Positions 1 through 64,000 of a stretch of 64,000 bases of DNA are shown here, piece after piece; the first letter of the stretch is position 1; each line of letters opens with the position of its first letter. Both the position numbers and the translations under genes were made by a program. The stretch is from Actinomycetota bacterium (GTDB lineage Bacteria; Actinomycetota; Acidimicrobiia; IMCC26256; PALSA-555): positions 1 to 64,000 of the forward strand of contig VGBR01000013.1 of assembly GCA_016870355.1 (NCBI GenBank), given 5' to 3'. Below the pieces are notes generated by a model. It was given only the letters and a program-made list of their open reading frames with translations, was not told where the DNA came from and ran no database searches.

Positions 1-2
1 AG

Positions 3-29
3 GCCACGAACGTCCGCGTCATCGGTTAG
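3..29 (+). CDS. C-terminal tail of an upstream gene, cut by the window edge
   Basis: The third frame from the left edge reads eight codons (ATNVRVIG) and then TAG at 27-29. The stretch is too short to identify. It is listed only because the next supported gene starts beyond it on the other strand, so a forward gene ending here is plausible. Confidence 0.25.
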   Translation, partial: ATNVRVIG

Positions 30-124
30 TCACTCCGGTCGATCGGAGGACGCGCCGAGTCAGGCGCGTCCTCCGTCACCGGTCCCTCCGCCAGCGGCGA
101 CCGCGGTGCCGCGGTGCGTCGTGG

Positions 125-1225
125 TCACGGCGTGGGCTGACCCGCCGATTCGAGCTCCCGGTGGCGGTCGTAGGCCCAGCCCGGTCCGTGCACGACGTAT
201 GAGAGTCGCTCGCGCCAGGTGGTCGACCTGGCGACGTCGCGCAGGATGTCACGGTACTCGTGGGTCGCGACGCGCAGCGGCGCGTAGGTGTCGATGTTCT
301 TCGTGAGGCCGTAGACGACCTCTTCGTCCTCGGGCTCGAACGTGCCGAAGAGCCGGTCCCAGATGATGAGGATGCTCCCGTGGTTCCGGTCGAGGTACTG
401 CTGGTTGCTGCCGTGGTGCACCCGGTGGTGTGACGGCGTGTTCAGCACCTGCTCGGCCTTTGGCGGCAGCGCGCGGATCGTCTCGGTGTGGATCCAGTAC
501 TGATAGAGGAGGTTCACGCCGCGCGCCGTCTCCACGACTTCGGGGCGGAAGCCGAGCAGGCACAACGAGCTGTACGGGATGAACGTGCCAAAGGCGTCGG
601 CGACCGGCTGACGCAGTGCAGTGGAGAGGTTGTAGCGCTCGCTTGAATGGTGCACCACGTGGATCGCCCACATGTACCGGCTCTCGTGCTGCATCCGGTG
701 TGACCAGTAGTAGATGAAGTCCCACCCGATGATCGCCGCGAGCACGGCGAAGGGACCGGTGCCCTTGTCGCGCTTCTGACCCTTCTCCCAGAGCCGGCCC
801 GGGCTCGTGACCGACGCCCACCACGTGGTGACGGCCAGCCCGCCGGTCACGACCGCGGCGACCCCGCTGACCTCGGCGACCTTGCGGGCCGTGCGCGCCC
901 GCTCGCGCTCTTGCTGGCGTTCGGCGCGACGGGCGACGGCGTCGGCGATCGTCGTGACCGCAGTTGCGCCGACCGCTGCACCGACCAGCGCCTTGCCGAA
1001 CTTGCCCTTGCCCGGCGTACACGGCTTCAGCAGCCGTGGCAGCACCAACGGTGCGATGAGGCTGCCGACACCCATGAGCAAGCTGGTCTTGGTGTCGAGG
1101 CGCTCATAGTCGCCGCGTGACGGGCCCTGCGTTGCCGCGCGCTTCTTGAGCGCGAGGTACTCGGCGCGCATGGAAGCGAAGTAGCCAGGGATCGCGACGA
1201 CGGTGAGGTCCACAGCGTCGGACAT
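125..1225 (-). CDS. Sterol desaturase / fatty acid hydroxylase family membrane protein
   Basis: A 366-residue protein of the fatty acid hydroxylase superfamily, whose members use a membrane-embedded di-iron centre to hydroxylate or desaturate lipids. The diagnostic histidine clusters are all present: HRMQH at 176-180, HVVHH at 189-193 and HHRVHH at 266-271, plus an isolated His near 246. The N-terminal 150 residues are longer than usual and contain two hydrophobic stretches (about 50-65 and 80-95, then 118-140) around a charged Arg/Glu-rich segment at 99-115. The substrate cannot be read from sequence. The gene is divergent from the small secreted protein at 1285 and forms no operon. Confidence 0.88.
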   Translation of the reverse strand: MSDAVDLTVVAIPGYFASMRAEYLALKKRAATQGPSRGDYERLDTKTSLLMGVGSLIAPLVLPRLLKPCTPGKGKFGKALVGAAVGATAVTTIADAVARRAERQQERERARTARKVAEVSGVAAVVTGGLAVTTWWASVTSPGRLWEKGQKRDKGTGPFAVLAAIIGWDFIYYWSHRMQHESRYMWAIHVVHHSSERYNLSTALRQPVADAFGTFIPYSSLCLLGFRPEVVETARGVNLLYQYWIHTETIRALPPKAEQVLNTPSHHRVHHGSNQQYLDRNHGSILIIWDRLFGTFEPEDEEVVYGLTKNIDTYAPLRVATHEYRDILRDVARSTTWRERLSYVVHGPGWAYDRHRELESAGQPTP

Positions 1226-1284
1226 TCTCGCACCTACGCTTCAAGGAGCCACGTGGGCGCGGAACCCGGCGGGGAGGCACCCGG

Positions 1285-1710
1285 ATGCGGCGAGTGCGAG
1301 TCGTCCTGCTGAGCCTGATGCTCGCCGTCGGCATGGTGGCGGTCATTCCCGGCGACGCGGTGGCCAAGAAGACCAAGAAGTCGTATTGCAAGTACGTGCG
1401 CAAGCACCAGACGCAGTTCGTGCGCATCTTCGGACCGCAGGACAACCTCAACGAGGCCACCACGATCTCCCTGAAGGAGATCAAGGGCTACCTGCGTGTC
1501 GCGCCGGCCGACATCGCAGTGGACTGGCGCACCTTCCGGACCCTCGTGGAGGCCATCGCCGCCGGCGACAGCGACACCATCTCGTCGACCGCGGCGGCCG
1601 CCGGCGCGGCGGCGCAACGGATCATCGACTACACGCAGAACACCTGTGGAAGCAGCCTCCCGCCGGTCACCGGCACGGTCGTGACGACTACGACGATCAT
1701 CGAGCTCTGA
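1285..1710 (+). CDS. Small secreted protein of unknown function
   Basis: 141 residues. Residues 1-27 form a typical signal peptide (basic start, hydrophobic core, AVA before the likely cleavage site). The mature part is basic at first, contains two cysteines (35 and 121) that could form a disulfide, is mostly helical in composition, and ends in a Thr/Val-rich tail. The start is supported by a GGGAGG Shine-Dalgarno seven bases upstream of the ATG. No family was recognised. An exported or cell-surface location is inferred from the signal peptide alone. Confidence 0.7.
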   Translation: MRRVRVVLLSLMLAVGMVAVIPGDAVAKKTKKSYCKYVRKHQTQFVRIFGPQDNLNEATTISLKEIKGYLRVAPADIAVDWRTFRTLVEAIAAGDSDTISSTAAAAGAAAQRIIDYTQNTCGSSLPPVTGTVVTTTTIIEL

Positions 1711-1766
1711 CGCGTCACCGCCCGCGCCCCCACCGTCCGGTGAGGAGTCCTGACCCTAGGGAACGA

Positions 1767-2672
1767 CTACGTCGACTTCACGAACTCCGCAACGACACGG
1801 GCGAGCTCTTCGCCCTTGTCCTCTTGGAGGAAGTGCGCGGCACCTTCGATGGTGGTGTGCGGCTGGCCCTTGCAGCCGGGGATGTCCGCGAGCAGCACCT
1901 TGTCGGCGCCGGCCGTGATCGGGTCTTGGTCGGCGAACGCGCACAGGAACGGCTTCGTGAACTTCTTCAGTGACTCCCACGCGGCGCGGTTCGGTCCGCT
2001 GGCCGGATCATCGGGACTGGTCGGCACGAGCAATGGGAACTGGCGCGCACCTTCCTTGTAGGACTCGTCGGGGAACGGGGCGTCGTAGGCGGCGATGACG
2101 TCGTCGGACAGCTCGGTCTTGCAGCCGCCCTTGACGATGTTGCCGACCTTGAACACCGGCGTCTCCTGCGAGAACTTCTGCCAGGCGAGGAACGCGTCGC
2201 CGGGGTGGCGATCACCGGTGGGCAGGAACGTGTTCGCGGCAACCGCTCGCGCGAAGCGGTCGGTGTGCTCGGCGACCAAGCGCAGTCCGATGAGACCACC
2301 CCAGTCCTGACCCACGAGCGTCGCGTCCTCGAGGTCGACTGCCTCGAGCCACGCGGTCATCCAGTCGACGTGGCGTTGGTACGTGTAGTCGGTGCGGGCG
2401 GTCGGCTTGTCGGAGCGACCGAAGCCGACCAGGTCGGGTGCGACCGCGCGCAGGCCGGCATCCACGAGCACCGGGATCATCTTGCGGTACAGGAAGCACC
2501 ACGACGGCTCGCCGTGCATGAGCAACACCGGCGGCGCGTCGCGTGGCCCTTCGTCGAGGTAGTGGATCCGCAGGTCTTGTCCCTCGCCGCTCGGGACGTC
2601 GGCGTAGTTCGGCGCGAACGGGAAGTCGGGCAGGCCGTCGAAGCGGTCGTCAGGGGTGCGAAGGACGTCCAT
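1767..2672 (-). CDS. dhmA: Haloalkane dehalogenase, HLD-I type
   Basis: A 301-residue alpha/beta hydrolase that should cleave carbon-halogen bonds of haloalkanes to give an alcohol and halide. The oxyanion motif HGEPSW is at 53-58. The nucleophile elbow GQDWGG places Asp123 as nucleophile with halide-binding Trp124 beside it. Asp250 (ADQDP) and His280 (GAAHF) complete the triad, and Trp164 is the likely second halide-stabilising residue, as in the DhlA/DhmA subgroup. Length matches the family (about 300). The gene ends close to, and converges with, the secreted protein gene at 1285. The downstream-lying small gene at 2678 is five bases upstream in transcription order, so the two are probably cotranscribed. 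Natural substrate is unknown. Confidence 0.88.
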   Translation of the reverse strand: MDVLRTPDDRFDGLPDFPFAPNYADVPSGEGQDLRIHYLDEGPRDAPPVLLMHGEPSWCFLYRKMIPVLVDAGLRAVAPDLVGFGRSDKPTARTDYTYQRHVDWMTAWLEAVDLEDATLVGQDWGGLIGLRLVAEHTDRFARAVAANTFLPTGDRHPGDAFLAWQKFSQETPVFKVGNIVKGGCKTELSDDVIAAYDAPFPDESYKEGARQFPLLVPTSPDDPASGPNRAAWESLKKFTKPFLCAFADQDPITAGADKVLLADIPGCKGQPHTTIEGAAHFLQEDKGEELARVVAEFVKST

Positions 2673-2677
2673 GCGAG

Positions 2678-3001
2678 TCAGTGGCTCGGGTGCGGCACGA
2701 TGACCGTGACCCGCGTCGGCTCGTCGGGATCGAACACAAACCGGGCGTCGCGGTTGGTGGGTCGATCAGGCATCGTGCGCACGATGGCGACTTCCTCTCG
2801 CTCGGGGCGACCTTCGAGCGCGTCGCGCAGTCCGAGCATCCCCGCCGCGACGACCGCACCGACGGCGGTGTTGCGGAAGCGGTCGACAGGGCGCGGCGCG
2901 GCATGCGGTGCGCTGTCGCTCTCGATCAGATAGGTGGTGCCGCGCGCAGCACAGGAGTCGTACTCGGCGAGCAGGTCATCGTCCGGCCAGCGGTCGGTCA
3001 T
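2678..3001 (-). CDS. Hypothetical 107-residue protein
   Basis: The frame runs from an ATG at 3001 to a stop only five bases before the dehalogenase start, so the two form a short operon. The protein has one moderately hydrophobic stretch around 45-60 (AVGAVVAAGMLGL) and a C-terminal part rich in Asp, Pro and Arg that reads like a beta-rich fold (DARFVFDPDEP, RVTVIVP). No family was recognised. The longer reading of this frame, which runs over the divergent gene at 3038, was not used because it overlaps a well-supported enzyme. Confidence 0.6.
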   Translation of the reverse strand: MTDRWPDDDLLAEYDSCAARGTTYLIESDSAPHAAPRPVDRFRNTAVGAVVAAGMLGLRDALEGRPEREEVAIVRTMPDRPTNRDARFVFDPDEPTRVTVIVPHPSH

Positions 3002-3025
3002 GGCACAACCGTACGCCGCCGAACG

Positions 3026-3031
3026 TACTGT
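3026..3031 (+). promoter_or_regulatory. Putative -10 box of a leaderless transcript (TACTGT)
   Basis: TACTGT lies six bases before the ATG at 3038, and no Shine-Dalgarno is present. The spacing suggests transcription starts at or next to the start codon. Confidence 0.45.
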
Positions 3032-3037
3032 GTGCCC

Positions 3038-3469
3038 ATGAACCCTCTCGTCTACAAGGTCGGCACCAAGCTCCTCGGCGTGCACCAGTGGGTGTACGAC
3101 GTGACCGACGGGCGCATCGGGCGCAGCATCGGCGGACGACCGATGCTGCTGCTGCGCCACGTCGGCGCCAAGACCGGCAAGCACCGCACCTCGGCGCTCC
3201 TCTACGTGCCGTACGAGAAGTCGTACGCGGTGATCGCGTCGAAGGGCGGCGACCCCAAGCACCCCGGCTGGTACCACAACCTCGTCGCGAATCCCGACGT
3301 CGAGGTTCAGGTGGGCCGGGACAAAGTGGCGGTGCGCGCCCGTGTTGCTGAGGGTGACGAGCGCGAGAAGCTCTGGACCCAGGCCGACACGATCAACGAA
3401 GGGCAATACGCGCAGTACCAGTCGCTCACCGACCGCAAGATCCCCGTGGTCGTGCTCGACCCGCGCTGA
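3038..3469 (+). CDS. Nitroreductase-family deazaflavin (F420)-dependent oxidoreductase
   Basis: 143 residues, the usual size for the Ddn / split beta-barrel family, which uses coenzyme F420H2 to reduce quinones and other substrates. Visible family signatures are the GGRPMLLLRHVGAKTGKHRT segment (residues 32-51), the PYEKSYAVIASKGG strand, and PGWYHNL followed by NPDVEVQVG. The start at 3038 was chosen because translation upstream is not family-like and because a -10-like box sits six bases before it. The substrate is unknown; with the LLM enzyme at 27015 it shows that this organism uses F420. Confidence 0.88.
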   Translation: MNPLVYKVGTKLLGVHQWVYDVTDGRIGRSIGGRPMLLLRHVGAKTGKHRTSALLYVPYEKSYAVIASKGGDPKHPGWYHNLVANPDVEVQVGRDKVAVRARVAEGDEREKLWTQADTINEGQYAQYQSLTDRKIPVVVLDPR

Positions 3470-3484
3470 CCACCAAGAGCAGGT

Positions 3485-3531
3485 TTTTCGGCACGCTCAA
3501 CAACAAAGAGTTGGGTTGAGCGTGCCGAAAA
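3485..3531. terminator. Bidirectional hairpin terminator with GGCACGCT core
   Basis: Perfect 17-base inverted repeat (3485-3501 and 3515-3531) with a 13-base loop. The arms begin with TTTT and end with AAAA, so either strand gives a GC-rich stem followed by a U run. It lies between two convergent genes ending at 3469 and 3541. The same core recurs at 57867 and 59554. Confidence 0.85.
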
Positions 3532-3540
3532 GCCGTGGGG

Positions 3541-3828
3541 TCAGACGCCTTCGACGACGACCATGCGCCACTCGCCTGCGCCCTCGCGCACGGCGCGGGC
3601 GGCGCGGTAGTCGTCGGAGTCGTACCAGGCGCGCGCCACGTCGGCATCGGGGAACTCGATCACGACGATCCGCTCGGGTATCCAGCCGCCCTCGAGCACG
3701 CTGAAGTCGCCACCACGCACGAGAAAGCGACCGCCGTGCTTCTCGACGCTCGGACCCGACAGCTCGCGGTAGCGCGCGGCCTTGTCGACGTCGGTCGCAA
3801 GGACGTCGATGACGACGTAGGCGGGCAC
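3541..3828 (-). CDS. DUF1330 family protein
   Basis: 95 residues in a ferredoxin-like alpha+beta pattern typical of DUF1330 dimeric barrel proteins: VIDVLATDVDKAARYRE near the start, GGRFLVRGG in the middle, and the conserved ERIVVIEFPDADVARAWYDS and DYRAAR segments. The function of the family is not established. The GTG start at 3828 follows the stop of the upstream gene (3831-3833) by two bases, so the two genes are translationally linked. Length agrees with the family (about 95-100). Confidence 0.8.
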   Translation of the reverse strand: MPAYVVIDVLATDVDKAARYRELSGPSVEKHGGRFLVRGGDFSVLEGGWIPERIVVIEFPDADVARAWYDSDDYRAARAVREGAGEWRMVVVEGV

Positions 3829-3830
3829 GG

Positions 3831-4091
3831 CTACGCGTGCGAGATGCCAGCAGACACACCGAGCGCGACGAAGATCGCGCCCATCAAGCGCCCGGTCTGG
3901 TTTCGGAACCCGCGTTCCATCGTGGCAATCAGCTTGTGCTCGAGCGCGGCCAAGCGCACTTCGAGCATCTGGTTCGTGACCAGGTCGTTCCATCCACCCG
4001 GTGGTCGATCCATCAGGATCGATGCCTCCTCGGCGCCGAACGCCGCTTCCAACTTTGTCCGCAAGCGTACGCGGACGTCTTCTGTCGTCAT
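3831..4091 (-). CDS. Small coiled-coil protein with C-terminal membrane segment
   Basis: 86 residues. The N-terminal part is charged and helical (VRVRLRTKLEAAFG, EEASILM), followed by a probable coiled coil (MLEVRLAALEHKLIATMERG) and one C-terminal membrane helix (GRLMGAIFVALGVSAGIS, about 67-84). This layout resembles small tail-anchored coiled-coil proteins next to unrelated enzymes in actinobacteria. It is the first gene of a two-gene unit with the DUF1330 gene and is divergent from the monooxygenase at 4176. Function unknown. Confidence 0.65.
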   Translation of the reverse strand: MTTEDVRVRLRTKLEAAFGAEEASILMDRPPGGWNDLVTNQMLEVRLAALEHKLIATMERGFRNQTGRLMGAIFVALGVSAGISHA

Positions 4092-4160
4092 TGTCGCCTC
4101 CACGGGTCGAAGGCTCAAGACACCAACCTCGGCTCTGTGTGAGACGTGACCGGGCTGTCG

Positions 4161-4166
4161 TATCGT
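4161..4166 (+). promoter_or_regulatory. Putative -10 box (TATCGT) of the monooxygenase operon
   Basis: TATCGT sits nine bases before the ATG at 4176, and no Shine-Dalgarno precedes that ATG. This suggests a leaderless or nearly leaderless operon start. Confidence 0.4.
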
Positions 4167-4175
4167 TCTGGTCTC

Positions 4176-5639
4176 ATGACCGACTCGACGGATGCCCGAC
4201 CGCTGCGCTTCGCCGTCATCGGCGCGGGCATGGCCGGGATCCTGGCGGCGATCAAGCTCACCGAGGCCGGATACGACGACTTCACCATCTACGAGAAGGC
4301 CGACCGTCTCGGCGGCACCTGGCGCGAGAACACCTATCCGGGCATCGCATGCGACGTGCCCTCGCACCTCTACTCCTACTCGTTCGCGCTCAACCCGAAC
4401 TGGAGCTACAAGTTCTCGCCCGGTGCCGAGATCCTGGCCTACTTCGAGCGCATCGCCCGTGAGCACGACGTGGAGCGATTCGTCCGGTTCGGTACCGAGA
4501 TCACGAGCTGCGAGTGGGTCGACGGCAAGTGGCATCTGATCGGCGCCGACGATGAGATCGACGCCGTCGACGTCGTCATCGCGGCGACCGGCGTCTTCGA
4601 CCACCCCCGCATGCCCGACATCCCCGGACTCGAAGACTTCGCCGGCCCGATGTTCCACACCGCGCAGTGGGACCACTCGGTGTCGCTCGACGACAAAAGG
4701 GTCGGGGTGATCGGCACGGGATCGTCGGGCATCCAGGTGACCGGCGCGCTCGCGGGCAAGGTGCCGCACTTCACGCTCTTCCAGCGCACCGCGCAGTGGA
4801 TCGCGCCGCAGGACCAGATCAAGTTCACCGCCGAGGAGCAGGCCGCCTTCGCCGAGGATCCCGACAAGCTCCTCGCCACGCACAAGCAAGAGGACGAAGG
4901 CTTCAGCATCTTCGCCAACGCGGTGGTCAACGCCGCGTCGCCGGAGATGACGCTCATCGAGCAGATGTGCAAGGAGCACCTCGAGACCGCGGTGCGCGAT
5001 CCCGAGCTCCGCGAACGGTTGCGCCCCGACTACCGCGCCGCGTGCAAGCGGCTCGTGGTGTCGCCCGAGTTCTACGAGGCGATCCAGCACCCGGACGCCG
5101 AGCTCGTGACCGAGCCGATCGAGCGGATCGAAACCGGCGGCGTGCGCACCGCCGATGGCGTGCTGCACGAGCTCGACGTACTCGTGATCGCGACGGGCTT
5201 CAACACCCACGACTTCATGCGCCCGATGGAGATCACCGGGCGCGACGGCATGACGCTCACGAAGATGTGGGCCGACCGTGCGAAGGCGTACCTGTCGATC
5301 TCGATCCCCGACTTCCCGAACCTGTTCATGCTGAACGGCCCGAACGGTCCGGTCGGCAACTTCTCGCTCATCCAGGTCGCGGAGATGCAGTTCGACTACA
5401 TCCTCCAGCTCGTCGAGCGGCTGCAGACGGGTGCGTCGGCCGAGATCAGCGCGTCACACGAGGCGCTCGACGCGTTCGAGGACGAGCGCTACGAAGCAGC
5501 CCAGCACACGATTTGGGCCAGCGGCTGCAGCTCGTGGTACCTCGACGACCGCGGCATCCCCGCGGTGTGGCCATTCCCGTTCGACCGCTTCCGCGCCGAG
5601 ATGAAGGCGCCCAACCTCGATCACTACGACTGCCGGTGA
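4176..5639 (+). CDS. Baeyer-Villiger-type flavin monooxygenase
   Basis: 487 residues. An N-terminal FAD motif GAGMAG (16-21), the GGTWRENTYPG segment (46-56) and a second dinucleotide motif GTGSSG (180-185, NADPH) give the two-Rossmann class B architecture. The fingerprint FAGPMFHTAQWD at 155-166 matches the Baeyer-Villiger pattern FxGxxxHxxxW with Asp after the Trp instead of the usual Pro. Such enzymes insert oxygen next to ketones or oxidise heteroatoms, using NADPH and O2. The start at 4176 was chosen over an ATG-like start 30 bases upstream because the Rossmann fold begins soon after. The gene overlaps the next one by GTGA. Confidence 0.87.
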   Translation: MTDSTDARPLRFAVIGAGMAGILAAIKLTEAGYDDFTIYEKADRLGGTWRENTYPGIACDVPSHLYSYSFALNPNWSYKFSPGAEILAYFERIAREHDVERFVRFGTEITSCEWVDGKWHLIGADDEIDAVDVVIAATGVFDHPRMPDIPGLEDFAGPMFHTAQWDHSVSLDDKRVGVIGTGSSGIQVTGALAGKVPHFTLFQRTAQWIAPQDQIKFTAEEQAAFAEDPDKLLATHKQEDEGFSIFANAVVNAASPEMTLIEQMCKEHLETAVRDPELRERLRPDYRAACKRLVVSPEFYEAIQHPDAELVTEPIERIETGGVRTADGVLHELDVLVIATGFNTHDFMRPMEITGRDGMTLTKMWADRAKAYLSISIPDFPNLFMLNGPNGPVGNFSLIQVAEMQFDYILQLVERLQTGASAEISASHEALDAFEDERYEAAQHTIWASGCSSWYLDDRGIPAVWPFPFDRFRAEMKAPNLDHYDCR

Positions 5640-6307
5640 CCGACGAGATCCTGCCGAGCAACCACCCTTCGGTCTTCGGTCGTGAGCGCGAACTGCGCGC
5701 GCTCACCGACGAAGTGCGGCGACTCATCGCACTCACGGTCACGAACACCGCGGATGGACCAGAGACGGTGCGCCTGACTGAAGAGCTCGCAAGGCTCAAC
5801 GATCAGCTCGCCGCGCAGGTGCCCGAACCTGTGCCGCCACGTCTCGGCAAGGACCGGCCCGATCACGGCGCATACGACGGGATGCCGTACGACGTCGTCA
5901 CCGGCCGTTACAACCCGCTCGCCATCCCGGTCGTGATCACCCGTGAGCCGCCGAAGGCGATCGGCACCGTCACCTTCGACACGCCCTACGAAGGGCCGCC
6001 GGGTTGCGTGCACGGTGCGATCCTCGCCGGGGTGTTCGACATGGTGCTCACGGAGGCGAACCTGCTCGACGACGCCGCGGGCCCAACGAAGGAGCTGAAG
6101 ATCCAGTTCCGGAAGCCGACGCGCTTGCACATCGAGACGCGCTTCGAGGCGTGGATCGTCGGGCGACAAGGACGCCTCACCACCGCGGCAGGTCGTGCGC
6201 TCCAGGGCGACTTGGTGACGCTCGAAGCGACCGGGGTGTTCGTGAAGCTCGAGCGCGAGCAAGTGGCCAAGCTCATGGAGCGCGGCTTCGGCGGGAGCGC
6301 ATCGTGA
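5636..6307 (+). CDS. Hotdog-fold thioesterase (PaaI-like)
   Basis: 223 residues. The C-terminal 120 residues carry the PaaI/4HBT pattern: PPGCVHGAILAGVFDMVL (hotdog helix), then KELKIQFRKPTRLHIETRFEA and a glycine-rich turn before TLEATGVFVKL. The N-terminal 90 residues are a helical extension not typical of the core fold. These enzymes hydrolyse acyl-CoA thioesters. The GTG start overlaps the monooxygenase stop (GTGA at 5636-5639), and its own stop overlaps the sulfatase start in the same way, so three proteins are made from one coupled message. The substrate is unknown. Confidence 0.8.
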   Translation: MTDEILPSNHPSVFGRERELRALTDEVRRLIALTVTNTADGPETVRLTEELARLNDQLAAQVPEPVPPRLGKDRPDHGAYDGMPYDVVTGRYNPLAIPVVITREPPKAIGTVTFDTPYEGPPGCVHGAILAGVFDMVLTEANLLDDAAGPTKELKIQFRKPTRLHIETRFEAWIVGRQGRLTTAAGRALQGDLVTLEATGVFVKLEREQVAKLMERGFGGSAS

Positions 6308-7767
6308 CGTCGTCGAGCCCCAACATCTTGCTGGTCATGGCTGACCAGCACCGCGCCGACGTGATGGGATGTGCCGGCGACGAGAGCGCGCACACGCCGA
6401 ACCTCGACCGGCTCGCGAACGAAGGCGTGCGGTTCTCGCGGGTGAACTGCCAGGGTCCGTTGTGCATGCCGGCCCGGGCGTCGTTCCTCACCGAGCGCTA
6501 CGTGCGCGACCACGGCGTGTACACGAACTGGGCCGAGGTGGCGCCCGGCTCCCCTACGTACCTCAAGGCGCTGCGCGAAGCGGGCTATCACACGGCCATG
6601 CTCGGCAAGGCCCATCTCACCCGTGAAGACGGCGTGAGCGTGGCGCACGTCGACGAGCTCGCGTCGCATCTCGAGGAGCGCGGGTTCGCCGAGGTGCAAG
6701 AGACCGGCGACAAGTTCTCCAGCGAGCCGACCAACCGGTACCTGGACTTCCTCGCCCAGCGCGGGCTGCGCGACACCTACGCCAAGCACATCGAGGACCG
6801 CGCGTACCAGGGCAAGAACGAGAGCGGGCAGGACGCGACGAAGTGCGTGCCGATGTGGGACGCGACACCCATGCCGTTGCCGCTCGACGCGTACATCGAC
6901 GCGTGGCACGGCGACCTCGCGGTGCAGTGGCTCGAGGAGTACGACCGCGACCAACCTTTCTTCGCGTTCGTCGGGTTCCCGGGGCCGCACGACCCATGGG
7001 ATGCGCCAGCCGAGGCCATCGAGCAGTACGGGCCAGCCGAGCCGTTGATGCCCCGCTCGACGCAGCGACCCGATCTCGAAGGAACCGGCCGCTACGCCGA
7101 CCTGCTCCGGTCCTTCCTGTGGCTCTCGGACACCGAGACGATGACCGACGACGCCATTCGCGGGATGCGCCGCGCATACAGCGCGAACGTGGCCGTGATC
7201 GACGACGCGGTGGGTCGGATGCTCGCGACACTCGAGGCGCGAGGGTTGCTCGACAACACGTGGGTGATCTACACGGCTGACCACGGTGAGATGGGTGGCA
7301 ACCACGGGATGATGTCGAAGTGCGTGCTCTACCAGCAGGCCGTGCGCGTGCCGCTCATCATCCGGCCGCCCGGCGGTGGTGACGGGCGGGTCGTCGACCA
7401 CCTGATCGAGCACGTCGACGTGCCCGCGACCGCTCGTGAGATCGCGTCGGCGCCCGACGTGCCCGACACCGCGGGGCGGTCATTGCTGGGATACCTGCGG
7501 GGCGACGACCCGTCGCCGCGAGACCTGTCGGTCAGCGAGAACTGGGGCTTCGCGTCGTTCGAGACCGACCGCCACAAGCTCGTGGTCGACGAAGACGCCG
7601 GCACGCCGTGTCAGCTGTTCGACCTGGTCGACGACCCGAACGAGGACACGAACCGGCTCGTCGACCCTGCGTGCGAAGCCATCGTCGACGAGCTCATGGA
7701 GACCCGCGTGCGCCCGTTCCTCGCCACACCGCCGGCACGCCCGCACGAGAGCATCTTCACTCCATAG
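6304..7767 (+). CDS. Type I sulfatase (formylglycine-dependent)
   Basis: 487 residues. The activation motif CMPAR (Cys54, Pro56, Arg58) fits CxPxR, in which Cys is converted to formylglycine by a separate enzyme not seen in this window. Metal-site segments are VMADQHRAD (11-19) and TADHGEMGGNHG in the C-terminal half. It hydrolyses sulfate, or possibly phosphonate, esters of an unknown substrate. No signal peptide is visible, so it is likely cytoplasmic. Last gene of the monooxygenase-thioesterase-sulfatase operon, coupled by a GTGA overlap at 6304-6307. Confidence 0.87.
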   Translation: MTSSSPNILLVMADQHRADVMGCAGDESAHTPNLDRLANEGVRFSRVNCQGPLCMPARASFLTERYVRDHGVYTNWAEVAPGSPTYLKALREAGYHTAMLGKAHLTREDGVSVAHVDELASHLEERGFAEVQETGDKFSSEPTNRYLDFLAQRGLRDTYAKHIEDRAYQGKNESGQDATKCVPMWDATPMPLPLDAYIDAWHGDLAVQWLEEYDRDQPFFAFVGFPGPHDPWDAPAEAIEQYGPAEPLMPRSTQRPDLEGTGRYADLLRSFLWLSDTETMTDDAIRGMRRAYSANVAVIDDAVGRMLATLEARGLLDNTWVIYTADHGEMGGNHGMMSKCVLYQQAVRVPLIIRPPGGGDGRVVDHLIEHVDVPATAREIASAPDVPDTAGRSLLGYLRGDDPSPRDLSVSENWGFASFETDRHKLVVDEDAGTPCQLFDLVDDPNEDTNRLVDPACEAIVDELMETRVRPFLATPPARPHESIFTP

Positions 7768-7775
7768 CGAACCCC

Positions 7776-7830
7776 ATGATTCGTTCAGTGGTCGGGCCTG
7801 AAGGCCCAACAACACGACCAAGTGAATCGT
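7776..7830. terminator. Imperfect bidirectional hairpin between convergent genes
   Basis: The core stem GGGCC (7794-7798) and GGCCC (7803-7807) closes a TGAA loop. Outside it, imperfect arms around GATTCGTTCAGTGGTC and GACCAAGTGAATCGTG can extend the stem. It lies between the convergent sulfatase and transporter genes. There is no U run, so efficiency is uncertain. Confidence 0.5.
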
Positions 7831-7833
7831 GGC

Positions 7834-9699
7834 CTAGACGGGGGCGCTGAGCTCCTCGTTCTTGCGGCCGTAGGGGATGGACGTCACCGCGGTGTTGTGA
7901 CGGAAGAGGAGCTTGCCCTTCAGCACGAGCACGCTCTGGTTGTGAAGGAGCTGCTGCCACCAGTGCTGCGTGTAGAGCTCGGGGATGATGACGGTGACCA
8001 TCGAACCGGGCCAGCGCTGCTGTAGCTCGTCGACGTACTGCAACGTCGCGTCGGTGAACTCCCCTGCCGACGACTGCACGACCTCCAGCGGCACCGGCAG
8101 GTCGTACTCCGCCCACTGCTTCTCGGCTCGTTCGGCTTCAATGCCATCAGCTACCACGGTCACTGCCACGAGGTGATCGGACGACGTTGACCGCGCGAAC
8201 GACACCGCGTTGAACACACCAGGGTTGACGTCGTGCGCCAAGATCACGAACACGTTCTTGCGGTCCGGCGGCTTCCAGTCGGGCGGCACGCGCAAGGTGT
8301 TGGCGACGCGGGTGTAGTGGCGTCGGATGCCCTTGAACAGCAGCACGATGAGCGGGATCACCACGATCGGCACCCACGCGCCACTCGAGAACTTCGTGAC
8401 GCCGACGATCAGCAGAACGACGAGGGTGGCGGTGCCACCGATGCCATTGATCCATTGGCTCCGCTGCCAGCCCGGTTCGCGGCGCCTTCGGTGGAAGCGG
8501 ACCATCCCGAACTGCGACAGCGTGAAGCCGGTGAACACGCCCACGGCGTAGAGCGGGATCAACGACGTGGTGATGCCACCGAACGCAACCAGAAGGAACA
8601 TCGCCGCGCCGGCGAGCATGATGATCGAGTTCGAGAACACGAGGCGATCGCCGCGGTGCGCGAGCTGGCGCGGCAGGTACCCATCTCTCGCGATGATCGA
8701 CGACAGCCCCGGGAAGCCGGCGTAGGCGGTGTTCGCCGCGAGGATGAGGATGCCAGCGGTCGCGAACTGAAGCAGTACGAACGCCCAACCGTTTCCGAAC
8801 ACCGCCAGCCCGAGCTGCGCCGGCACCGTGATCTCATGGCTCGGGTACGGCCGCAGCTCTGACGCGAGCAACGACATCCCGAAGAACAGCGAACCGAGGA
8901 TCACGCCCATCCACACCAGCGTGATGGCTGCGTTCCTCGGCGACGGCCGTCGGAACGAGGGCACGCCGTTCGAGATCGCCTCGACGCCGGTGAGGGCGAC
9001 CGCACCAGACGAGAACCCCTTCAAGATGAGGAAGATGCCGAGCTCGCCGCCGGTTGCGACCCCCTCGAACCGCTCCGGGTCGAACGGCACTGGATCGATG
9101 TCACCGAAGTACACGCGCACCAGGCCGTAGACGATCAGCACGGCGACGGTGACCATGTAGATGTACGTGGGGATCGCGAACACGCGGCCCGACTCTTTGA
9201 TGCCGCGCATGTTCATCAAGGTGATGCCGACGATGAGCGCGATCCCGACGATGACGCGTGAGTCGTGCAGGTCGTGGAACTCGGGGATGGAGATGATGGC
9301 GCCGACGCCTGCCGAGATCGAGACGGCAACGGTGAGGATGTAGTCGACGAGCAGTGACGCGGCGGCCACGAGCGACGCGTTCTCGCCGATGTTCTCACGG
9401 CTGACCACGTAGGCACCACCGCCGCTCGGGTAGGCGAAGATCACCTGGCGGTACGACGTGATGACGATTGCGAGCAGGATCGCCACCACGACCGCGATCG
9501 GAACCAGCGTGTCGAGCCCGAGCGCGAGGCTCGACGCAGCCACCGCGGTGACGAACAGGATCTCCTCAGTCGCGTAGGCCGTCGACGAGATCGCGTCAGA
9601 CGAGAAGATCGCGAGCGCGATCGTCTTGGGAAGCTTCTGCTCCCCCAGCTGCGTGTTCGCGAGTGGCCGGCCGAACAGCAGGCGCTTGAAGAGGTTCAT
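7834..9699 (-). CDS. kimA: KimA-like APC-family potassium importer
   Basis: 621 residues, close to the 607 of Bacillus KimA. The N-terminus reads GRPLANTQLGEQKLPKTIAL, then ALAIFSSDAISSTAYATEEIL and a YRQVIFAYPSGGGAYVVS segment, which closely matches the KimA/YdaO group by eye. About 12 membrane helices occupy the first 450 residues, followed by a cytosolic C-terminal domain (VFVILAHDVNPGVFNAV) like that of KimA. The predicted role is proton-coupled K+ uptake. It was long annotated as an amino acid permease, so that remains the alternative. No c-di-AMP riboswitch could be recognised upstream; the gene follows a broken gene by seven bases. Confidence 0.75.
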   Translation of the reverse strand: MNLFKRLLFGRPLANTQLGEQKLPKTIALAIFSSDAISSTAYATEEILFVTAVAASSLALGLDTLVPIAVVVAILLAIVITSYRQVIFAYPSGGGAYVVSRENIGENASLVAAASLLVDYILTVAVSISAGVGAIISIPEFHDLHDSRVIVGIALIVGITLMNMRGIKESGRVFAIPTYIYMVTVAVLIVYGLVRVYFGDIDPVPFDPERFEGVATGGELGIFLILKGFSSGAVALTGVEAISNGVPSFRRPSPRNAAITLVWMGVILGSLFFGMSLLASELRPYPSHEITVPAQLGLAVFGNGWAFVLLQFATAGILILAANTAYAGFPGLSSIIARDGYLPRQLAHRGDRLVFSNSIIMLAGAAMFLLVAFGGITTSLIPLYAVGVFTGFTLSQFGMVRFHRRRREPGWQRSQWINGIGGTATLVVLLIVGVTKFSSGAWVPIVVIPLIVLLFKGIRRHYTRVANTLRVPPDWKPPDRKNVFVILAHDVNPGVFNAVSFARSTSSDHLVAVTVVADGIEAERAEKQWAEYDLPVPLEVVQSSAGEFTDATLQYVDELQQRWPGSMVTVIIPELYTQHWWQQLLHNQSVLVLKGKLLFRHNTAVTSIPYGRKNEELSAPV

Positions 9700-9706
9700 A
9701 CGACGG

Positions 9707-10053
9707 TCACCATTCTCCGCCGCCTGAAGGTGGCTGCTGGGCGATGGTGGCGAGGTCGGCGTCAGCGGTCATGGCGATGGCACTCCCGAGCCGATCGGCG
9801 AGCGCGACTGCGACGACGCGATCCTCGATCGTGACCGTCACCTGCGGATCCCCGAGCAGCACCAAGCGAGCAGCCTCGCACCCGCGAGCGGCACAGGCAG
9901 TTCGAGGCCGTCGCGTGGGAGCGCGAACCCCCCGTCCACGTAGCGATGCTCGGACTGGTGGATCGTTCCGCCCCGCTCGAGCCGGGGCAGGACCCAGGTG
10001 AACGGCGGGAGCTCGACCCCGCAGTCGAATCGCCGCGGTCGTCACAACGAGCA
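9707..10053 (-). pseudogene. Frameshifted gene of unknown function
   Basis: Coding-like sequence continues across two frames. One frame reads RRFDCGVELPPFTWVLPRL and RYVDGGFALPRDGLELPVPL from about 10040 to 9880. The protein-like sequence then continues in another frame as VLLGDPQVTVTIEDRVV and MTADADLATIAQQPPSGGG to a stop at 9707. A further shift near 10045 would connect it to an ATG at 10053. Either the gene is decaying or single-base sequence errors are present. No family was recognised; it lies directly upstream of the KimA-like gene on the same strand. Confidence 0.45.
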
Positions 10054-10103
10054 TGTTTCCGGTGGACGAATCGGAGCCACGTGCGACCGGCACGGCGCGC
10101 AAG

Positions 10104-10739
10104 CTACTCATGGGCGCGGTGGGCCCAGACCGCGAAGAGTGGGTCGCCGACGTGTGTCGGCGGTGTGCGCCGCTGCGCGATCGGCTCGTCCCAGCCGGTA
10201 GAGCGACGGAAGTACTCGCTCACGATCTGGAGGTGCTCCTCGTCGCTCGTCATGAGCCAGCCGCGGATCGCCTTCGTCGGGAACAAGCGATTCGAGAAGG
10301 TGCACACGAACGGCCCGCCCGGTCGCAGGATCCGCGCGACCTCGTCGAACACTTCGAGTGGACGCACGAGGTAGTCGACCGACACGCAGCACACGGCGGC
10401 CTCGAACGACGCGTCGGTGAACGGGAGCGCGGGATCAGCGTTCACGTCGTGAACCACCCAATCCGCGGCCTGCGGGTTCTGTGCCAGCTCGACGTGGTTC
10501 ATCCCCAAGGCGACGAGCCGCGCCGGCGTCGCCGCGAAGTGCGACACCCATGACGAACAGAGGTCGAGCACCTCGCCGGTGATGCCGAGCTCGGCGTAGA
10601 GGTCGCCGACGGCCGCGATCGCGCCGTCGTCGATGTGCGTGACAAGTCGCGGCGGTGCGTAGAAGAAGCTGTCGGGCGACTCGTCCTGACGGGCGAAGAA
10701 GTGCGCAGGAAACGCGTCGCACCGCGCGTCGTGTCCCAC
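10104..10739 (-). CDS. SAM-dependent methyltransferase
   Basis: 211 residues of the class I Rossmann methyltransferase type. The SAM-binding motif I region is EVLDLCSSWVSHF (with Cys and Ser in place of the usual glycines), the acidic strand end is NHVELAQNPQ, motif II is DASFEAAVCCVSVDYL, and RILRPGGPFVCTFSN is the post-motif strand. It starts with GTG at 10739. A crotonase remnant ends six bases upstream of it on the same strand, so the two may once have been cotranscribed. The substrate cannot be inferred. Confidence 0.78.
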   Translation of the reverse strand: MGHDARCDAFPAHFFARQDESPDSFFYAPPRLVTHIDDGAIAAVGDLYAELGITGEVLDLCSSWVSHFAATPARLVALGMNHVELAQNPQAADWVVHDVNADPALPFTDASFEAAVCCVSVDYLVRPLEVFDEVARILRPGGPFVCTFSNRLFPTKAIRGWLMTSDEEHLQIVSEYFRRSTGWDEPIAQRRTPPTHVGDPLFAVWAHRAHE

Positions 10740-10745
10740 GATGGT

Positions 10746-10916
10746 CTAGGCCTCGCCGCGCAACGTTGCCGCCGCGGCGTCGGGATCGGCGGCCCGCAGG
10801 TCGGCCGCCACCTGCACGCCCTCGGCCACGAACGCGGGATCCATCGCATTCGCCGGTGGGCGGGTGATGCACACCACGGCCACACCGCCGTCGTCGGTCA
10901 CCGTGATGTTCGGCAT
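10746..10916 (-). pseudogene. Remnant of an enoyl-CoA hydratase (N-terminal fragment)
   Basis: A 56-codon frame. The first 43 residues look like the start of a crotonase: a GGVAVVCITRPPANAMD strand-turn segment, then an AADLRAADPDA helix. A full enzyme would continue with the oxyanion-hole region (GAGxxFSAGxDL) for another 200 residues. Instead the frame ends after AAATLRGEA. The last few residues could be the original C-terminus after an internal deletion. It cannot be an active hydratase. Confidence 0.6.
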
Positions 10917-11047
10917 CGAGCTCCCCTCTCTTGCCACGCTACGAGCCTTTGCTGCCACCGGAAGAGTCCGAACGTGCGCCACGGGTGAACCCGACTGTGC
11001 TGAACTTGCGCTACTCCGGCGGGTTGCCGCCGGCGGGGGGGGGTGGG

Positions 11048-11794
11048 ATGGCCGATCACGAAGTGCCCCAACAGTGGGCCGCGGACCCGAGCGGGCGGCA
11101 TCGCTTCCGCTTCTGGGACGGCACGCGCTGGACCGGGCACGTCTACGACGGGCCGACGCCACCGAGTGGTCCGCCCCGGGAGCCGGGCGAGCGGATGGTC
11201 GTGGACGCGCCCGGCCACTACGAGCCGGCCGCCGAAGCGGAGCCGATCGAAGACGGTGACGAGGACGCGCCCCGGAGTCGCCGGAGCCGGGGTGGTGGCA
11301 GGGCCGGAGCCGATCCGATGCGAGCGCAGTTCTGGAAGGGCGCAGCCGCGGGCGGTGCCGTGATGGCGGTGATCGCGATCATCGCCAACGTCGCGCTCGG
11401 CGGCGGCGACGCCGGCGTGTCGACCACGTCGACCACCAAGGACAAGACGACCACGACGACCGCTGCAGTCACGACCACGATTGCGCCTCCAACCACGCTC
11501 GCACCCGGGCGGCCGGCGTCGGAGGTGCGCGTGATCGTGTTGAACGGTTCGGGCAAGGGTGGCGCGGCGAGCACGCTGCAGGCTGAGCTCAAGACGAAGG
11601 GCTACCAGGTACCGTCGATCGGCAATGCCGACGTCGTGCAGGGTACGACGGTCGGGTGCCGCGCCGGCTTCGAGGCTGAGGCTGCGCAGCTCGCGGTGGT
11701 AGTCGGCACCGGCGCAGTGGTTGGCGCGTTCCCGAACCCCGAACCAGCCGGCGCATCCGAAGCCGACTGCGTCGTCACGATCGGAACGACTTAG
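11048..11794 (+). CDS. DUF2510 membrane protein with LytR C-terminal domain
   Basis: 248 residues in three parts. The N-terminal DUF2510 motif (WAADPSGRHRFRFWDGTRWTG region, about 10-32) is followed by an acidic/Arg-rich linker, one membrane helix (about 100-117), a Thr-rich spacer, and a LytR_C domain from about 158 (EVRVIVLNGSGKGGAASTL). LytR_C domains occur on the outer face of envelope proteins linked to cell-wall polymer attachment; the exact role here is unknown. The ATG at 11048 follows a G-rich run. The stop overlaps the stop of the convergent flavoprotein gene by four bases (11791-11794). Confidence 0.8.
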   Translation: MADHEVPQQWAADPSGRHRFRFWDGTRWTGHVYDGPTPPSGPPREPGERMVVDAPGHYEPAAEAEPIEDGDEDAPRSRRSRGGGRAGADPMRAQFWKGAAAGGAVMAVIAIIANVALGGGDAGVSTTSTTKDKTTTTTAAVTTTIAPPTTLAPGRPASEVRVIVLNGSGKGGAASTLQAELKTKGYQVPSIGNADVVQGTTVGCRAGFEAEAAQLAVVVGTGAVVGAFPNPEPAGASEADCVVTIGTT

Positions 11795-12921
11795 CCGAAC
11801 CAGCGGCGCAATCTGCTGACGCCGAACTCCTTCTTCTCGGCCGCACCGTGTTCGCTTGGTGGTGAGTACGTGCCGTGCGGTGGGCCGTCGCCGAGGAACT
11901 CGACGTTCGCGCCACCCACGAGTCCGCCGCCGAAGTCGATGTAGCACGTCGCTTGGCCGGTGTACGGCGGCGCGTCCCCACCGTCGCGCAGGCGCGTCAT
12001 CAGCACGTCACCCACGGTCTTGGCTTCGCCTTCGGCGAACACGCCCGCGCGCGGGACGGGCACGCTGGTGACGTCACCCACCGCGTACACGTCGGGGAAC
12101 TTGGTCGCGAAGGTTGCCAGATCGACACCGATCCAGCCGTCTTCCTCGGTCAGCCCGCTGCTCACGACGACGGGCGGCGCGACGTGCACTGGGATCGCAA
12201 GGAAGAGGTCGTACGCGAGGGTGCGGCCGTCCTCGATCGTCGCGACGTGTGCGGCGGGGTCGAGCGCGGTGACCTTGGACGTAGGCCAGAACTCGATGTC
12301 GCGCGCCGCGAGCTCGCTGAGGATCCCCTGCGACACCTCGGCCGAGATCGGCACCGGTGCCGGCAACGGTGTGAGCACGTAGATCTTCGACGCGGCGCGG
12401 ATGCCGCGCTCCTCGAGCCGCTCGTGGAGCAGGAACGCGGTCTCGAAGGGCGCCGGCGGGCACTTGAAGAACGGGCCGAGCACACCGATCACGACCGTCC
12501 CGCCTTCGAACGCTTCGAGCGGGCGGCGCGCGGCCGCGGCGCCCGACACGGAATAGAACTCGTTGCCGTCCTCGACCACGCCGGGTGTCGCGTCGGGATC
12601 GAGGTCGGCACCGAGCGCGATCACCAAGATGTCGGCGTCATGCGTGCCCGCGTCGGTGACGACGCGCTTGGCGACCGGGTCGATCGAGGTGACCGTCTCC
12701 TGACGGAACGTGACGCCCGGCTTCACGATGTCGCGGTAGTACGACCGAACCTCGTCGGGCTGCCGAACGCCGAACATCACGTCGAGCTTGGCGAAGCCCA
12801 ACACGAACGAGTCGCTCTGGTCGATCAGCGTCACCTGGACGCCGTCACCGAGCTCCTCGGAGAGACGGCTCGACAGCTCGAGTCCACCGAAGCCGGCGCC
12901 GAGGATGACGACCCGTTTCAT
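11791..12921 (-). CDS. FAD-dependent pyridine nucleotide-disulfide-type oxidoreductase (sulfide:quinone reductase-like)
   Basis: 376 residues. FAD Rossmann motif GAGFGGLE at 8-15, ADILVIALGADLD in the middle and DVYAVGDVTSVPVP near 300 for the second FAD contact are typical of the NDH-2/SQR superfamily. The conserved pattern LGPFFKCPPAPFE holds Cys at about 157, the place where SQR-like enzymes carry a redox Cys. Oxidation of sulfide or another donor is possible but unproven. It ends in YIDFGGGLVGGANVEFL, a membrane-association-like C-terminus seen in SQR-like proteins. Convergent with the LytR_C gene, with overlapping stops. Confidence 0.78.
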   Translation of the reverse strand: MKRVVILGAGFGGLELSSRLSEELGDGVQVTLIDQSDSFVLGFAKLDVMFGVRQPDEVRSYYRDIVKPGVTFRQETVTSIDPVAKRVVTDAGTHDADILVIALGADLDPDATPGVVEDGNEFYSVSGAAAARRPLEAFEGGTVVIGVLGPFFKCPPAPFETAFLLHERLEERGIRAASKIYVLTPLPAPVPISAEVSQGILSELAARDIEFWPTSKVTALDPAAHVATIEDGRTLAYDLFLAIPVHVAPPVVVSSGLTEEDGWIGVDLATFATKFPDVYAVGDVTSVPVPRAGVFAEGEAKTVGDVLMTRLRDGGDAPPYTGQATCYIDFGGGLVGGANVEFLGDGPPHGTYSPPSEHGAAEKKEFGVSRLRRWFG

Positions 12922-12969
12922 GGCCGGCAGTCTGGCAGGCTGGGGCGGACACGGCGATCGGGGGGAACC

Positions 12970-14433
12970 GTGGCCGACGATGGGATGACCCGCCGTGAGC
13001 TCCTGAGTTCGGGCCTCGCGCTCGGTGCCGGGATCGCACTCGAACCGATGTTGCGGCGAGTCGCGCACATGCCGGGCATCACCACCGCCGCCGCGACGCC
13101 CGGCAGCCTCACCGACATCGAGCACGTCATCTTCATGATGCAAGAGAACCGGTCGTTCGATCACTACTTCGGCGCGCTCCGCGGTGTGCGCGGCTTCGGT
13201 GACAAGGACAACCAGGAAGCGTTCGAGCAGGTCGACCGGATGGGCAAGACCGTCTACCCGTTCCGCATCGACGTGGAGAGGAGCGGCGGCGGTTGCACGA
13301 TCGACCCCGACCACTCGTGGTACGGCCAGCACAAGGGCGTGGGTGAGGACGGTTTGATGCGGGGTTGGCTCTCGACGCAGCGCGCCACGCAGGATCACGC
13401 GACGATGGGCTACGTCACCGAGGCCGACATCCCGTACACGTACGCCCTCGCGACCGAGTTCACCGTGTGCGACCGTTACTTCTGCTCGGCGCAGGGACCG
13501 ACCGACCCGAACCGCAGCTACTTCATGAGCGGCACCCTCGATCCCGACGGGGTCGCGGGCGGACCGATCCTCAGCTCGGGGCAACCTGGCGAGCGACCGC
13601 CGCAGTACACCTGGACGACGATGCCGGAGCGGCTCGAGGCCATGGGCATCTCGTGGCAGATCTACTCGGCGCCCGACTCGACGTTCGAGGACGGCGACAA
13701 CACCGTCATCTACTTCGAACAGTTCCACTCGAACCCGACGCTGAACGCGAAGGCGTTGGTGTCGACCTACGACGACTTCCTCGTCGACGCGGCGGCGGGG
13801 AACCTGCCACAGGTGTCGTGGCTGATCTCGCCCGTCGCGATCCTCGAGCACCCGCTCCAGAGCACACCGCAGCACGGACAGCTGTCGTTCGAGAAGGTGT
13901 TCAAGGCGATCACTGCGAACAAGGACGCGTGGGCGAAGACGGCGCTCGTCATCACCTACGACGAGAACGGCGGCTACATGGACCATGTGCCGCCGCCCCT
14001 CCCGGAGCCGGGCACGCCGGGTGAGTTCATCACGGTCAGTCCGCTGCCCTTCGAGACGACCGAGATCGCCGGCCCGATCGGGCTCGGCCCGCGCGTGCCG
14101 ACGACAATCATCTCTCCGTACAGCCGCGGTGGGTTCGTGTGCTCCGACGTGTTCGACCACACATCCACGTTGCGCTTCCTCGAGACGCGCTTCGGCGTTG
14201 AGGTGCCGAACCTGTCCGCGTGGCGTCGCGAGACGTGCGGCGACCTCACGAGCGCCTTCAACTTCGCGGAGCCTGACTTCTCGATCCCGAAGATGCCGAA
14301 GCCGCGCACCGGGCTGCCGGAGCCGGGCCGGGTGTGCACGCCGGTGATCCGGTTCATCGACTACCCGAAGCCCAAAGACATCCCGAAGCAACCGAAGGGC
14401 AAGGCCAAGCGCCCGAGTGGCCCCGTCAGCTAG
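12970..14433 (+). CDS. Tat-exported phospholipase C / acid phosphatase-like phosphoesterase
   Basis: 487 residues from the GTG at 12970, chosen because a GGGGGA Shine-Dalgarno precedes it; an in-frame ATG at 12985 is the alternative. The N-terminus TRRELLSSGLALGAGIAL is a twin-arginine export signal. The catalytic block MMQENRSFDHYFG and the later TYDENGGYMDHVPPP are the two hallmark motifs of the plc/AcpA phosphoesterase family, which cleaves phospholipid head groups or phosphomonoesters outside the cell. The C-terminus is Lys/Pro-rich. Its TAG overlaps the stop of an antisense gene remnant. Confidence 0.86.
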   Translation: MADDGMTRRELLSSGLALGAGIALEPMLRRVAHMPGITTAAATPGSLTDIEHVIFMMQENRSFDHYFGALRGVRGFGDKDNQEAFEQVDRMGKTVYPFRIDVERSGGGCTIDPDHSWYGQHKGVGEDGLMRGWLSTQRATQDHATMGYVTEADIPYTYALATEFTVCDRYFCSAQGPTDPNRSYFMSGTLDPDGVAGGPILSSGQPGERPPQYTWTTMPERLEAMGISWQIYSAPDSTFEDGDNTVIYFEQFHSNPTLNAKALVSTYDDFLVDAAAGNLPQVSWLISPVAILEHPLQSTPQHGQLSFEKVFKAITANKDAWAKTALVITYDENGGYMDHVPPPLPEPGTPGEFITVSPLPFETTEIAGPIGLGPRVPTTIISPYSRGGFVCSDVFDHTSTLRFLETRFGVEVPNLSAWRRETCGDLTSAFNFAEPDFSIPKMPKPRTGLPEPGRVCTPVIRFIDYPKPKDIPKQPKGKAKRPSGPVS

Positions 14434-14537
14434 CCAACTTCGGTTGGGACGAACTCGCCGTCTTCGACCTGGTAGAGGGTGAAGACGATGTTCGTGGTGT
14501 CGCCGAACTCGTCGAACTGGATCTTGCCGCTGGACGC
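14430..14537 (-). pseudogene. C-terminal remnant of a branched-chain amino acid ABC substrate-binding protein
   Basis: 35 codons read GKIQFDEFGDTTN, then IVFTLYQVEDGEFVP and a stop. This is the familiar C-terminal end of LivK-type periplasmic binding proteins. An in-frame TAG lies directly upstream (14538-14540) and no binding-protein sequence precedes it, so the rest of the gene is gone. Its stop overlaps the phosphoesterase stop by four bases (14430-14433). Confidence 0.65.
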
Positions 14538-14546
14538 CTAGCGGCT

Positions 14547-15377
14547 CTACTGCGGAAGATTCACTTCGGGGTCGAAGCTGAGCTCGAGCTTGCCGGTCAT
14601 GAGCGCGCCGAGCGTGCCGCCGTCGGTCACGAAGTTCTCACCCGACACGTACGACGCGGCGCGTGAGTTCAGGAAGATCAGCGGGTACGCCTGCTCCTCC
14701 GGCTTCGACCGCCGACCAGCACCGGCCGTGAACTGGTCGATGAGGTCCTTGCCGGCGAAGTCTTCGAACGCCGGCATCATCGGCGTGTCGGTCGGGCCGG
14801 GGCTGATGCAGTTCACGCGGATGTTGCGAGCCATGAGATCCATCGCTGCGTAGTGCGTCCAGACGCAGATCGCTTCCTTCGACGGCGTGTAGCCGGTGGC
14901 GATCTCCTCGGGATGCTCCTCGCACCACTTCTTCGCCTCCGCGAAGCCGTTCGTGGTGACGAGCGGCATCCACTTGGCGATGTTGGCGAGGTACCCGCTA
15001 CCGGCCGTCGACGAGATGCTCGCGATCGCGCCGCCGCCGTCGGTCATGAGGTCGATGCACAGCTCAGCGAGGTGTCGCATCGCGACGAAGTTGACGATCA
15101 TCGTGTCGAGGTCGGAGAAGGGCGGGCCGGGAAGGCCGGCGCAGTTGAAGAGCGCGTGCACCGGACCGCCGATCTTGTCGATCGCGGCGGCCGTGGCGTC
15201 GGGGTCTTTGAGGTCGGCCGACTGGTAGCTCTTCACGTCGACCGGCGGCTCCTTGAGATCGAGCACGTGGATCTCGGCCCCGAGGCGTGCGAGCTCCGTG
15301 GTCGTGGCCGCACCCATGCCGGCGCCGCCACCGCCGCTGACGACGACCCGCATGCCTTCGTAGTCCCACAGCCCCAT
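14547..15377 (-). CDS. Short-chain dehydrogenase/reductase
   Basis: 276 residues. NAD(P) motif VVVSGGGGAGMG near 11-22, NCAG-type motif FNCAGLPG near 88, the active Ser-containing SISSTAGSG strand, and the catalytic YTPSK motif. A segment between SISSTAGSG and YTPSK (AKWMPLVTTNGFAEAKKWCEEHPE) is longer than in most SDRs and resembles the 3-alpha-hydroxysteroid dehydrogenase-like subgroup. A purine-rich AAAGAGGAC precedes the ATG. It probably oxidises or reduces a hydroxy/keto lipid or steroid, but the substrate is inference. Divergent from the NlpC/P60 gene. Confidence 0.83.
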   Translation of the reverse strand: MGLWDYEGMRVVVSGGGGAGMGAATTTELARLGAEIHVLDLKEPPVDVKSYQSADLKDPDATAAAIDKIGGPVHALFNCAGLPGPPFSDLDTMIVNFVAMRHLAELCIDLMTDGGGAIASISSTAGSGYLANIAKWMPLVTTNGFAEAKKWCEEHPEEIATGYTPSKEAICVWTHYAAMDLMARNIRVNCISPGPTDTPMMPAFEDFAGKDLIDQFTAGAGRRSKPEEQAYPLIFLNSRAASYVSGENFVTDGGTLGALMTGKLELSFDPEVNLPQ

Positions 15378-15487
15378 TGCCCGTCCTCTTTCTCTCCGCT
15401 CTCAGCGCCCTTGCCGTACGGGCGCGGACTCTACCGACAGCCACGGCAGTTGAGCCCCGAACGTCAGCCCCGATAGCCTCATCTGCC

Positions 15488-16537
15488 TTGTTTCACCACT
15501 TTCGCAACATCTGTCTCGTCGCGCTCGGGGTCGGGTCGTTGACGGCCTCGGTGGTCGCTCCGGCCGCCGCCCAGACCATCGACGACAAGCGGGCGCAAGC
15601 GCTCAGGCTCACCGCGCAGATCCAGTCGACCAACCAGGAGCTCAGTGCCAAGGGTGAGGAGCTCAACGCCGCACAGCTCCAGCTCGACGCCGCCGACGCG
15701 CAGCTCGCTGCCGCCGAGGCGCAGGTGGTGGCGACGAAAGCGGCGATCGCGGCGCTGAAGGAAGAGCTCCAGGTGCGGGCGGCCGCGGTCTACCGGCGCG
15801 CGGGCACGCAGACCGGCCTCGAAGACCTCGATGCACGAAGCGCACAGGAGCTCGCCAGCCGCGAGCAGTACGCGGAGGCACAGTCCGACGCCGACAACGC
15901 GCTGGTCGACCAGCTCGCGGCCGCGAAGGACGATCTGTCCGAGCAACGGGACCTCGCGCGCTCCGCCCGCGACGACGCGGCGGTGGTGCGCGACCAAGTG
16001 GCGACAACCAAGGCGCAGCTCGACGCCTTGTCGGCGCAACAGCAGGCCCTGCTCGCGCAGGTGAAGGGCGAGATCGCACAGCTCATCGAAGACGAGATGC
16101 ACCGCCTCGAAGCGCAAGCGCTCGCACTGGCGCGCGCCACCTACGGCGTGAGCGCGGGCAACTATCAGAACTTGCCTCCGCCGGGTCCGTCGACCGTGAA
16201 GGCGATCGAGTTCGCATACGCGCAGCTCGGCAAGACCTACGTGTACGCCGCTTCCGGACCCGACCACTACGACTGCTCGGGTCTGGTGATGGCTGCGTTC
16301 AAGTCGGCCGGCGTGAACCTCCCGCACTACTCGGGCGCGCAGTACGCGATGTTCCCAAAGGTGCCGCTCGACGGGATGATGCGCGGCGACCTCATCGTGT
16401 GGGGTTCGCGTGGTAGCAGCCACGTCGCGATCTACCTCGGCGACGGGAAGATCATCGAGTCGGGTGGCACGGGGCACGACGTGCATGTCGGGCCAATCTG
16501 GGGCAAGCCCTTCGGCGCGGTGCGGGTCACCAAGTAG
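15488..16537 (+). CDS. Secreted NlpC/P60 peptidoglycan endopeptidase (RipA-like)
   Basis: 349 residues from a TTG at 15488, chosen so that the signal peptide (about 1-29, ending APAAAQ) begins the protein; an ATG at 15377 would add 37 non-signal residues and overlap the divergent gene. A long Ala/Gln/Leu coiled coil (31-215) precedes the catalytic NlpC/P60 domain (about 235-349) with nucleophile Cys263 (HYDCSGLV) and His312 (SSHVAIYLGDG). This is the layout of actinobacterial RipA-type enzymes that cut stem peptides during cell separation. Likely acts in the envelope. Confidence 0.84.
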   Translation: MFHHFRNICLVALGVGSLTASVVAPAAAQTIDDKRAQALRLTAQIQSTNQELSAKGEELNAAQLQLDAADAQLAAAEAQVVATKAAIAALKEELQVRAAAVYRRAGTQTGLEDLDARSAQELASREQYAEAQSDADNALVDQLAAAKDDLSEQRDLARSARDDAAVVRDQVATTKAQLDALSAQQQALLAQVKGEIAQLIEDEMHRLEAQALALARATYGVSAGNYQNLPPPGPSTVKAIEFAYAQLGKTYVYAASGPDHYDCSGLVMAAFKSAGVNLPHYSGAQYAMFPKVPLDGMMRGDLIVWGSRGSSHVAIYLGDGKIIESGGTGHDVHVGPIWGKPFGAVRVTK

Positions 16538-16555
16538 TCACGCGTACTGGGGGCG

Positions 16556-16561
16556 TACGAT
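16556..16561 (+). promoter_or_regulatory. Putative -10 box (TACGAT)
   Basis: TACGAT ends seven bases before the GTG at 16569; leaderless-type spacing. Confidence 0.4.
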
Positions 16562-16568
16562 CCGATCC

Positions 16569-17474
16569 GTGGTGCGACACACCGTCACGGCCATCGTGCT
16601 CGCGAGCGTGACGCTGCTCGGTCTCGGCGGCGCCGCGGTGTCGGCACCACTGGCGAAGGAGATCGTCGTGAAGCGGATCGAGCTCACGCTGGTCGACGAG
16701 TCGCGACCGACGCCTGCCAACGGCACGTTCGCGGGCACACCCGATCGCACACTGGAGACCGTCGTTTCGATGCCCAAGGGCGCGAGCAAGAAGAAGCCGC
16801 TGCCGCTCATCGTGTTCGCGACGGGCATCGGCGGCACCGCCACGAACTACGCCGACATGTACGACCACTGGGTGCGGGCCGGGTACATCGTGGCGGCGCC
16901 GACGTTCCCGCTCTCGAGCGAGGACGCGCCGGGTGGCACGAGTGCCGTCGACCTCACCGAGCAGCCCGCCGATCTCAGCTTCGTGCTCGACGAGGTGCTG
17001 CGGCTGAACGACGAGAAGGGTTCGGGGCTCACTGGCCTCATCGATGCGGATCGGATCGGGTTGGCCGGCAAGTCGCTCGGCGCGGTCACGGTGATCGATC
17101 TGTTCTTCAAGGCCGAGAGCCACGACGACCGGTTCAAGGCGCTGCTCGTGCTCACCGGGATCGGTCGCGGCGACTTCGCGGCGTACCCCATCCCGATCTT
17201 GCTCGTGCACGGCGATGCCGACGAGATCGTCCCGGTCTCGGGCAGCGTCGACATCTACACCGCGGCCCAGCCGCCCAAGCACTTCGTGACGGTGTATGGC
17301 GCGTCGCACTCGAGTGCGTTCCATGGCGAGGACGACCCCGCGTCCAGCGTGGTGGTGCAGACGGCGATCGACTTCTTCGACCTCTACCTCAAGGGCAAGA
17401 AGGCTGCGCTCGCGCGCCTCGAACGCGACGGCAACGTTGCCGACGTCGCCGCCATCGACTCCACCACGCCGTAG
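16569..17474 (+). CDS. Secreted alpha/beta hydrolase (dienelactone hydrolase / PAF-acetylhydrolase-like)
   Basis: 301 residues beginning at a GTG GTG pair; the first was chosen from spacing to the -10 box. Residues 1-27 form a signal peptide (VTLLGLGGAAVSA). The lipase-type oxyanion segment is FATGIGGTATNYADM, the nucleophile elbow is GLAGKSLGAV (Ser), the acid is in LLVHGDADEIVP and the His in YGASHSSAF. These place it among secreted esterases/lipases. The gene runs nine bases into a small HAD gene downstream. The substrate is unknown. Confidence 0.78.
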   Translation: MVRHTVTAIVLASVTLLGLGGAAVSAPLAKEIVVKRIELTLVDESRPTPANGTFAGTPDRTLETVVSMPKGASKKKPLPLIVFATGIGGTATNYADMYDHWVRAGYIVAAPTFPLSSEDAPGGTSAVDLTEQPADLSFVLDEVLRLNDEKGSGLTGLIDADRIGLAGKSLGAVTVIDLFFKAESHDDRFKALLVLTGIGRGDFAAYPIPILLVHGDADEIVPVSGSVDIYTAAQPPKHFVTVYGASHSSAFHGEDDPASSVVVQTAIDFFDLYLKGKKAALARLERDGNVADVAAIDSTTP

Positions 17475-17483
17475 AGTCGCTTC

Positions 17484-17819
17484 GTGGTCGTGATCAGCTT
17501 CGACATCGACGGGACGATGGAGTTCGGCGAGCCGCCGGGACCGGTCACCGTCGAGTTCGTGCGCTCACTCGCTGAGGCGGGTCACGTCATCGGCTCGGCT
17601 TCGGATCGCACCCGCAGCGACCAGTCGTCGGTGTGGGAGAGGCACGGCATCGACGTCGTTTTCGTCGGCGGCAAGCACCATCTCCACGAGGTCGTCGAGC
17701 GGTTCGGTGCCGAGCGCTACGTGCACATCGGCGACACGCACGTCGACAAGCACTACGCGCTGTTGGCCGGCTTCGAGTTCTGCGAGCTCGACGCTTGGGA
17801 GACGCTCGCCCAGGCGTGA
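17484..17819 (+). CDS. Small HAD-like phosphatase
   Basis: 111 residues with the HAD motif I DIDGT at 7-11 (SFDIDGTMEFG) and a GDTHVDKHYA segment near 83-92 that fits motif IV (GD). No cap domain is present, and motif III is not obvious. The GTG start lies six bases after a TAGAGT box whose first three bases are also the stop codon of the upstream hydrolase. Reaction and substrate unknown. Confidence 0.7.
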   Translation: MVVISFDIDGTMEFGEPPGPVTVEFVRSLAEAGHVIGSASDRTRSDQSSVWERHGIDVVFVGGKHHLHEVVERFGAERYVHIGDTHVDKHYALLAGFEFCELDAWETLAQA

Positions 17820-17820
17820 G

Positions 17821-17919
17821 GCTCTGTGCTTCCACCCGGTCGAGCCGGGCAGCAGCAGCCGCCGCGTAGAGGTCGTCGATCGCCACGGGCTCACCCCGAC
17901 CCAGTGGCACTACCGTCAT
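17821..17919 (-). pseudogene. Possible N-terminal remnant of an aromatic amino acid lyase
   Basis: From an ATG at 17919, about 33 codons read MTVVPLGRGEPVAIDDLYAA and then an Ala-rich helix. This resembles the start of histidine/phenylalanine ammonia-lyases (a VxLG strand followed by a DL helix). The similarity stops where the HAD gene begins, and the rest of the enzyme is absent. Short and judged by eye only. Confidence 0.3.
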
Positions 17920-17923
17920 CAGC

Positions 17924-18712
17924 GTGGGGACGGTGGCACTCGACCGCTCGGCGGCGCTCGATGAGGTGACCGCTCGGCTCGATGCCGACGGGTACGCCAT
18001 CGTCGAAGGCCTGATCCCGCACGACGAGGCGATCGCGATCGGCGTCGAGCTGCGGCGATTGCTCGACGGCGTGCCCGAAGGTCGCAACTTCTTCGAGGGC
18101 TTCCACACCCGCCGGCTGTACGCGATCTACGGCAAGACCCGGATCCTCGACCCGCTCACGCTGCACCCACTCGTGCTCGGCGCGGTGGAGCACGTGCTCG
18201 GTCCGCACTTCCAGCTGAGTGGGCCCACAGGGATCGAGATCGGGCCGGGGGAGGTCGAGCAGATCCTTCACCGCGACGAAGACATCTATCCCGTGCCGCG
18301 ACCACACCCGCAGCTGGTGATCAACGTGATGTGGGCGTTCGACGACTTCACGAAGGCGAACGGGGCGACCCGGCTCGTGCCGGGAAGCCAGCACACCGTC
18401 GAGTCGCCGCCGCCTGACTCCGAGATGGTGTTCGCCGAGATGCCCGCGGGCTCGGTGATGCTCTACGTCGGTTCGCTCTGGCACGGCGGTGGTGCGAATA
18501 CCACCGATCACGCTCGGTTGGGCGCGGCCATCGAGTACGCGGCGGGCTGGCTGCGCCAGCAGGAGAACCACATGCTCGTCGTGCCGCCCGATGTGCTGCG
18601 CACGTTACCGAAGCGGTTGCGTGAGCTGTTGGGTTGCAACATCTACCCACCGTTCGTCGGCTACGTCGACGGCCGCCACCCCGACCGCGCGCTCGGCATC
18701 TGCGACGACTGA
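17924..18712 (+). CDS. Phytanoyl-CoA dioxygenase (PhyH) family protein
   Basis: 262 residues of the Fe(II)/2-oxoglutarate-dependent PhyH family. The iron ligands are visible as HRD in EQILHRDEDIYPV (His-x-Asp) and His in GSLWHGGGANTT near 186; GATRLVPGSQH is the conserved turn between them. These enzymes hydroxylate an alkyl chain or small molecule with O2 and 2-oxoglutarate. The GTG start is seven bases after TACCGT (17911-17916), another leaderless-type promoter. A truncated alcohol dehydrogenase gene follows by ten bases and was probably cotranscribed. Confidence 0.83.
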   Translation: MGTVALDRSAALDEVTARLDADGYAIVEGLIPHDEAIAIGVELRRLLDGVPEGRNFFEGFHTRRLYAIYGKTRILDPLTLHPLVLGAVEHVLGPHFQLSGPTGIEIGPGEVEQILHRDEDIYPVPRPHPQLVINVMWAFDDFTKANGATRLVPGSQHTVESPPPDSEMVFAEMPAGSVMLYVGSLWHGGGANTTDHARLGAAIEYAAGWLRQQENHMLVVPPDVLRTLPKRLRELLGCNIYPPFVGYVDGRHPDRALGICDD

Positions 18713-18721
18713 CTGGGCGAC

Positions 18722-19071
18722 GTGAAAGCACTTCTGTTCCGCCACAGCATCCCGCGCGAGGCGTTCGGCTTCACCGTTGGTCGCCTGACGCGACGCGCGT
18801 ACACTTCACCACTCGCGCCCACGATGGTGCGCGACGTGCCAGATCCGACGTTGCCGTCCGGCGACTGGGTGACGTGCGAGAGCGTACAGAGCGGACTCTG
18901 TGGATCCGACACCAAGCAGATCTTCATGCATGGCGCGCTCGACAACCCGCTGACGGCACTGCTCTCGTTCCCACACGTGCTCGGACACGAAGTCGTCGCG
19001 CATCGCGGCGACACCCGTGAGCGCGTGGTGCTGAACCCGTGGTTGTCATGCGGGCCCCGCGGCATCGACCC
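18722..19071 (+). pseudogene. Truncated zinc-type alcohol dehydrogenase, interrupted at an IS insertion site
   Basis: About 116 residues of the GroES-like N-terminal domain of a medium-chain dehydrogenase. The catalytic zinc segment CGSDTK and the FPHVLGHEVVAHRGD segment are present, and it ends at LSCGPRGIDP. The frame then runs into the IS481 element. Past the IS right end the sequence does not resume a dehydrogenase (it reads a few codons to a TAG), so about two thirds of the enzyme, including the NAD domain, is missing. Probably inactive. Confidence 0.72.
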
Positions 19072-20052
19072 TGTACAACTGATGATGGCCGGTTACGCCG
19101 GGATCTTGGATCGTTGTCGTAGTCGTTCGTAAGGGGTCTGTCCATCGAGGCCGCCGTGGGGTCGGTGGAAGTTGTAGAAGTTCTCCCGTTCTTCGAGCTT
19201 GGTGTTGAAGAGCTCGGTGTCGTCGATGACGACGCCGTCGAGCATTCGGTAGAACTCCTCGGTGTCGATTCGGTGGGAACGCTCGACTTTGCCGTTGAGT
19301 CGGGGGGTGGCCGGCTTGATGTAGACGTGACCGATTCCGCGGTCCAGTACGTGCCAGTGGAAGCCGCCTTGGAACTTGGCACCGTTGTCGGTCTGGATGC
19401 ACTCGACTCGAAACGGAAGCTTCTCGAGCACGTAATCGATGAACTGAATCGCGGTCTTCTGGTCGTTGCGGCTGTAGATGCGCAGCACCCGAATCCGGGT
19501 GCAGTCGTCGATCGCGGTGAACTGGTAGTGCTTCTTGCGCATGCCGGTGATCGGCTGAATGAACTTCACATCGACCTGCACCCGATGGCCGGGCAGCGGC
19601 TTCTCGTAGCGCTTCCAGCGGGTCTGGTGGCGCTTGTAGCGCTGTGAGGCGGGGAGTCGGTTCATCTCGAGCCGTTTGAGGATCCGCCACACCCCCGACG
19701 GACTGATCGTGACGTCGTGGTAGCGCCGCAGGTACATGGCGATCTTCTGCGACCCGAAGTGGTAATGACGGCGCAAGTGGATGACCTTGCCGACGATCTC
19801 AGGCCGAGTCTCGTTCGGGATGTGATGCGGCCTCGATGACCCGTCGCGTAACCCGATCTCCCCGAGCTCCTCGTAGCGGCGTAACCACTTGTAGAAGCAC
19901 TGCCGGGAGATGCCGTAATAACGGCAGGTCGCCGAGACGTTGCCCGTCACCTCCTCAGCGTGACGGAGCACCGCCAGGCGGTGCCGGATCCTTCGCTACT
20001 GTTCTCGATCGTCCATCAGGCATCACTCTCATATGGGACCCCAGATGTAAAC
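19071..20052. mobile_element. IS481-family insertion sequence
   Basis: About 980 bp carrying one transposase gene. Candidate terminal inverted repeats are CTGTACAACTG (19071-19081) and, read inward from the other end, GTTTACATCTG (20052-20042), matching at 8 of 11 positions. The bases CGACC occur just outside both ends (19066-19070 and 20052-20056), consistent with a 4-5 bp target duplication; the exact boundary is uncertain by one base. It lies in a truncated alcohol dehydrogenase gene. Confidence 0.7.
19093..19971 (-). CDS. IS481-family transposase, with an amber codon near its original start
   Basis: 292 residues from the GTG at 19971. An N-terminal helix-turn-helix region (RYYGISRQCFYKWLRRYEE) is followed by a DDE integrase core with QVDVKFIQP, TDNGAKFQGGF and GKVERSHRTDTEE-type motifs, typical of IS481. 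The likely original start is an ATG at 20016 in the same frame, reading MDDREQ, then TAG at 19998-19996, then RRIRHRLAVL. Family members have a sense codon there, so a nonsense mutation (for example from TTG) may have reduced or ended activity. Reinitiation at the GTG would give a nearly complete protein. Confidence 0.82.
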   Translation of the reverse strand: MLRHAEEVTGNVSATCRYYGISRQCFYKWLRRYEELGEIGLRDGSSRPHHIPNETRPEIVGKVIHLRRHYHFGSQKIAMYLRRYHDVTISPSGVWRILKRLEMNRLPASQRYKRHQTRWKRYEKPLPGHRVQVDVKFIQPITGMRKKHYQFTAIDDCTRIRVLRIYSRNDQKTAIQFIDYVLEKLPFRVECIQTDNGAKFQGGFHWHVLDRGIGHVYIKPATPRLNGKVERSHRIDTEEFYRMLDGVVIDDTELFNTKLEERENFYNFHRPHGGLDGQTPYERLRQRSKIPA

Positions 20053-20221
20053 GACCTCCGTCAGTCTTAGATCTCGCTCAGCGGAACTCATGGTGCAACG
20101 AAAGCACCGTCGTGTGACAGTCAGGCTGTGAGCCATCCAGGGTCTGCAGTGATCGGGCCGGCGGCTGCTGCGACGACGACCAGGATCCGCCCGAGATACC
20201 CCCGTCCCACGACAGGGACCG

Positions 20222-20252
20222 TAGTGTCAGCCACCCGGATTTCTCAGGAGGA
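20222..20252 (+). promoter_or_regulatory. -10 box (TAGTGT) and Shine-Dalgarno of the peroxiredoxin gene
   Basis: TAGTGT at 20222-20227 is a candidate -10. AGGAGGA at 20246-20252 is one of the strongest Shine-Dalgarno sequences in the window, six bases before the ATG at 20259. The 170 bases between this and the IS right end hold no recognisable gene. Confidence 0.5.
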
Positions 20253-20258
20253 CCACAC

Positions 20259-20720
20259 ATGGCCGTCGGCGTCGGCGACACAGCACCCGACTTCACGTTG
20301 AAGGACCAGGAAGGCAACGACGTCACGCTTTCCAGCTTCAAGGGCAACAAGAACGTCGTGCTGGTCTTCTATCCGTTCACGTTCACCGGCGTCTGCCACG
20401 GCGAGATGTGCGACATCCGTGACAACCCGAAGAGCTACATGAACGACGACACCCAGGTGCTCGCACTCTCGTGCGACACCCGCCACGCCCAGCGCGTGTG
20501 GGCCGAACAGGAAGGCTGGACCTTCCCTGTTCTCAGCGACTTCTGGCCGCACGGCGCCGTCGCCAAGGCGTATGGGATCTTCAACGAAGACCTCGGGTGC
20601 GCGATGCGCGGCACGTTCGTGATCGACAAGGACGGCAAGGTCGTCGACGCGTTCGAGTCCGGTGGCTTGGGTGAGGCGCGCGAAGCGTCGTCGTACGAGG
20701 CTGCGCTCGGGAAGCTCTAG
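20259..20720 (+). CDS. Peroxiredoxin, AhpE/Bcp type
   Basis: 153 residues, the usual size. The peroxidatic centre is PFTFTGVCHGEMC: Thr43 and Cys46 form the TxxC motif, and Cys51 is spaced like the resolving Cys of Bcp-type enzymes. Mycobacterial AhpE lacks that second Cys, so this protein may work as an atypical 2-Cys enzyme. GTFVIDKDGKVVDAF is the conserved C-terminal strand pair. It reduces hydrogen and organic peroxides in the cytoplasm. It has its own promoter and strong ribosome binding site and converges with the thioesterase gene at 20730. Confidence 0.86.
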   Translation: MAVGVGDTAPDFTLKDQEGNDVTLSSFKGNKNVVLVFYPFTFTGVCHGEMCDIRDNPKSYMNDDTQVLALSCDTRHAQRVWAEQEGWTFPVLSDFWPHGAVAKAYGIFNEDLGCAMRGTFVIDKDGKVVDAFESGGLGEAREASSYEAALGKL

Positions 20721-20729
20721 CGCCCTCTT

Positions 20730-21509
20730 TCAGCGGAGGATCGCGACCGCGGCGAGGCGGTCGTCGGCACCTTTGTCGATCACTCCGACGCGGATGAAGT
20801 CACCGAGACGCTGCGCGGTCGCGCGCATCGGACCTTCGCGGATCGTCCGGAGGTAGCGCACCTCGAGCTCGGTCGGCACTGCGACGTTCGGGAGTGACAA
20901 CGCGGCTTCCTCCGCGAGGAGGCTGACTGCACCGCCTTGCACGGTTTCGACCCAGTTGAGGATGCGCGGATGCCGTTCGGCGACGACGACGCCGGGCTCG
21001 ACGACGGCGGCGCCGAGGATCTCGGTGATCGGGACTGTCGGCCCCGGGTTCTTGCGACGACGGATCGAACCCTCGGTCACCTGCGTCACGAACGAGTCGG
21101 CGACGTCTTGTGGACGCGGCGATGCGACGAACGTGCCGAGCACGATCGCGGCGACCTCGGCGGAACCCTTCACGGTGAACTCGGTCTCGGTGAACGTGAG
21201 CACCCGGCCCGTCTTGAGGACGCGTCCGACCGCATGCACCGTCGCACCCGCCTGGATCTGCTGGCCGATGCGGGCGTCGAGATCGACGGACATGCACACA
21301 CGCGGCAGCGTGCGCTCGGTCGCGAGCGATCCCGCGAGCGTGTCAGCCCACGCCGTGAGCACCGACGGTCGCACCACACCTGCTTCGGGGATGCACAGCT
21401 CCGGCACGGCACGCGCGTCGCCGACGAGCGTGTCGCCCTCGACCTCGACGGAGAGGCCGAGCTCGGACGTGAACCCGATCTCGCGTTCGCGCGGTGGCTG
21501 CCCACTCAT
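20730..21509 (-). CDS. Double-hotdog acyl-CoA thioesterase-like protein
   Basis: 259 residues, about twice a single hotdog domain. The first half (GFTSELGLSVEVEGDTLVGDARAVPE and LPRVCMSVDLDARIGQQ) and the second half (ETVQGGAVSLLAEEAALSL, TELEVRYLRTIREGP) each show a hotdog pattern, as in fused thioesterases. The ATG at 21509 overlaps the P450 stop (ATGA), so it is the last cistron of a five-gene coupled operon. It likely hydrolyses an acyl-CoA made or used in the same pathway. Confidence 0.75.
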   Translation of the reverse strand: MSGQPPREREIGFTSELGLSVEVEGDTLVGDARAVPELCIPEAGVVRPSVLTAWADTLAGSLATERTLPRVCMSVDLDARIGQQIQAGATVHAVGRVLKTGRVLTFTETEFTVKGSAEVAAIVLGTFVASPRPQDVADSFVTQVTEGSIRRRKNPGPTVPITEILGAAVVEPGVVVAERHPRILNWVETVQGGAVSLLAEEAALSLPNVAVPTELEVRYLRTIREGPMRATAQRLGDFIRVGVIDKGADDRLAAVAILR

Positions 21510-22690
21510 GCGTCGAAGACGACAGGGATTGACGGCGGGCTGCGGAACGCGAAACCCTCGATCTCGGGTGGCGGCGCGTCGGGATCGAGTCGCAGATTGG
21601 GCAAACGCTCGAGCACAGCGTCGAGCCCGATGCGGAGCTCGAGGCGCGCAAGGTGCATGCCCAGGCACTGATGGCGGCCGGTCCCGAAGTAGAGGTGGTT
21701 CTCCGGCGGCCGGTCGAGATCCCACTCGTCGGCGCGCTCGTAATGCGACTCGTCGCGGTTCGCCGACGACGTCATCACCAAGAGCGCGGCGTTGTTCGGG
21801 ATCGGACACCCCGAGATCTCGGTCTCGGTCGTGGTGTTGCGAGAGATGATCGTGACGGACGTCTCCCACCGGAGCGTCTCTTCGATCACGGCCGGGATGA
21901 GGCTGCGATCCGCCACGACGCGCGCCATCTGATCTGGATGCGTGAGCAACGCGACCAAGCAGTTGCCCATCGCCCGGAACGTCGTCTCCGCGCCGGCGGG
22001 GATCAGCAGCCGGAAGAAGGAGAGGATGCGGTCGTCGGTGAGGCGCTTCCCGTCGATCTCGGCGGTGACCAGATCGCTCACCAGGTCGTCGCCGGGGTTG
22101 GCGCGCCGATCCTCGATGATCGGGAGCATGTAGGCGATGAGCGCGTCCGACGCGCCAGCAGCACGCTCCGGATCGACGGCGATGCCCGTGATGCCGTCGG
22201 CCCAGTCTTGGAACTGCTCGTAGTCGTGCACCGGCACACCAAGGATGCCGGCGATCACCTGCACCGGAAACTGGTGCGTGATGTCGTGAACGAGATCCGC
22301 GCGCCCGAGCGGCGCGATGTCATCGAGCAGCGAATGGATTGACGGCGCAATGAGCTCCGTGCCCCAACGCTCGAGCGCGGAGGCGCGGAAGGCGCGCGCC
22401 ACGAGGTCGCGGTGGTCGCGGTGCTCTTGGCCGTCCATTCCGATCATGGCTTCACCCATGACCGGTCCCATCATCTCGTGATGGATGCTGCTGGAAAACG
22501 TGTCGGGGTCACGCAGCACGCGCTCGACGTCGTCGTGGCGCAGCACCATGAACGTCTCGCGCTCCGTCTGGGGCGCGACGCCAACCGATTGCACCGGGGT
22601 CTGCGCGCGCAGCTGCTTCCACATCTCGTGCGGCTGGAGCATCAGGTGGTCGATGCCACCCGTGTCGGAGTGGGTGTCGGTGTCGCTCAC
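21506..22690 (-). CDS. Cytochrome P450
   Basis: 394 residues, typical of soluble bacterial P450s. Oxygen-activating I-helix AGAETT (232-237), ExxR motif EETLR with Glu271 and Arg274, and haem loop FGTGRHQCLGMHLA with the Cys342 thiolate ligand. It should hydroxylate a hydrophobic substrate, with electrons from a ferredoxin that is not encoded nearby. GTG start one base after the preceding stop; its stop overlaps the thioesterase start. Steroid, terpene or fatty acid substrates are all possible. Confidence 0.92.
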   Translation of the reverse strand: MSDTDTHSDTGGIDHLMLQPHEMWKQLRAQTPVQSVGVAPQTERETFMVLRHDDVERVLRDPDTFSSSIHHEMMGPVMGEAMIGMDGQEHRDHRDLVARAFRASALERWGTELIAPSIHSLLDDIAPLGRADLVHDITHQFPVQVIAGILGVPVHDYEQFQDWADGITGIAVDPERAAGASDALIAYMLPIIEDRRANPGDDLVSDLVTAEIDGKRLTDDRILSFFRLLIPAGAETTFRAMGNCLVALLTHPDQMARVVADRSLIPAVIEETLRWETSVTIISRNTTTETEISGCPIPNNAALLVMTSSANRDESHYERADEWDLDRPPENHLYFGTGRHQCLGMHLARLELRIGLDAVLERLPNLRLDPDAPPPEIEGFAFRSPPSIPVVFDA

Positions 22691-22691
22691 C

Positions 22692-23243
22692 TCAGTCTCC
22701 CGTCAGCCCGTCGATCTGCTCGCGCATGATGTCGAGATGGCCAGCGTGACGGGCGGTCTCTTCGATCATGTGGACCAGGATCCAGCGCAGCGCCACATGA
22801 CCACGGATCTCGCTCGGTGTCTTCGACAGCGAGTCGAGCCCTGGTGCCGCGGCCGCGATCCGGCGTGAGTGCCCGCACGACTCCGCGTAGGACGCGAGCA
22901 CGGAATCAACCGTATCGCCCGGCACGATCCGCATCGACTCCTCGACGGTGTCGACGAGATCGACGGGCTCGTCGGCGAACCGCTCACGGAACCACGCGTC
23001 TTCGGCCCATGCCAGGTGCTTCACGATGCCGAGAGGACTCATGCCTGTGGCAGTCATGCCACGCGTCGCGTCGTCACGAGAAAGGCCGGTGACCTTGTTC
23101 ACGCACACTTGCCGGTACCAGTCGAGGGTGCCGTCGAGCGTGGCGCGCTCGTTCAGTCTCACGCCGTAGGGATCGGGGCCTCGGCGCGTTCGACGGCGCT
23201 TGAGCTCGGCGACGATCGCCCGGATCTCGGACGGGATCGTCAT
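22692..23243 (-). CDS. DinB-family (DUF664) protein
   Basis: 183 residues of the DinB four-helix bundle superfamily. Metal-ligand histidines are visible as LGIVKHLAWAEDAWF and the C-terminal HMIEETARHAGHLDIMRE, the standard three-His arrangement. Members are thiol-dependent (for example mycothiol) transferases or isomerases, or are uncharacterised. The ATG overlaps the stop of the upstream hydrolase gene by ATGA, and the gene ends one base before the P450 start. An operon role with the P450 is inferred from this coupling. Confidence 0.82.
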   Translation of the reverse strand: MTIPSEIRAIVAELKRRRTRRGPDPYGVRLNERATLDGTLDWYRQVCVNKVTGLSRDDATRGMTATGMSPLGIVKHLAWAEDAWFRERFADEPVDLVDTVEESMRIVPGDTVDSVLASYAESCGHSRRIAAAAPGLDSLSKTPSEIRGHVALRWILVHMIEETARHAGHLDIMREQIDGLTGD

Positions 23244-24124
23244 GCCGGAAGCGTCGGACGGATGTCCTGCTCGAGGAAGTCGACGACCGCGTTCGAGAAC
23301 ACGTCGTTCTGATCACCAGCCACCATATGCGCCGCGTCACCGACGTCGACGAGCTTGGCGCCAGGGATCGCGTCGAGGAACGCCTGTACGCCTTCCGCGG
23401 TGACGACGTCGCTCAGCAACCCGCGCACCAACAACGTCGGCACGTCCACGTTGCGGAGCGCGGCTTCGAACAGGCCCTGGAAGTCCTGGCCGGGCACCTC
23501 GCGACGACCGCGGTCGATGAACTTCGGGTCCCAGTGCCAGTACCAACGCCCGTCGTTGCGCTGGCGCAGCACCTTCATCAGGCCAGCCGGGTTGACGCGC
23601 CTCTCACGGTTCGGCGTGTACGACGCGATCGCGTCGGCGGCCTCCTCGAGCGTTGCGAAGCCGCCGAGGCCGGATTGCATGAAGTCGTGGATGCGGGCGA
23701 GGCCTTCGGGATTGCTCTTGTGCGTGATGTCGACGATCACGAGCCCGCTCGATACCACGCGGTCGCTCCCGCCCTCGGCGATGATCGCCGACACTCCGCC
23801 GAGCGATGCACCGACGATCACGGGTGGCTTGCCCAGCGCGTCGGCCACGGCGATCGTGTCGGCCGCGTAGGCGGTGAACGAATAATCGCCGTTGAGTGCC
23901 CATTCGCTGTCGCCGTGGCCGCGCAGGTCCATCGACACGGCGCGCCACCCCTGCGAGGCGAGCACCGACGCTGTCTTGCCCCAAGCGTGGCGGGTCTGGC
24001 CGCCGCCGTGCATGAGGACGACCGGCCACGCGTCGGGATCGCCGTAGATGTCGGCCACGAGGTGAAGGCCGTTGAAGCCTTCGAAGCGGACGAGCTCTGA
24101 CTCCATCCGGGCAGTCTGCTCCAT
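23240..24124 (-). CDS. Alpha/beta hydrolase
   Basis: 294 residues. HGGGQTRHAW is the oxyanion region, VIVGASLGGVSAI carries the Ser nucleophile, GLLSDVV a probable acid residue and VGDAAHMVAGD the catalytic His. A lid region lies at about 150-200. It resembles epoxide-hydrolase/esterase-type enzymes, but the Ser elbow argues for an esterase, lipase or C-C hydrolase. The start codon shares a base with the stop of the upstream NYN gene (TGATG), and its stop overlaps the DinB start. Confidence 0.82.
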   Translation of the reverse strand: MEQTARMESELVRFEGFNGLHLVADIYGDPDAWPVVLMHGGGQTRHAWGKTASVLASQGWRAVSMDLRGHGDSEWALNGDYSFTAYAADTIAVADALGKPPVIVGASLGGVSAIIAEGGSDRVVSSGLVIVDITHKSNPEGLARIHDFMQSGLGGFATLEEAADAIASYTPNRERRVNPAGLMKVLRQRNDGRWYWHWDPKFIDRGRREVPGQDFQGLFEAALRNVDVPTLLVRGLLSDVVTAEGVQAFLDAIPGAKLVDVGDAAHMVAGDQNDVFSNAVVDFLEQDIRPTLPA

Positions 24125-24522
24125 CAGCTCGACGACCGACCGAGACGACGCAACAGGCTGCCCGCACCGGTGACCGATGCGCCCAAGGTTCGCACCCGTT
24201 CGGTCAGGGCGCGGTCCGACGTCACGACGTCGAGCTGCGTCGGGTCAGGCGCGGCTTCAACGATCTCGACGATGCGGTCGTCGGCTGCATCGCGGCCACC
24301 TCGGCGCGCGTACGCCACGTCGACGCCGTCGTGCGCTCCTTCGGGGACATCGGGCATCGGGCGACCGTCGAACACGACCGTGACCACCTCGTCGTTCTCT
24401 CGGGGCATCGCCTGGAGATCGGCAAGCAGACGGCGGGCCGCGCCCGCTCGGTCCTTCCACCAGCCGTCTGGTCGCGACCCGATCACGTTCATCGCATCGA
24501 CGACGAGGTGGGGCATGCCCAT
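24124..24522 (-). CDS. NYN/PIN-like RNase domain protein
   Basis: 132 residues with the acidic active-site pattern of NYN (YacP-like) nucleases: VVDAMNVIG at the start, VVFDG in the middle, GGRDAADDRIVE and VVTSDRAL near the end. Such proteins cleave or process RNA. It is the promoter-proximal gene of the coupled group 24522-20730 and is divergent from the rhomboid gene 36 bases away. Its link with metabolic genes is positional only. Confidence 0.78.
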   Translation of the reverse strand: MGMPHLVVDAMNVIGSRPDGWWKDRAGAARRLLADLQAMPRENDEVVTVVFDGRPMPDVPEGAHDGVDVAYARRGGRDAADDRIVEIVEAAPDPTQLDVVTSDRALTERVRTLGASVTGAGSLLRRLGRSSS

Positions 24523-24543
24523 TCAGCCTGGCATGTCGACAAC

Positions 24544-24549
24544 TAGGTT
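24544..24549 (+). promoter_or_regulatory. Putative -10 box (TAGGTT)
   Basis: TAGGTT ends nine bases before the rhomboid ATG at 24559; no Shine-Dalgarno in between. Confidence 0.35.
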
Positions 24550-24558
24550 CGAGACGCG

Positions 24559-25296
24559 ATGGTCATCCCCGTCAAGGACTTCAACCCGACCCGCCGCCGG
24601 GCGTACGTCACGTTGCTCATCATCGCCATCAACGTCGGCGTGTACTTCTTGGTGCAGCCGCACGACGACGTCATCGAAGAGAACCTCTTCGCGTACGAGC
24701 ACGCCGCGATCCCGTGCGAAGTCATCGAGGGCGAGCCCGCGGATGTCATCGAGCTCAGGAGCGACTGCGACGTCGAGAGCGAGGCGCCCCCGGCGTTCCC
24801 AGACAAGAACGTGTGGCTGTCGATCCTCTACGCGATGTTCTTGCACGGTTCGCTGCTGCACCTCGGCGGGAACATGTTGTTCCTCTGGATCTTCGGGAAC
24901 AACGTCGAGGACTACCTCGGCAAGATCGGCTACGCGATCTTCTACTTGTTCGCGGGCGCGGTCGCGACGGGTGCGCACGTGCTGTACGAGCCGTCCTCCG
25001 TGGTGCCGGTCGTCGGTGCGTCGGGCGCGATCGCCGGGGTCATGGGGATGTACCTCGTGCTGTGGCCCCGCGCCAAGATCCTGTCGCTCGTGCCGTTCCT
25101 CTTCTTCGTGCCGCTCCCGATACCGGCAGGTCTCTTGCTCCTGGTGTGGTTCGGGATGCAGTTCCTCACCGGTGACGACTCCGGCATCGCCTGGGTCGCG
25201 CACGTCGGCGGGTTCGTCGCGGGTGTCGGCGTCGGTTGGATGCTGAAGAAGGTCAAGCCACCACCGACGCGCGAGGAGATCGGGCAGCTCACCTGA
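24559..25296 (+). CDS. Rhomboid-family intramembrane serine protease
   Basis: 245 residues with about six or seven membrane helices. The conserved HGSLLHLGGNMLFLWIFG segment (L1 loop and helix 2), the catalytic Ser in GASGAIAG and the catalytic His in VAHVGGFVAG are all present, so it should be active. Rhomboids cut membrane proteins within the bilayer; the target is unknown. An acidic extracytoplasmic loop (residues about 36-75) with two Cys is longer than usual. The C-terminus is cytoplasmic and basic. Confidence 0.9.
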   Translation: MVIPVKDFNPTRRRAYVTLLIIAINVGVYFLVQPHDDVIEENLFAYEHAAIPCEVIEGEPADVIELRSDCDVESEAPPAFPDKNVWLSILYAMFLHGSLLHLGGNMLFLWIFGNNVEDYLGKIGYAIFYLFAGAVATGAHVLYEPSSVVPVVGASGAIAGVMGMYLVLWPRAKILSLVPFLFFVPLPIPAGLLLLVWFGMQFLTGDDSGIAWVAHVGGFVAGVGVGWMLKKVKPPPTREEIGQLT

Positions 25297-25305
25297 CGGT
25301 CGGCG

Positions 25306-26112
25306 CTACTCGTCGGTGTACACGGGGGTGCGGCCTTCCTTCCAGGCCGCGATCTTCTCCTCGAAGTTGTGCGTGGTGAGGCGCACGTAGAGCTGGGCGT
25401 GGCCTTCGTGGTTCATCTGCGCGTGCAGGCTGCCGGCGTCGAAGCTCGCCCACAGCAGCTGCTTGGTGAGCTCGACGCCGACGTGGCTGAACCCGATGAG
25501 GCCGTCGGCCACGTCGTAGCAACGATCGAGGAGCTCGGCGTCGGGCACGACCCTCGAGACGAAGCCGATCCGTTCGGCCTCGGCCGCATCGACGTCGCGC
25601 CCGGTGAGGAGGATGTCGAACGCCCGGGCGAAGCCGATCTGACGTGGCAGCAGATAGCTGATGCCGAGTTCCGTCGATGTGAGGCCGTTGTTGATGCCCG
25701 CCGCCCGGAAGTAGGCGCTCTCGGCCGCAAGCCGCAGGTCGCACGCGGATGCGAGGCAGAAGCCACCACCGATCGCCGCGCCGTTGACCGCGGCGATCAC
25801 GGGTTGGTGCATGTCGCGGATGGCGAGGATCACGTCGTCGAGCACCTTGAGCGCGCGGCGAGCGATGCTCGTGCGCTTCAGCCCGTCGATGTTCGGGACC
25901 ATGCCCGTGCCTTCGAGGTCGGCACCGGAGCAGAACCCGTGGCCAGCACCGGTGATCACGACGACCCGGCATGTGTTGTCGACGCTGATGTCACGAAGCG
26001 CGTCACGCAGCGGCACCATCACGTCGAACGCCATCGCGTTCATGCGTTCCGGCCGGTTGAGCGTCACGAGTGTGACGCCGGGCCTCGGTGTGTCGACTTG
26101 GATGAACGACAT
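25306..26112 (-). CDS. Enoyl-CoA hydratase/isomerase family protein
   Basis: 268 residues of the crotonase fold. First oxyanion-hole segment VVVITGAGHGFCSGADLEG, second oxyanion-hole segment AAVNGAAIGGGFCLASACDLR, and AGINNGLTSTELGISYLLPR where active-site acids lie. The likely function is hydration or isomerisation of enoyl-CoA in fatty acid or sterol side-chain breakdown. A TAGTCT box (26126-26121) eight bases upstream of the ATG gives this gene its own leaderless-type promoter, although another crotonase gene lies 54 bases upstream on the same strand. Confidence 0.86.
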   Translation of the reverse strand: MSFIQVDTPRPGVTLVTLNRPERMNAMAFDVMVPLRDALRDISVDNTCRVVVITGAGHGFCSGADLEGTGMVPNIDGLKRTSIARRALKVLDDVILAIRDMHQPVIAAVNGAAIGGGFCLASACDLRLAAESAYFRAAGINNGLTSTELGISYLLPRQIGFARAFDILLTGRDVDAAEAERIGFVSRVVPDAELLDRCYDVADGLIGFSHVGVELTKQLLWASFDAGSLHAQMNHEGHAQLYVRLTTHNFEEKIAAWKEGRTPVYTDE

Positions 26113-26166
26113 CGGGCCAGAGACTAGGTCGCGACGCTTGGGTAGCCGCCGGCCTCATGGAGCGCG

Positions 26167-27012
26167 CTAGGCGTTCTTGAAGTCGGGTGGGCGCTTCTCG
26201 AGGAACGCGCGCATTGCTTCGGTGGCGTCGGCGGTGAGTCCGGCGAGCACCTGGGTGCGGTTCTCGAGGTCGGCCGCGGCCTGACGACCCGGGATCTCGA
26301 GCGCCGACCACATCACTTCCTTGGTCTGGAAGACGGCCCACGGCGAGTTGGCGCGAATCTCGTCAGCTTTCGCGAGCGCGGCATCGAGCAGCGTGTCGTC
26401 GGGGACCACCTCGGTCACAAGCCCGATGCGCTCGGCTTCGGCCGCGTCGAAGATCCGACCCGTCAGCATCAGCTCGTGCGCGCGTCCGGCACCGACGATG
26501 CGCGGCAGCAGCCAGCTCGTGCCGATGTCGCACGCCGACAAGCCGATGCGGATGAACGCCACGTTGAAACGAGCCGACCGTGCCGCGATGCGCACGTCAC
26601 ACGCGAGCACCAACGCGAACCCGCCACCAGCCGCAGGACCGTTCACGGCCGCGATCACCGGGATCTTCAGTCGTTGGATCCGTGGCACGACGCCGGTGAT
26701 CTTCTGCTGGATGCCCATGTACTTCTGCACGTCGCCCGCGTCCTCAGTGCCGGGCACGTCACCGCCGAACCCGGTGAGGTCCGAGCCCGCGCAGAAGCCG
26801 CGACCCGCGCCCGTCAGGATTGCAACCCGCAGCTGCGGGCGCGCGTCGATCTCGTCGCACGCGCGGTAGATGCCGTCGATGAGGGCCTGGTTCATCGGGT
26901 TGAGCTTGGCTGGGCGATTGAGGGTGATCAGCGCGACGTCGTCCTGTGGGTAGGTCACGACGACCGCTTCGTCCGTCGACTCCTTGTGATCACTTCCGAT
27001 GGGCCAGCTCAT
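26167..27012 (-). CDS. Enoyl-CoA hydratase/isomerase family protein
   Basis: 281 residues; the ATG at 27012 was chosen because the crotonase fold starts soon after and the upstream gene stops two bases before it. Oxyanion-hole segments are VAILTGAGRGFCAGSDLTG and AAVNGPAAGGGFALVLACDVR. RLKIPVIAAV and LTGRIFDAAEAERIGLV are conserved family strands. It is a paralogue of the 25306 gene and probably acts on a different acyl-CoA. Coupled to the LLM oxidoreductase. Confidence 0.86.
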   Translation of the reverse strand: MSWPIGSDHKESTDEAVVVTYPQDDVALITLNRPAKLNPMNQALIDGIYRACDEIDARPQLRVAILTGAGRGFCAGSDLTGFGGDVPGTEDAGDVQKYMGIQQKITGVVPRIQRLKIPVIAAVNGPAAGGGFALVLACDVRIAARSARFNVAFIRIGLSACDIGTSWLLPRIVGAGRAHELMLTGRIFDAAEAERIGLVTEVVPDDTLLDAALAKADEIRANSPWAVFQTKEVMWSALEIPGRQAAADLENRTQVLAGLTADATEAMRAFLEKRPPDFKNA

Positions 27013-27014
27013 CG

Positions 27015-27953
27015 TCACCTCACGTGTGAGAGCACGTCGTTGGCAAGCAGCTCGAGCGTTGCGGGCGCGCCGCGGTCGTGCAGGAAGAACACGAACTCGG
27101 TGATGCCCTTCGCCGCTTGCTCGCCGATGCGGTCGACGATCGCGTTCGGCGTGCCGATGAAGCCGCCCTCGTGCAGCCCCCATCCCGGGCCGGCGTGGCG
27201 CCGTTCGGCCTTGGTGCGCGCGTGTTCGAGCGAGGCGTCATCGGGTGCGATCACCATCACTGCTTCGAGTGATCGGCGGATCTCCGCCGGGTCGCGATCG
27301 ATCCGCGCGCACTCGGCTTCGAGCACGGCCGTCTTGTGCTCGATCTCGCCGAGTCCGTAGGTGGGGATGTTCCACACGTCGGCGAAGCGGGCGACGAGCG
27401 GCAGCGTGCGCTTCTCGCCTACGCCACCGACGTAGATCGGCGGTCGCGGTTGCTGCACCGGCGCCGGCAGGTTCGGGAACTCGCGCAGCTGGAAGTGCTC
27501 GCCCTCGAAGGTGGTGAGCTCGCCAGCGAACATGCGAGTGAGGATCTCGAGCGTCTCGCCGAGGATGTCTGATCGTTGGCCGAACGAGCCCCACGGGATG
27601 CCCGCGGTGTGGTGCTCGCTCTCCACCGAGCCGCTGCCGATGCCGACGTTGAGACGCCCGCCGGAGATCACGTCGAGCGTCGTCGCCATCTTCCCGAGCA
27701 ACGCGGGATGGCGAAACGTCGCGCAGAGCACCATGTGACCGATCCGGATGCGCTCGGTGTGCGCGAGCAGTGCGGTGACCAGCGTCCATCCTTCGAGCGC
27801 AGGCGTGCCCGGCAATTCCGGTCCGTAGAGGTGGTCGAAGCACCAGAACGAGTCGAAGCCGAGCTCGTCGCACCGTCGCGCGCGCTCGAGCATGTCGCCG
27901 TACTCGAAGGCGAGCTGCGGGATGTAGATGCCGAAGCGCAGCGGTTCGCCCAC
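27015..27953 (-). CDS. LLM-class F420-dependent oxidoreductase
   Basis: 312 residues, a luciferase-like TIM barrel. Typical elements are RFGIYIPQLAFEYGDMLERAR at the start, FWCFDHLYGP, TERIRIGHMVLCATFRHPALLGKMATTLD, the GRLNVGIGSGSVESEH cofactor-loop and PPIYVGGVGEKRTL. Such actinobacterial enzymes use coenzyme F420 to oxidise or reduce alcohols, lipids or other substrates. GTG start at 27953; TAGGGT (27965-27960) lies six bases upstream, a leaderless-type promoter. First gene of a pair with the crotonase at 26167. Confidence 0.86.
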   Translation of the reverse strand: MGEPLRFGIYIPQLAFEYGDMLERARRCDELGFDSFWCFDHLYGPELPGTPALEGWTLVTALLAHTERIRIGHMVLCATFRHPALLGKMATTLDVISGGRLNVGIGSGSVESEHHTAGIPWGSFGQRSDILGETLEILTRMFAGELTTFEGEHFQLREFPNLPAPVQQPRPPIYVGGVGEKRTLPLVARFADVWNIPTYGLGEIEHKTAVLEAECARIDRDPAEIRRSLEAVMVIAPDDASLEHARTKAERRHAGPGWGLHEGGFIGTPNAIVDRIGEQAAKGITEFVFFLHDRGAPATLELLANDVLSHVR

Positions 27954-27975
27954 GGCCGCACCCTACCTATGGCTC

Positions 27976-27981
27976 TACGAT
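27976..27981 (+). promoter_or_regulatory. Putative -10 box (TACGAT)
   Basis: TACGAT ends seven bases before the GTG at 27989 and overlaps an alternative ATG at 27980, which is the reason the GTG was preferred as start. Confidence 0.45.
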
Positions 27982-27988
27982 GCCGCCC

Positions 27989-28600
27989 GTGACCGTTCCC
28001 TACTTCCTTGCGCGTCCGTCGTCGCCTCCACCGTGGCCCGGGGTTGTGGTGTGCATGGAGGGCTACGGCATGGACCAGTGGCTCCTGCGCGTCTGCGAAC
28101 GCTTGGCGGCCGAGGGTTTCGCCGCGATCGCGCCCGACATGTATGCCCGGTTCGGCGGCAGCAATCGTGACGAAGGTCGCAAGCACCTCGCCGAGCTGAA
28201 GAGCCCCCACGCGCTTGCTGACATCACCGAGTGTGTTGATGAGCTGAAGCGCATCGGTGCCACCAGGATCGGTCTCACCGGCTTCTGCATGGGTGGACGG
28301 ATCACCTACACGGCCGCGACCAGAGGCGTTCCGATCGACGCGGCCGTCGGCTTCTACGGCGCCCACCTCAACGAGATGCTCGGGGAACCGACGTGCCCCT
28401 TGCATCTCGTCTTCGGTGGCATCGACGAGTACATCCCTCTGGATGAGGTCGCCGCGGTCGAAGCGCACCATCCAGGGATGGTGACCACGTACCCCGACGC
28501 CGGCCACGCGTTCATGCACGCGGGCAACGACGCTGATGCTGCTGCCGCCAAGGACGCGTGGCCGAAGCTCATCGCATTCTTCAACGAGCACCTGCGTTAG
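27989..28600 (+). CDS. Dienelactone hydrolase family protein
   Basis: 203 residues. The triad is Cys100 (LTGFCMGG), Asp146 (FGGIDEYIP) and His173 (DAGHAFMH), with Glu24 (VVCMEGYG) as the residue that activates the Cys in this family. Such enzymes open lactone rings in aromatic or halo-aromatic breakdown, but many act on other esters. The stop overlaps the stop of an antisense crotonase remnant (28597-28600). The start at 27989 follows the -10 box; an ATG at 27980 would add three residues. Confidence 0.84.
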   Translation: MTVPYFLARPSSPPPWPGVVVCMEGYGMDQWLLRVCERLAAEGFAAIAPDMYARFGGSNRDEGRKHLAELKSPHALADITECVDELKRIGATRIGLTGFCMGGRITYTAATRGVPIDAAVGFYGAHLNEMLGEPTCPLHLVFGGIDEYIPLDEVAAVEAHHPGMVTTYPDAGHAFMHAGNDADAAAAKDAWPKLIAFFNEHLR

Positions 28601-28815
28601 CGCGCCTGCCAGTTCGGGGCACGCTTCTCGGTGAACGCGAGGGGGCCTTCCTTCGCATCTTCCGAAGCGAGCACCCGCTTGCCGATGTCCGACTCGATCT
28701 CGTAGGCGTCGGCGAGGCTTCCTGCACCGAAGCACCTGAGCGCGCTCTCCTTCGTGCACCGGATGGCAAACGGTGAGTTCACCGTGATGCGACTGGCCCA
28801 TTCGCGGGCAGCGCG
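28597..28815 (-). pseudogene. C-terminal remnant of an enoyl-CoA hydratase
   Basis: The frame reads REWASRITVNSPFAIRCTK, then LADAYEIESDIGKRVLASED and AFTEKRAPNWQAR to a stop. This is the standard crotonase C-terminus (ANSPxAVRxTK, ASEDxxEGxxAFxEKR). The first 190 or so residues are missing; at about 28815 the sequence switches to an unrelated forward-strand fragment. The surviving stop overlaps the dienelactone hydrolase stop by four bases. Confidence 0.7.
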
Positions 28816-28818
28816 CCA

Positions 28819-29340
28819 GCGGGCACGTCGACCTACGACTTGGTGTTCAACGACGTCGCCGATCGCGACGCCGGCTACTACAAGTACGTCGTCGGGCGAC
28901 CCAACGTGTGGTGGGATCGCACCAACGCGACCCTGCCCAACTTCACCCGCTTCGAGCAGTACCTCGACGCCGTCACGACCACGACTTCACGCTCGGTCAT
29001 GGTCTGGCAGATCCCGCTGGGCAACCAATGGTTCCAGACGATGAACAACACCGACGGCCACTACCAGGACAACCGGGCGGAGTACTTCTTCGCTCATCTT
29101 CAGGACCTCGCCGATGTTGGCGTCATCGGACTGCTCTTCGGCCGGGGGAACCCGGGAAGCAGCACGAGCACGAACGCCAAGGGCGACGGGGTCACCAACC
29201 CGCCGTCGTTCTGCACGACGGACGGCATGTCGACCGGCCAGGTCTGCAACAACCATCCATCGACGGTCAGCGACGACGACGGCGGCTACCTGCGCATGAA
29301 GGCGACCGAGTACTACGCCGCTCCCCTTTCGCTTCCTTAG
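28819..29340 (+). pseudogene. C-terminal fragment of a secreted glycosidase-like protein
   Basis: About 173 residues with no proper start. GTSTYDLVFNDVADRDAG, RSVMVWQIPLGNQWFQTMNN, DGHYQDNRAEYFF and VIGLLFGRGNPGS are features I associate with extracellular TIM-barrel proteins that often carry cellulose-binding domains. The N-terminal signal peptide and half the barrel are missing at the junction with the antisense crotonase remnant near 28815. The family assignment is from memory of similar proteins, not from a search. Confidence 0.5.
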
Positions 29341-29448
29341 CCAGAAGCACAACCGCCGACCCGAGCGCGTGTTGCGCTGCGCCCTCGCGGAAGCGATCTC
29401 CCTGCTGCGGCTGCAGCTGCACCGAGCCTGACGAGACCGCTGAGGGCG

Positions 29449-30519
29449 CTACGGGACCAGCGGCGGGTAGTAGTTCTCAGCGCCGATCTTCTTGACGTCG
29501 TCGAACCATGAGCCGTCGTACGCCTCTGAGCGTCCCTGTCGCATCGGGTCTTCGAGCTCCCACGCTTGGCGCTTGTACGTCCAGTTCGACGGGAACCGCG
29601 CATGAGACTCGCGCCAGTGCGGGATCGCCGCTGCGTGATCGCCAGCCTGGTGGAGATGCTCGCCGAGCTCGAAGTGCGCAGCCGCGAGCGCTTCGTCGTC
29701 TTCGCGAGGCATCGCGCGGCGGATCACCTCGTCGGGCGAGAGCGCGTGGCGACTGTCAGCGCCTTGCTCCACCCAGTCGAGGACCATCGCGAAGTACGCG
29801 TCGGGGTCGGTCTTGATCTTCTTCACCTCGGCGAGGATCTCGGCCACCTCGGGGGGAACCGTCGACGGGTCGACGTTGCGCAGCTGATCCATGACTGGGT
29901 TCTTGCCGGGGAACGCCGGCTCGGCCGGGCGCACGATCATCCCGTCCTCGTCGATCCACACGCCGTTGGGCACGTTGACGATGCCGAACATCTCATCGAC
30001 GACGTGCGCAGTGTCGATCAGCGACGGGTGCTCAGGCTTCGCGGCCTCCACCAACGGCCGCGCCGCCTCGATGTCGACATCGAGCGCGACCGTGACGATC
30101 TCGAGACCCTTCGGATGGAGCTGCGTGCGCACTGCCTGCCACACGGGCAGGTCGAAGCGGCAGCCTCACCAAGAAGCCCACGCGACCAACAAGACCTTCT
30201 GGCCGCGCAGGCTCGAGAGCTTGAAAGGGTTGCCGTCGAAGTCGGGGAGCTCGAGCTCGGGTGCCACTGCGGTGGTGAGCGCCTTGCCGGTGACCGTGGT
30301 GTCGGGTCCGAGCGCCCAGATGCCCGCGCCTTCGTCGTGCACGAGCGGCATGCCCAGTCGCGGTGCCACCACTTCGACGGCGACCTTCCCGTCAGCGGTG
30401 CGCGCCTCAGGCGGCAACGGCACGCAGTGCTCGGCCTTGCACGCGCCTTCGGGCATGACGGCCCATCCGGTGCGGGCCTCGAACGCCGCGGCGTCAACTT
30501 CGAGCTCGGTGAGGATCAC
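29449..30519 (-). CDS. Thioredoxin-fold (TlpA-like) protein, candidate selenoprotein with in-frame TGA
   Basis: 356 codons if TGA at 30168-30166 is read as residue 118. Residues 88-120 read LPDFDGNPFKLSSL, then KVLLVAWASW, TGA, GCRFDLPVW. A TlpA/ResA-type thioredoxin has its redox Cys directly after this Trp, so TGA replaces that Cys and leaves a U-G-C motif. Downstream the fold continues normally (LEIVTVALDVD, the cis-Pro loop NVPNGVWIDEDG) and then a helical, TPR-like C-terminal part to 30519-29449. A hairpin fitting bacterial SECIS rules begins 14 bases after the TGA. The N-terminal 85 residues form a separate small domain with two Cys (27 and 32). If not selenocysteine, this is a gene broken by one nonsense mutation. 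Confidence 0.7.
30135..30168 (-). promoter_or_regulatory. Candidate UGA codon and bacterial SECIS hairpin
   Basis: On the minus strand, TGA (30168-30166) is followed by 14 bases and then CCTGCC (30151-30146), loop CGTGT (30145-30141) and GGCAGG (30140-30135), a perfect 6-bp stem. A lower CGC/GCG helix across an internal loop is also possible (30159-30157 with 30130-30128). A loop starting 20 bases after UGA with G in its first two positions agrees with the published bSECIS consensus. Confidence 0.6.
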
Positions 30520-30543
30520 AGCACTACCTCTACTACGTCGCGG

Positions 30544-32628
30544 TCATGGTGTCGGGGCCGGTGGCACCGTGGGCGGCTCGACGACGACCGGGGGAACCGT
30601 CGCGACGGGCGCGGTGGTCTCCGGTGAGGTTGGCGGCGGCGCCACCCCGCGACCCTTCTCGCTCACGTACTTCCCGTCGCGGTCGCACGCGGGGCCGGGA
30701 TCAGGGAACTCGATGATGGGCTCGATGAAGAGCGCCCGTTCCATGAAGCTGCGGAAGATGCGCGCCGGGATCTGGCCACCGAAACCGGCGCCGGGCACCT
30801 GAGCCAGCGCATTCCCGTGCCAGACGAACGCCGCGAGCTGCGGCGTGAAGCCGAGGAAGTTCGCGTCAGCCCTGAGGTCGGTGGTGCCCGTCTTGCCAGC
30901 GACCGGGCGGTTGCCGGGGAGCCGCGCCGCGGTGCCTGTGCCACCGGTGATGACGCCCCGGAGCATGTCGATCTCGCACGCGGCGGCTTCCGCCGAGATC
31001 GCGCGCGTTGGCTCGAGGTCACGCTCGGCGTCGAACACCACGGTGCCGTCGGCCGCGACGATCTTGCTGACGAACACCGGGTCGTGGTGCACGCCGTTGT
31101 TCGCGATCGTCGATGCGACCGTCGCCATCTCCAATGGAGTGGTCTCGATGGTGCCGAGCGTGAGCGAGAGGATCGGCTTGAGCGTGGGCTGGGTGATGCC
31201 GAGCTTCTGAGCGATGTCGATCACCTTGTCGAACCCGACCGCGAGCTCGAGGCGAGCGAACGCGCAGTTCACCGAGTTCGCCGTCGCCGACCGTAGCGAT
31301 TGTTGACCGGCACCTCGCTCCGCGTTCTGCGTGCGGCCGAGGAGCCCGAACGAGCAGGGCGACGAACCGCTGATGGTGTCGCGAGGTGAGAAGCCGTTCT
31401 CCAAGGCCGCGGCGAGCGTGATCACCTTCCACGTGGATCCAGATTGGCGACCTGGATACGTCGTGGCGATGTTGTATTGACTGCCGGCGAAGTCGCGTGG
31501 GCCGGCAATCATCGCTTTCACGAACCCGTTGCGCGGATCCATCGCGATCATCGCGCCGGTGAACCCGGGCTTCTCAGGCAGGATCTCCTCCATCGCTGCC
31601 TGTGCCGCGCGTTGCAGGCTGAGATCGATGGTGGCGTGGATCTTCAGTCCACCCGTGAGCACTCGCGCGCGCCGGGCCGCGGTGGTCGTGCCGAGCACTT
31701 CGTACATCGGGTCGTGAATGAGACGGTCCTGCACCTCCTCTGCCCACGCGTCGCGGGGGCGGAGCTCGGCCTCGGGCACAATCGTCGGGAGCGGCTCTTG
31801 CGCTGCGGCCAACGCCTCGCTCTCGGTGATGTAGCCCTGATCCACCATGCGGTTCAACGCGAACGCGCGCCGCTCCGCTGCTCGTTCAGGGTTCGTGAAC
31901 GGATTGTCGCCTTCGGGGTTGGCGATGAGCCCTGCAAGCAACGCGGCCTGCGCGATCGACACGTCTGCGAGCGCGGTCGACGGAACGTTGCCGAACTCAG
32001 TCGACACTTGGAAGAACCGCTCGACCGCGGCCTTCACACCGTACGAGCCCTGACCGAAGTAGACGGTGTTGAGGTACTGCTCGAGGATCTCGCGCTTGCC
32101 GATCTCTTCGGTGAGATGGATGGCGAGCACGATCTCGCGGATCTTGCGCTTGATGTCGCGCTTCGGTGACAGGATGCGTTTCTTCACCAGCTGCTGGGTG
32201 ATGGTCGAGCCACCCTGCTCGATCTCGCCGGAGGTGATGTTCTTCACGAACGCTCGAGCGACGGCGTTGATGTCAACGCCTTGGTTGCTCCAGAACGTCT
32301 GGTCCTCGACCGCGATGACGGCCTTTCGCAGGATCCTCGGAACCTCGTTGAGCTCGACTTCCTCGCGGTTCAAGGACCCCAGCACCGCGACCACACCACC
32401 CGTCGAGCTGTAGACGGTCGAACGCTGCTTGAGGTCTCGCAGCTCGATGCCCGTCTCGAACTCTTGAGCATCCACGAGGATTCCCGTGCTCAACACGAGC
32501 GCGACGAGGAAGAGCCCCACAACCAGGCCGCCCGCCATGATGGTGGTGAGCAACGCGCGCACCGGTGGTTGATCGTCCAGCACGGCGAAGCGCCGCGTCG
32601 TCACGGTTCGGATGTTACGAGACCGCAT
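30544..32628 (-). CDS. Class A penicillin-binding protein (transglycosylase-transpeptidase)
   Basis: 694 residues. A membrane anchor lies at about 28-52. The GT51 transglycosylase domain contains AVEDQTFWSNQGVD (catalytic Glu108) and QGGSTITQQLVKK. The penicillin-binding transpeptidase domain has the active-site SxxK motif (Ser398-Lys401, SGSTWK), SVN (452-454) and KTGTT near 562. A Pro/Thr-rich C-terminal tail follows. It polymerises and cross-links peptidoglycan outside the membrane. The ATG at 32628 gives a short basic cytoplasmic N-terminus before the anchor. It lies 24 bases downstream of the candidate selenoprotein stop direction-wise and is transcribed toward it. Confidence 0.9.
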   Translation of the reverse strand: MRSRNIRTVTTRRFAVLDDQPPVRALLTTIMAGGLVVGLFLVALVLSTGILVDAQEFETGIELRDLKQRSTVYSSTGGVVAVLGSLNREEVELNEVPRILRKAVIAVEDQTFWSNQGVDINAVARAFVKNITSGEIEQGGSTITQQLVKKRILSPKRDIKRKIREIVLAIHLTEEIGKREILEQYLNTVYFGQGSYGVKAAVERFFQVSTEFGNVPSTALADVSIAQAALLAGLIANPEGDNPFTNPERAAERRAFALNRMVDQGYITESEALAAAQEPLPTIVPEAELRPRDAWAEEVQDRLIHDPMYEVLGTTTAARRARVLTGGLKIHATIDLSLQRAAQAAMEEILPEKPGFTGAMIAMDPRNGFVKAMIAGPRDFAGSQYNIATTYPGRQSGSTWKVITLAAALENGFSPRDTISGSSPCSFGLLGRTQNAERGAGQQSLRSATANSVNCAFARLELAVGFDKVIDIAQKLGITQPTLKPILSLTLGTIETTPLEMATVASTIANNGVHHDPVFVSKIVAADGTVVFDAERDLEPTRAISAEAAACEIDMLRGVITGGTGTAARLPGNRPVAGKTGTTDLRADANFLGFTPQLAAFVWHGNALAQVPGAGFGGQIPARIFRSFMERALFIEPIIEFPDPGPACDRDGKYVSEKGRGVAPPPTSPETTAPVATVPPVVVEPPTVPPAPTP

Positions 32629-32698
32629 GCCCGGTCCTGACCAGCCCCTGGTCCAAACCCCGATCCAGTGATCGCGATCCAGTGCAAGGCTTCCCGCC

Positions 32699-32842
32699 GT
32701 GCCTCTCCCGGACGGCCCCGACGAGCTCGAGCAGGCCGCGACCTCACGGCTCGATCCGGTCGCTCGCGAGTACTTCTCGCGCGGGTCGGGTGACGGCATC
32801 ACCTTGGCGGAGAACGCCGCAGCGTGGCGGGGGCTGCACCTC
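32699..32842 (+). pseudogene. N-terminal remnant of an FMN-dependent alpha-hydroxy-acid dehydrogenase
   Basis: 48 codons from a GTG: ELEQAATSRLDPVAREYFSR, then GSGDGITLAENAAAWRGLHL. This is the characteristic start of lactate/glycolate oxidase-family enzymes (LxxxAxxxLDxxAxxYFxxGxGDExTLxxNxxAW). The similarity stops exactly where an ABC-transporter remnant on the opposite strand ends. Confidence 0.6.
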
Positions 32843-33082
32843 GATCGACGCCCGCACGATCTGCGCGTCGGCTCGCACGTCGTGGCCGAGCACCGTCGCC
32901 TTCCCCGCGTCAGGAGCGAGCAGGGTCGTGAGCACGCGGACCGCGGTCGTCTTCCCCGGCCCGTTCGGACCGAGCAAGCCGAGCACGCTGCCTTCGGGCA
33001 CGGCGAACGACACGCCCTTGAGTGCCTCGACATCGCCGAAGTGCTTCGCGATCCCGTCGGCGACGATCGCCTCCGTGGTCAT
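32843..33082 (-). pseudogene. N-terminal remnant of an ABC transporter ATP-binding protein
   Basis: 80 codons from an ATG: IAKHFGDVEALKGVSFAVPE, then a Walker A of the form GPNGPGKTT (with Pro where Ala is usual), then TTLLAPDAGKATVLGHDV and QIVRASI. This matches DrrA-type exporter ATPases up to the segment before the Q-loop; the signature motif and Walker B are missing. Continuing translation beyond 32843 runs antisense through the hydroxy-acid dehydrogenase remnant. Not functional. Confidence 0.65.
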
Positions 33083-33093
33083 GTGAGCGACGC

Positions 33094-33099
33094 TATGAC
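33094..33099 (+). promoter_or_regulatory. Putative -10 box (TATGAC)
   Basis: TATGAC ends six bases before the ATG at 33106; leaderless-type spacing, no Shine-Dalgarno. Confidence 0.35.
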
Positions 33100-33105
33100 C
33101 GCGTG

Positions 33106-33984
33106 ATGTCACCATCGCAAACGCTTTCGCTTGCTGGTCGTGTTGCGATCGTGACCGGCGCCGGGCGAGGGCTCGGGCGTGCGCACGCACTTGCGCTGGC
33201 GTCGGCGGGTGCTCGGGTGGTGGTCAACAACCGGTCACCACAACCCGCGGCCGACGTCGTCGACGAGATCCGCGCCGTGGGCGGAGAAGCCGTCGCACAC
33301 GTCGGTGACGTGTCGGAGTGGTCAGTCGCGGAAGCGTTGATCGCCCAAGCCGTCGCCGAGCTCGGCGATCTGCACATCTTGGTCAACAACGCGGGCATTA
33401 CCCGCGATCGCATGAGCTTCAACATGACCGAAGACGAGTGGGACGACGTGGTGCGGGTGAACTTGAAGGGCCACTTCGCGCCGAGTCGGTTCGCCGGCGC
33501 GCATTGGCGTGCGCAGGGCGAGGCACTCGGTCGCCGAATCGTGAACACCACGAGCGAAGGCGGGCTGTTCCCGGCGCGCGGCCACGCGAACTACTCGGCG
33601 ACGAAAGCGGGCATCGTCGGCATCACGGTCGAGCTGGCATCGGAGCTGAGCAAGTACGGGGTGACGGTCAACGCGGTCGCGATGAGGGCGCGGACGCGCA
33701 TGACCGAGAACACGCCGTTGTTCGCGACGGAGGAGCCGGGTCCTGACCGGTACGACCCCGCGCACGCCGCGAAGGCCGTGACCTGGCTGTGCAGCGACGA
33801 TGCGGCGGATGTGACCGGTCAGGTGCTGTTGGTGATCGGGAGCCGAGTCAGCGTGGTCGGGCCGCTCGCGGTCTCGGCGCGCACGGAGCTCACCGACGAC
33901 TGGAAGGCTGAAGACCTCGTCTCGGCCAAGAGCACGCTCTTTCCCAACGGGGCCGCCAACGTGATCCAGGCACCGCCACCATGA
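33106..33984 (+). CDS. Short-chain dehydrogenase/reductase (FabG / peroxisomal hydroxyacyl-CoA dehydrogenase-like)
   Basis: 292 residues. NAD(P) motif [32 protein letters not shown], active Ser region RRIVNTTSEGG, catalytic YSATK, and a C-terminal extension of about 45 residues after the core (TELTDDWKAEDLV). The N-terminal pattern and extension resemble the hydroxyacyl-CoA dehydrogenase part of multifunctional beta-oxidation proteins. The ATG at 33106 was chosen for the -10 spacing; a GTG three bases earlier is possible. The stop overlaps the start of the next, broken, gene by four bases. Confidence 0.85.
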   Translation: MSPSQTLSLAGRVAIVTGAGRGLGRAHALALASAGARVVVNNRSPQPAADVVDEIRAVGGEAVAHVGDVSEWSVAEALIAQAVAELGDLHILVNNAGITRDRMSFNMTEDEWDDVVRVNLKGHFAPSRFAGAHWRAQGEALGRRIVNTTSEGGLFPARGHANYSATKAGIVGITVELASELSKYGVTVNAVAMRARTRMTENTPLFATEEPGPDRYDPAHAAKAVTWLCSDDAADVTGQVLLVIGSRVSVVGPLAVSARTELTDDWKAEDLVSAKSTLFPNGAANVIQAPPP

Positions 33985-34686
33985 GCCGGGCCTCAGGCGG
34001 ATCCACCGGCGCTGAATGGCCCCTCGGTACGTCGGACTCCGTGGCCGAAGAGATCCATCTTTCCAAGCGGTTCTTCCGGGCGACCGAATGGGCGGCCGAG
34101 TGCCACGTGGCCCGCGCCGCCGACGTTGGCCACGCCACTCCGTCACTCGGCCAGGTGCTCGGGATCGCGTCACTGCTCCTCGAAGACGGCGGCAGCGAAC
34201 GTGAGGCGATCGCCGCGATGCTCCTCGACGCGATCGGCGACGGCGATGTGCCGCTTGGCGAGATCCGCGAGGAGTTCGGCAAGAAGGTCACGAACTCGTC
34301 GCAGCCGCGGCCGACGCGCGCACTGACGCGGGGCGCGGTGCTCGCCGGCTCGATGCCGAGCGGTGGCGCGCCCGTCGCGACCACTCGCTGAAGTCGCTGC
34401 GCGAAGAAGACGACCCGAAGGTGCTCAGGGTGCGCGCGGCAGACGCGTTCCGCGATCTGCGCGTCTTCCTCACCGAGCTGCGCCGCCACGGCAACATCGC
34501 CTTTGCTCGCTTCCCGGTGCCGCCGGCGGAGCAGGTCGATCACTACCGCACGATGGTCAGCGCCTACACCGAGCTCATCCCGCGCACCCGACTCGACCAC
34601 GCGCCTGCGGTGCGTTGGTGGAGATGGACCGCCTCTTCGAGCTCGACACCGCCACCGCCGCTTGGCGCATTGCCCACGCCGCTTAG
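33981..34686 (+). pseudogene. Degenerate HD-domain (p)ppGpp hydrolase-like gene with two frameshifts
   Basis: The first frame starts with ATG at 33981 and reads GQVLGIASLLLEDGGSEREA, then AAMLLDAIGDGDVPLGEIREEFG. This aligns with small RelA/SpoT-type HD hydrolases, but the HD motif itself has become LD. Near 34293 the protein continues in a second frame (ELVAAAADARTDAGRGARRL, RVRAADAFRDLRVFLTELRR), and near 34612 in a third (LVEMDRLFELDTATAAWRI) to a stop at 34684-34686. Two one-base deletions plus the lost catalytic His suggest decay, though sequencing errors could cause the shifts. Confidence 0.6.
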
Positions 34687-34712
34687 GGCGGGGGACGCAG
34701 GCCTCCCCCGCC
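34687..34712 (+). terminator. GC-rich hairpin after the HD pseudogene
   Basis: GGCGGGGGA (34687-34695) pairs with TCCCCCGCC (34704-34712) around an eight-base loop, directly after the last stop codon. No U run follows, so it is a candidate terminator or attenuator rather than a standard one. Confidence 0.5.
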
Positions 34713-34797
34713 AGCCCCCTCCGGCGCGACCCGCACCGCGCCGCCGCGGTTGATCGGCGGCGAAGCCACCGATCGGGCGAGCCAATCGATCCCGCCG

Positions 34798-34803
34798 TAC
34801 GAT
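34798..34803 (+). promoter_or_regulatory. Putative -10 box (TACGAT)
   Basis: TACGAT ends seven bases before the ATG at 34811. The intervening bases TGAAGAG give only a weak Shine-Dalgarno match. Confidence 0.4.
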
Positions 34804-34810
34804 TGAAGAG

Positions 34811-35992
34811 ATGGAAGAGCTTCCGTACGCGGCGTTCGATGCGGACAACCACTACTACGAGGCGCTTGACGCGTTCACGCGCCACTTGGATCCTCGACAC
34901 GGGTGGCGGTGTGTGCAGTGGGCCGAGATCGACGGGCGCCGCTACCACGTCGTCGGCGGGCAGGTCAGTCGGGCGGTCGTGAACCCGACGTTCGACCCGA
35001 TCGCCAAGGCTGGGGCGATGCACGACTACTTCCGCGGCAACCCCGACCAGAAGAGCCCGCTCGAGTTCCTGCGCGACCGTGAGCCGATCCGGCCCGAGTA
35101 CCGCGACCGCGACGTCCGCCTCGGCGTGATGGACGAGCAGGGCATCGAGAAGATCTGGCTGTTCCCCACGCTCGCCATCCTCTACGAAGAGCTCCTCAAG
35201 CACGACCCCAAGGCCGTGACCCTCACGTTCACCGCGTTCAATCGCTGGCTCGAGGAAGACTGGGGCTGCAACTACCGCGGTCGCATCTTCACCGCGCCGT
35301 ACCTCTCTCTGTGTGACGTCGATTGGGCCGTGCGCGAGCTCGAGTGGGCGCTCGACCACGACGCGCGCGTCGTCGTGATGCGTCCGGCCGCACCGACGAC
35401 GCGCAGCGGTCAGCTCTCGCCCGGTGACCCCGCGTTCGATCCGTTCTGGGCGCGCGCCGCCGAAGCCGGCATCACCGTGGTCGTGCACGCGGGCGACAGT
35501 GGCTACTCGAGCCAGGGCTACGCCAAGGACGGGTTCGCTGCCACGTTCGAAGGCGCAGGCCGCCCGTCGATCAAGGTGCTCGCGATCGAGCGCGCCGCGT
35601 ACGACTTCCTGCTGTCGCTGTCGTTCGACAAGCTCTACGAGCGCTTCCCCAACCTGCGCGTCGCGTCGGTCGAGAACGGCTCGGAGTTCCTCCCCGATCT
35701 CTTCCGCAAGCTGAAGTCGCAGGTACGCAGGATGCCGGGCTACTTCGGCGACGATCCGGCCGAGTCGTTCCGCGAGCACGTGTGGATCAACCCGTTCTGG
35801 GAGGACGACGTCTACGAGGTCGTCGATCTCATGGGCGCCGACCGGGTGATCTTCGGCTCCGACTGGCCGCACATCGAGGGCATGCCGGAGCCGCTCGACT
35901 ACGCGGCCGAGGTGAAGGAGCTCGACGACGACGCGCGGCGCCTCGTGCTGCGCGACAACGCGCTCGCACTCAACGAGCGCCGCGCTGGGTAG
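34811..35992 (+). CDS. Amidohydrolase-related (amidohydrolase 2) family protein
   Basis: 393 residues of the TIM-barrel amidohydrolase family that includes aminocarboxymuconate-semialdehyde decarboxylase. The first metal motif is altered (DADNHYYE instead of DxHxH); ITVVVHAGDSGY supplies a conserved His and RVIFGSDWPHIEGMP the final Asp. PNLRVASVENGSEFLPDLF is a conserved strand-helix. Many actinobacterial copies occur next to lipid and aromatic pathway genes. A metal-dependent hydrolase or decarboxylase is likely; the substrate is unknown. Confidence 0.82.
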   Translation: MEELPYAAFDADNHYYEALDAFTRHLDPRHGWRCVQWAEIDGRRYHVVGGQVSRAVVNPTFDPIAKAGAMHDYFRGNPDQKSPLEFLRDREPIRPEYRDRDVRLGVMDEQGIEKIWLFPTLAILYEELLKHDPKAVTLTFTAFNRWLEEDWGCNYRGRIFTAPYLSLCDVDWAVRELEWALDHDARVVVMRPAAPTTRSGQLSPGDPAFDPFWARAAEAGITVVVHAGDSGYSSQGYAKDGFAATFEGAGRPSIKVLAIERAAYDFLLSLSFDKLYERFPNLRVASVENGSEFLPDLFRKLKSQVRRMPGYFGDDPAESFREHVWINPFWEDDVYEVVDLMGADRVIFGSDWPHIEGMPEPLDYAAEVKELDDDARRLVLRDNALALNERRAG

Positions 35993-36001
35993 CCCGTCGC
36001 C

Positions 36002-36676
36002 ATGACAGTGGTCGTCGACTGGGCGCGATCGCTGGGTGACGTCGTGCGCGGCTTGCCGCGCTCACTGCCGCCGGGCGTGCTCCCCTACCTGGCTCGCTCG
36101 GCCAACTCGTTGCGCAAGGTCCGCACGCCTCGACAGGCCGTCGAGGTGTTCGAGACCGAGACCGAGCGCGTCCTCACCGTCGTGATGCCGCTGCTGATCG
36201 AGCACCCGCTGCCGGTTCGGAGCCAAGCCGCGGCGAAGGCCCTCGTGGGTGGTACCGGCGGCGTGGCCGCGGCCGGGCAGGAAGCCGAGGCGCTGGCCGC
36301 GATCATGTCGAACGGCGCCGCGCTGTTACCGCTGTTGCCGGTCATGCTGGCGACGAACCTCCTGGCGTTGACCGTCGAGGTGGCCGTGGCCGCGTCGCTG
36401 CGGGTGCACCAGCTGCGCGATGCCGGCATCGAGCCTGATCCCAACCAAGTCGCCCGCGACGTGATCGTTGCGATGACCGGCGCACCATCCGACGACCACG
36501 GGATGGGGCAGTACGTGACGAAGAAGGTGGTGAAGACGATCGTCGCCCGGGTGCTCTCCCGGTGGACGAAGTCGCTCGTCCCGCTCGCGGGCATCGCGTA
36601 CTCGAGCTGGGATGCGCAGCGGACCGTGGACGCCATCACTGCGTTGGCGCTGCCCGAGGCGGAAGCAGACCTCTAG
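36002..36676 (+). CDS. Hypothetical protein, EcsC-like
   Basis: 224 residues. Two hydrophobic stretches (about 103-135, LLPLLPVMLATNLLALTVEVAVAAS split by short breaks) lie between amphipathic helices; SLRVHQLRDAGIEPDPNQVARDV is reminiscent of the EcsC family, whose function is unknown. The assignment is by eye and tentative. It starts nine bases after the amidohydrolase stop and ends with a TAG whose bases are part of a TAGGCT -10-like box for the next gene. Likely membrane-associated. Confidence 0.55.
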   Translation: MTVVVDWARSLGDVVRGLPRSLPPGVLPYLARSANSLRKVRTPRQAVEVFETETERVLTVVMPLLIEHPLPVRSQAAAKALVGGTGGVAAAGQEAEALAAIMSNGAALLPLLPVMLATNLLALTVEVAVAASLRVHQLRDAGIEPDPNQVARDVIVAMTGAPSDDHGMGQYVTKKVVKTIVARVLSRWTKSLVPLAGIAYSSWDAQRTVDAITALALPEAEADL

Positions 36677-36687
36677 GCTCCGGCGCC

Positions 36688-37350
36688 ATGGACGAACGCC
36701 ATCGCGAGTACGTCGAGTACTACCGCGTGCGCACCGCGAAGTACGACGGCAGCACGATCTACCAGGAGTCGGCTCGTACGGAACACGCGCTGCTCGACGC
36801 GTTCGAGCAGTCGGCCACCCTGGAGGAAGCCGCCGAGAAGGTCACGGCCGGCAACCTCGCCACTGCGAACGCGATCGCGCTGCTCAACGACCAGTGGCGG
36901 GCCCGGCTCGAGGTGTACGAGGAGCTCGAGGAGACGGTGAAGGCCGAGGCGCCGCGCCAGGTGATGGCCGCGGTCGAGGGCGTCACCGACGTGGTCGATG
37001 CCACGAGTCGCGTGAACCGCGTGCTCGCGGCCGGCGCGATCGCCGAGACCGCCGACGAGCTGCACCGGGTCGAGTTCGTCGGCGATCTCGCGGTGATGGA
37101 GCAGCTCGAGGTGTACCGGCGCGCCGAGATCCCCGATCGCTGGCGCTCCCTCTACGACGCCGAGATCGCCAGGACCGAACAGGACGGTCGCGAGGTCGCG
37201 GCCGAAGTCGCGGCCAAGCGCGCGCTGGTGCCCGATTGGAAGCTCGACCACGACGAGCTCTGGGAGACGCGCCACCGGCGGCGCATCCCGATCTCCGACG
37301 ACGCGCTGCGTGCCCGGATCGAGCAGCACCGCGCGCTGGAGTGGGGCTGA
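36688..37350 (+). CDS. Hypothetical helical protein
   Basis: 220 residues, almost entirely helical and charged (many Glu, Arg, Ala), without membrane segments or Cys. Notable segments are HREYVEYYRVRTAKYDG, LNDQWRARLEVYEELEETVK and VTDVVDATSRVNRVLAAGA. No family was recognised. A TAGGCT box (36674-36679) is eight bases upstream of the ATG. Its TGA shares one base with the next ATG (TGATG at 37348-37352), so the two products are made in a coupled way and may interact. Confidence 0.65.
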   Translation: MDERHREYVEYYRVRTAKYDGSTIYQESARTEHALLDAFEQSATLEEAAEKVTAGNLATANAIALLNDQWRARLEVYEELEETVKAEAPRQVMAAVEGVTDVVDATSRVNRVLAAGAIAETADELHRVEFVGDLAVMEQLEVYRRAEIPDRWRSLYDAEIARTEQDGREVAAEVAAKRALVPDWKLDHDELWETRHRRRIPISDDALRARIEQHRALEWG

Positions 37351-38417
37351 TGCCGGTACCACCCGATCAGATCGCGACCATGCTCGGGCCGATGCGTGAC
37401 CAGCTCGCGCAGGCGGAGGCGGACGGCGCAGCCGACGCGGCACCCACCGACTTCGCCGACGCGCGAGCCGCGCTCGACCAGATGGAGGCGCTCGCCGCCG
37501 AGTCCGCCGACATGGGCGAGTGGAGCCAGGTCCTCGCCCGGGACGGCTGGTGGCAACGGTTCACCGACCCGTACACGCGTGCGCTCGTGGCCGTCGGTGA
37601 GAAGAAGTACGGCGGCGCGGGTGGTGCAGGTGCGCCGCCTGACGATGCCACGATGCTCGCGAACATGGTCGGGGTGTTCGAGCAGTCGATCACCCAACTC
37701 GCCGGGAACCCCGACGAGGCCCATCTCGTGCCGGTGCTGCGCGAGGTGGTGGACCTCGGGAAGTCGGGCCTGTCGTTCCCCAGGTTCCTGCGCGAGCTCG
37801 AGCTGCGCGGCATCAACCAGCAGATGCTCGGGCTGAGCGTGCAGCGCCACCATCTGGAGGCACAGGCCCAGCAGGCCCGCGACCTGCTCGACCCCGCGCG
37901 CGAGCAGATGGCCACCGCCCTCGTCGCCGCGTACGACGGCCTCGCCGGTCGCAACGAGCTCGGCGTGGTCGACCCGCTCGAGTTCGAGCTCGCCCGGCTC
38001 CGGGTCGAGCACGAATGGGCACCGGTGATCGCCCGCCAGGACTACGTCGCCGAGCGCACCCCGCTCGTCGTGTTCCTCCTGATCGACTGGATCGACGCGC
38101 ACACGTCGTGGGCGCCGAAGGACGAGCGCTTCCTCGGCGACAACGCGGCCCAGACGAAGGAGAACATCGAGCGCACCCAGCAGTGCAACCCGGGCTTCGT
38201 TCGAGTGCGTCTCGATCTGCTGTCCGAGGCGATCGGGCTCGACTTCCCCGCACTCTTCGACGAGCCGATCTTCCCTCAGGTGCGAAAGAACGGTGGTCCG
38301 TACTTCAGCGACGAGCGGGTCGACATCGCGCGCGCGCTCGAGCCGGCGTGCACGCCCGGCGCGTCACCCCCCGACGACCTCCTGGCGAGAGCCGCGGCCA
38401 TCGGTCCGAACTCCTGA
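37350..38417 (+). CDS. Hypothetical helical protein
   Basis: 355 residues, soluble and mostly helical. Features are a Gly/Ala/Pro-rich linker at about 90-97 (GGAGGAGAPP), a DLGKSGLSFPRFLRELELRG segment, and a tail with LVVFLLIDWIDAHTSWAPKD and NPGFVRVRLDLLSEAIGLDF. No catalytic motif or family was recognised. Translationally coupled to the preceding gene, so the pair probably functions together. The gene ends just before the convergent DUF2236 gene. Confidence 0.65.
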   Translation: MPVPPDQIATMLGPMRDQLAQAEADGAADAAPTDFADARAALDQMEALAAESADMGEWSQVLARDGWWQRFTDPYTRALVAVGEKKYGGAGGAGAPPDDATMLANMVGVFEQSITQLAGNPDEAHLVPVLREVVDLGKSGLSFPRFLRELELRGINQQMLGLSVQRHHLEAQAQQARDLLDPAREQMATALVAAYDGLAGRNELGVVDPLEFELARLRVEHEWAPVIARQDYVAERTPLVVFLLIDWIDAHTSWAPKDERFLGDNAAQTKENIERTQQCNPGFVRVRLDLLSEAIGLDFPALFDEPIFPQVRKNGGPYFSDERVDIARALEPACTPGASPPDDLLARAAAIGPNS

Positions 38418-38432
38418 GCGCGCTCGCTCGGC

Positions 38433-39341
38433 CTACCTTCGGTCGCTTCGGCGGCGCGCGGTCGCAAGCGTGGGTGACTCGCCGAGGGACCACCGCACTG
38501 CGTTGACGACGCCACGCGTCGTGGGACGCACGCCGAGCGGCCCGAGCAGCGGAGGGATGACCAGACCCAGCTCGAGCTGCGCGGCGAGCGGCAGCAGCTC
38601 GATCGCCGCGGCGGCCACGACCGCGTAGAACGGCCGCACGCGCAGCGGCATCGGCGGGATCATCAGGAAGCGTGCCGCGGCACGCGCGTCCGCGGTCGCG
38701 TCGAGCTCGTACGACGCGAGCACTGCCGTGAGCTCCGCGGTCGTGCACGGCACCGGGTCGGCACCGAAGGCGTGCGCCACCACCGCCATCTCGGCCACGT
38801 AGCGGTCGGCCTCGGCGTCGGACAGCGGGGTCGGGCCATACCGGCGGTACGCGGCGAGGAAGCTGTCGATCTCGGTGGCGTGCACCCAGGCCAGCAGCAC
38901 CGCATCGTCCGCGGAGTAGGGGCGACCGTCGGGCGCGATCCCGCGCACCTTGCGGTGCACCTGCTTCACGCGCTCGACCGCGGCGTGGGCTTCGTCGCTC
39001 GTGCCGTAGGTGGTCGCCACGATGAACGCGCTCGTGCGATGCAGACGACCCCAGGGATCGTGCCGGTAGTCGGAGTGCTGCGCCACGCCCGCCATCGCGA
39101 GCGGGTGGAGGGTCTGGTACAGGAGCGCGCGCAGCCCACCGATCAGTGTCGACAGGTCGGCGTGCACGCGCCACGCCACTGAGTCGGCGCCGAACCATCC
39201 GGCATCACCGTGGGCCGCGACCTGGGGTCCGAGCGCATCCCCCGTCGCGCGGCCACGGACCGCCTGCGCGACGACGCCGCGCAACCGTGCACCGATGCCA
39301 TCGACCACCCCGAACGGATCGACGGGCAGCTCCACCTTCAC
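38433..39341 (-). CDS. DUF2236 (oxygenase MpaB / latex-clearing-type) family protein
   Basis: 302 residues from a GTG at 39341. Conserved family pieces are GGLRALLYQTLHPLAMAGVAQHSDY, DPWGRLHRTSAFIVATTYG, LLAWVHATEIDSFLAAYRRYG and LMIPPMPLRVRPFYAVVAAAA. DUF2236 includes haem b latex-clearing oxygenases and the rubber/terpenoid oxygenase MpaB; the His residues in the first two segments fit a haem or catalytic site. The substrate is unknown. Divergent from the acyl-CoA synthetase gene with 33 bases between starts. Confidence 0.8.
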   Translation of the reverse strand: MKVELPVDPFGVVDGIGARLRGVVAQAVRGRATGDALGPQVAAHGDAGWFGADSVAWRVHADLSTLIGGLRALLYQTLHPLAMAGVAQHSDYRHDPWGRLHRTSAFIVATTYGTSDEAHAAVERVKQVHRKVRGIAPDGRPYSADDAVLLAWVHATEIDSFLAAYRRYGPTPLSDAEADRYVAEMAVVAHAFGADPVPCTTAELTAVLASYELDATADARAAARFLMIPPMPLRVRPFYAVVAAAAIELLPLAAQLELGLVIPPLLGPLGVRPTTRGVVNAVRWSLGESPTLATARRRSDRR

Positions 39342-39362
39342 GGCTCCACTCTTGCACCGTCG

Positions 39363-39368
39363 TAACCT
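39363..39368 (+). promoter_or_regulatory. Putative -10 box (TAACCT)
   Basis: TAACCT ends six bases before the ATG at 39375, separated only by C residues; no Shine-Dalgarno. Confidence 0.45.
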
Positions 39369-39374
39369 CCCCCC

Positions 39375-40964
39375 ATGCCGGGATGGAACTTCGCCGCGGT
39401 GTGGCACGGGATCGCGGAGATCGTGCCCGACCGCGAGGCGGTCGTGTGCGGCGAACGGCGAGTCTCGTGGGGCGAACTCGACGACCGCGCCGCGCGGCTG
39501 GCGTCGCACCTCTGGAGCGAGGGGCTGCGACCCGGCGACAAGGTCGCGATCGACTGCACGAACCGGCCCGAGTACCTCGAGACGTACTTCGGTGCGTTGA
39601 AGCTGGGATGCGTCCCGGTCAACGTCAACTACCGCTACGTCACCGACGAGGTGCGCTACGTCCTCGACAACTCCGATGCGAAGGCGATCGTGCACGACCC
39701 CGCGTTCGCGACGACGGTGCAGGAGGCCATCGCCGGGCTGCCGGCGGACCGGCGTCCGAGCTCGCTTCAGACCGGCAACGAGTACGAGCAGGCGCTCGAC
39801 GCCGCCTCGGCCGACGGCCCGTGGACCGCGCGCACGCCCGACGGTGACGACCTCTCCTTCCTCTACACAGGGGGCACCACGGGCATGCCGAAGGGGGTGA
39901 TGTGGCGCAACGACGACCTGTACGTGTCGTTGTGGCAGCTGTCCCGGCCGGGCACCGAGCCACCCGATCCGGTCGCCGCAGCCAAGGCCGGGAAGCGCAC
40001 CGGCATCTCGCTCCCGGCGTGCCCACTCATGCACGGGACGGGGTTGCACACCGCGCTGTCGACGCTCGCGGGGGCATCGACGGTCGTGCTCGTCGACCGG
40101 GTCGGCCTGGATGCCGAGCTGTTGTGGAGCGAGATCGAGCGCAACGACGTCGCCGTGCTCACGATCGTGGGCGACCCGTTCGCGCGCCCGTTGCTCGCCG
40201 CGCTCGACGCGGAGCCCAAGCGCTGGGACCTCTCGGCGTTGCGCGCGATCACGTCGTCGGGTGCGACATGGAGCCCGGAGACGAAGGCCGCGCTCCTCGA
40301 GCGACTTCCCCAGGTGCGACTGTTCGACTCGCTCGGCTCCTCGGAGGGACTGATGAGTCGAACCGTGTCGAGCGTCACCACGGAGATCGCGCCGGCACGG
40401 TTCGCCGTGAACGCCAACGTGAAGGTGTTCGACGAGCAGACGAGCGCGGAGGTGGCCCCCGGGAGCGGTGACGTCGGCTTCGTTGGTGTGACCGGTCCGA
40501 TTCCCCTCGGCTACTACAAGGACGAGGAGAAGACGAACGCGACGTTTCGGGTCATCGACGGTGTGCGCTACTCGATACCTGGCGACTACGCCACGGTGGA
40601 TGCCGACGGGTCGATCCAGCTGCTCGGGCGCGGCTCGGCGTGCATCAACACCGGTGGCGAGAAGGTGTACCCAGAAGAGGTGGAGCTCGTGCTGCGCGAG
40701 CACCCCTTGGTGTTCGACTGCGTGATCATCGGCGTTCCCGACCCGCGCTTCGGTGAGAAGGTCGTCGCGCTCGTACAGCCCACGCCCGGACACACCGTCG
40801 ACATCACCGAGCTCCAGGCGTGGACCACCGATCGCCTCGCGGGGTACAAGCGGCCAAAGCAGGTGTTCCTCGTCGACTCACTCGAGCGCAGCGCGGCCGG
40901 GAAGGCGAACTACCCGCGCCTGCGCGAGCTCGCGGTCAGGCTCGCGACCACCACCACGACCTGA
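39375..40964 (+). CDS. Acyl-CoA synthetase (AMP-forming, FadD-like)
   Basis: 529 residues of the adenylate-forming superfamily. The ATP loop is LYTGGTTGMPKGVMW, the second core motif is DSLGSSEGLMS, the hinge region is IPGDYATVDADGSIQLLGRG, and the C-terminal GGEKVYPEEVE and catalytic Lys region RSAAGKANYPR are present. It activates a carboxylic acid with ATP and CoA to an acyl-CoA, likely a lipid or sterol side chain given the crotonases and thioesterases nearby. It has its own leaderless-type promoter and is followed by a convergent terminator. Confidence 0.88.
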   Translation: MPGWNFAAVWHGIAEIVPDREAVVCGERRVSWGELDDRAARLASHLWSEGLRPGDKVAIDCTNRPEYLETYFGALKLGCVPVNVNYRYVTDEVRYVLDNSDAKAIVHDPAFATTVQEAIAGLPADRRPSSLQTGNEYEQALDAASADGPWTARTPDGDDLSFLYTGGTTGMPKGVMWRNDDLYVSLWQLSRPGTEPPDPVAAAKAGKRTGISLPACPLMHGTGLHTALSTLAGASTVVLVDRVGLDAELLWSEIERNDVAVLTIVGDPFARPLLAALDAEPKRWDLSALRAITSSGATWSPETKAALLERLPQVRLFDSLGSSEGLMSRTVSSVTTEIAPARFAVNANVKVFDEQTSAEVAPGSGDVGFVGVTGPIPLGYYKDEEKTNATFRVIDGVRYSIPGDYATVDADGSIQLLGRGSACINTGGEKVYPEEVELVLREHPLVFDCVIIGVPDPRFGEKVVALVQPTPGHTVDITELQAWTTDRLAGYKRPKQVFLVDSLERSAAGKANYPRLRELAVRLATTTTT

Positions 40965-40985
40965 CCCCATCTTGGGTGGGTCAGG
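40960..40985. terminator. Hairpin between convergent acyl-CoA synthetase and E2 genes
   Basis: CCTGACCC (40960-40967) pairs with GGGTCAGG (40978-40985), with an inner CCA/TGG pairing in the loop. It overlaps both gene ends (stop codons at 40962-40964 and 40981-40983). Confidence 0.55.
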
Positions 40986-42105
40986 TCGCGGGCGTGAGCT
41001 CGGGCTCCCAGTCGTGGGTCTGGAGGATCGCGGCCACCCGGGCCGTGAAGGCGGCGGCGTGGGCGCCGTCGATGCCCCGATGGTCGAACGACAGCCCCAA
41101 GGTGCCGACGGCATGGATGGTGATGCCCTCGCCGCCGTCGCCCGTCGGCAGCATGACCGGGCGACGGCGCACGGTGTCGGTGGCGAGGATGCCGACCTGG
41201 GGCTGGTTGATGATCGGCACCGAGAGGATCGTGCCGTGCGGTCCCGGGTTGGTGACGGTGAACGTGCCTCCGGTGACGTCGTCGGGGCCGAGTCGTTGCT
41301 CACGTGCGCGCGTCGCGAGGTCGGCGATGCGCTGCGCGAGGTCGGCGACACCGAGGCGGTCGGCGTCGTGCACGACCGGCACGATCAGTCCTTCGTGCTC
41401 GAGGTCGACGGCGATGCCGAGGTGCACGCGGTGCCGTACGAGGAGCCCGTCGTCGACGACCGACGCGTTGAGGTTCGGGAACTCGCCGAGGGCCGCGCAG
41501 ACCGCGCGGGCGACGAAGGGGAGGTACGTGAGCGAGAAGCCCTCGCGCTCCTTCCAGGCGTCGGCGTGAACCCGGCGCAGGCGGTCGATCCGCTCGAAGT
41601 CGGCTTCGACCGCGCAGAAGGCATGGGCGGCGCTCGAGACGGACTCGCGGAGGTTCGTGGCGATGCGCCGGCGGATCTTCGAGAACGGAACCAGCGTCTC
41701 CTCATCCACCGGGTCCGCGGGCCCGACGGCCGCGGGGACTGGCGGTGCGGCCGGCGCGTCCTCGGGTGCGGGCACGGCTTCGTCGGCGTCGGATGCGGCG
41801 TCGCGCGATGACACGCGAATCGGTGCCGGCGGCGGCGGCTCGGCGCCGTCGGCCGGGGTGGTCTCGCTCGGGGGGGTCTCGCTCGGGGTGGGCTCGGCGC
41901 CGGCGGCGGCCGGCTCGGGCCGCGGCGCACCGGACTCGGGAGCGTCGGTCGACCCGACAGCCCGGGCCTCGATCACGGCCTCGACGTCGCCACGGGTGAT
42001 GCGACCGCCGTTGCCGGTGCCTTGCACGTCTTGGGCCGCGATGCCGTGCTCGGCCAGCAGCCGACGGACGACGGGTGACAGGAAGCCGCCCTGGGACCTG
42101 CGCAT
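40981..42105 (-). CDS. 2-oxoacid dehydrogenase E2 acyltransferase lacking a lipoyl domain
   Basis: 374 residues. The peripheral subunit-binding domain begins at once (FLSPVVRRLLAEHGIAAQDV, about 8-45, with GTGNGGRITRGDV), followed by a long Ala/Pro/Glu-rich flexible linker (about 50-145) and the catalytic acyltransferase domain, with active site SFDHRGIDGAHAAAF (His and Asp). No lipoyl domain (no DK[A/S] lipoyl lysine) lies upstream in any frame as far as the divergent E1 gene. Most E2 proteins have one to three. It may use a lipoyl domain on another protein, or have lost it. Start at ATG 42105; a GTG nine bases earlier is possible. Confidence 0.8.
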   Translation of the reverse strand: MRRSQGGFLSPVVRRLLAEHGIAAQDVQGTGNGGRITRGDVEAVIEARAVGSTDAPESGAPRPEPAAAGAEPTPSETPPSETTPADGAEPPPPAPIRVSSRDAASDADEAVPAPEDAPAAPPVPAAVGPADPVDEETLVPFSKIRRRIATNLRESVSSAAHAFCAVEADFERIDRLRRVHADAWKEREGFSLTYLPFVARAVCAALGEFPNLNASVVDDGLLVRHRVHLGIAVDLEHEGLIVPVVHDADRLGVADLAQRIADLATRAREQRLGPDDVTGGTFTVTNPGPHGTILSVPIINQPQVGILATDTVRRRPVMLPTGDGGEGITIHAVGTLGLSFDHRGIDGAHAAAFTARVAAILQTHDWEPELTPAT

Positions 42106-42169
42106 CGCGCTCACCGTATCCACACCGGGCGTCGGGCGCGCTCTGGTGCTCCCCGTACTCACACCGGCG

Positions 42170-42175
42170 TAGTGT
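42170..42175 (+). promoter_or_regulatory. Putative -10 box (TAGTGT)
   Basis: TAGTGT ends eight bases before the GTG at 42184. It overlaps an upstream in-frame GTG at 42172, which is why 42184 was preferred as start. Confidence 0.4.
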
Positions 42176-42183
42176 CCCGTGCG

Positions 42184-44283
42184 GTGAAGCTCCGCGAATG
42201 GCTCACCGGGCACCACCGGGGCATTGCGATCGGCGAAGCCGTCGAAGACTTCCGCCTCGCATGCATCTCGCGCGCGCTCGATGACCGGGAGATCGCGCTG
42301 CGTCAGCAGAGCCGGGTGTTCTTCCAGATCTCAGGCGCGGGTCACGAGGCGCTGCTCCTCGCGTTCGCGCGGTTGTTGCGACCGGGGTACGACTGGTTCT
42401 TCCCCTACTACCGCGACCGGGCGTTGGTGCTGGGGCTCGGCGTGACCCCGCTCGACATCTTGTTGCAGGCCGTCGGCTCGGCGGATGACCCCGCATCGGG
42501 CGGGCGACAGATGCCATGCCACTGGGGTGACGTCGGCCGCAACATCGTCACCCAGTCGAGCGCGACCGGTGCGCAGTGCATCCCGGCGGTCGGGTGCGCG
42601 GAGGCGGCGCGCTTCATCGTGCGGCGCGACCTCCCCGGGTGCACCGCGTACGGCGACGAGATCACGTACGTGTCGATCGGCGAGGGCGCGACCGCGCAGG
42701 GCGAGTTCTGGGAGAGCCTCAACACTGCGTGTCGCCTCGCACTCCCCGTGCTCTACGTCGTGGCGGACAACGGATACGCGATCTCGACGCGCGCGAGCGA
42801 CGGCGCGCCGGCACCGATCTCCGAGCTGGTGGCCGGCTTCCGCGGGCTGCACGTCACCAAGATCGACGGTCGCGACTACTTCGAGACCCGCCACGCGGGG
42901 GCGCACGTGGTCGACCGGCTCCGAGCGGGCGCCGGGCCGGCGTTGGTGCACGCGATCGTGACCCGTCCGTACTCCCACTCGTTGTCGGACGACCAGAAGA
43001 AGTACCGCACCCCCGCCGACCTCGAAGAAGAGGCCGAGCACGATCCGATCACCGTGCTCGAGGACGAGCTCGTGAAGTGCGGCGCGCTCACGCGAGAGAA
43101 GGCCAAGGCGATCCACGACGAGGCGATCGCGCTGGTGGCGGACGCGGCCAAGCAGGCGCTGGAGGCCCGTCGTCCCGACCCCGCATCGGTGCGGGAGCAT
43201 GTGAGTGCGCCGATGTCCGTCTCCGAGATGCCCCCGGAGCCCGACACGGTCGGCGAGCAAGGTGAGGTGATCACCTTCGGTGAGGCGATCCGCCTCACGT
43301 TGCACGAGCAGATGGCGCGCGACGAGCGCATCCGCGTGTTCGGCGAGGACGTGGCCGACGGCGATCCCGAACATCTCGAGGAGATCAAGGGCAAGGGTGG
43401 CGTGTTCGGCATCACGTTCGGTCTCCAACGGGAGTTCGGGCACGCGCGCTGCTTCAACACGCCGCTGGCCGAGGCGAACATCGTCGGGCGCGCCGTCGGG
43501 CAGGCGATCCGCGGGTTGCGGCCCTGCCCGGAGGTGCAGTTCTTCGACTACATCTGGACTGCGATGCAGCAGATCAAGACCCAGGCTGCGACCGTGCGCT
43601 GGCGGAGCAACGGCACGTTCTCGGTGCCGCTGGTGCTGCGGGTACCGATCGGCGGGTACCTGACCGGCGGTGCCATCTGGCACTCGCAGTGCGGCGAGTC
43701 GATCTTCGCTCACATCCCCGGTCTGCACGTCGTGTTCCCGTCACGCGCCCGTGATGCGGCCGGGCTGCTCCGAGCCGCGTTCCGCAGCGAAGACCCGGTG
43801 ATGTTCCTCGAGCACAAGCACCTGTACCGACAGGGCTACAACCGCGACCCGTTCCCACCCGAGGGTTGGATGCTCCCGTTCGGGCGCGGGACGGTGGTGA
43901 CGCCCGGTCGCGCCGTCACCGTCGTGACGTGGGGTGCGACGGTGCACCGCGCCGTGCAGGCCGCACACGAGCTCGACCCCGACGGTGAGCAGGTCGAGGT
44001 GATCGACCTGCGGACCATCGTCCCGTGGGACAAGGAGATCGTCGCCGAGTCGGTGGCCAAGACCGGGCGTGTGCTCGTGCTGCACGAGGACACCCTCACG
44101 GCCGGGTTCGGCGGTGAGATCGCCTCGTGGATCGCCGACGAGTGCTTCGAGGACCTCGACGCGCCGGTGTCGCGGCTCGCGGCCACCGACACGCTCGTGG
44201 GCTACGAGCCTTCGCTGGAGGACGCGATCCTCCCGCAGGTCGCCGACATCCAGCGCGACCTCGCCGCGCTCCTCTCGTACTGA
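42184..44283 (+). CDS. Fused 2-oxoacid dehydrogenase E1 alpha-beta
   Basis: 699 residues. The first half is E1 alpha, with the thiamine diphosphate motif GEGATAQGEFWESLNTA ending in VADNGYAIST. The second half, from about 360, is E1 beta (VITFGEAIRLTLHEQMARD, VFGEDVADGDPEH, CFNTPLAEANIVGRAVG, LVLHEDTLTAGFGGEIAS). Separate subunits in most bacteria, here one chain, as in some Bacteroidetes and Chlamydiae. It decarboxylates a 2-oxoacid (pyruvate or a branched-chain acid; not decided) and passes the acyl group to lipoyl-E2. Divergent from the E2 gene, so one shared regulatory region of about 80 bases drives both. Confidence 0.87.
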   Translation: MKLREWLTGHHRGIAIGEAVEDFRLACISRALDDREIALRQQSRVFFQISGAGHEALLLAFARLLRPGYDWFFPYYRDRALVLGLGVTPLDILLQAVGSADDPASGGRQMPCHWGDVGRNIVTQSSATGAQCIPAVGCAEAARFIVRRDLPGCTAYGDEITYVSIGEGATAQGEFWESLNTACRLALPVLYVVADNGYAISTRASDGAPAPISELVAGFRGLHVTKIDGRDYFETRHAGAHVVDRLRAGAGPALVHAIVTRPYSHSLSDDQKKYRTPADLEEEAEHDPITVLEDELVKCGALTREKAKAIHDEAIALVADAAKQALEARRPDPASVREHVSAPMSVSEMPPEPDTVGEQGEVITFGEAIRLTLHEQMARDERIRVFGEDVADGDPEHLEEIKGKGGVFGITFGLQREFGHARCFNTPLAEANIVGRAVGQAIRGLRPCPEVQFFDYIWTAMQQIKTQAATVRWRSNGTFSVPLVLRVPIGGYLTGGAIWHSQCGESIFAHIPGLHVVFPSRARDAAGLLRAAFRSEDPVMFLEHKHLYRQGYNRDPFPPEGWMLPFGRGTVVTPGRAVTVVTWGATVHRAVQAAHELDPDGEQVEVIDLRTIVPWDKEIVAESVAKTGRVLVLHEDTLTAGFGGEIASWIADECFEDLDAPVSRLAATDTLVGYEPSLEDAILPQVADIQRDLAALLSY

Positions 44284-44335
44284 CGCTTCGCCCGGCTCAC
44301 CGCCCCGGGGAGCGGGCGCCGCGCCTACTCGCCGG

Positions 44336-44341
44336 TAACCT
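44336..44341 (+). promoter_or_regulatory. Putative -10 box (TAACCT)
   Basis: TAACCT ends six bases before the GTG at 44348; leaderless-type spacing. Confidence 0.45.
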
Positions 44342-44347
44342 CGACGG

Positions 44348-46000
44348 GTGATGGCCCCGCCTCCGTTCCGCCGCGCCGAGATGCTGGGCCGGCTGGCCGA
44401 CGAGCCGTTCGACGTGCTGGTCGTGGGCGGAGGGATCACGGGCGCCGGGTGTGCGCTCGACGCGGCCAGCCGAGGGTTGCGCACCGCGCTCGTCGAGCGT
44501 GACGACTTCGCGTCGGGGACGTCGTCGAAGTCCTCGAAGCTGGTGCACGGCGGGATCCGCTATCTCCAACAGCGCGAGTTCCGGCTCGTGTACGAGGGTC
44601 TTCGGGAGCGGCACCTGGCTCTGGAGAATGCGTCGCACCTCGTGCGGTTGCTGCCGTTCCTCATCCCGATCTTCGCCAAGGACGGGCTGATCAACCGGCG
44701 CATCGCCCGTGCGATGGGCTTTGCGATGTGGATGTACGACCTCACCGGCGGAATCCGCATCCGCAAGAAGCACCAACGGATCGACCGCGACGAGACGATG
44801 GCGCACATGCCGACATTGCGTCGTGACAACGTCGCGTCGGCGTACCTCTATTACGACGCGCGCGCCGACGACGCTCGCCTCACGCTGTGCCTCGCACGCA
44901 CCGCGGCCGCGCACGGTGCGGCGATCGCCAACTACGCCGCGGTCAACGGGTTGCTCAAGGACGACGCGGGCAAGGTACGCGGCGCTCGCGTCACCGCCGA
45001 CGGCCGCGAGATCGAGGTGTCGGCGCGCGTCGTGATCAACGCGGCGGGTGTGTGGGCCGACGACGTACGCGCCTACGACGAAGGTCGAGACCCTGAATCG
45101 ATCCGTCCGGCGAAGGGCATCCACGTCGCGGTGCCGTGGGGCAAGGTGCGCAACGACATCGCGGCGATCGTGCCGGTGCCGAAGGATCGCCGTTCGATCT
45201 TCGTGGTGCCGTGGGGTGACATCACCTACATCGGCACCACCGACACCGACTACGACGGCCCGCTCGACGATCCGCAGTGCACGCCCGAAGACGTCGACTA
45301 CCTCCTCGGTGCGGTGAACCGGGCAATCGTCGAGCCGATCGCGCACGACGACGTGCTCGGCACGTGGGCGGGCTTGCGCCCGTTGTTGCGCGAGGCCGGG
45401 AGCGCGCGCACCGCAGACCTCTCTCGCCGCCACAGGGTGCGCGTGTCGGACTCGGGCGTCATCACGATCACCGGCGGGAAGCTCACGACGTACCGCGACA
45501 TGGCCGCCGACACCGTCGACCAGGTGGCGCGCGTGGTGGGCACTCGAGCGAAGTGCCGCACGAAGAAGCTGAAGCTGCTCGGCGCCGAAGGGTTCGAGCC
45601 GCCGCCCGACACGCCGGAGCCGAGCCTGCACGACCATCTCGCCGGCCGGTTCGGCACCGAGGCCGCGGCGATCCACGACCTCGTGCAGGGCGACGCCGAG
45701 CTCGGCGAAGCCTTGGTTCCCGGCCTGCCCTACCTACGGGCCGAGGCGATCCATGCCGTGCGCCACGAGATGGCGCACACGCTCGACGATGTGTTGTCGC
45801 GCCGGACCCGGGCACGCCTGCTCGCCCGCGACGGATCCGCAGCGGTCGCTGAGGCCGTGGCCGAGCTCATCGCACCCGAGCTCGGGTGGGACGGCGACGA
45901 GATCGCCCGCCAGGTCGACGCGTACCGGGCGAGCGTCAAGCACGAGCGCGACTCGGCTGGTCTCCCCGAGACCGCCCTCGACGCCAGCCTCGGCGCCTGA
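44348..46000 (+). CDS. glpD: Aerobic glycerol-3-phosphate dehydrogenase
   Basis: 550 residues, FAD-dependent. FAD motif VVGGGITGAGCALDAASRG at the N-terminus, SGTSSKSSKLVHGGIRYLQ (the conserved GlpD SRSSKLVHGG region), GDITYIGTTDTDYDG and TITGGKLTTYRDMA; a C-terminal helical domain follows. It oxidises glycerol-3-phosphate to dihydroxyacetone phosphate at the membrane and passes electrons to quinone. GTG at 44348 or ATG at 44351. The next gene starts 17 bases after the stop, also preceded by a -10-like box. Confidence 0.9.
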   Translation: MMAPPPFRRAEMLGRLADEPFDVLVVGGGITGAGCALDAASRGLRTALVERDDFASGTSSKSSKLVHGGIRYLQQREFRLVYEGLRERHLALENASHLVRLLPFLIPIFAKDGLINRRIARAMGFAMWMYDLTGGIRIRKKHQRIDRDETMAHMPTLRRDNVASAYLYYDARADDARLTLCLARTAAAHGAAIANYAAVNGLLKDDAGKVRGARVTADGREIEVSARVVINAAGVWADDVRAYDEGRDPESIRPAKGIHVAVPWGKVRNDIAAIVPVPKDRRSIFVVPWGDITYIGTTDTDYDGPLDDPQCTPEDVDYLLGAVNRAIVEPIAHDDVLGTWAGLRPLLREAGSARTADLSRRHRVRVSDSGVITITGGKLTTYRDMAADTVDQVARVVGTRAKCRTKKLKLLGAEGFEPPPDTPEPSLHDHLAGRFGTEAAAIHDLVQGDAELGEALVPGLPYLRAEAIHAVRHEMAHTLDDVLSRRTRARLLARDGSAAVAEAVAELIAPELGWDGDEIARQVDAYRASVKHERDSAGLPETALDASLGA

Positions 46001-46004
46001 CGCC

Positions 46005-46010
46005 TAGCGT
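46005..46010 (+). promoter_or_regulatory. Putative -10 box (TAGCGT)
   Basis: TAGCGT ends seven bases before the GTG at 46018; leaderless-type spacing inside the glpD-kinase cluster. Confidence 0.4.
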
Positions 46011-46017
46011 CGGCAGC

Positions 46018-47520
46018 GTGCGAGCGCTGCAGGGACAACCCACCCCTCCGATCGCGTTCGGCACCGACGCGGCCAAGGTGACCGGACGGCTCGACGACGG
46101 GTTCGTCGACGTCGATGACGCGCTGCTGGATCGCCTTGGCGGCGCGTGCGCGGAGGTGACGACCGAGGCCGCGGCGGTCTCCGAGGCGAGTCGCGACTGG
46201 TGGCCCCTCGCGATGATCTGGGCGCTCGACGGGCAGGTTGCCGCGCGGGCGGCGGCAGTCGCGCGACCGTCGTCGGCTGACGAGGTCGCGGCGGTGTTGG
46301 CGATCGCGAACGAGGCGCGCGTACCGGTCACCGCCGCCGCCGGCCGGTCGGGCGTGTGCGGCGCGAGCGTGCCGCTCCATGGCGGGATCGTCCTCGACCT
46401 GTGTGGGATCACTGGCATCGTCGACGTCGACAGCGACTCGATGATCCTCGACGTGCTCGCCGGCACGTTCGGTACACCGCTCGAGGACGAGCTGCGCGCC
46501 GCGCACGGCGTCACGGTCGGCCATTGGCCGCAGTCGATCGACCTGTCGACGGTGGGCGGCTGGCTCGCATGTCGCGGCGCAGGCCAGCACTCCACTCGCT
46601 ACGGGAAGATCGAGGACATCGTCATCGGCCTCGAGGTGGTGCTCGCCGACGGCAGGCTGATCACGACCGGTGGCGCGCCGCGCGCCGCGGTCGGCCCCGA
46701 CCTCACCCAGCTGTTCGTCGGCAGTGAGGGGACGCTCGGGATCATCACGGGTGCGCGGTTGCGGCTGCATCCCGCGCCGCCCGCGACGGTGCGCGCCGCG
46801 TTCGGGTTCTCGTCGTTCGCCGACGGTCTCGACGCGTGCCGCCGCAGCCTTCATCGCGGCGCGACGCCCGCCGTCATCCGGTTGTACGACGCGATCGAGG
46901 GTGAGCGGAGCTTCCAGACTGGTGAACGCCATCCGTTGCTGGTGCTCGATGAGGGTGACGCCACGATCGTCGATGCCACGCTGGCGGTCGTGCGCGAGGA
47001 GTGCGCCGATGCCGAGGTGCTGGACGACGCGCTCGTCGACCGGTGGCTCGAGCACCGCAACGACGTCAGCGCTTTGGAAGCGTTGATCTCGCGTGGGTAC
47101 GTCGTCGACACGATGGAGATCGCGGCGCGCTGGCATGACCTTCCCGCGATCTACGAAGCGGCGACTGCAGCGATCACCGGCGTCGAGCACACGCTCGTCG
47201 CGTCGGCGCACCAGTCGCACTCGTACAGCGACGGCGCGTGCTTGTACTTCACGTTCGCGGGTCAACCGCCGGCCGACGATCGTGAGGCGTACTACCGGAC
47301 CGCGTGGGACGCGGGTACCCGCGCCGTGCTCGAGCACGGCGGCGCCCTCAGCCACCACCACGGAGTCGGGCTCAACCGCGCGCGCTTCGTGCGCGACGCG
47401 CTCGGTGACGCATTCGAGGTACTCGTCGCGGCGAAGCAGGCGCTCGACCCGAACGGCATCCTCAACCCCGGCAAGCTCGGGCTCCCCAGCCCCTTCGGCC
47501 CGTCACCCGTCTGGCCATGA
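46018..47520 (+). CDS. FAD-binding oxidase, alkyl-dihydroxyacetonephosphate synthase-like
   Basis: 500 residues of the VAO flavoprotein family. The FAD-binding_4 domain has VAARPSSADEVAAVLAIANE-like sequence, VTAAAGRSGVCGASVPLHGG, the ADGRLITTGGAPRAAVGPDLTQLFVGSEGTLGIIT block, and the C-terminal FAD-oxidase_C domain ends with AAKQALDPNGILNPGKLG. The TTGGAPRAAVGPD pattern and ALSHHHGVGLNRARFV (a conserved HHxG near the C-terminus) are close to alkyl-DHAP synthases, which make ether lipids from acyl-DHAP. Its position between a glycerol-3-phosphate dehydrogenase and a glycerol-type kinase supports a link to triose/glycerol lipids. Confidence 0.8.
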   Translation: MRALQGQPTPPIAFGTDAAKVTGRLDDGFVDVDDALLDRLGGACAEVTTEAAAVSEASRDWWPLAMIWALDGQVAARAAAVARPSSADEVAAVLAIANEARVPVTAAAGRSGVCGASVPLHGGIVLDLCGITGIVDVDSDSMILDVLAGTFGTPLEDELRAAHGVTVGHWPQSIDLSTVGGWLACRGAGQHSTRYGKIEDIVIGLEVVLADGRLITTGGAPRAAVGPDLTQLFVGSEGTLGIITGARLRLHPAPPATVRAAFGFSSFADGLDACRRSLHRGATPAVIRLYDAIEGERSFQTGERHPLLVLDEGDATIVDATLAVVREECADAEVLDDALVDRWLEHRNDVSALEALISRGYVVDTMEIAARWHDLPAIYEAATAAITGVEHTLVASAHQSHSYSDGACLYFTFAGQPPADDREAYYRTAWDAGTRAVLEHGGALSHHHGVGLNRARFVRDALGDAFEVLVAAKQALDPNGILNPGKLGLPSPFGPSPVWP

Positions 47521-47588
47521 ACGATCATCGCGATGACACTGCGGCGACGTAGCGTCAGCGGAGGCGCTCGCCAGCGAAACGAGCGCCT

Positions 47589-47611
47589 GCGAGGCAGGTA
47601 CCCTGCCTCGC
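47589..47611 (+). terminator. Perfect 10-bp hairpin between flavoprotein and kinase genes
   Basis: GCGAGGCAGG (47589-47598) and CCTGCCTCGC (47602-47611) with a three-base TAC loop. No U run follows. It may end the upstream transcript, or attenuate entry into the kinase gene at 47631. Confidence 0.5.
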
Positions 47612-47630
47612 GGCGAGTGAGCGAGTACTG

Positions 47631-49073
47631 ATGATCCTCGTCGTCGACGTGGGGACGTCGTCGGTGCGGGCGGCGGTGGTCGATGCGGACGCTCGGATCG
47701 TCACCGAGCACCGGGAGCCATCGCTCCCGTCATCGCCGATGCCGGGCCTCGTCGAGTTCGACGCCACCGCGATTGCAGAGGCGGTGCTTCGCGTCGCCCA
47801 CGCCGCGCTGGATGCCGCCGGTGACGTCGCCGCCGTCGGCATCGCGAACCAGCGCGGGTCGGCGATCGTGTGGGACCGTGCCACCGGCACACCCGTCGCG
47901 CCCGGACTGGGATGGCAGGACCTGCGCACGGTCGGACGCTGCCTGGAGCTCCAGGGATCGGACATCTGGCTCGGTCCGAACCACTCCGCGACCAAGCTCG
48001 AGACGCTGCTCGACGGCGCCGATCCCGAGCGGGCGGGAGACCTGTGCGTCGGCACCGTCGACTCATGGGTGATCTGGACGCTGTCGAACGGTGCGTTGCA
48101 CTTCTCGGACTCCACGAACGCGCAGATCACCGGACTGCGGGCGACCGAGAACGGGTCGTGGGACGAGCGAGTGCTCGATACCCTGCGCATCTCGGAGCGT
48201 TCGTTGCCTGCGGTGATCGACTCGTCCGGCACCGTCGGTCCGGCGACCGCGCTGCCCGGCGCGCCACCGATCACCGGCGTGCTCGGCGACCAGCAGGCGT
48301 CGTTGCTCGGGCAGGGTTGCGTCCGCGCCGGCGACGCCAAGATCACCTTCGGCACCGGCGGGATGCTCGACGTCGTGCTCGGCGCGGACCGTCCGGCGCT
48401 CGGCCTGCGCGGCGATGCCGGCACCTTCCCGCTCGTGACACGACGCGTCGAAGGCACCGACATGTGGGGGCTCGAAGCCGTGATGCTGTCGGCCGGCACC
48501 AACGTGGAGTGGCTGCGCGACGACCTCGGGTTGGTGGCATCGGCCGAAGACACCGACGCGGTCGCGGCCTCCTGCGCCGACTCCGGTGACGTGTGGTTCG
48601 TGCCCGCGCTGCTCGGGCTCGGTACGCCGCACTGGGACTTCGGTGCACGCGGCACCCTCGTCGGGCTCACCCGCGGCACCGACCGCGCCCATGTGGTGCG
48701 GGCGGTGCTCGAAGGTGTCGCGCATCGAGGCGCCGATCTCGTGGAGGCGGCCGAGGCCGACAGCAGCCACACGATCGCGACCGTGCGCGTCGACGGCGGC
48801 ATGACCGCCAACACAGTGTTCGTGCAGGCCCTCGCGGACGCCACCCAACGCCCGATCGAGGTGTCTCCCGTGCGCGAAGCGACCGCACTCGGTGCGGCGT
48901 TCGCCGCCGGTGCTGAGATCGGCTGGTGGGCGACCGACGACGACATCGCCGCGACGTGGTCCCCCGGTGCACGCGTCGAGCCCGGCCGCCCGCTCGACCG
49001 CGACCGCTGGCGCGACGCGGTGGCGCGCGCGGAGAAGTGGATCCCCGACCTCTCGGCGGTCTCCTTCACCTGA
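47631..49073 (+). CDS. glpK: FGGY-family carbohydrate kinase, glycerol kinase-like
   Basis: 480 residues with the actin-like ATPase fold. Start VVDVGTSSVRAAVVD (phosphate-1), AVGIANQRGSAIVWDRATG, GLGWQDLRT and the KITFGTGGMLDVV (phosphate-2) segments, plus the HTIATVRVDGGMTANTVFVQALAD adenosine region. The NQRGSAIVWD and DQQASLLGQ motifs are those of glycerol/xylulose-type kinases. Glycerol phosphorylation is the best guess, from the gene neighbourhood with glpD and the DHAP-synthase-like gene. It is followed by a 180-base gap without a recognised gene. Confidence 0.82.
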   Translation: MILVVDVGTSSVRAAVVDADARIVTEHREPSLPSSPMPGLVEFDATAIAEAVLRVAHAALDAAGDVAAVGIANQRGSAIVWDRATGTPVAPGLGWQDLRTVGRCLELQGSDIWLGPNHSATKLETLLDGADPERAGDLCVGTVDSWVIWTLSNGALHFSDSTNAQITGLRATENGSWDERVLDTLRISERSLPAVIDSSGTVGPATALPGAPPITGVLGDQQASLLGQGCVRAGDAKITFGTGGMLDVVLGADRPALGLRGDAGTFPLVTRRVEGTDMWGLEAVMLSAGTNVEWLRDDLGLVASAEDTDAVAASCADSGDVWFVPALLGLGTPHWDFGARGTLVGLTRGTDRAHVVRAVLEGVAHRGADLVEAAEADSSHTIATVRVDGGMTANTVFVQALADATQRPIEVSPVREATALGAAFAAGAEIGWWATDDDIAATWSPGARVEPGRPLDRDRWRDAVARAEKWIPDLSAVSFT

Positions 49074-49243
49074 TTGGTCACGTCGTCCCGTCACGGACGG
49101 CGTGCCGTCGTGTCCGAGCACCAACGTCCGAAACGGTTGCGCGGCGACTCGATCCCCTTACGCTCCTCGTCGCGCGCCGGAACGGACCGGGCTGCGGCGG
49201 CGTCTCCCGTGCCGCGCCGCCGCGGCCCTCTTTCTCTCGTCGG

Positions 49244-49249
49244 TACGCT
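49244..49249 (+). promoter_or_regulatory. Putative -10 box (TACGCT)
   Basis: TACGCT ends six bases before the GTG at 49256. The 180 bases upstream to the kinase gene show no other feature beyond short GC-rich inverted repeats. Confidence 0.4.
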
Positions 49250-49255
49250 CCGACC

Positions 49256-50530
49256 GTGAGCGCGCGCCCGGCGTCGATCCACATCGACGATCTCGCCGAT
49301 CCTCAGTTCGCGCCGCGCATCGCCGCGATGATGCAGTCGGTCGCACCCATCGCGGCCGAGCTTTCCTTCACCACCGACGCACTGGTGGCACAGGCGACCG
49401 CCGAGACCGGCCTCGACGACTTTGGCGACGAGTCGTTCCGCGAACCGCTCGGAGTGCTGCTCGGCGCGCTCGATTCGCACCAAGAACGCTCGGCGATGGG
49501 GCGAGTGAGTGCGCACTCGCAGATCCTGCAGCTCCTGAGGAACCGGCTTCTCGTCGAAGATCTCGTGCGCGAGCACCCCGAGATCCTCGACGTGCCGGTC
49601 GACCGACCCATCTTCATCGTCGGCCAGCCGCGCACTGGCACCACCCATCTGCACAACCTCATCTCGTCCGATCCGGCGATGCGATCGCTCCCGTACTGGG
49701 AGAGCCTCGAGCCGGTGCTGCCCGCCGACGAGCGCGCGGTCGTCGCCGCGGGTGGCGATGACCCGCGCCGCGAGCGCACCGGTGCCGGGCTGGCGATCCT
49801 CGACGAGGCCATGCCGCACTTCAAGCGCATGCACGAGATGACGGTCGACCACGTCCACGAAGAGATCCAGCTGCTGGCCATCGACTTCTCCACGATGCTC
49901 TTCGAGACCATGGGCGTGCTGCCCGCATGGAAGGACTGGTACGTCGCGCACGACCAGACTCGGCACTACGAGTTCCTGCGCAAGGTGCTCCAGGTGCTCC
50001 AGCAGCAGCGACCGGCAGGCGCAAGGTGGGTGCTCAAGTCACCGCAGCACCTCGAGCAGTTCCAGCCACTGCTCCGCGTGTTCCCCGACGCCACGTTCGT
50101 GGTGACGCACCGCGATCCCGTCGCCGTGATCGCGTCGAACGCCACGATGCTCGCGTACACCGCGCGGCTCAGCCATGCCGTCGTGGATCCGAAGTACATC
50201 GGCCGCTACTGGTCGGACCGCATCGAGGAGATGCTGCGCGCCGGCATGCGCGACCACGAGCTGCTGCCCGCGGCGCAGACGATCGATGTGGCCTTCGACG
50301 AGTTCATGGCCGACGACGTCGCCATGGTCGAGCGGATCTATGAGGTCGCGGAGCAACCTTTCACCGATGAGGTACGCGGCGCGATGGACGACTTCATGGC
50401 CGACCACCCTCGCGGCCGCCACGGTGGTCTGAAGTACGACCTCCAAGGCGACTTCGGCATCGACCCGAAGGAGCGCCGAGCCGCGCTCAAGGACTACACC
50501 GACCGCTTCCAGGTGACCCTCGAGGATTAG
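49256..50530 (+). CDS. Sulfotransferase family protein
   Basis: 424 residues. The PAPS 5-phosphosulfate loop is FIVGQPRTGTTHLHNLIS, the 3-phosphate region is WVLKSPQHLEQFQPLLRVFP followed by FVVTHRDPVAVIASN. An N-terminal helical domain of about 115 residues precedes them. It transfers sulfate from PAPS to an unknown acceptor such as a glycolipid. GTG start after a -10-like box. Its stop overlaps the stop of the convergent DUF1214 gene by four bases (50527-50530). A sulfatase at 6304 in the same window also handles sulfate esters, but no link is visible. Confidence 0.83.
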   Translation: MSARPASIHIDDLADPQFAPRIAAMMQSVAPIAAELSFTTDALVAQATAETGLDDFGDESFREPLGVLLGALDSHQERSAMGRVSAHSQILQLLRNRLLVEDLVREHPEILDVPVDRPIFIVGQPRTGTTHLHNLISSDPAMRSLPYWESLEPVLPADERAVVAAGGDDPRRERTGAGLAILDEAMPHFKRMHEMTVDHVHEEIQLLAIDFSTMLFETMGVLPAWKDWYVAHDQTRHYEFLRKVLQVLQQQRPAGARWVLKSPQHLEQFQPLLRVFPDATFVVTHRDPVAVIASNATMLAYTARLSHAVVDPKYIGRYWSDRIEEMLRAGMRDHELLPAAQTIDVAFDEFMADDVAMVERIYEVAEQPFTDEVRGAMDDFMADHPRGRHGGLKYDLQGDFGIDPKERRAALKDYTDRFQVTLED

Positions 50531-51630
50531 AACCCGCGGATTGCTGGGATCTCGTCGAGCTTGACGACTTTGGTCTCGGGTCGCGCTGGTGTGTCAGACG
50601 GGTAGAACCACCGGAACCAGATGCGGCCGCGTGGGTGGCCGGCGGTCGAGAGCCAGTTCGGGTGACCCGGGTCTTCGTGCGCGACGACGAGCGTCCACGA
50701 GCCGTCGTCCTCGTAGTGCGTCTGCGCGCCGTTGATCGTCACGCGCTCGTAGTCCGAGTTGTACGTGTGCATGAACTGGTTCCAGAGACAGCAGTTCCAG
50801 AAGGCGCACTCGGGTGACCGGCCGGTGATGACCAGCGCTTCGTCCTCTGCGAGATCGAAGCTGCCCATGGCGTAGGCGGCGTCACCCGCGGCCCATCCGA
50901 ACGTGACCTTCTGCACCGGATACGGCTCATCGATCTGGTTCGGCTCGCCGAAGCCGAGCGGGACCAATTGGGCCTGGTCGCGCACCCAGGTGAGCGCGGC
51001 GCGGAAGCGCCGAGCGAGGTCCGCATCGTGCTCGCGGTAGGTCGTGGGTGGATCGAGCGCTTCGATGTGCCACTGACAGCGTTGCCCGCGCACCGGGTCT
51101 TCGAGGTAGTCACGGGTGATCGCGGCGACGGCGTCGTCCTCGAGCTGGAGGAACGGGCCGTCCCAACCCTTCGGCTTCTCCTTGCCCATCATCAGCTCGA
51201 ATGTGCCGTCGGCGCCGATGTTCAGGTGGTCACGGTTGTTGACCGTGCCGACGATGCGCTCGGAGTAGTGCCCGTCACGCGGCCCGCCGTACACGGTGAG
51301 CGACAGGTACACCGCGTCACCCTTCGTCCCCGTCACGCGGTACGTGACGTTCGGGTCCATCGGAGCGAACTCGTAGAAGGCGTCAGCGTTGTCGCCGCCC
51401 CACTTCTTGTACGGACCGACGATGTCGACGAAGCGCGGGTTGGCCGGATCACCCCACACCTGCGTGTCGAGCGCGACCTGGAGGATCGAGAAGATCCACT
51501 TGTAGCCCTCGAGCACCTGCTGGTCGTCGCCGAGTGCGTTCGGTCCTTCGAAGAACCGAGCGTCGAGCTCCTTGAGCGCGTCGATCAGCTCGTGGACGAC
51601 GCCGGTGGTCTCGTACTTGGTCTCCGCCAT
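50527..51630 (-). CDS. DUF1214 domain protein
   Basis: 367 residues. Conserved DUF1214 pieces are VTYRVTGTKGDAVYLSLTVYGG, NIGADGTFELMMG, CAFWNCCLWNQFMHTYN, INGAQTHYEDDGSWTLVVAHEDPGHPNW and the C-terminal RIWFRWFYPSDTP (a beta-barrel domain common in envelope or lipid-related proteins). Function is unknown. ATG at 51630 was chosen because a GGGAG precedes it; a GTG three bases earlier is in frame. A GC-rich inverted-repeat region lies upstream (51640-51720). Confidence 0.78.
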   Translation of the reverse strand: MAETKYETTGVVHELIDALKELDARFFEGPNALGDDQQVLEGYKWIFSILQVALDTQVWGDPANPRFVDIVGPYKKWGGDNADAFYEFAPMDPNVTYRVTGTKGDAVYLSLTVYGGPRDGHYSERIVGTVNNRDHLNIGADGTFELMMGKEKPKGWDGPFLQLEDDAVAAITRDYLEDPVRGQRCQWHIEALDPPTTYREHDADLARRFRAALTWVRDQAQLVPLGFGEPNQIDEPYPVQKVTFGWAAGDAAYAMGSFDLAEDEALVITGRSPECAFWNCCLWNQFMHTYNSDYERVTINGAQTHYEDDGSWTLVVAHEDPGHPNWLSTAGHPRGRIWFRWFYPSDTPARPETKVVKLDEIPAIRGF

Positions 51631-51731
51631 CACTCCCGCTCTCGGCGCTCCGCGCCGGGCCGCTCGGGCCCCGCTCGCTGCGCCGCAGGATACCTGCGAC
51701 GCGGGCGCTCGCTCAGAGCCGCGGAGGCTAC

Positions 51732-52196
51732 CTACGCAGGGGTGACGGCGTCTCCGAGCTTGATGTCGCCGTCGTCAAGGATCTCGGCGCGCAGGCCACC
51801 GCCGTCGATGAGCGCCTTTCGCACGCCGGCGCGAGTCAGGCCCTCGAGGTAGCCACACGGGTGCGAGAGGTCGAACCCGCGCATGCGAACACCGCCAACG
51901 GTGAACTCTTGGCCCACGAGCGGGTTGAGCCGAATGCCCTCGGTCACGATGTTGCGCCGTGTCTCGCTCTCGTCGAGCGCGACGTCACCGTTGGCTCCTT
52001 CGATGGCCTCACGCTCGATCAGCGTGACCGCTCGCTGTGCATCCACGATGCGCGTCCCGGAGTACTTGCCGGCCTCGATCGCGTAGCGGTCACCTTCGAG
52101 GCCTTTGCCCGCGAGCGCGCGCACCAGGTCCCGCGACTCCATCGGCTTGCCCTGACCCGGAGCGACGTAGATCCCGACGACTCGGCCCTCGGACAT
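51732..52196 (-). CDS. MOSC domain protein
   Basis: 154 residues. MOSC (molybdenum cofactor sulfurase C-terminal-like) proteins carry or transfer sulfur, often for molybdopterin enzymes. Visible: VGIYVAPGQGKPMESRD at the start, GLEGDRYAIEAGKYSG, RRNIVTEGIRLNPLVGQEF, and the conserved Cys in FDLSHPCGYLEGLT. Length is typical of stand-alone MOSC proteins. It follows the 52207 gene on the same strand by ten bases. The partner molybdoenzyme is not in this window. Confidence 0.85.
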   Translation of the reverse strand: MSEGRVVGIYVAPGQGKPMESRDLVRALAGKGLEGDRYAIEAGKYSGTRIVDAQRAVTLIEREAIEGANGDVALDESETRRNIVTEGIRLNPLVGQEFTVGGVRMRGFDLSHPCGYLEGLTRAGVRKALIDGGGLRAEILDDGDIKLGDAVTPA

Positions 52197-52206
52197 GGAG
52201 CCAGTC

Positions 52207-52764
52207 TTACAAACTCGGCGGCCAGGCCTCGGGAGGTATTCGCCCCCAAGCGTGGTCGCGGCGCGCGGCGGCATTCACCGCGATTCGCTCATCAGCGACG
52301 AGCAGATCGCCGTGGACCCTGCCTGGGTGCGTGATGCGAGCACCGCCGTCGAGCTCGACACGTGACGGCGATCCCGTGAGCTCCCACTCAAGGTCCAGTC
52401 CGACGGGCAGGCGTTCGCCCACTTCGTCGTTGGGGTCGTCGACCCTGAGCCCGAACGCTTCGAGCGCGATGCCCCAGTGCTCGAACGGCGTCTCGCACAC
52501 AAGCTCGCCCCAGAGGCCGTCGGCGCGGATCTCCAATGACTCGGGTCGTCGCGGCAGCGCCACCGCGTCATCACGCACGACGATCAACCCGACGTCGGGA
52601 CCTTCGACGAGCGTCCACCACGAGCACACTCGCTGTGCCGGGATCAGCGTGAGCCGAAGCGCGCCAACGAGATCAACATCCGCGAGGTCGAACCCCCACG
52701 TCTCGCGCCAATCGCCGTCATCCGTCGGCGCATGTGGCCGTTCGTCGTTGGGATCGAGATCCAC
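52207..52764 (-). CDS. Hypothetical protein
   Basis: 185 residues from a GTG at 52764. Beta-rich and Trp-rich (WGFDLADVDLVGALRLTLIP, CSWWTLVEGPDVGLIVV, LWGELVCETPFEHWGIALEAF, LEWELTGSP) with a DHAWGRI motif near the end. This pattern of Trp-rich beta strands and HxWG recalls lipocalin-like AttH/hydroxyneurosporene synthase-type domains, but the match is too weak to name. It is divergent from the alpha/beta hydrolase gene at 52782 and in an operon with the MOSC gene. Confidence 0.6.
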   Translation of the reverse strand: MDLDPNDERPHAPTDDGDWRETWGFDLADVDLVGALRLTLIPAQRVCSWWTLVEGPDVGLIVVRDDAVALPRRPESLEIRADGLWGELVCETPFEHWGIALEAFGLRVDDPNDEVGERLPVGLDLEWELTGSPSRVELDGGARITHPGRVHGDLLVADERIAVNAAARRDHAWGRIPPEAWPPSL

Positions 52765-52769
52765 GCAAC

Positions 52770-52775
52770 TACATT
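52770..52775 (+). promoter_or_regulatory. Putative -10 box (TACATT)
   Basis: TACATT ends six bases before the GTG at 52782, in the 17-base gap between two divergent start codons. Confidence 0.4.
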
Positions 52776-52781
52776 GGCACT

Positions 52782-53744
52782 GTGGGTGATCAGGGGCAGG
52801 TGTGTCCTCTCGACGTGGACGGCGTTCGGGTGCACGCCGTCGAATGGACGCCGAGCGGCGCAACGAACGGACGTCGCGTGCTGCTCGTGCACGGCCTGGG
52901 CGCGAACACGCTCTCGTGGGAACCGATCGGTCAGCCGCTCGCCGACGTGCTGAGCGCGCCCGTCACCGCGATCGACCTCGTCGGCTTCGGGCGCACGCGC
53001 TCACCTGGACGACCCGCGTCGATCAGCAGCAACCGCCGACTCGTCACCGCGGTGCTAGAGCAGCTCGGGCCGTCGATCGTCGTCGGCAACTCGATGGGCG
53101 GATCGATCGGCATCGGCGTCGCGGCGCGCCGCCCCGACCTCGTGACGAGCCTCGTGCTCGTGAACCCGGCACTGCCGCACCCGAACCCCGGCGTGCTCGA
53201 CGTGCTGCGCTTCGCCCGCTTCGCACCCGTCATGTTCTCGTCACTCGGCGGACCGATCGTGCGCACTCGCGCCCGGATGCTCGGCCCCGAACGCCTCGTC
53301 GACCTGAGCCTGTCGTGGAGCCTCCACGACCAGACCCGCCTCGATCCCGACCTGCGGCGCCGGCTCATCGAGCTCGCCGCTGAGCGCTACGACTACCCCG
53401 AGGCGCCCGGCGCCTATGCCGAAGCGGCGCGCACGCTCCTCCTGTACCTCGCTCGCGGCCTCAACACCGACCTTGCGAAGGCCGACCGTGCGCCCGTGCT
53501 CATCGTGCACGGCGAGCACGACCGCCTCGTGAGCCTGCTCGCGGCGCGCGCCGCGGCCGAGCGCAACGCCCACGTCGAGCTCGAGGTGCTCGACGGCATC
53601 GGACACGCCCCACAGCTCGAGGCGCCGGATCGCCTCGTGGGGGTCATGGCGGCCTGGCTGGATGCGAGGATGTCGGCGTGGCAGAGCCCAGTCCCGGGGT
53701 CGGTCTCCTCGACGCGCCGGTCCGCGCCTTCGTCGCCCAGCTGA
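52782..53744 (+). CDS. Alpha/beta hydrolase
   Basis: 320 residues. HGLGANTLSW is the oxyanion segment, SIVVGNSMGGSIGI the nucleophile elbow (Ser), LIVHGEHDRLVSL the acid region and GIGHAPQLEAPD the catalytic His, as in esterases and C-C hydrolases. A lid domain covers about 140-230. GTG 52782 fits the -10 spacing. The 3' end overlaps the start of the AAA ATPase gene by 67 bases in a different frame; the last 23 residues, Ser/Arg-rich, are encoded in that overlap. Confidence 0.8.
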   Translation: MGDQGQVCPLDVDGVRVHAVEWTPSGATNGRRVLLVHGLGANTLSWEPIGQPLADVLSAPVTAIDLVGFGRTRSPGRPASISSNRRLVTAVLEQLGPSIVVGNSMGGSIGIGVAARRPDLVTSLVLVNPALPHPNPGVLDVLRFARFAPVMFSSLGGPIVRTRARMLGPERLVDLSLSWSLHDQTRLDPDLRRRLIELAAERYDYPEAPGAYAEAARTLLLYLARGLNTDLAKADRAPVLIVHGEHDRLVSLLAARAAAERNAHVELEVLDGIGHAPQLEAPDRLVGVMAAWLDARMSAWQSPVPGSVSSTRRSAPSSPS

Positions 53745-55057
53745 CCGACGTGCTCGCCACCCTCCGGGGTGGCGGGACGGTGGACCGCGGCGCGCTCGAG
53801 CGCGACGCCGCATTGGAAGCGCAAGCGGTGGCGGCCGGGATCATCGCCTCCGACGGGCATCCGAGCGACGCCGAGCTGCGCTCGTTCGCCGTCGCGCTGT
53901 CGCCATGGTTCGAGTCGCTGCGCAGTGCCGCCCCGTCGTCGCTGCGCGACAGCCCGGCCATCAAGCAGCACCGCGGCTTCCCGATCACGCCGTCGCCGTT
54001 GTTCGAGACGATCGTGACGGCCGACGCCAAGTCCAAGACCGCTCACGCCTGGCGCTACTACGACGCAGCGATGCGCGTCGCGCACGCAGTGTGTGCCGTC
54101 GACGCCACGCCGACGCGCGAGGAGCTGCTGGCGGTCGACACGCTGCGGTCGATGATGTTGCGGCGCATCGGGGCGGCCGACATCGAACGTCCGGCCGACT
54201 CGGGTCGCGATCCTGGTGAGAAGGGTGAACCCGAGAAGACAGAGACCCTCGAGGATCTGCTGGCTGAGCTCGACGAGCTCGTCGGGCTGAAGGCCGTCAA
54301 GACCGAGGTGCGGCTGCTCATCAACCTCGTGCGGGTGGAGAACATGAGGCGGGACCGCAAGCTCGCCGTCGCCGACCGCAGCCTCCACTTGGTGTTCCTC
54401 GGCAACCCCGGCACCGGCAAGACGACGGTGGCGCGCTTGATGTCGCGCTTCTACAAGGTGCTGAAGGTCGTGTCGAAGGGTCACCTGTTCGAGACCGACC
54501 GCTCCGGGATGGTCGCCGGTTATGTCGGGCAGACCGCGCCCAAGGTGAACAAGGCGTGCGACGACGCCAAGGGCGGCGTGCTGTTCATCGACGAGGCGTA
54601 CGCACTCGTGACCGAGAGCGAGCAGGACTTCGGCGCCGAGGCCGTGGCCACGCTCCTCAAGCGGATGGAAGACGACCGCGACGATCTGATCGTGATCGTG
54701 GCTGGCTACACCGAGCCGATGCAGAAGTTCATCGAGTCGAACCCGGGCATCAAGTCGCGCTTCAACAAGCAGATCGAGTTCCCCGATTACAGCGACGACG
54801 AACTCATCGCCATCTTCGAGTCGATCGGCGAAGACGCGCACTACACGCTCGACGCGGGCGCGAAGAAGGCCGTCAAGGCGTGGTTCGCCGCGCAGCCGCG
54901 TGACGCCACCTTCGGCAACGGTCGTACGGCGCGGAACCTGTTCGAGGACTGCGTGACGCGCCAGGCGAGCCGCGTCGTCGACTTGAAGAACCCGACCGAC
55001 AAGCAGCTGACCACGCTCACGAAGGCCGACGTGCCCGACCCGGCCAGCAAGGAATAG
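53678..55057 (+). CDS. CbbX/EccA-like AAA+ ATPase with N-terminal TerB-like region
   Basis: 459 residues. Residues 1-165 are helical with two acidic repeats (ASDGHPSDAELRSF, VDATPTREELLAVD) that resemble TerB-type metal-binding modules. The AAA+ domain has Walker A GNPGTGKTT (242-250), Walker B VLFIDEAYAL (301-310), sensor-like VIVAGYTEPM and a likely Arg finger in SRFNKQIEFPD. This is the CbbX/SpoVK type also found in type VII secretion EccA. GAGGA lies seven bases before the GTG at 53678, supporting this start despite the overlap with the hydrolase. First gene of a five-gene cluster. Confidence 0.83.
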   Translation: MAEPSPGVGLLDAPVRAFVAQLTDVLATLRGGGTVDRGALERDAALEAQAVAAGIIASDGHPSDAELRSFAVALSPWFESLRSAAPSSLRDSPAIKQHRGFPITPSPLFETIVTADAKSKTAHAWRYYDAAMRVAHAVCAVDATPTREELLAVDTLRSMMLRRIGAADIERPADSGRDPGEKGEPEKTETLEDLLAELDELVGLKAVKTEVRLLINLVRVENMRRDRKLAVADRSLHLVFLGNPGTGKTTVARLMSRFYKVLKVVSKGHLFETDRSGMVAGYVGQTAPKVNKACDDAKGGVLFIDEAYALVTESEQDFGAEAVATLLKRMEDDRDDLIVIVAGYTEPMQKFIESNPGIKSRFNKQIEFPDYSDDELIAIFESIGEDAHYTLDAGAKKAVKAWFAAQPRDATFGNGRTARNLFEDCVTRQASRVVDLKNPTDKQLTTLTKADVPDPASKE

Positions 55058-55064
55058 GGCGCTC

Positions 55065-56060
55065 GTGCGGCAACTGCTTGCGGTGGTCGCCGCGCTGTTG
55101 ATGGTCGGTGCTGCACTGATCGCTCGCAGCGCGATCGACGATGACAACGGCAACAACGGGAATGGGGGCGACGGCAGCACGCCCACGCTGTTGTGCGCGG
55201 CCGAGCTCGGGGACGTGTGCGACGAGCTTGCCCGCAGTGAAGACATCGACGTGTTCAAGGCGCCGATGGACGCGGTCGCGAGCGACTCCGACATGCTGCG
55301 CGAGTACGACGGCTGGCTGACGTTCGAACGCAACGCCGAGCGGGTGAGCGAGGCGCGCGTGCGCTCGTCGCTCGACCGAATCACCGAGGAGCCCTCAGAC
55401 CCGATCGCGCGATCACCTGTCGTGATCGCGATCGCCGAGGAGCGGGCCGACGTGCTCGCTACCCAATGCGGTGGCGATGTGACGTGGCAATGCATCGGCG
55501 ACGTCGCCGGAGAGCCGTGGCAGTCGATCGGCGGTTCGATCACATGGGGTGAGGTGAAGCCGGCGCACGCCGACCCGGAATCGACTGGTGAAGGTCTCGT
55601 GATCATCGGTGAGCAAGCGGCGCACTTCTTCGGTACGACCGACCTCTCGCGCGACAACTTCGACGAGGACGAGTTCCTCGAGTGGTTCACGCGGCTCGAG
55701 CGGTCGACCAAGACCGACTCGAACGCGTTCCAGGCGCTCCTGACCTCCCGGTCGGCGACGTACGACGTCGTCGCCACGTTGGAGGCAAGGGCCGACGAGT
55801 CCCTCGCGCAACGGGAGGACGTGCGGCTCATCTACCCTGCGCCTGTGGCCACCGCCGACGTCGTCTTCATCCAGGTCGTGGACGGTGACGACGATCTCGC
55901 CGACATCGTGACCGGCGACGCGGGACAGGATGCGCTGCGCGACGCCGGGTTCCGAGTCGACGACGACGAACGCAACCCGCCGCTGTCCGACGGCAGCCGA
56001 CTCCCGTCGGCTGGCGTGCTCGAGGCGCTCCTCCAGACCTGGCGCGAGGTCACGGGGTGA
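55065..56060 (+). CDS. Solute-binding-protein-like envelope protein
   Basis: 331 residues. Residues 1-22 are an uncleaved or cleaved export signal/anchor (LLAVVAALLMVGAALIARS), followed by an Asn/Gly linker. The rest has the pattern of an ABC-type solute-binding fold: LLCAAELGDVCDELAR, SPVVIAIAEERADVLATQ, ITWGEVKPAHADPESTGEGLVII, DVVATLEARADESLAQREDVRLIYP. It starts eight bases after the AAA gene stop and overlaps the next gene by four bases. It probably senses or binds something outside the membrane for the cluster; it is not next to a transport permease. Confidence 0.65.
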   Translation: MRQLLAVVAALLMVGAALIARSAIDDDNGNNGNGGDGSTPTLLCAAELGDVCDELARSEDIDVFKAPMDAVASDSDMLREYDGWLTFERNAERVSEARVRSSLDRITEEPSDPIARSPVVIAIAEERADVLATQCGGDVTWQCIGDVAGEPWQSIGGSITWGEVKPAHADPESTGEGLVIIGEQAAHFFGTTDLSRDNFDEDEFLEWFTRLERSTKTDSNAFQALLTSRSATYDVVATLEARADESLAQREDVRLIYPAPVATADVVFIQVVDGDDDLADIVTGDAGQDALRDAGFRVDDDERNPPLSDGSRLPSAGVLEALLQTWREVTG

Positions 56061-57847
56061 TGCGCCGACGCACACTGTCGAGCGCGCTCGTCGCGGCGAC
56101 GGTCATCGGCTCGCTCGCGATCGCGGGTACGCCTGCTGGCGCGGGCGGCGGGTGCGTCACCGTCGACATCGCGTCGTCGCCCGAGAAGCTCACGCTGCTC
56201 ACCGAGCTCGGCCAGCGCTTCGAGCGCTCCGACGCCGAGGTGAACGGTCGCTGCATCACGATCAGCGTCGCTCGGGTGTCGTCCGGCGCCGGCGAGCAGC
56301 TCCTGGCGAACGACTGGCCGAAGCCGGCGGTGAACGGTCCGCGCCCGGTGATCTGGTCGCCGGCGGCGAGCACGTGGGGCGGCGTCCTCGATCAGCACCG
56401 CGCCGACGCCGGCAAGGACCCCTACGTCACGACGCCGGGCGACCAGTTCATGCTCACGCCGCTCGTGATCGCGATGCCCCAGCCGATGGCCGAGGCGCTC
56501 GGCTGGCCCGACACTCCCCTCGGCTTCAGCGACATCCTGGCGTTGGCCACCGATCCCGGCGGCTGGGCGACCAAGGGCCATCCGGAGTGGGGTCCGTTCC
56601 GGTTCGGCAAGACCAACCCGCACTTCTCGACGAGCGGGCTCGCCGAGACCGTCGCCCAGTACTACGCCGCGACGGGCAAGACGAGCGGGCTCACGCTCGA
56701 AGACCTCGTGCGCCCCGATGTCGAGACGTTCCAGCAGGGCGTCGAGTCAGCCGTCGTGCACTACGGCGACACGACGCTCACCTTCCTCAACAACCTCTAT
56801 CGCTCCGACCGGCGGGGTGACCCGTTCGGCTACGCGTCGGCGGTCGCAGTCGAGGAGAAGTCGGTGGTCGACTACAACTCCGGCAACCCCGACGGCATCC
56901 TCGACCCGGGTGAGGAGCCGCGCGCACCGCGTGTCCCACTCGTGGCGATCTACCCGAAGGAAGGGACGCTCTTCTCCGACAACCCGCTGATCGTGCTCGA
57001 CGCGCCGTGGGTGTCGGACGCCGAGGCGGACGCGGCCAGCCAGTTCTCCGACTTCGTGACACGCGCGAGCAACCAGAAGCGGGTGCTGAAGTTCGGGTTC
57101 CGACCGGGCAACCCCGACGTCGCGATCGGCAAGCCGATCACCGCCGCGAACGGACTCGACCCGAACCAGCCGCAGACGACGCTCGAAGTACCGGAAGCCG
57201 AGGTGCTGGCGCGGGTCATCGATCAGTGGGACACCGTGCGCAAGAAGGCGCGGGTGCTGCTGGTGATCGACGTGTCGGGTTCGATGGGTGACGAAGCCGA
57301 CCCGAACACCGGCGACACGAAGCTCGACCTCGCCAAGCGGGCCGCCATCGCCGCGCTCGAGGAGTTCCAACCCGATGACCAGGTGGGCTTGCGGGTCTTC
57401 TCCACCGAGATCGCCGACGACGAGCCGACCGACTACCTCGACCTCGTGCCGGTCGGTCCGGTCTCGGAGAACCGCGACGAGCTCGTCGATCGGATCCGGG
57501 GGCTCGTGCCGACCCAAGGCACTCCCCTGTACACGGTGACCCAGGACTCGTACGAGTTGATGGTCGTCGAGTTCGACGAGACGCGCATCAACGCGGTCGT
57601 GCTGCTGAGCGACGGCCGCAACGAGGACGACCGCAACACCGACCTTCAGGGCTTGTTGAAGTTCCTCCGAGGCGAGAACGAAGGCGAGAGCAACACGCCG
57701 GTGCGCATCTTCCCGATCGCATACGGCGGTGACGCCGACATCGGCACGCTCGGACGCGTCGCGGAAGCCACGAACGCAGCCGCCTACTCGGCCGTCGACC
57801 CCGCAACCATCATCAACGTCTTCAACGCCGTCGTCTCCAACTTCTGA
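56057..57847 (+). CDS. Solute-binding domain fused to von Willebrand factor A domain
   Basis: 596 residues. Signal peptide 1-29, then an ABC-type binding-protein domain (about 34-365; VTVDIASSPEKLTLLTELGQ, PRPVIWSPAASTWGGVLDQ, ATDPGGWATKGHPEWG), then a VWA domain from about 398 with the MIDAS motif DVSGS at 405-409, the Thr in TQGTPLY and Asp in LLSDGRN. VWA domains bind a metal ion and protein partners. It begins at GTG/ATG 56057/56060, overlapping the previous gene. A hairpin follows. The pairing with a second, non-VWA binding protein suggests a two-component extracytoplasmic sensor. Confidence 0.83.
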   Translation: MMRRRTLSSALVAATVIGSLAIAGTPAGAGGGCVTVDIASSPEKLTLLTELGQRFERSDAEVNGRCITISVARVSSGAGEQLLANDWPKPAVNGPRPVIWSPAASTWGGVLDQHRADAGKDPYVTTPGDQFMLTPLVIAMPQPMAEALGWPDTPLGFSDILALATDPGGWATKGHPEWGPFRFGKTNPHFSTSGLAETVAQYYAATGKTSGLTLEDLVRPDVETFQQGVESAVVHYGDTTLTFLNNLYRSDRRGDPFGYASAVAVEEKSVVDYNSGNPDGILDPGEEPRAPRVPLVAIYPKEGTLFSDNPLIVLDAPWVSDAEADAASQFSDFVTRASNQKRVLKFGFRPGNPDVAIGKPITAANGLDPNQPQTTLEVPEAEVLARVIDQWDTVRKKARVLLVIDVSGSMGDEADPNTGDTKLDLAKRAAIAALEEFQPDDQVGLRVFSTEIADDEPTDYLDLVPVGPVSENRDELVDRIRGLVPTQGTPLYTVTQDSYELMVVEFDETRINAVVLLSDGRNEDDRNTDLQGLLKFLRGENEGESNTPVRIFPIAYGGDADIGTLGRVAEATNAAAYSAVDPATIINVFNAVVSNF

Positions 57848-57866
57848 CGTGCACAAGTCGGGGCTT

Positions 57867-57909
57867 TTCGGCACGATGGTTGTTGCTATGCAACAAGCAG
57901 CGTGCCGAA
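57867..57909 (+). terminator. Hairpin with GGCACG core inside the VWA-PspA cluster
   Basis: TTCGGCACG (57867-57875) pairs with CGTGCCGAA (57901-57909); an inner TTGTTG/CAACAA helix closes a CTATG loop with two mismatches in between. It lies between two same-strand genes, so it probably ends or attenuates the transcript of the VWA gene. Same core as 3485 and 59554. Confidence 0.65.
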
Positions 57910-57929
57910 TTCCCGCTGAGGGGACGTAG

Positions 57930-58691
57930 ATGGGGGTCCTGGACGCGCTGCCGGAGCACCTGAAGTCGAGCCGGACGGCGAACGCAGTCACTGCGCCGTC
58001 GGCGATCTTGCTTGCGGGTGCCGGAGCCGCGGCGGGGATCCTCGGTGGGCTCGCGGCGCTGCCCGTCATCGGGATCGCGGCGGCAGCGTGGCTGGTGCGC
58101 GTGGCGACGTTGCTGCCTCGCCGTGCGGGCAGCACGCAGATCGACCCGATGAGCATCTCGGACCCGTGGCGCCGGTTCGTGCGTGACGCGCTCGACGCGC
58201 AGCGCCGCTACCGCCGCGCCGTGTCGAAGGCCAACGAAGGACCGATGCGCGATCGGCTCACCGAGATCGGCGAGCGCATCGACGCCGGTGTCGAGGAGTG
58301 TTGGCGCGTCGCCTGCCGGGGTGACGAGCTCGTCGACGCGATCGGCAACCTCGACGTGGCCGGTGCTCGCAAGGACCTCGCCGAGGCGAAGTCCCGTGAC
58401 TCACGCAGCGAGACGCAACACAGCACGGTCGAGTCGCTCCAGGCCCAGGTCGATGCGGCCGACCGCATGATCTCGGTGGCCGAGGACGCGCAGGACCGCA
58501 TCCGTCTGCTCAACGCTCGGCTCGACGAGGCCGTGGCGCGGGCCGTCGAGCTGTCGATCAAGGCCGAGGACGTCGGCGAGGTAGGCCAGCTCGGCGGCCA
58601 GGTCGAAGAGGTCGTGAGCCAGATGGAGTCGCTGCGCGTCTCCCTCGACGAGGTGAGCGGCACCGCCCAAGCCGCTGGGGCTGGCGGATAG
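57930..58691 (+). CDS. Membrane protein with cytoplasmic coiled coil
   Basis: 253 residues. One or two membrane helices at about 22-62 (TAPSAILLAGAGAAAGILGG, LAALPVIGIAAAAWLVRVATL), then a long alpha-helical coiled-coil region (about 95-245; DRLTEIGERIDAGVEECW, VESLQAQVDAADRMISVA). No family was named. GAGGGGA sits five bases before the ATG. It lies directly before pspA; the coiled coil and membrane anchor would suit a docking partner for PspA on the inner face of the membrane (inference). Confidence 0.7.
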   Translation: MGVLDALPEHLKSSRTANAVTAPSAILLAGAGAAAGILGGLAALPVIGIAAAAWLVRVATLLPRRAGSTQIDPMSISDPWRRFVRDALDAQRRYRRAVSKANEGPMRDRLTEIGERIDAGVEECWRVACRGDELVDAIGNLDVAGARKDLAEAKSRDSRSETQHSTVESLQAQVDAADRMISVAEDAQDRIRLLNARLDEAVARAVELSIKAEDVGEVGQLGGQVEEVVSQMESLRVSLDEVSGTAQAAGAGG

Positions 58692-58731
58692 CGGCGGAAC
58701 CACCGCGGTAGAACCACCCCGGGGTGCCCAC

Positions 58732-58737
58732 TAGGGT
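58732..58737 (+). promoter_or_regulatory. Putative -10 box (TAGGGT) of pspA
   Basis: TAGGGT ends eight bases before the ATG at 58746, with no Shine-Dalgarno; this would let pspA be made separately from the genes upstream. Confidence 0.45.
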
Positions 58738-58745
58738 TCGGCCTC

Positions 58746-59540
58746 ATGTGGAAGACGATCAAGAAGTGGTGGCGGTACCTCGCGGCGAAGCTCGGGCTTG
58801 CGCTGGACGAGAAGGCAGACCCGAAGGTCCAGCTCGAGCAGGCCATCAAGGAGGCGCGTGACCAGCACCGCAAGCTCACCGAGCAAGCAGCCAACGTCAT
58901 CGCCAACCAGAAGCAGCTCCAGCTGAAGCTCGATCGAGCGATCGAGGAGTACGAGAAGGCCAACAAGTCAGCCCGTCAGGCGCTGCTGATCTCCGACCAG
59001 GAGACGCGCGCCGGCAACGCCGACAAGGCGTCGAGCATGACGCAGGCCGCGGAGGCGTTCGCCAACAAGCTCATCAACCTCGAGGCCGAGATCGAGAGCT
59101 TGAAGAAGGGTCTGCTCGAGGCGACGCAGGCGTCGGAGAAGGCGAAGGCTGCGGTCACGCAGAACTCGGCAGCGCTCCAGAAGAAGCTCGCCGAGAAGGA
59201 GAAGCTCCTCAGCCAGCTCGACCAGGCGAAGATGCAGGAGCAGATGAACAAGGCGATGGCCACGCTCAACGAGGCCGTCGGCGAAGAAGTGCCCACGTTC
59301 GACGAGGTGCGCAACAAGATCGAGAAGCGCCTCGCGAAGGCTCAGGCCACCTCCGACCTCACCGGTGCATCGGTCGACACGAAGATGCTCGAGGTCGAGC
59401 AGGCGCAGATGAGCGCCGAAGCGCAAGCCCGTCTCTCAGAGCTGCGCTCCGAGCTCGGGCTCGAGAAGCCAGCGGAGAAGGCCGACGCCAAGGCCGCCGA
59501 AGCCAAGAGCGAGGGCGAGGCCAAGGAAGCCAAGAGCTAG
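58746..59540 (+). CDS. pspA: PspA/IM30 family envelope-stress protein
   Basis: 264 residues. Nearly all helical coiled coil with the PspA hallmarks: an N-terminal amphipathic helix (WKTIKKWWRYLAAKLGLAL), DPKVQLEQAIKEARDQHRKL, then long heptads rich in Lys/Glu/Gln/Ala. PspA/IM30 proteins form rings or filaments that bind and repair membranes. The C-terminal 30 residues are an Ala/Lys/Glu-rich tail (EKPAEKADAKAAEAKSEGEA). The cluster lacks the classical PspF/PspBC partners and instead has the AAA, VWA and solute-binding genes. Confidence 0.85.
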   Translation: MWKTIKKWWRYLAAKLGLALDEKADPKVQLEQAIKEARDQHRKLTEQAANVIANQKQLQLKLDRAIEEYEKANKSARQALLISDQETRAGNADKASSMTQAAEAFANKLINLEAEIESLKKGLLEATQASEKAKAAVTQNSAALQKKLAEKEKLLSQLDQAKMQEQMNKAMATLNEAVGEEVPTFDEVRNKIEKRLAKAQATSDLTGASVDTKMLEVEQAQMSAEAQARLSELRSELGLEKPAEKADAKAAEAKSEGEAKEAKS

Positions 59541-59553
59541 CGAGCGGATTCTT

Positions 59554-59590
59554 GGCACGCTGAGGGTGCCATAGGCACTCTCAGCGTGCC
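59554..59590. terminator. Strong bidirectional hairpin with GGCACGCT core
   Basis: 17-base arms GGCACGCTGAGGGTGCC (59554-59570) and GGCACTCTCAGCGTGCC (59574-59590), one mismatch, three-base ATA loop; AAAAA follows on the right and TT precedes on the left. It separates the convergent pspA and mdh genes. Confidence 0.85.
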
Positions 59591-59610
59591 GAAAAACCCT
59601 GGGTGAGGAT

Positions 59611-60603
59611 CTAGCTCGGGCCGAGGAGCTCCTTCACCTCTTCGCGTTCGCCGACCAGCTCTTCGGTGGTTGTTGCGATCTTTGACTTGGCGAAGTCGTC
59701 GTGCTCGAGGCCTTCGACGATCTCCCAGGTCTTGCCGTCGCTGCGGACGGGGAAGCCGAACTGAAGCCCTTCGGGCGCGCCGTACTCACCGCGACTGATG
59801 ACGGCCAGCGAGTGCCAGTCGCCCTTGGCCGTCTTCTGCCAGATGCTCTGCACCGACTCGATCGCCGCGTGCGCAGCCGACGCGGCTGACGACGCGCCGC
59901 GCGCTTCGATCACTGCGGCTCCACGCTTCTGGATCGTCTCGATGAACTCGCCCTCGAGCCAGGCGCGGTCCGAGATCGCGTCAATCGCGGGCGCGCCAGC
60001 GATCTTGGCGTGGGTGAAGTCGGGGAACTGCGTGTTGGAGTGGTTGCCCCAGATCGCGAGGTTGCTGACGTCACGTACGGGCACGCCGGCCTTGCGGGCG
60101 AGCTGCGACTTGGCCCGGTTCTCGTCGAGGCGGGTCATCGCGAACCACCGGTCGTCGGGCACGTCAGGTGCGTTCGTGCGGGCGATGAGGCAGTTCGTGT
60201 TGCACGGGTTGCCGACCACGAGCACGCGCACGTCGTCGGCGGCATGTGCGTTGATCGCCTCACCTTGCGGCTTGAAGATGCCGCCATTGATCGAGAGGAG
60301 GTCGCGACGTTCCATGCCGGCCTTGCGCGGCACCGAGCCCACGAGCAGCGCCCAGGACGTGCCCTCGAACGCCTGCTTGGCATCGGACGTCGCGACGATC
60401 CCCTCGAGCAGCGGGTGCGCGCCGTCCTCGAGCTCCATCACCACACCTTCGAGCGACTTCATGACCGCCTCGATCTCGAGGAGGCGGAGCACGACGGGCT
60501 GATCGGCACCCAGCATCATGCCGTTGGCGACCTGATGCACGAGCGCGTACCCGATCTGGCCGGCCGCGCCGGTGACGGTGACGTGAACTGGTGACTTGGA
60601 CAT
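59611..60603 (-). CDS. mdh: Malate dehydrogenase
   Basis: 330 residues, NAD-dependent, the cytosolic-type (MDH1-like) length of 325-335. Dinucleotide motif [12 protein letters not shown], substrate Arg in [26 protein letters not shown], and catalytic [12 protein letters not shown] (His). It converts malate and oxaloacetate in the TCA cycle. ATG at 60603; TAGCGT (60617-60612) lies eight bases upstream, a leaderless-type promoter. Converges with pspA, separated by a strong terminator. Confidence 0.92.
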
Positions 60604-60614
60604 GGGGCGTGACG

Positions 60615-61397
60615 CTAGTTGCGCGTGGCGCTGGCGACCGGTTCGAGACCGAGGAGCAGTGCCCGCGCCTCCGACAGCTCGGCGAGGCGCTCGGCGGCAC
60701 CGTCGGGCGATGCGCCGTGATCGGGGTGCGCGAGGCGCGCCAGTCGCCGGAATCGGGCCTGCACGTCGGATTCGACGATCACCATCTCGGCCTTCAGCCC
60801 CAGCACCTCCATCGCCCACCGCCGTTCGGACGGCACGCCGCGCCACGGGTCGTCGCCCTTTGTGGCGACGGGACGGGCACCGGGTGCGAACGGTGCGAGC
60901 CCGGGCACTCCTTCGAGGAGTCGACGAACCACGAAGCCCTCGGGCAAGCCGCCCGATCGCAGCGCGCCATCGATCGCCCGCAACGCGACCTGCCGTGCGG
61001 TCGGCCGAAGCGTGGCGACGGCCATCACCGCGCCGATCACCTGCGGAGCTGAGCGACCATGGCAGTCGAGCTCGAGGACGACCTGACGTCCACCGCCGGG
61101 AAGCTCCTCCCCCATGATGCGGTGACGCGACCGGTCGAGCCCGTGCGTGTCGGTTTGGAGGCGGTAGCGCATCGCGATGCGCGGCACGTCCAAGCCGTCG
61201 CGCGCCTCGCGCAGCAGCTTGGTGAACATCTCTTCTTGCTCTTCGTCGAGCCACCCCATGTGCTCGACGATCACCGCGCCGAGAAGCACACCGCCGTACG
61301 CCGGTCCACTGGTAGGTAGGTACGCGCCGTCGAGCGCCACCCGCCGGGTCGGCATGTACCGCCGCGTGTGCCGAACGTTCAGCTCCGCGAGCAGCAT
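60615..61397 (-). CDS. Protein with a C-terminal J domain
   Basis: 260 residues. The C-terminal about 60 residues form a J domain ([38 protein letters not shown]) with the essential HPD motif, which stimulates DnaK ATPase. The N-terminal 190 residues are not DnaJ-like: [49 protein letters not shown]. No Zn finger or G/F region is seen. ATG 61397 has AGGAG seven bases before it; a GTG six bases upstream is also in frame. A 5' UTR hairpin abuts this Shine-Dalgarno (61410-61451). Confidence 0.75.
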
Positions 61398-61409
61398 GGT
61401 CACACTCCT

Positions 61410-61451
61410 ATTTGGTCAATCCGAACCCTCACCGTTGCAAATCGACCAAAT
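61410..61451 (-). promoter_or_regulatory. 5' UTR inverted repeat next to the J-domain gene ribosome site
   Basis: On the minus strand ATTTGGTCGAT (61451-61441) and ATTGACCAAAT (61420-61410) form 11-base arms (10 pairs, one mismatch) around a 20-base loop; AGGAG begins right after the second arm. It could fold in the mRNA and affect ribosome access, or be a dimeric operator. Confidence 0.5.
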
Positions 61452-61459
61452 GGACGGGG

Positions 61460-62653
<1,194 letters not shown>

Positions 62654-62665
62654 TGGCTCGACTCC

Positions 62666-62878
62666 TTAGCGAGTGGCGGCGACGACCGCGAGGGTAACGA
62701 GGTACACGAGCACGAAGCCCATCGCGGTCCACCAGAACAACGGCTGGCTGAACGCGGGACCCGAAGCCAGGCCGACCAGGTCGGCTCCGCACGCTGGGCA
62801 ACGCTCGTCGGCGCTCGTGACTGCGGTCTCGCAGAGCGGACAGGCGTCGGTGGCCGGCGGCGCCGCGGAGGCGCTCAC
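62666..62878 (-). CDS. Small zinc-ribbon membrane protein
   Basis: 70 residues. CPLCETAVTSADERCPACGADL is a CxxC-x10-CxxC zinc ribbon (residues about 12-30), followed by a single membrane helix (FWWTAMGFVLVYLVTLAVVAA). The GTG start overlaps the folD stop (GTGA at 62878-62875), so it is translated with folD. It is too short for a named family; such proteins may regulate membrane enzymes. Confidence 0.75.
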   Translation of the reverse strand: MSASAAPPATDACPLCETAVTSADERCPACGADLVGLASGPAFSQPLFWWTAMGFVLVYLVTLAVVAATR

Positions 62879-63741
62879 AGCGAACGGTCGACGCGCCGCT
62901 CGGCGGCGTCCACGGTGTTGGAGAGGAGCATGGCGCGGGTCGTCGGGCCGACGCCGCCCAGCCGTGGCGTGATCCATCCGGCGACCTCGCCGACGGACTC
63001 GTCGACGTCAGGCACGACCTTGCGTCCGTCCATCGTGATGCCCGCGCTCACTACGGCGGCACCGGGCTTCACCATGTCGGGAGTGACGATCGAGGCTGTG
63101 CCCGCGGCGGCGATCAGGATGTCGGCCTCTCTCGTGTACGCCGCGAGATCGGCGACCCCGGTGTGCACGACCGTGACCGCCGCGTTCGCGTTCGGCTCCT
63201 TGAGCGCGAGCAGGAGCGCCAGCGGTCGACCGATCGTGAGACCACGTCCGACGATCACCACGCGCTGTCCCGTGATGGGCACGTTGTGGTCGGCGAGCAG
63301 CCCCTGGATGCCGAGCGGTGTGCACGGCCGCGGCCCCTGCACCCCCATGACGAGACGACCAAGGTTGACGGGATGCAGGCCGTCAGCATCCTTCTCGGGA
63401 TCGACGGCGAGCAGCGCGGCCTCTTCGTCCAAGTGCTTCGGGAGCGGGAGCTGCACGATGTAGGCGTCGACCGCGGGGTCGTTGTTCATGGCGTCGATCT
63501 CGGCGTGGAGCTGCGTCCACGACACGTTCGCGGGCAGCTCCTTCTGCACCGACGCCATGCCGATGTCAGCGCTGTCGTTGTGCTTGCCGCGCACGTACGC
63601 CGCGCTGTTCGGGTCCTCGCCGACGAGGATCGTGCCGAGCCCGGGGGTGATGCCGCGCTCGATGAGCAGCTGCACGCGACTGCGCAGCCGTTCCTTCGTG
63701 CGTTCGAGGAACGCGTTCCCGTCGAGCAGCTCGGCCGGCAT
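62875..63741 (-). CDS. folD: Bifunctional methylenetetrahydrofolate dehydrogenase / methenyltetrahydrofolate cyclohydrolase
   Basis: 288 residues, usual for FolD. Substrate Lys/Tyr region SAAYVRGKHNDSADIGM, VDAYIVQLPLPKHLDEE, DADGLHPVNLGRLVMG, and the NADP loop VVIVGRGLTIGRPLALLL (GR[S/G]xxxGxP). It interconverts one-carbon forms of tetrahydrofolate. The start shares one base with the purH stop (63741), and the stop overlaps the zinc-ribbon gene, so the three are coupled. Confidence 0.93.
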   Translation of the reverse strand: MPAELLDGNAFLERTKERLRSRVQLLIERGITPGLGTILVGEDPNSAAYVRGKHNDSADIGMASVQKELPANVSWTQLHAEIDAMNNDPAVDAYIVQLPLPKHLDEEAALLAVDPEKDADGLHPVNLGRLVMGVQGPRPCTPLGIQGLLADHNVPITGQRVVIVGRGLTIGRPLALLLALKEPNANAAVTVVHTGVADLAAYTREADILIAAAGTASIVTPDMVKPGAAVVSAGITMDGRKVVPDVDESVGEVAGWITPRLGGVGPTTRAMLLSNTVDAAERRVDRSL

Positions 63742-64000
63742 CAGTGGAGGAAGTGGCGTTCGCCGGTGAAGACCATCGCGAGGCCGAGCTCGTCGGCCTT
63801 CTCGATCGTCGCTTCGTCACGCATGGCGCCGCCGGGCTGGATGACCACGGCGACGCCGGCGGCCGCGGCGGCCTCGATCCCGTCGGGGAACGGGTAGAAC
63901 GCGTCGCTCGCGCACGCTCCCCCCTTGGCGCGGCCGTCGGCCTTCTTCGCCGCAATCTCGCCGGACTCGACCCGGTTCTGTTGGCCGGCACCGATTCCGA
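63741..64000 (-). CDS. purH: Bifunctional AICAR transformylase / IMP cyclohydrolase, C-terminal part
   Basis: 86 residues of the C-terminus, cut by the window edge: [20 protein letters not shown], then [20 protein letters not shown] and [20 protein letters not shown] to ERHFLH. The SDAFFPFPD-type motif and QPGGSxRD segment are the diagnostic end of the AICAR transformylase domain, which uses 10-formyltetrahydrofolate. The link to folD, which supplies the folate, is both functional and positional. Confidence 0.92.

Follow-up and report, generated by a model that had tools for sequence, protein, structure and literature searches.

PspA-family proteins polymerise on the inner face of the membrane. 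Surveys of PSP systems have placed PspA in AAA-linked, PspM/ClgR, Lia, band-7 and other contexts (PMC11237479, PMC9239133); for PspA paired with AAA+ ATPases an ATP-driven remodelling has been proposed, and how PspA homologues regulate their assembly when no AAA ATPase accompanies them is described as unknown (PMC11237479). The AAA+ clade of CbbX, SpoVK and EccA consists of chaperones with a dedicated target: SpoVK activates MurG, a peptidoglycan enzyme, and EccA1 has been connected with mycolate synthesis (PMC10659427). Here we analyse five co-directional genes (A, S, W, M and P) at 53678-59540 on the + strand of the window (the whole stretch of DNA analysed, 64,000 nucleotides), which comes from a little-studied branch of the Actinobacteria and in which a PspA gene and an ATPase gene of this clade lie in one cluster.

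Table 1. Features of the five-gene cluster and its immediate surroundings in the window.
Feature	Position	Strand	Basis
Alpha/beta hydrolase, overlapping the start of A	52734..53744	+	Abhydrolase_1 1.2e-23
A: predicted AAA+ ATPase, CbbX/SpoVK/EccA clade, ~170-aa all-helical N-terminal domain	53678..55057	+	AAA + AAA_lid_6
S: degenerate binding-protein fold, predicted N-terminal TM anchor	55065..56060	+	weak SBP_bac_11, hydrophobic N-terminal segment
W: predicted exported SBP_bac_11 domain fused to VWA with complete MIDAS	56057..57847	+	start ATG 56060 or GTG 56057
W-M hairpin, splitting A-S-W from M-P	57848..57929	+	-41.1 kcal/mol, z -4.9
M: two predicted N-terminal TM helices, then coiled coil	57930..58691	+	hydrophobic segments, AlphaFold model
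P: PspA/IM30 protein	58746..59540	+	PspA_IM30
Hairpin 3' of P, no T-run	59541..59610	+	-42.8 kcal/mol, z -6.9

The gene positions and the tight packing given in the earlier note were confirmed: 7 nt separate the stop of A from the start of S, and the TGA stop of S (56058-56060) overlaps the start of W. The cluster holds no regulator or kinase gene. The hydrolase is a lineage-specific upstream neighbour outside the core, found immediately 5' of A in six related loci and directly 5' of PspA in L183, a locus without A-S-W-M. Both hairpins lack a T-run. The one behind P is indeed very strong, but the terminator that had been read there is not called by a terminator scan; P and the malate dehydrogenase gene converge there, and the hairpin probably marks the end of the transcript. 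The W-M hairpin had gone unmentioned in the first reading: comparable hairpins, differing in sequence yet keeping the long stem, occur in two of three genus-mates examined (L057, L058), and are lacking in L060, L064 and L061 as well as in more distant relatives. The two hairpins may set separate dosage for A-S-W and M-P.

Related loci were collected by W, giving 80 named loci, and gene order was scored with profiles of all five proteins, with the order counts resting on the 32 loci that have adequate flanks; the two locus collections overlap, some contigs being present in both (L067 and L057, for example). L067, from the MAG Baikal-deep-G33, is one of the relatives by which the window is placed in the class Acidimicrobiia. 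The order A-S-W-M-P is kept in 25 of these 32 loci, S and M are retained with W in 31/32, and a MurJ gene (match 1.4e-86) stands between M and P in 17/32; the genome of the window carries MurJ on another contig. Many Acidimicrobiia have the unit between proA and proB-obg and the lineage of the window has it between the alpha/beta hydrolase and mdh-dnaJ-like-idh, whilst in other families (L201, L202, L203, L205) A-S-W-M-P lies in unrelated flanks. Since the order recurs in most scored loci, and also in distant families where the flanks differ, the cluster is not a chance grouping: it is a real, conserved unit, and the absence of conservation that would have spoken against the earlier note was not found. 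Distance matrices of the gene families correlate for W-M (r 0.86) and A-P (0.79), which is no proof of coupling because the control pair A-Obg reaches 0.81. Two records titled as Bifidobacterium breve MAGs (L114, L140) carry Acidimicrobiia-type cluster genes, with W 56% and 79% identical to that of the window, and are probably mislabelled.

Natural variants reveal separable sub-modules, which together with the MurJ link were absent from the first reading. In the family of the window, L183 and L182 lack exactly A-S-W-M with collinear flanks on both sides (DUF1214-MOSC-DUF7065-hydrolase and P-mdh-dnaJ-idh), the hydrolase and pspA of L183 being ~100 bp apart. A and P occur alone in L179, separated by 34 nt; A-M-MurJ-P without S and W is found in L065, L180 and L181; the proB-proA slot holds P-MurJ in L187 and P alone in L197; and L066 shows a W-M-S arrangement. 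S-W-M without A or P accounts for 15/80 loci (some truncated at contig ends), some beside housekeeping genes, including ribosomal L25-pth. Among 120 genomes, full-length A is present in 15, and every one of these, from 12/12 genera, also encodes PspA (A with cluster-type PspA: Fisher p 1e-14, a value that ignores shared ancestry), while W is absent from 4 of the 15 and W occurs without PspA in 4/21 genomes. Because the variants nest, we read them as layers: PspA appears to be the obligate partner of A, M and MurJ suggest a next layer, and S and W an outer, separable input. That outside part can also work otherwise, since S-W-M occurs without A and P and W without PspA.

Several loci carry insertions. 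A LivK-like Peripla_BP_6 lipoprotein gene lies between M and P of the S-W-M-P loci L184 and L186, with a guanylate-cyclase-domain gene behind it in L184; this insertion is a further sensor-like element. Between A and S, L047 (3858-6167) holds a protein kinase-PQQ/BamB-like fusion gene in reverse orientation, and L131 has a reverse-strand gene of similar size. Between W and M, a subtilase is inserted in L048 (6665-8338), and a subtilase plus one or two large RCC1-repeat proteins in L128 (11854-16795). L208 (7181-10317) has a distant W, then, where M would be, a membrane protein of 248 aa, and then P, with adjoining Tat-like genes, an arrangement that suggests an older W-M-P triad. Duplicated M-W units adjoin pspA in L050 (1-7082), beside fatty-acid synthesis genes and with neither A nor S within that stretch.

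The ATPase matches AAA (3e-19) and AAA_lid_6 (9e-19) in Pfam. Against NCBIfam it scores 269 bits with spore_V_K (cut-off 423), 246 with CbbX (459) and 240 with EccA (467), thus reaching none of the equivalog cut-offs, and its closest solved relative in the PDB is CbbX at 43% identity. Walker A K248 and Walker B D305/E306 are invariant across 45 homologues, the sensor-1 GY signature (G343, Y344), N355 and the sensor-2 arginines including a second arginine finger (R416, R419) are present in 45/45, and of the two candidates for the arginine finger, R361 is invariant and position 359 has R in 27 homologues, K in 8. Because it falls below all equivalog cut-offs, with CbbX nearest and its catalytic residues invariant, A is assigned from its sequence to a distinct family inside the CbbX/SpoVK/EccA clade. 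The N-terminal domain of about 170 residues is confidently helical in the predicted model, and a profile search found no solved relative for it (CdvC/Vps4 matches at E 1.3 are noise). A TerB-like N-terminus, as proposed earlier, amounts to the resemblance of a D-G-x3-D-x-E motif with conserved D59, D64 and E66 and finds no statistical support: Pfam TerB matches 1/44 homologues at E 0.097 and profile-profile comparison with hhalign gives a probability of 14%. A defence-system reading was discarded, as a PADLOC scan returned generic AAA matches and nothing else.

P is a clear PspA (PspA_IM30 3.1e-28 over residues 6-237, 99 bits vs a cut-off of 33.9) and the sole PF04012 match genome-wide; PspC (PF04024), the canonical Psp partner, has no match in the genome. 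PspA/Vipp1 structures exist in the PDB, and the tail of P is poorly conserved. PspA proteins from genomes without A differ in their tail and have a few more changes at conserved positions, in a comparison that favours such an outcome by construction. M matches no Pfam family; its two hydrophobic segments are present in most homologues and its AlphaFold model is all-helical at moderate confidence (pLDDT 73). A PspA-like fold for M was considered and rejected, as a search of the model against the PDB gave no significant match, just weak BAR-like coiled-coil matches. The coiled coil is probably cytoplasmic, and the loop between the TM helices is short, leaving little surface outside.

W matches SBP_bac_11 (2.6e-7) and VWA (2.6e-8), and S gives a weak SBP_bac_11 match (E 0.014). 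S and the binding domain of W are homologous (hhalign probability 97.8, E 1e-12, 280 columns), so that S and W form a paralogous pair, and both have conserved paired cysteines (C33/C66 of W in 88-89/96 relatives). Judged by its residues, the VWA domain of W is predicted to hold a complete, intact MIDAS: for the pattern DxSxS...T...D, D405, S407, S409 and D519 are found in 96/96 and T489 in 94/96. W has a signal peptide, lipobox-like in 73/96 relatives and not evidently so in the genus of the window; on this ground it is exported and A and W are placed on opposite sides of the membrane. An exported W cannot touch a cytosolic A, so that any link must run through M or S.

Starting from the conserved order, the nested presence, the absence of A-S-W-M as a block, the homologies and the intact active sites, we tentatively propose a modular envelope-maintenance system as a possible function, in which A would remodel PspA, M would tether it and S and W would sense the outside; here all physical contacts, the ligand and the direction in which signals run are our inference. 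P would polymerise at the inner face of the membrane, and A, as a hexameric remodelling ATPase, could disassemble or redeploy the PspA assembly in the manner of Vps4 for ESCRT-III. M would form a membrane hairpin whose cytoplasmic coiled coil may hold PspA, A or both where they act. The binding-protein domain of W may take a ligand and its MIDAS metal site a second partner; S would be the membrane-anchored paralogous partner of W, and with M as the relay the two could signal the state of the cell wall or of lipid II. The guarded process would be export of peptidoglycan precursors, because MurJ, a lipid II flippase, is recurrently inserted between M and P. PspA remodelling is favoured by the retained gene order, by the constant company of A and PspA, by A-P alone, A-M-MurJ-P and the precise block loss, and by clean catalytic AAA and MIDAS residues; against it count the greater proximity of A to CbbX than to Vps4, a helical N-domain lacking an identified relative, the small outside surface that M offers for a signal and the poor conservation of the P tail that an AAA protein might pull. 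The earlier idea of an outside sensor joined by an ATPase to PspA is thus retained as a conserved grouping that includes the membrane coiled coil, and has lost its MoxR pairing and its TerB domain. The more specific version, a bacterial machine akin to ESCRT whose PspA polymers are recycled by a CbbX-clade ATPase instead of Vps4 and which is gated from outside by a metal-dependent MIDAS VWA/binding-protein sensor of lipid II export or cell-wall state, is rather unlikely.

A could instead be a chaperone dedicated to an enzyme of the cell wall, be it MurJ or a different protein of peptidoglycan or lipid II, as SpoVK is for MurG, with PspA stabilising the membrane there and not being the substrate. 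The clade of A, the precedents of SpoVK and EccA1 (PMC10659427) and the MurJ gene inside the cluster in many relatives argue for this, but the A-P pair persists in L179 without MurJ, S, W or M, A was never seen without PspA and MurJ lies apart from the cluster in the genome of the window: we regard this as unlikely. Doubtful, too, is an arrangement of two loosely coupled modules, S-W-M serving extracytoplasmic assembly or adhesion and A/P membrane repair, with shared position reflecting co-regulation only. The loci with S-W-M alone (some cut by contig ends) and those with A-(M)-MurJ-P without S and W speak for it; the five-gene order is nevertheless constant across families and flanks, A-S-W-M are lost together and a W-M-like-P set recurs in the distant L208. 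It is very improbable that S and W serve as the binding proteins of an importer of solutes whose permease is encoded elsewhere: their SBP_bac_11 folds and a FecCD permease upstream of W-M-S in L066 would fit, but the FecCD operon has its own binding-protein gene, ABC permease and ATPase genes are missing from the cluster of the window and from the 25 commonest families of 79 neighbours, and importers do not typically carry a fused VWA domain whose MIDAS is kept in almost every homologue. The transporter reading was rejected on these grounds, in agreement with the earlier note, which had seen no permeases beside the binding-type proteins and had named permease partners elsewhere as the finding that would count against it. 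A chaperone pair of the MoxR or chelatase type, which the earlier note had invoked on seeing AAA and VWA genes in one cluster, is scarcely credible and was set aside, with A in the CbbX/SpoVK clade and without a match to the MoxR-family AAA_3 profile at E<1, and with the exported W separated from it by the membrane.

The cluster is a compact, repeatedly conserved unit in which one PspA is joined by a candidate ATPase for its remodelling, a putative membrane tether and a putative outside sensor; gene-loss variants and a link to the lipid II flippase come with it. The cluster offers a direct test of whether PspA is recycled by an AAA ATPase other than Vps4, and likewise of the way in which conditions outside the cytoplasm could be passed on to PspA when no two-component system takes part. 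The A-S-W-M-P arrangement is in the main text of neither of the two published PspA surveys: VWA is absent from the main texts of PMC11237479 and PMC9239133 (an unlabelled example could sit in the supplements), MurJ is absent from that of PMC11237479, and a wider literature search found no matching system.

Genes for a MoxR-type AAA protein and a CoxE-type VWA protein are likewise found together, but A and W belong to other families; a genuine MoxR-CoxE pair lies beside proA, adjoining the cluster, in many Acidimicrobiia relatives (L049, L065), and is separate from it and divergently oriented. With ClgR-PspA-PspM-PspN, PspABC/F and LiaIHGFSR the cluster shares a PspA that is joined by a membrane partner and a putative input of stress, whereas its genome is without PspC, no regulator or kinase is part of it and M lies outside the Pfam families. 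In the AAA-PspA systems of PMC11237479 with their likeness to ESCRT-III/Vps4, a PspA-family protein is also encoded with an AAA+ ATPase and some longer operons also carry a binding-protein domain; there, however, the AAA partner has two AAA domains, the first copy inactive, or is Vps4-like, and comes with ABC ATPase/permease genes, whereas A is a single-AAA protein of the CbbX clade with a helical N-domain, accompanied by S, W and M and by no transporter genes. With SpoVK, CbbX and EccA, finally, A shares an AAA domain with the GY sensor-1 and conserved arginines, and these relatives each serve a single dedicated target, cell-envelope synthesis among them (PMC10659427); the helical N-domain of A is of neither the SpoVK nor the EccA type, and its apparently obligate genomic partner is PspA.
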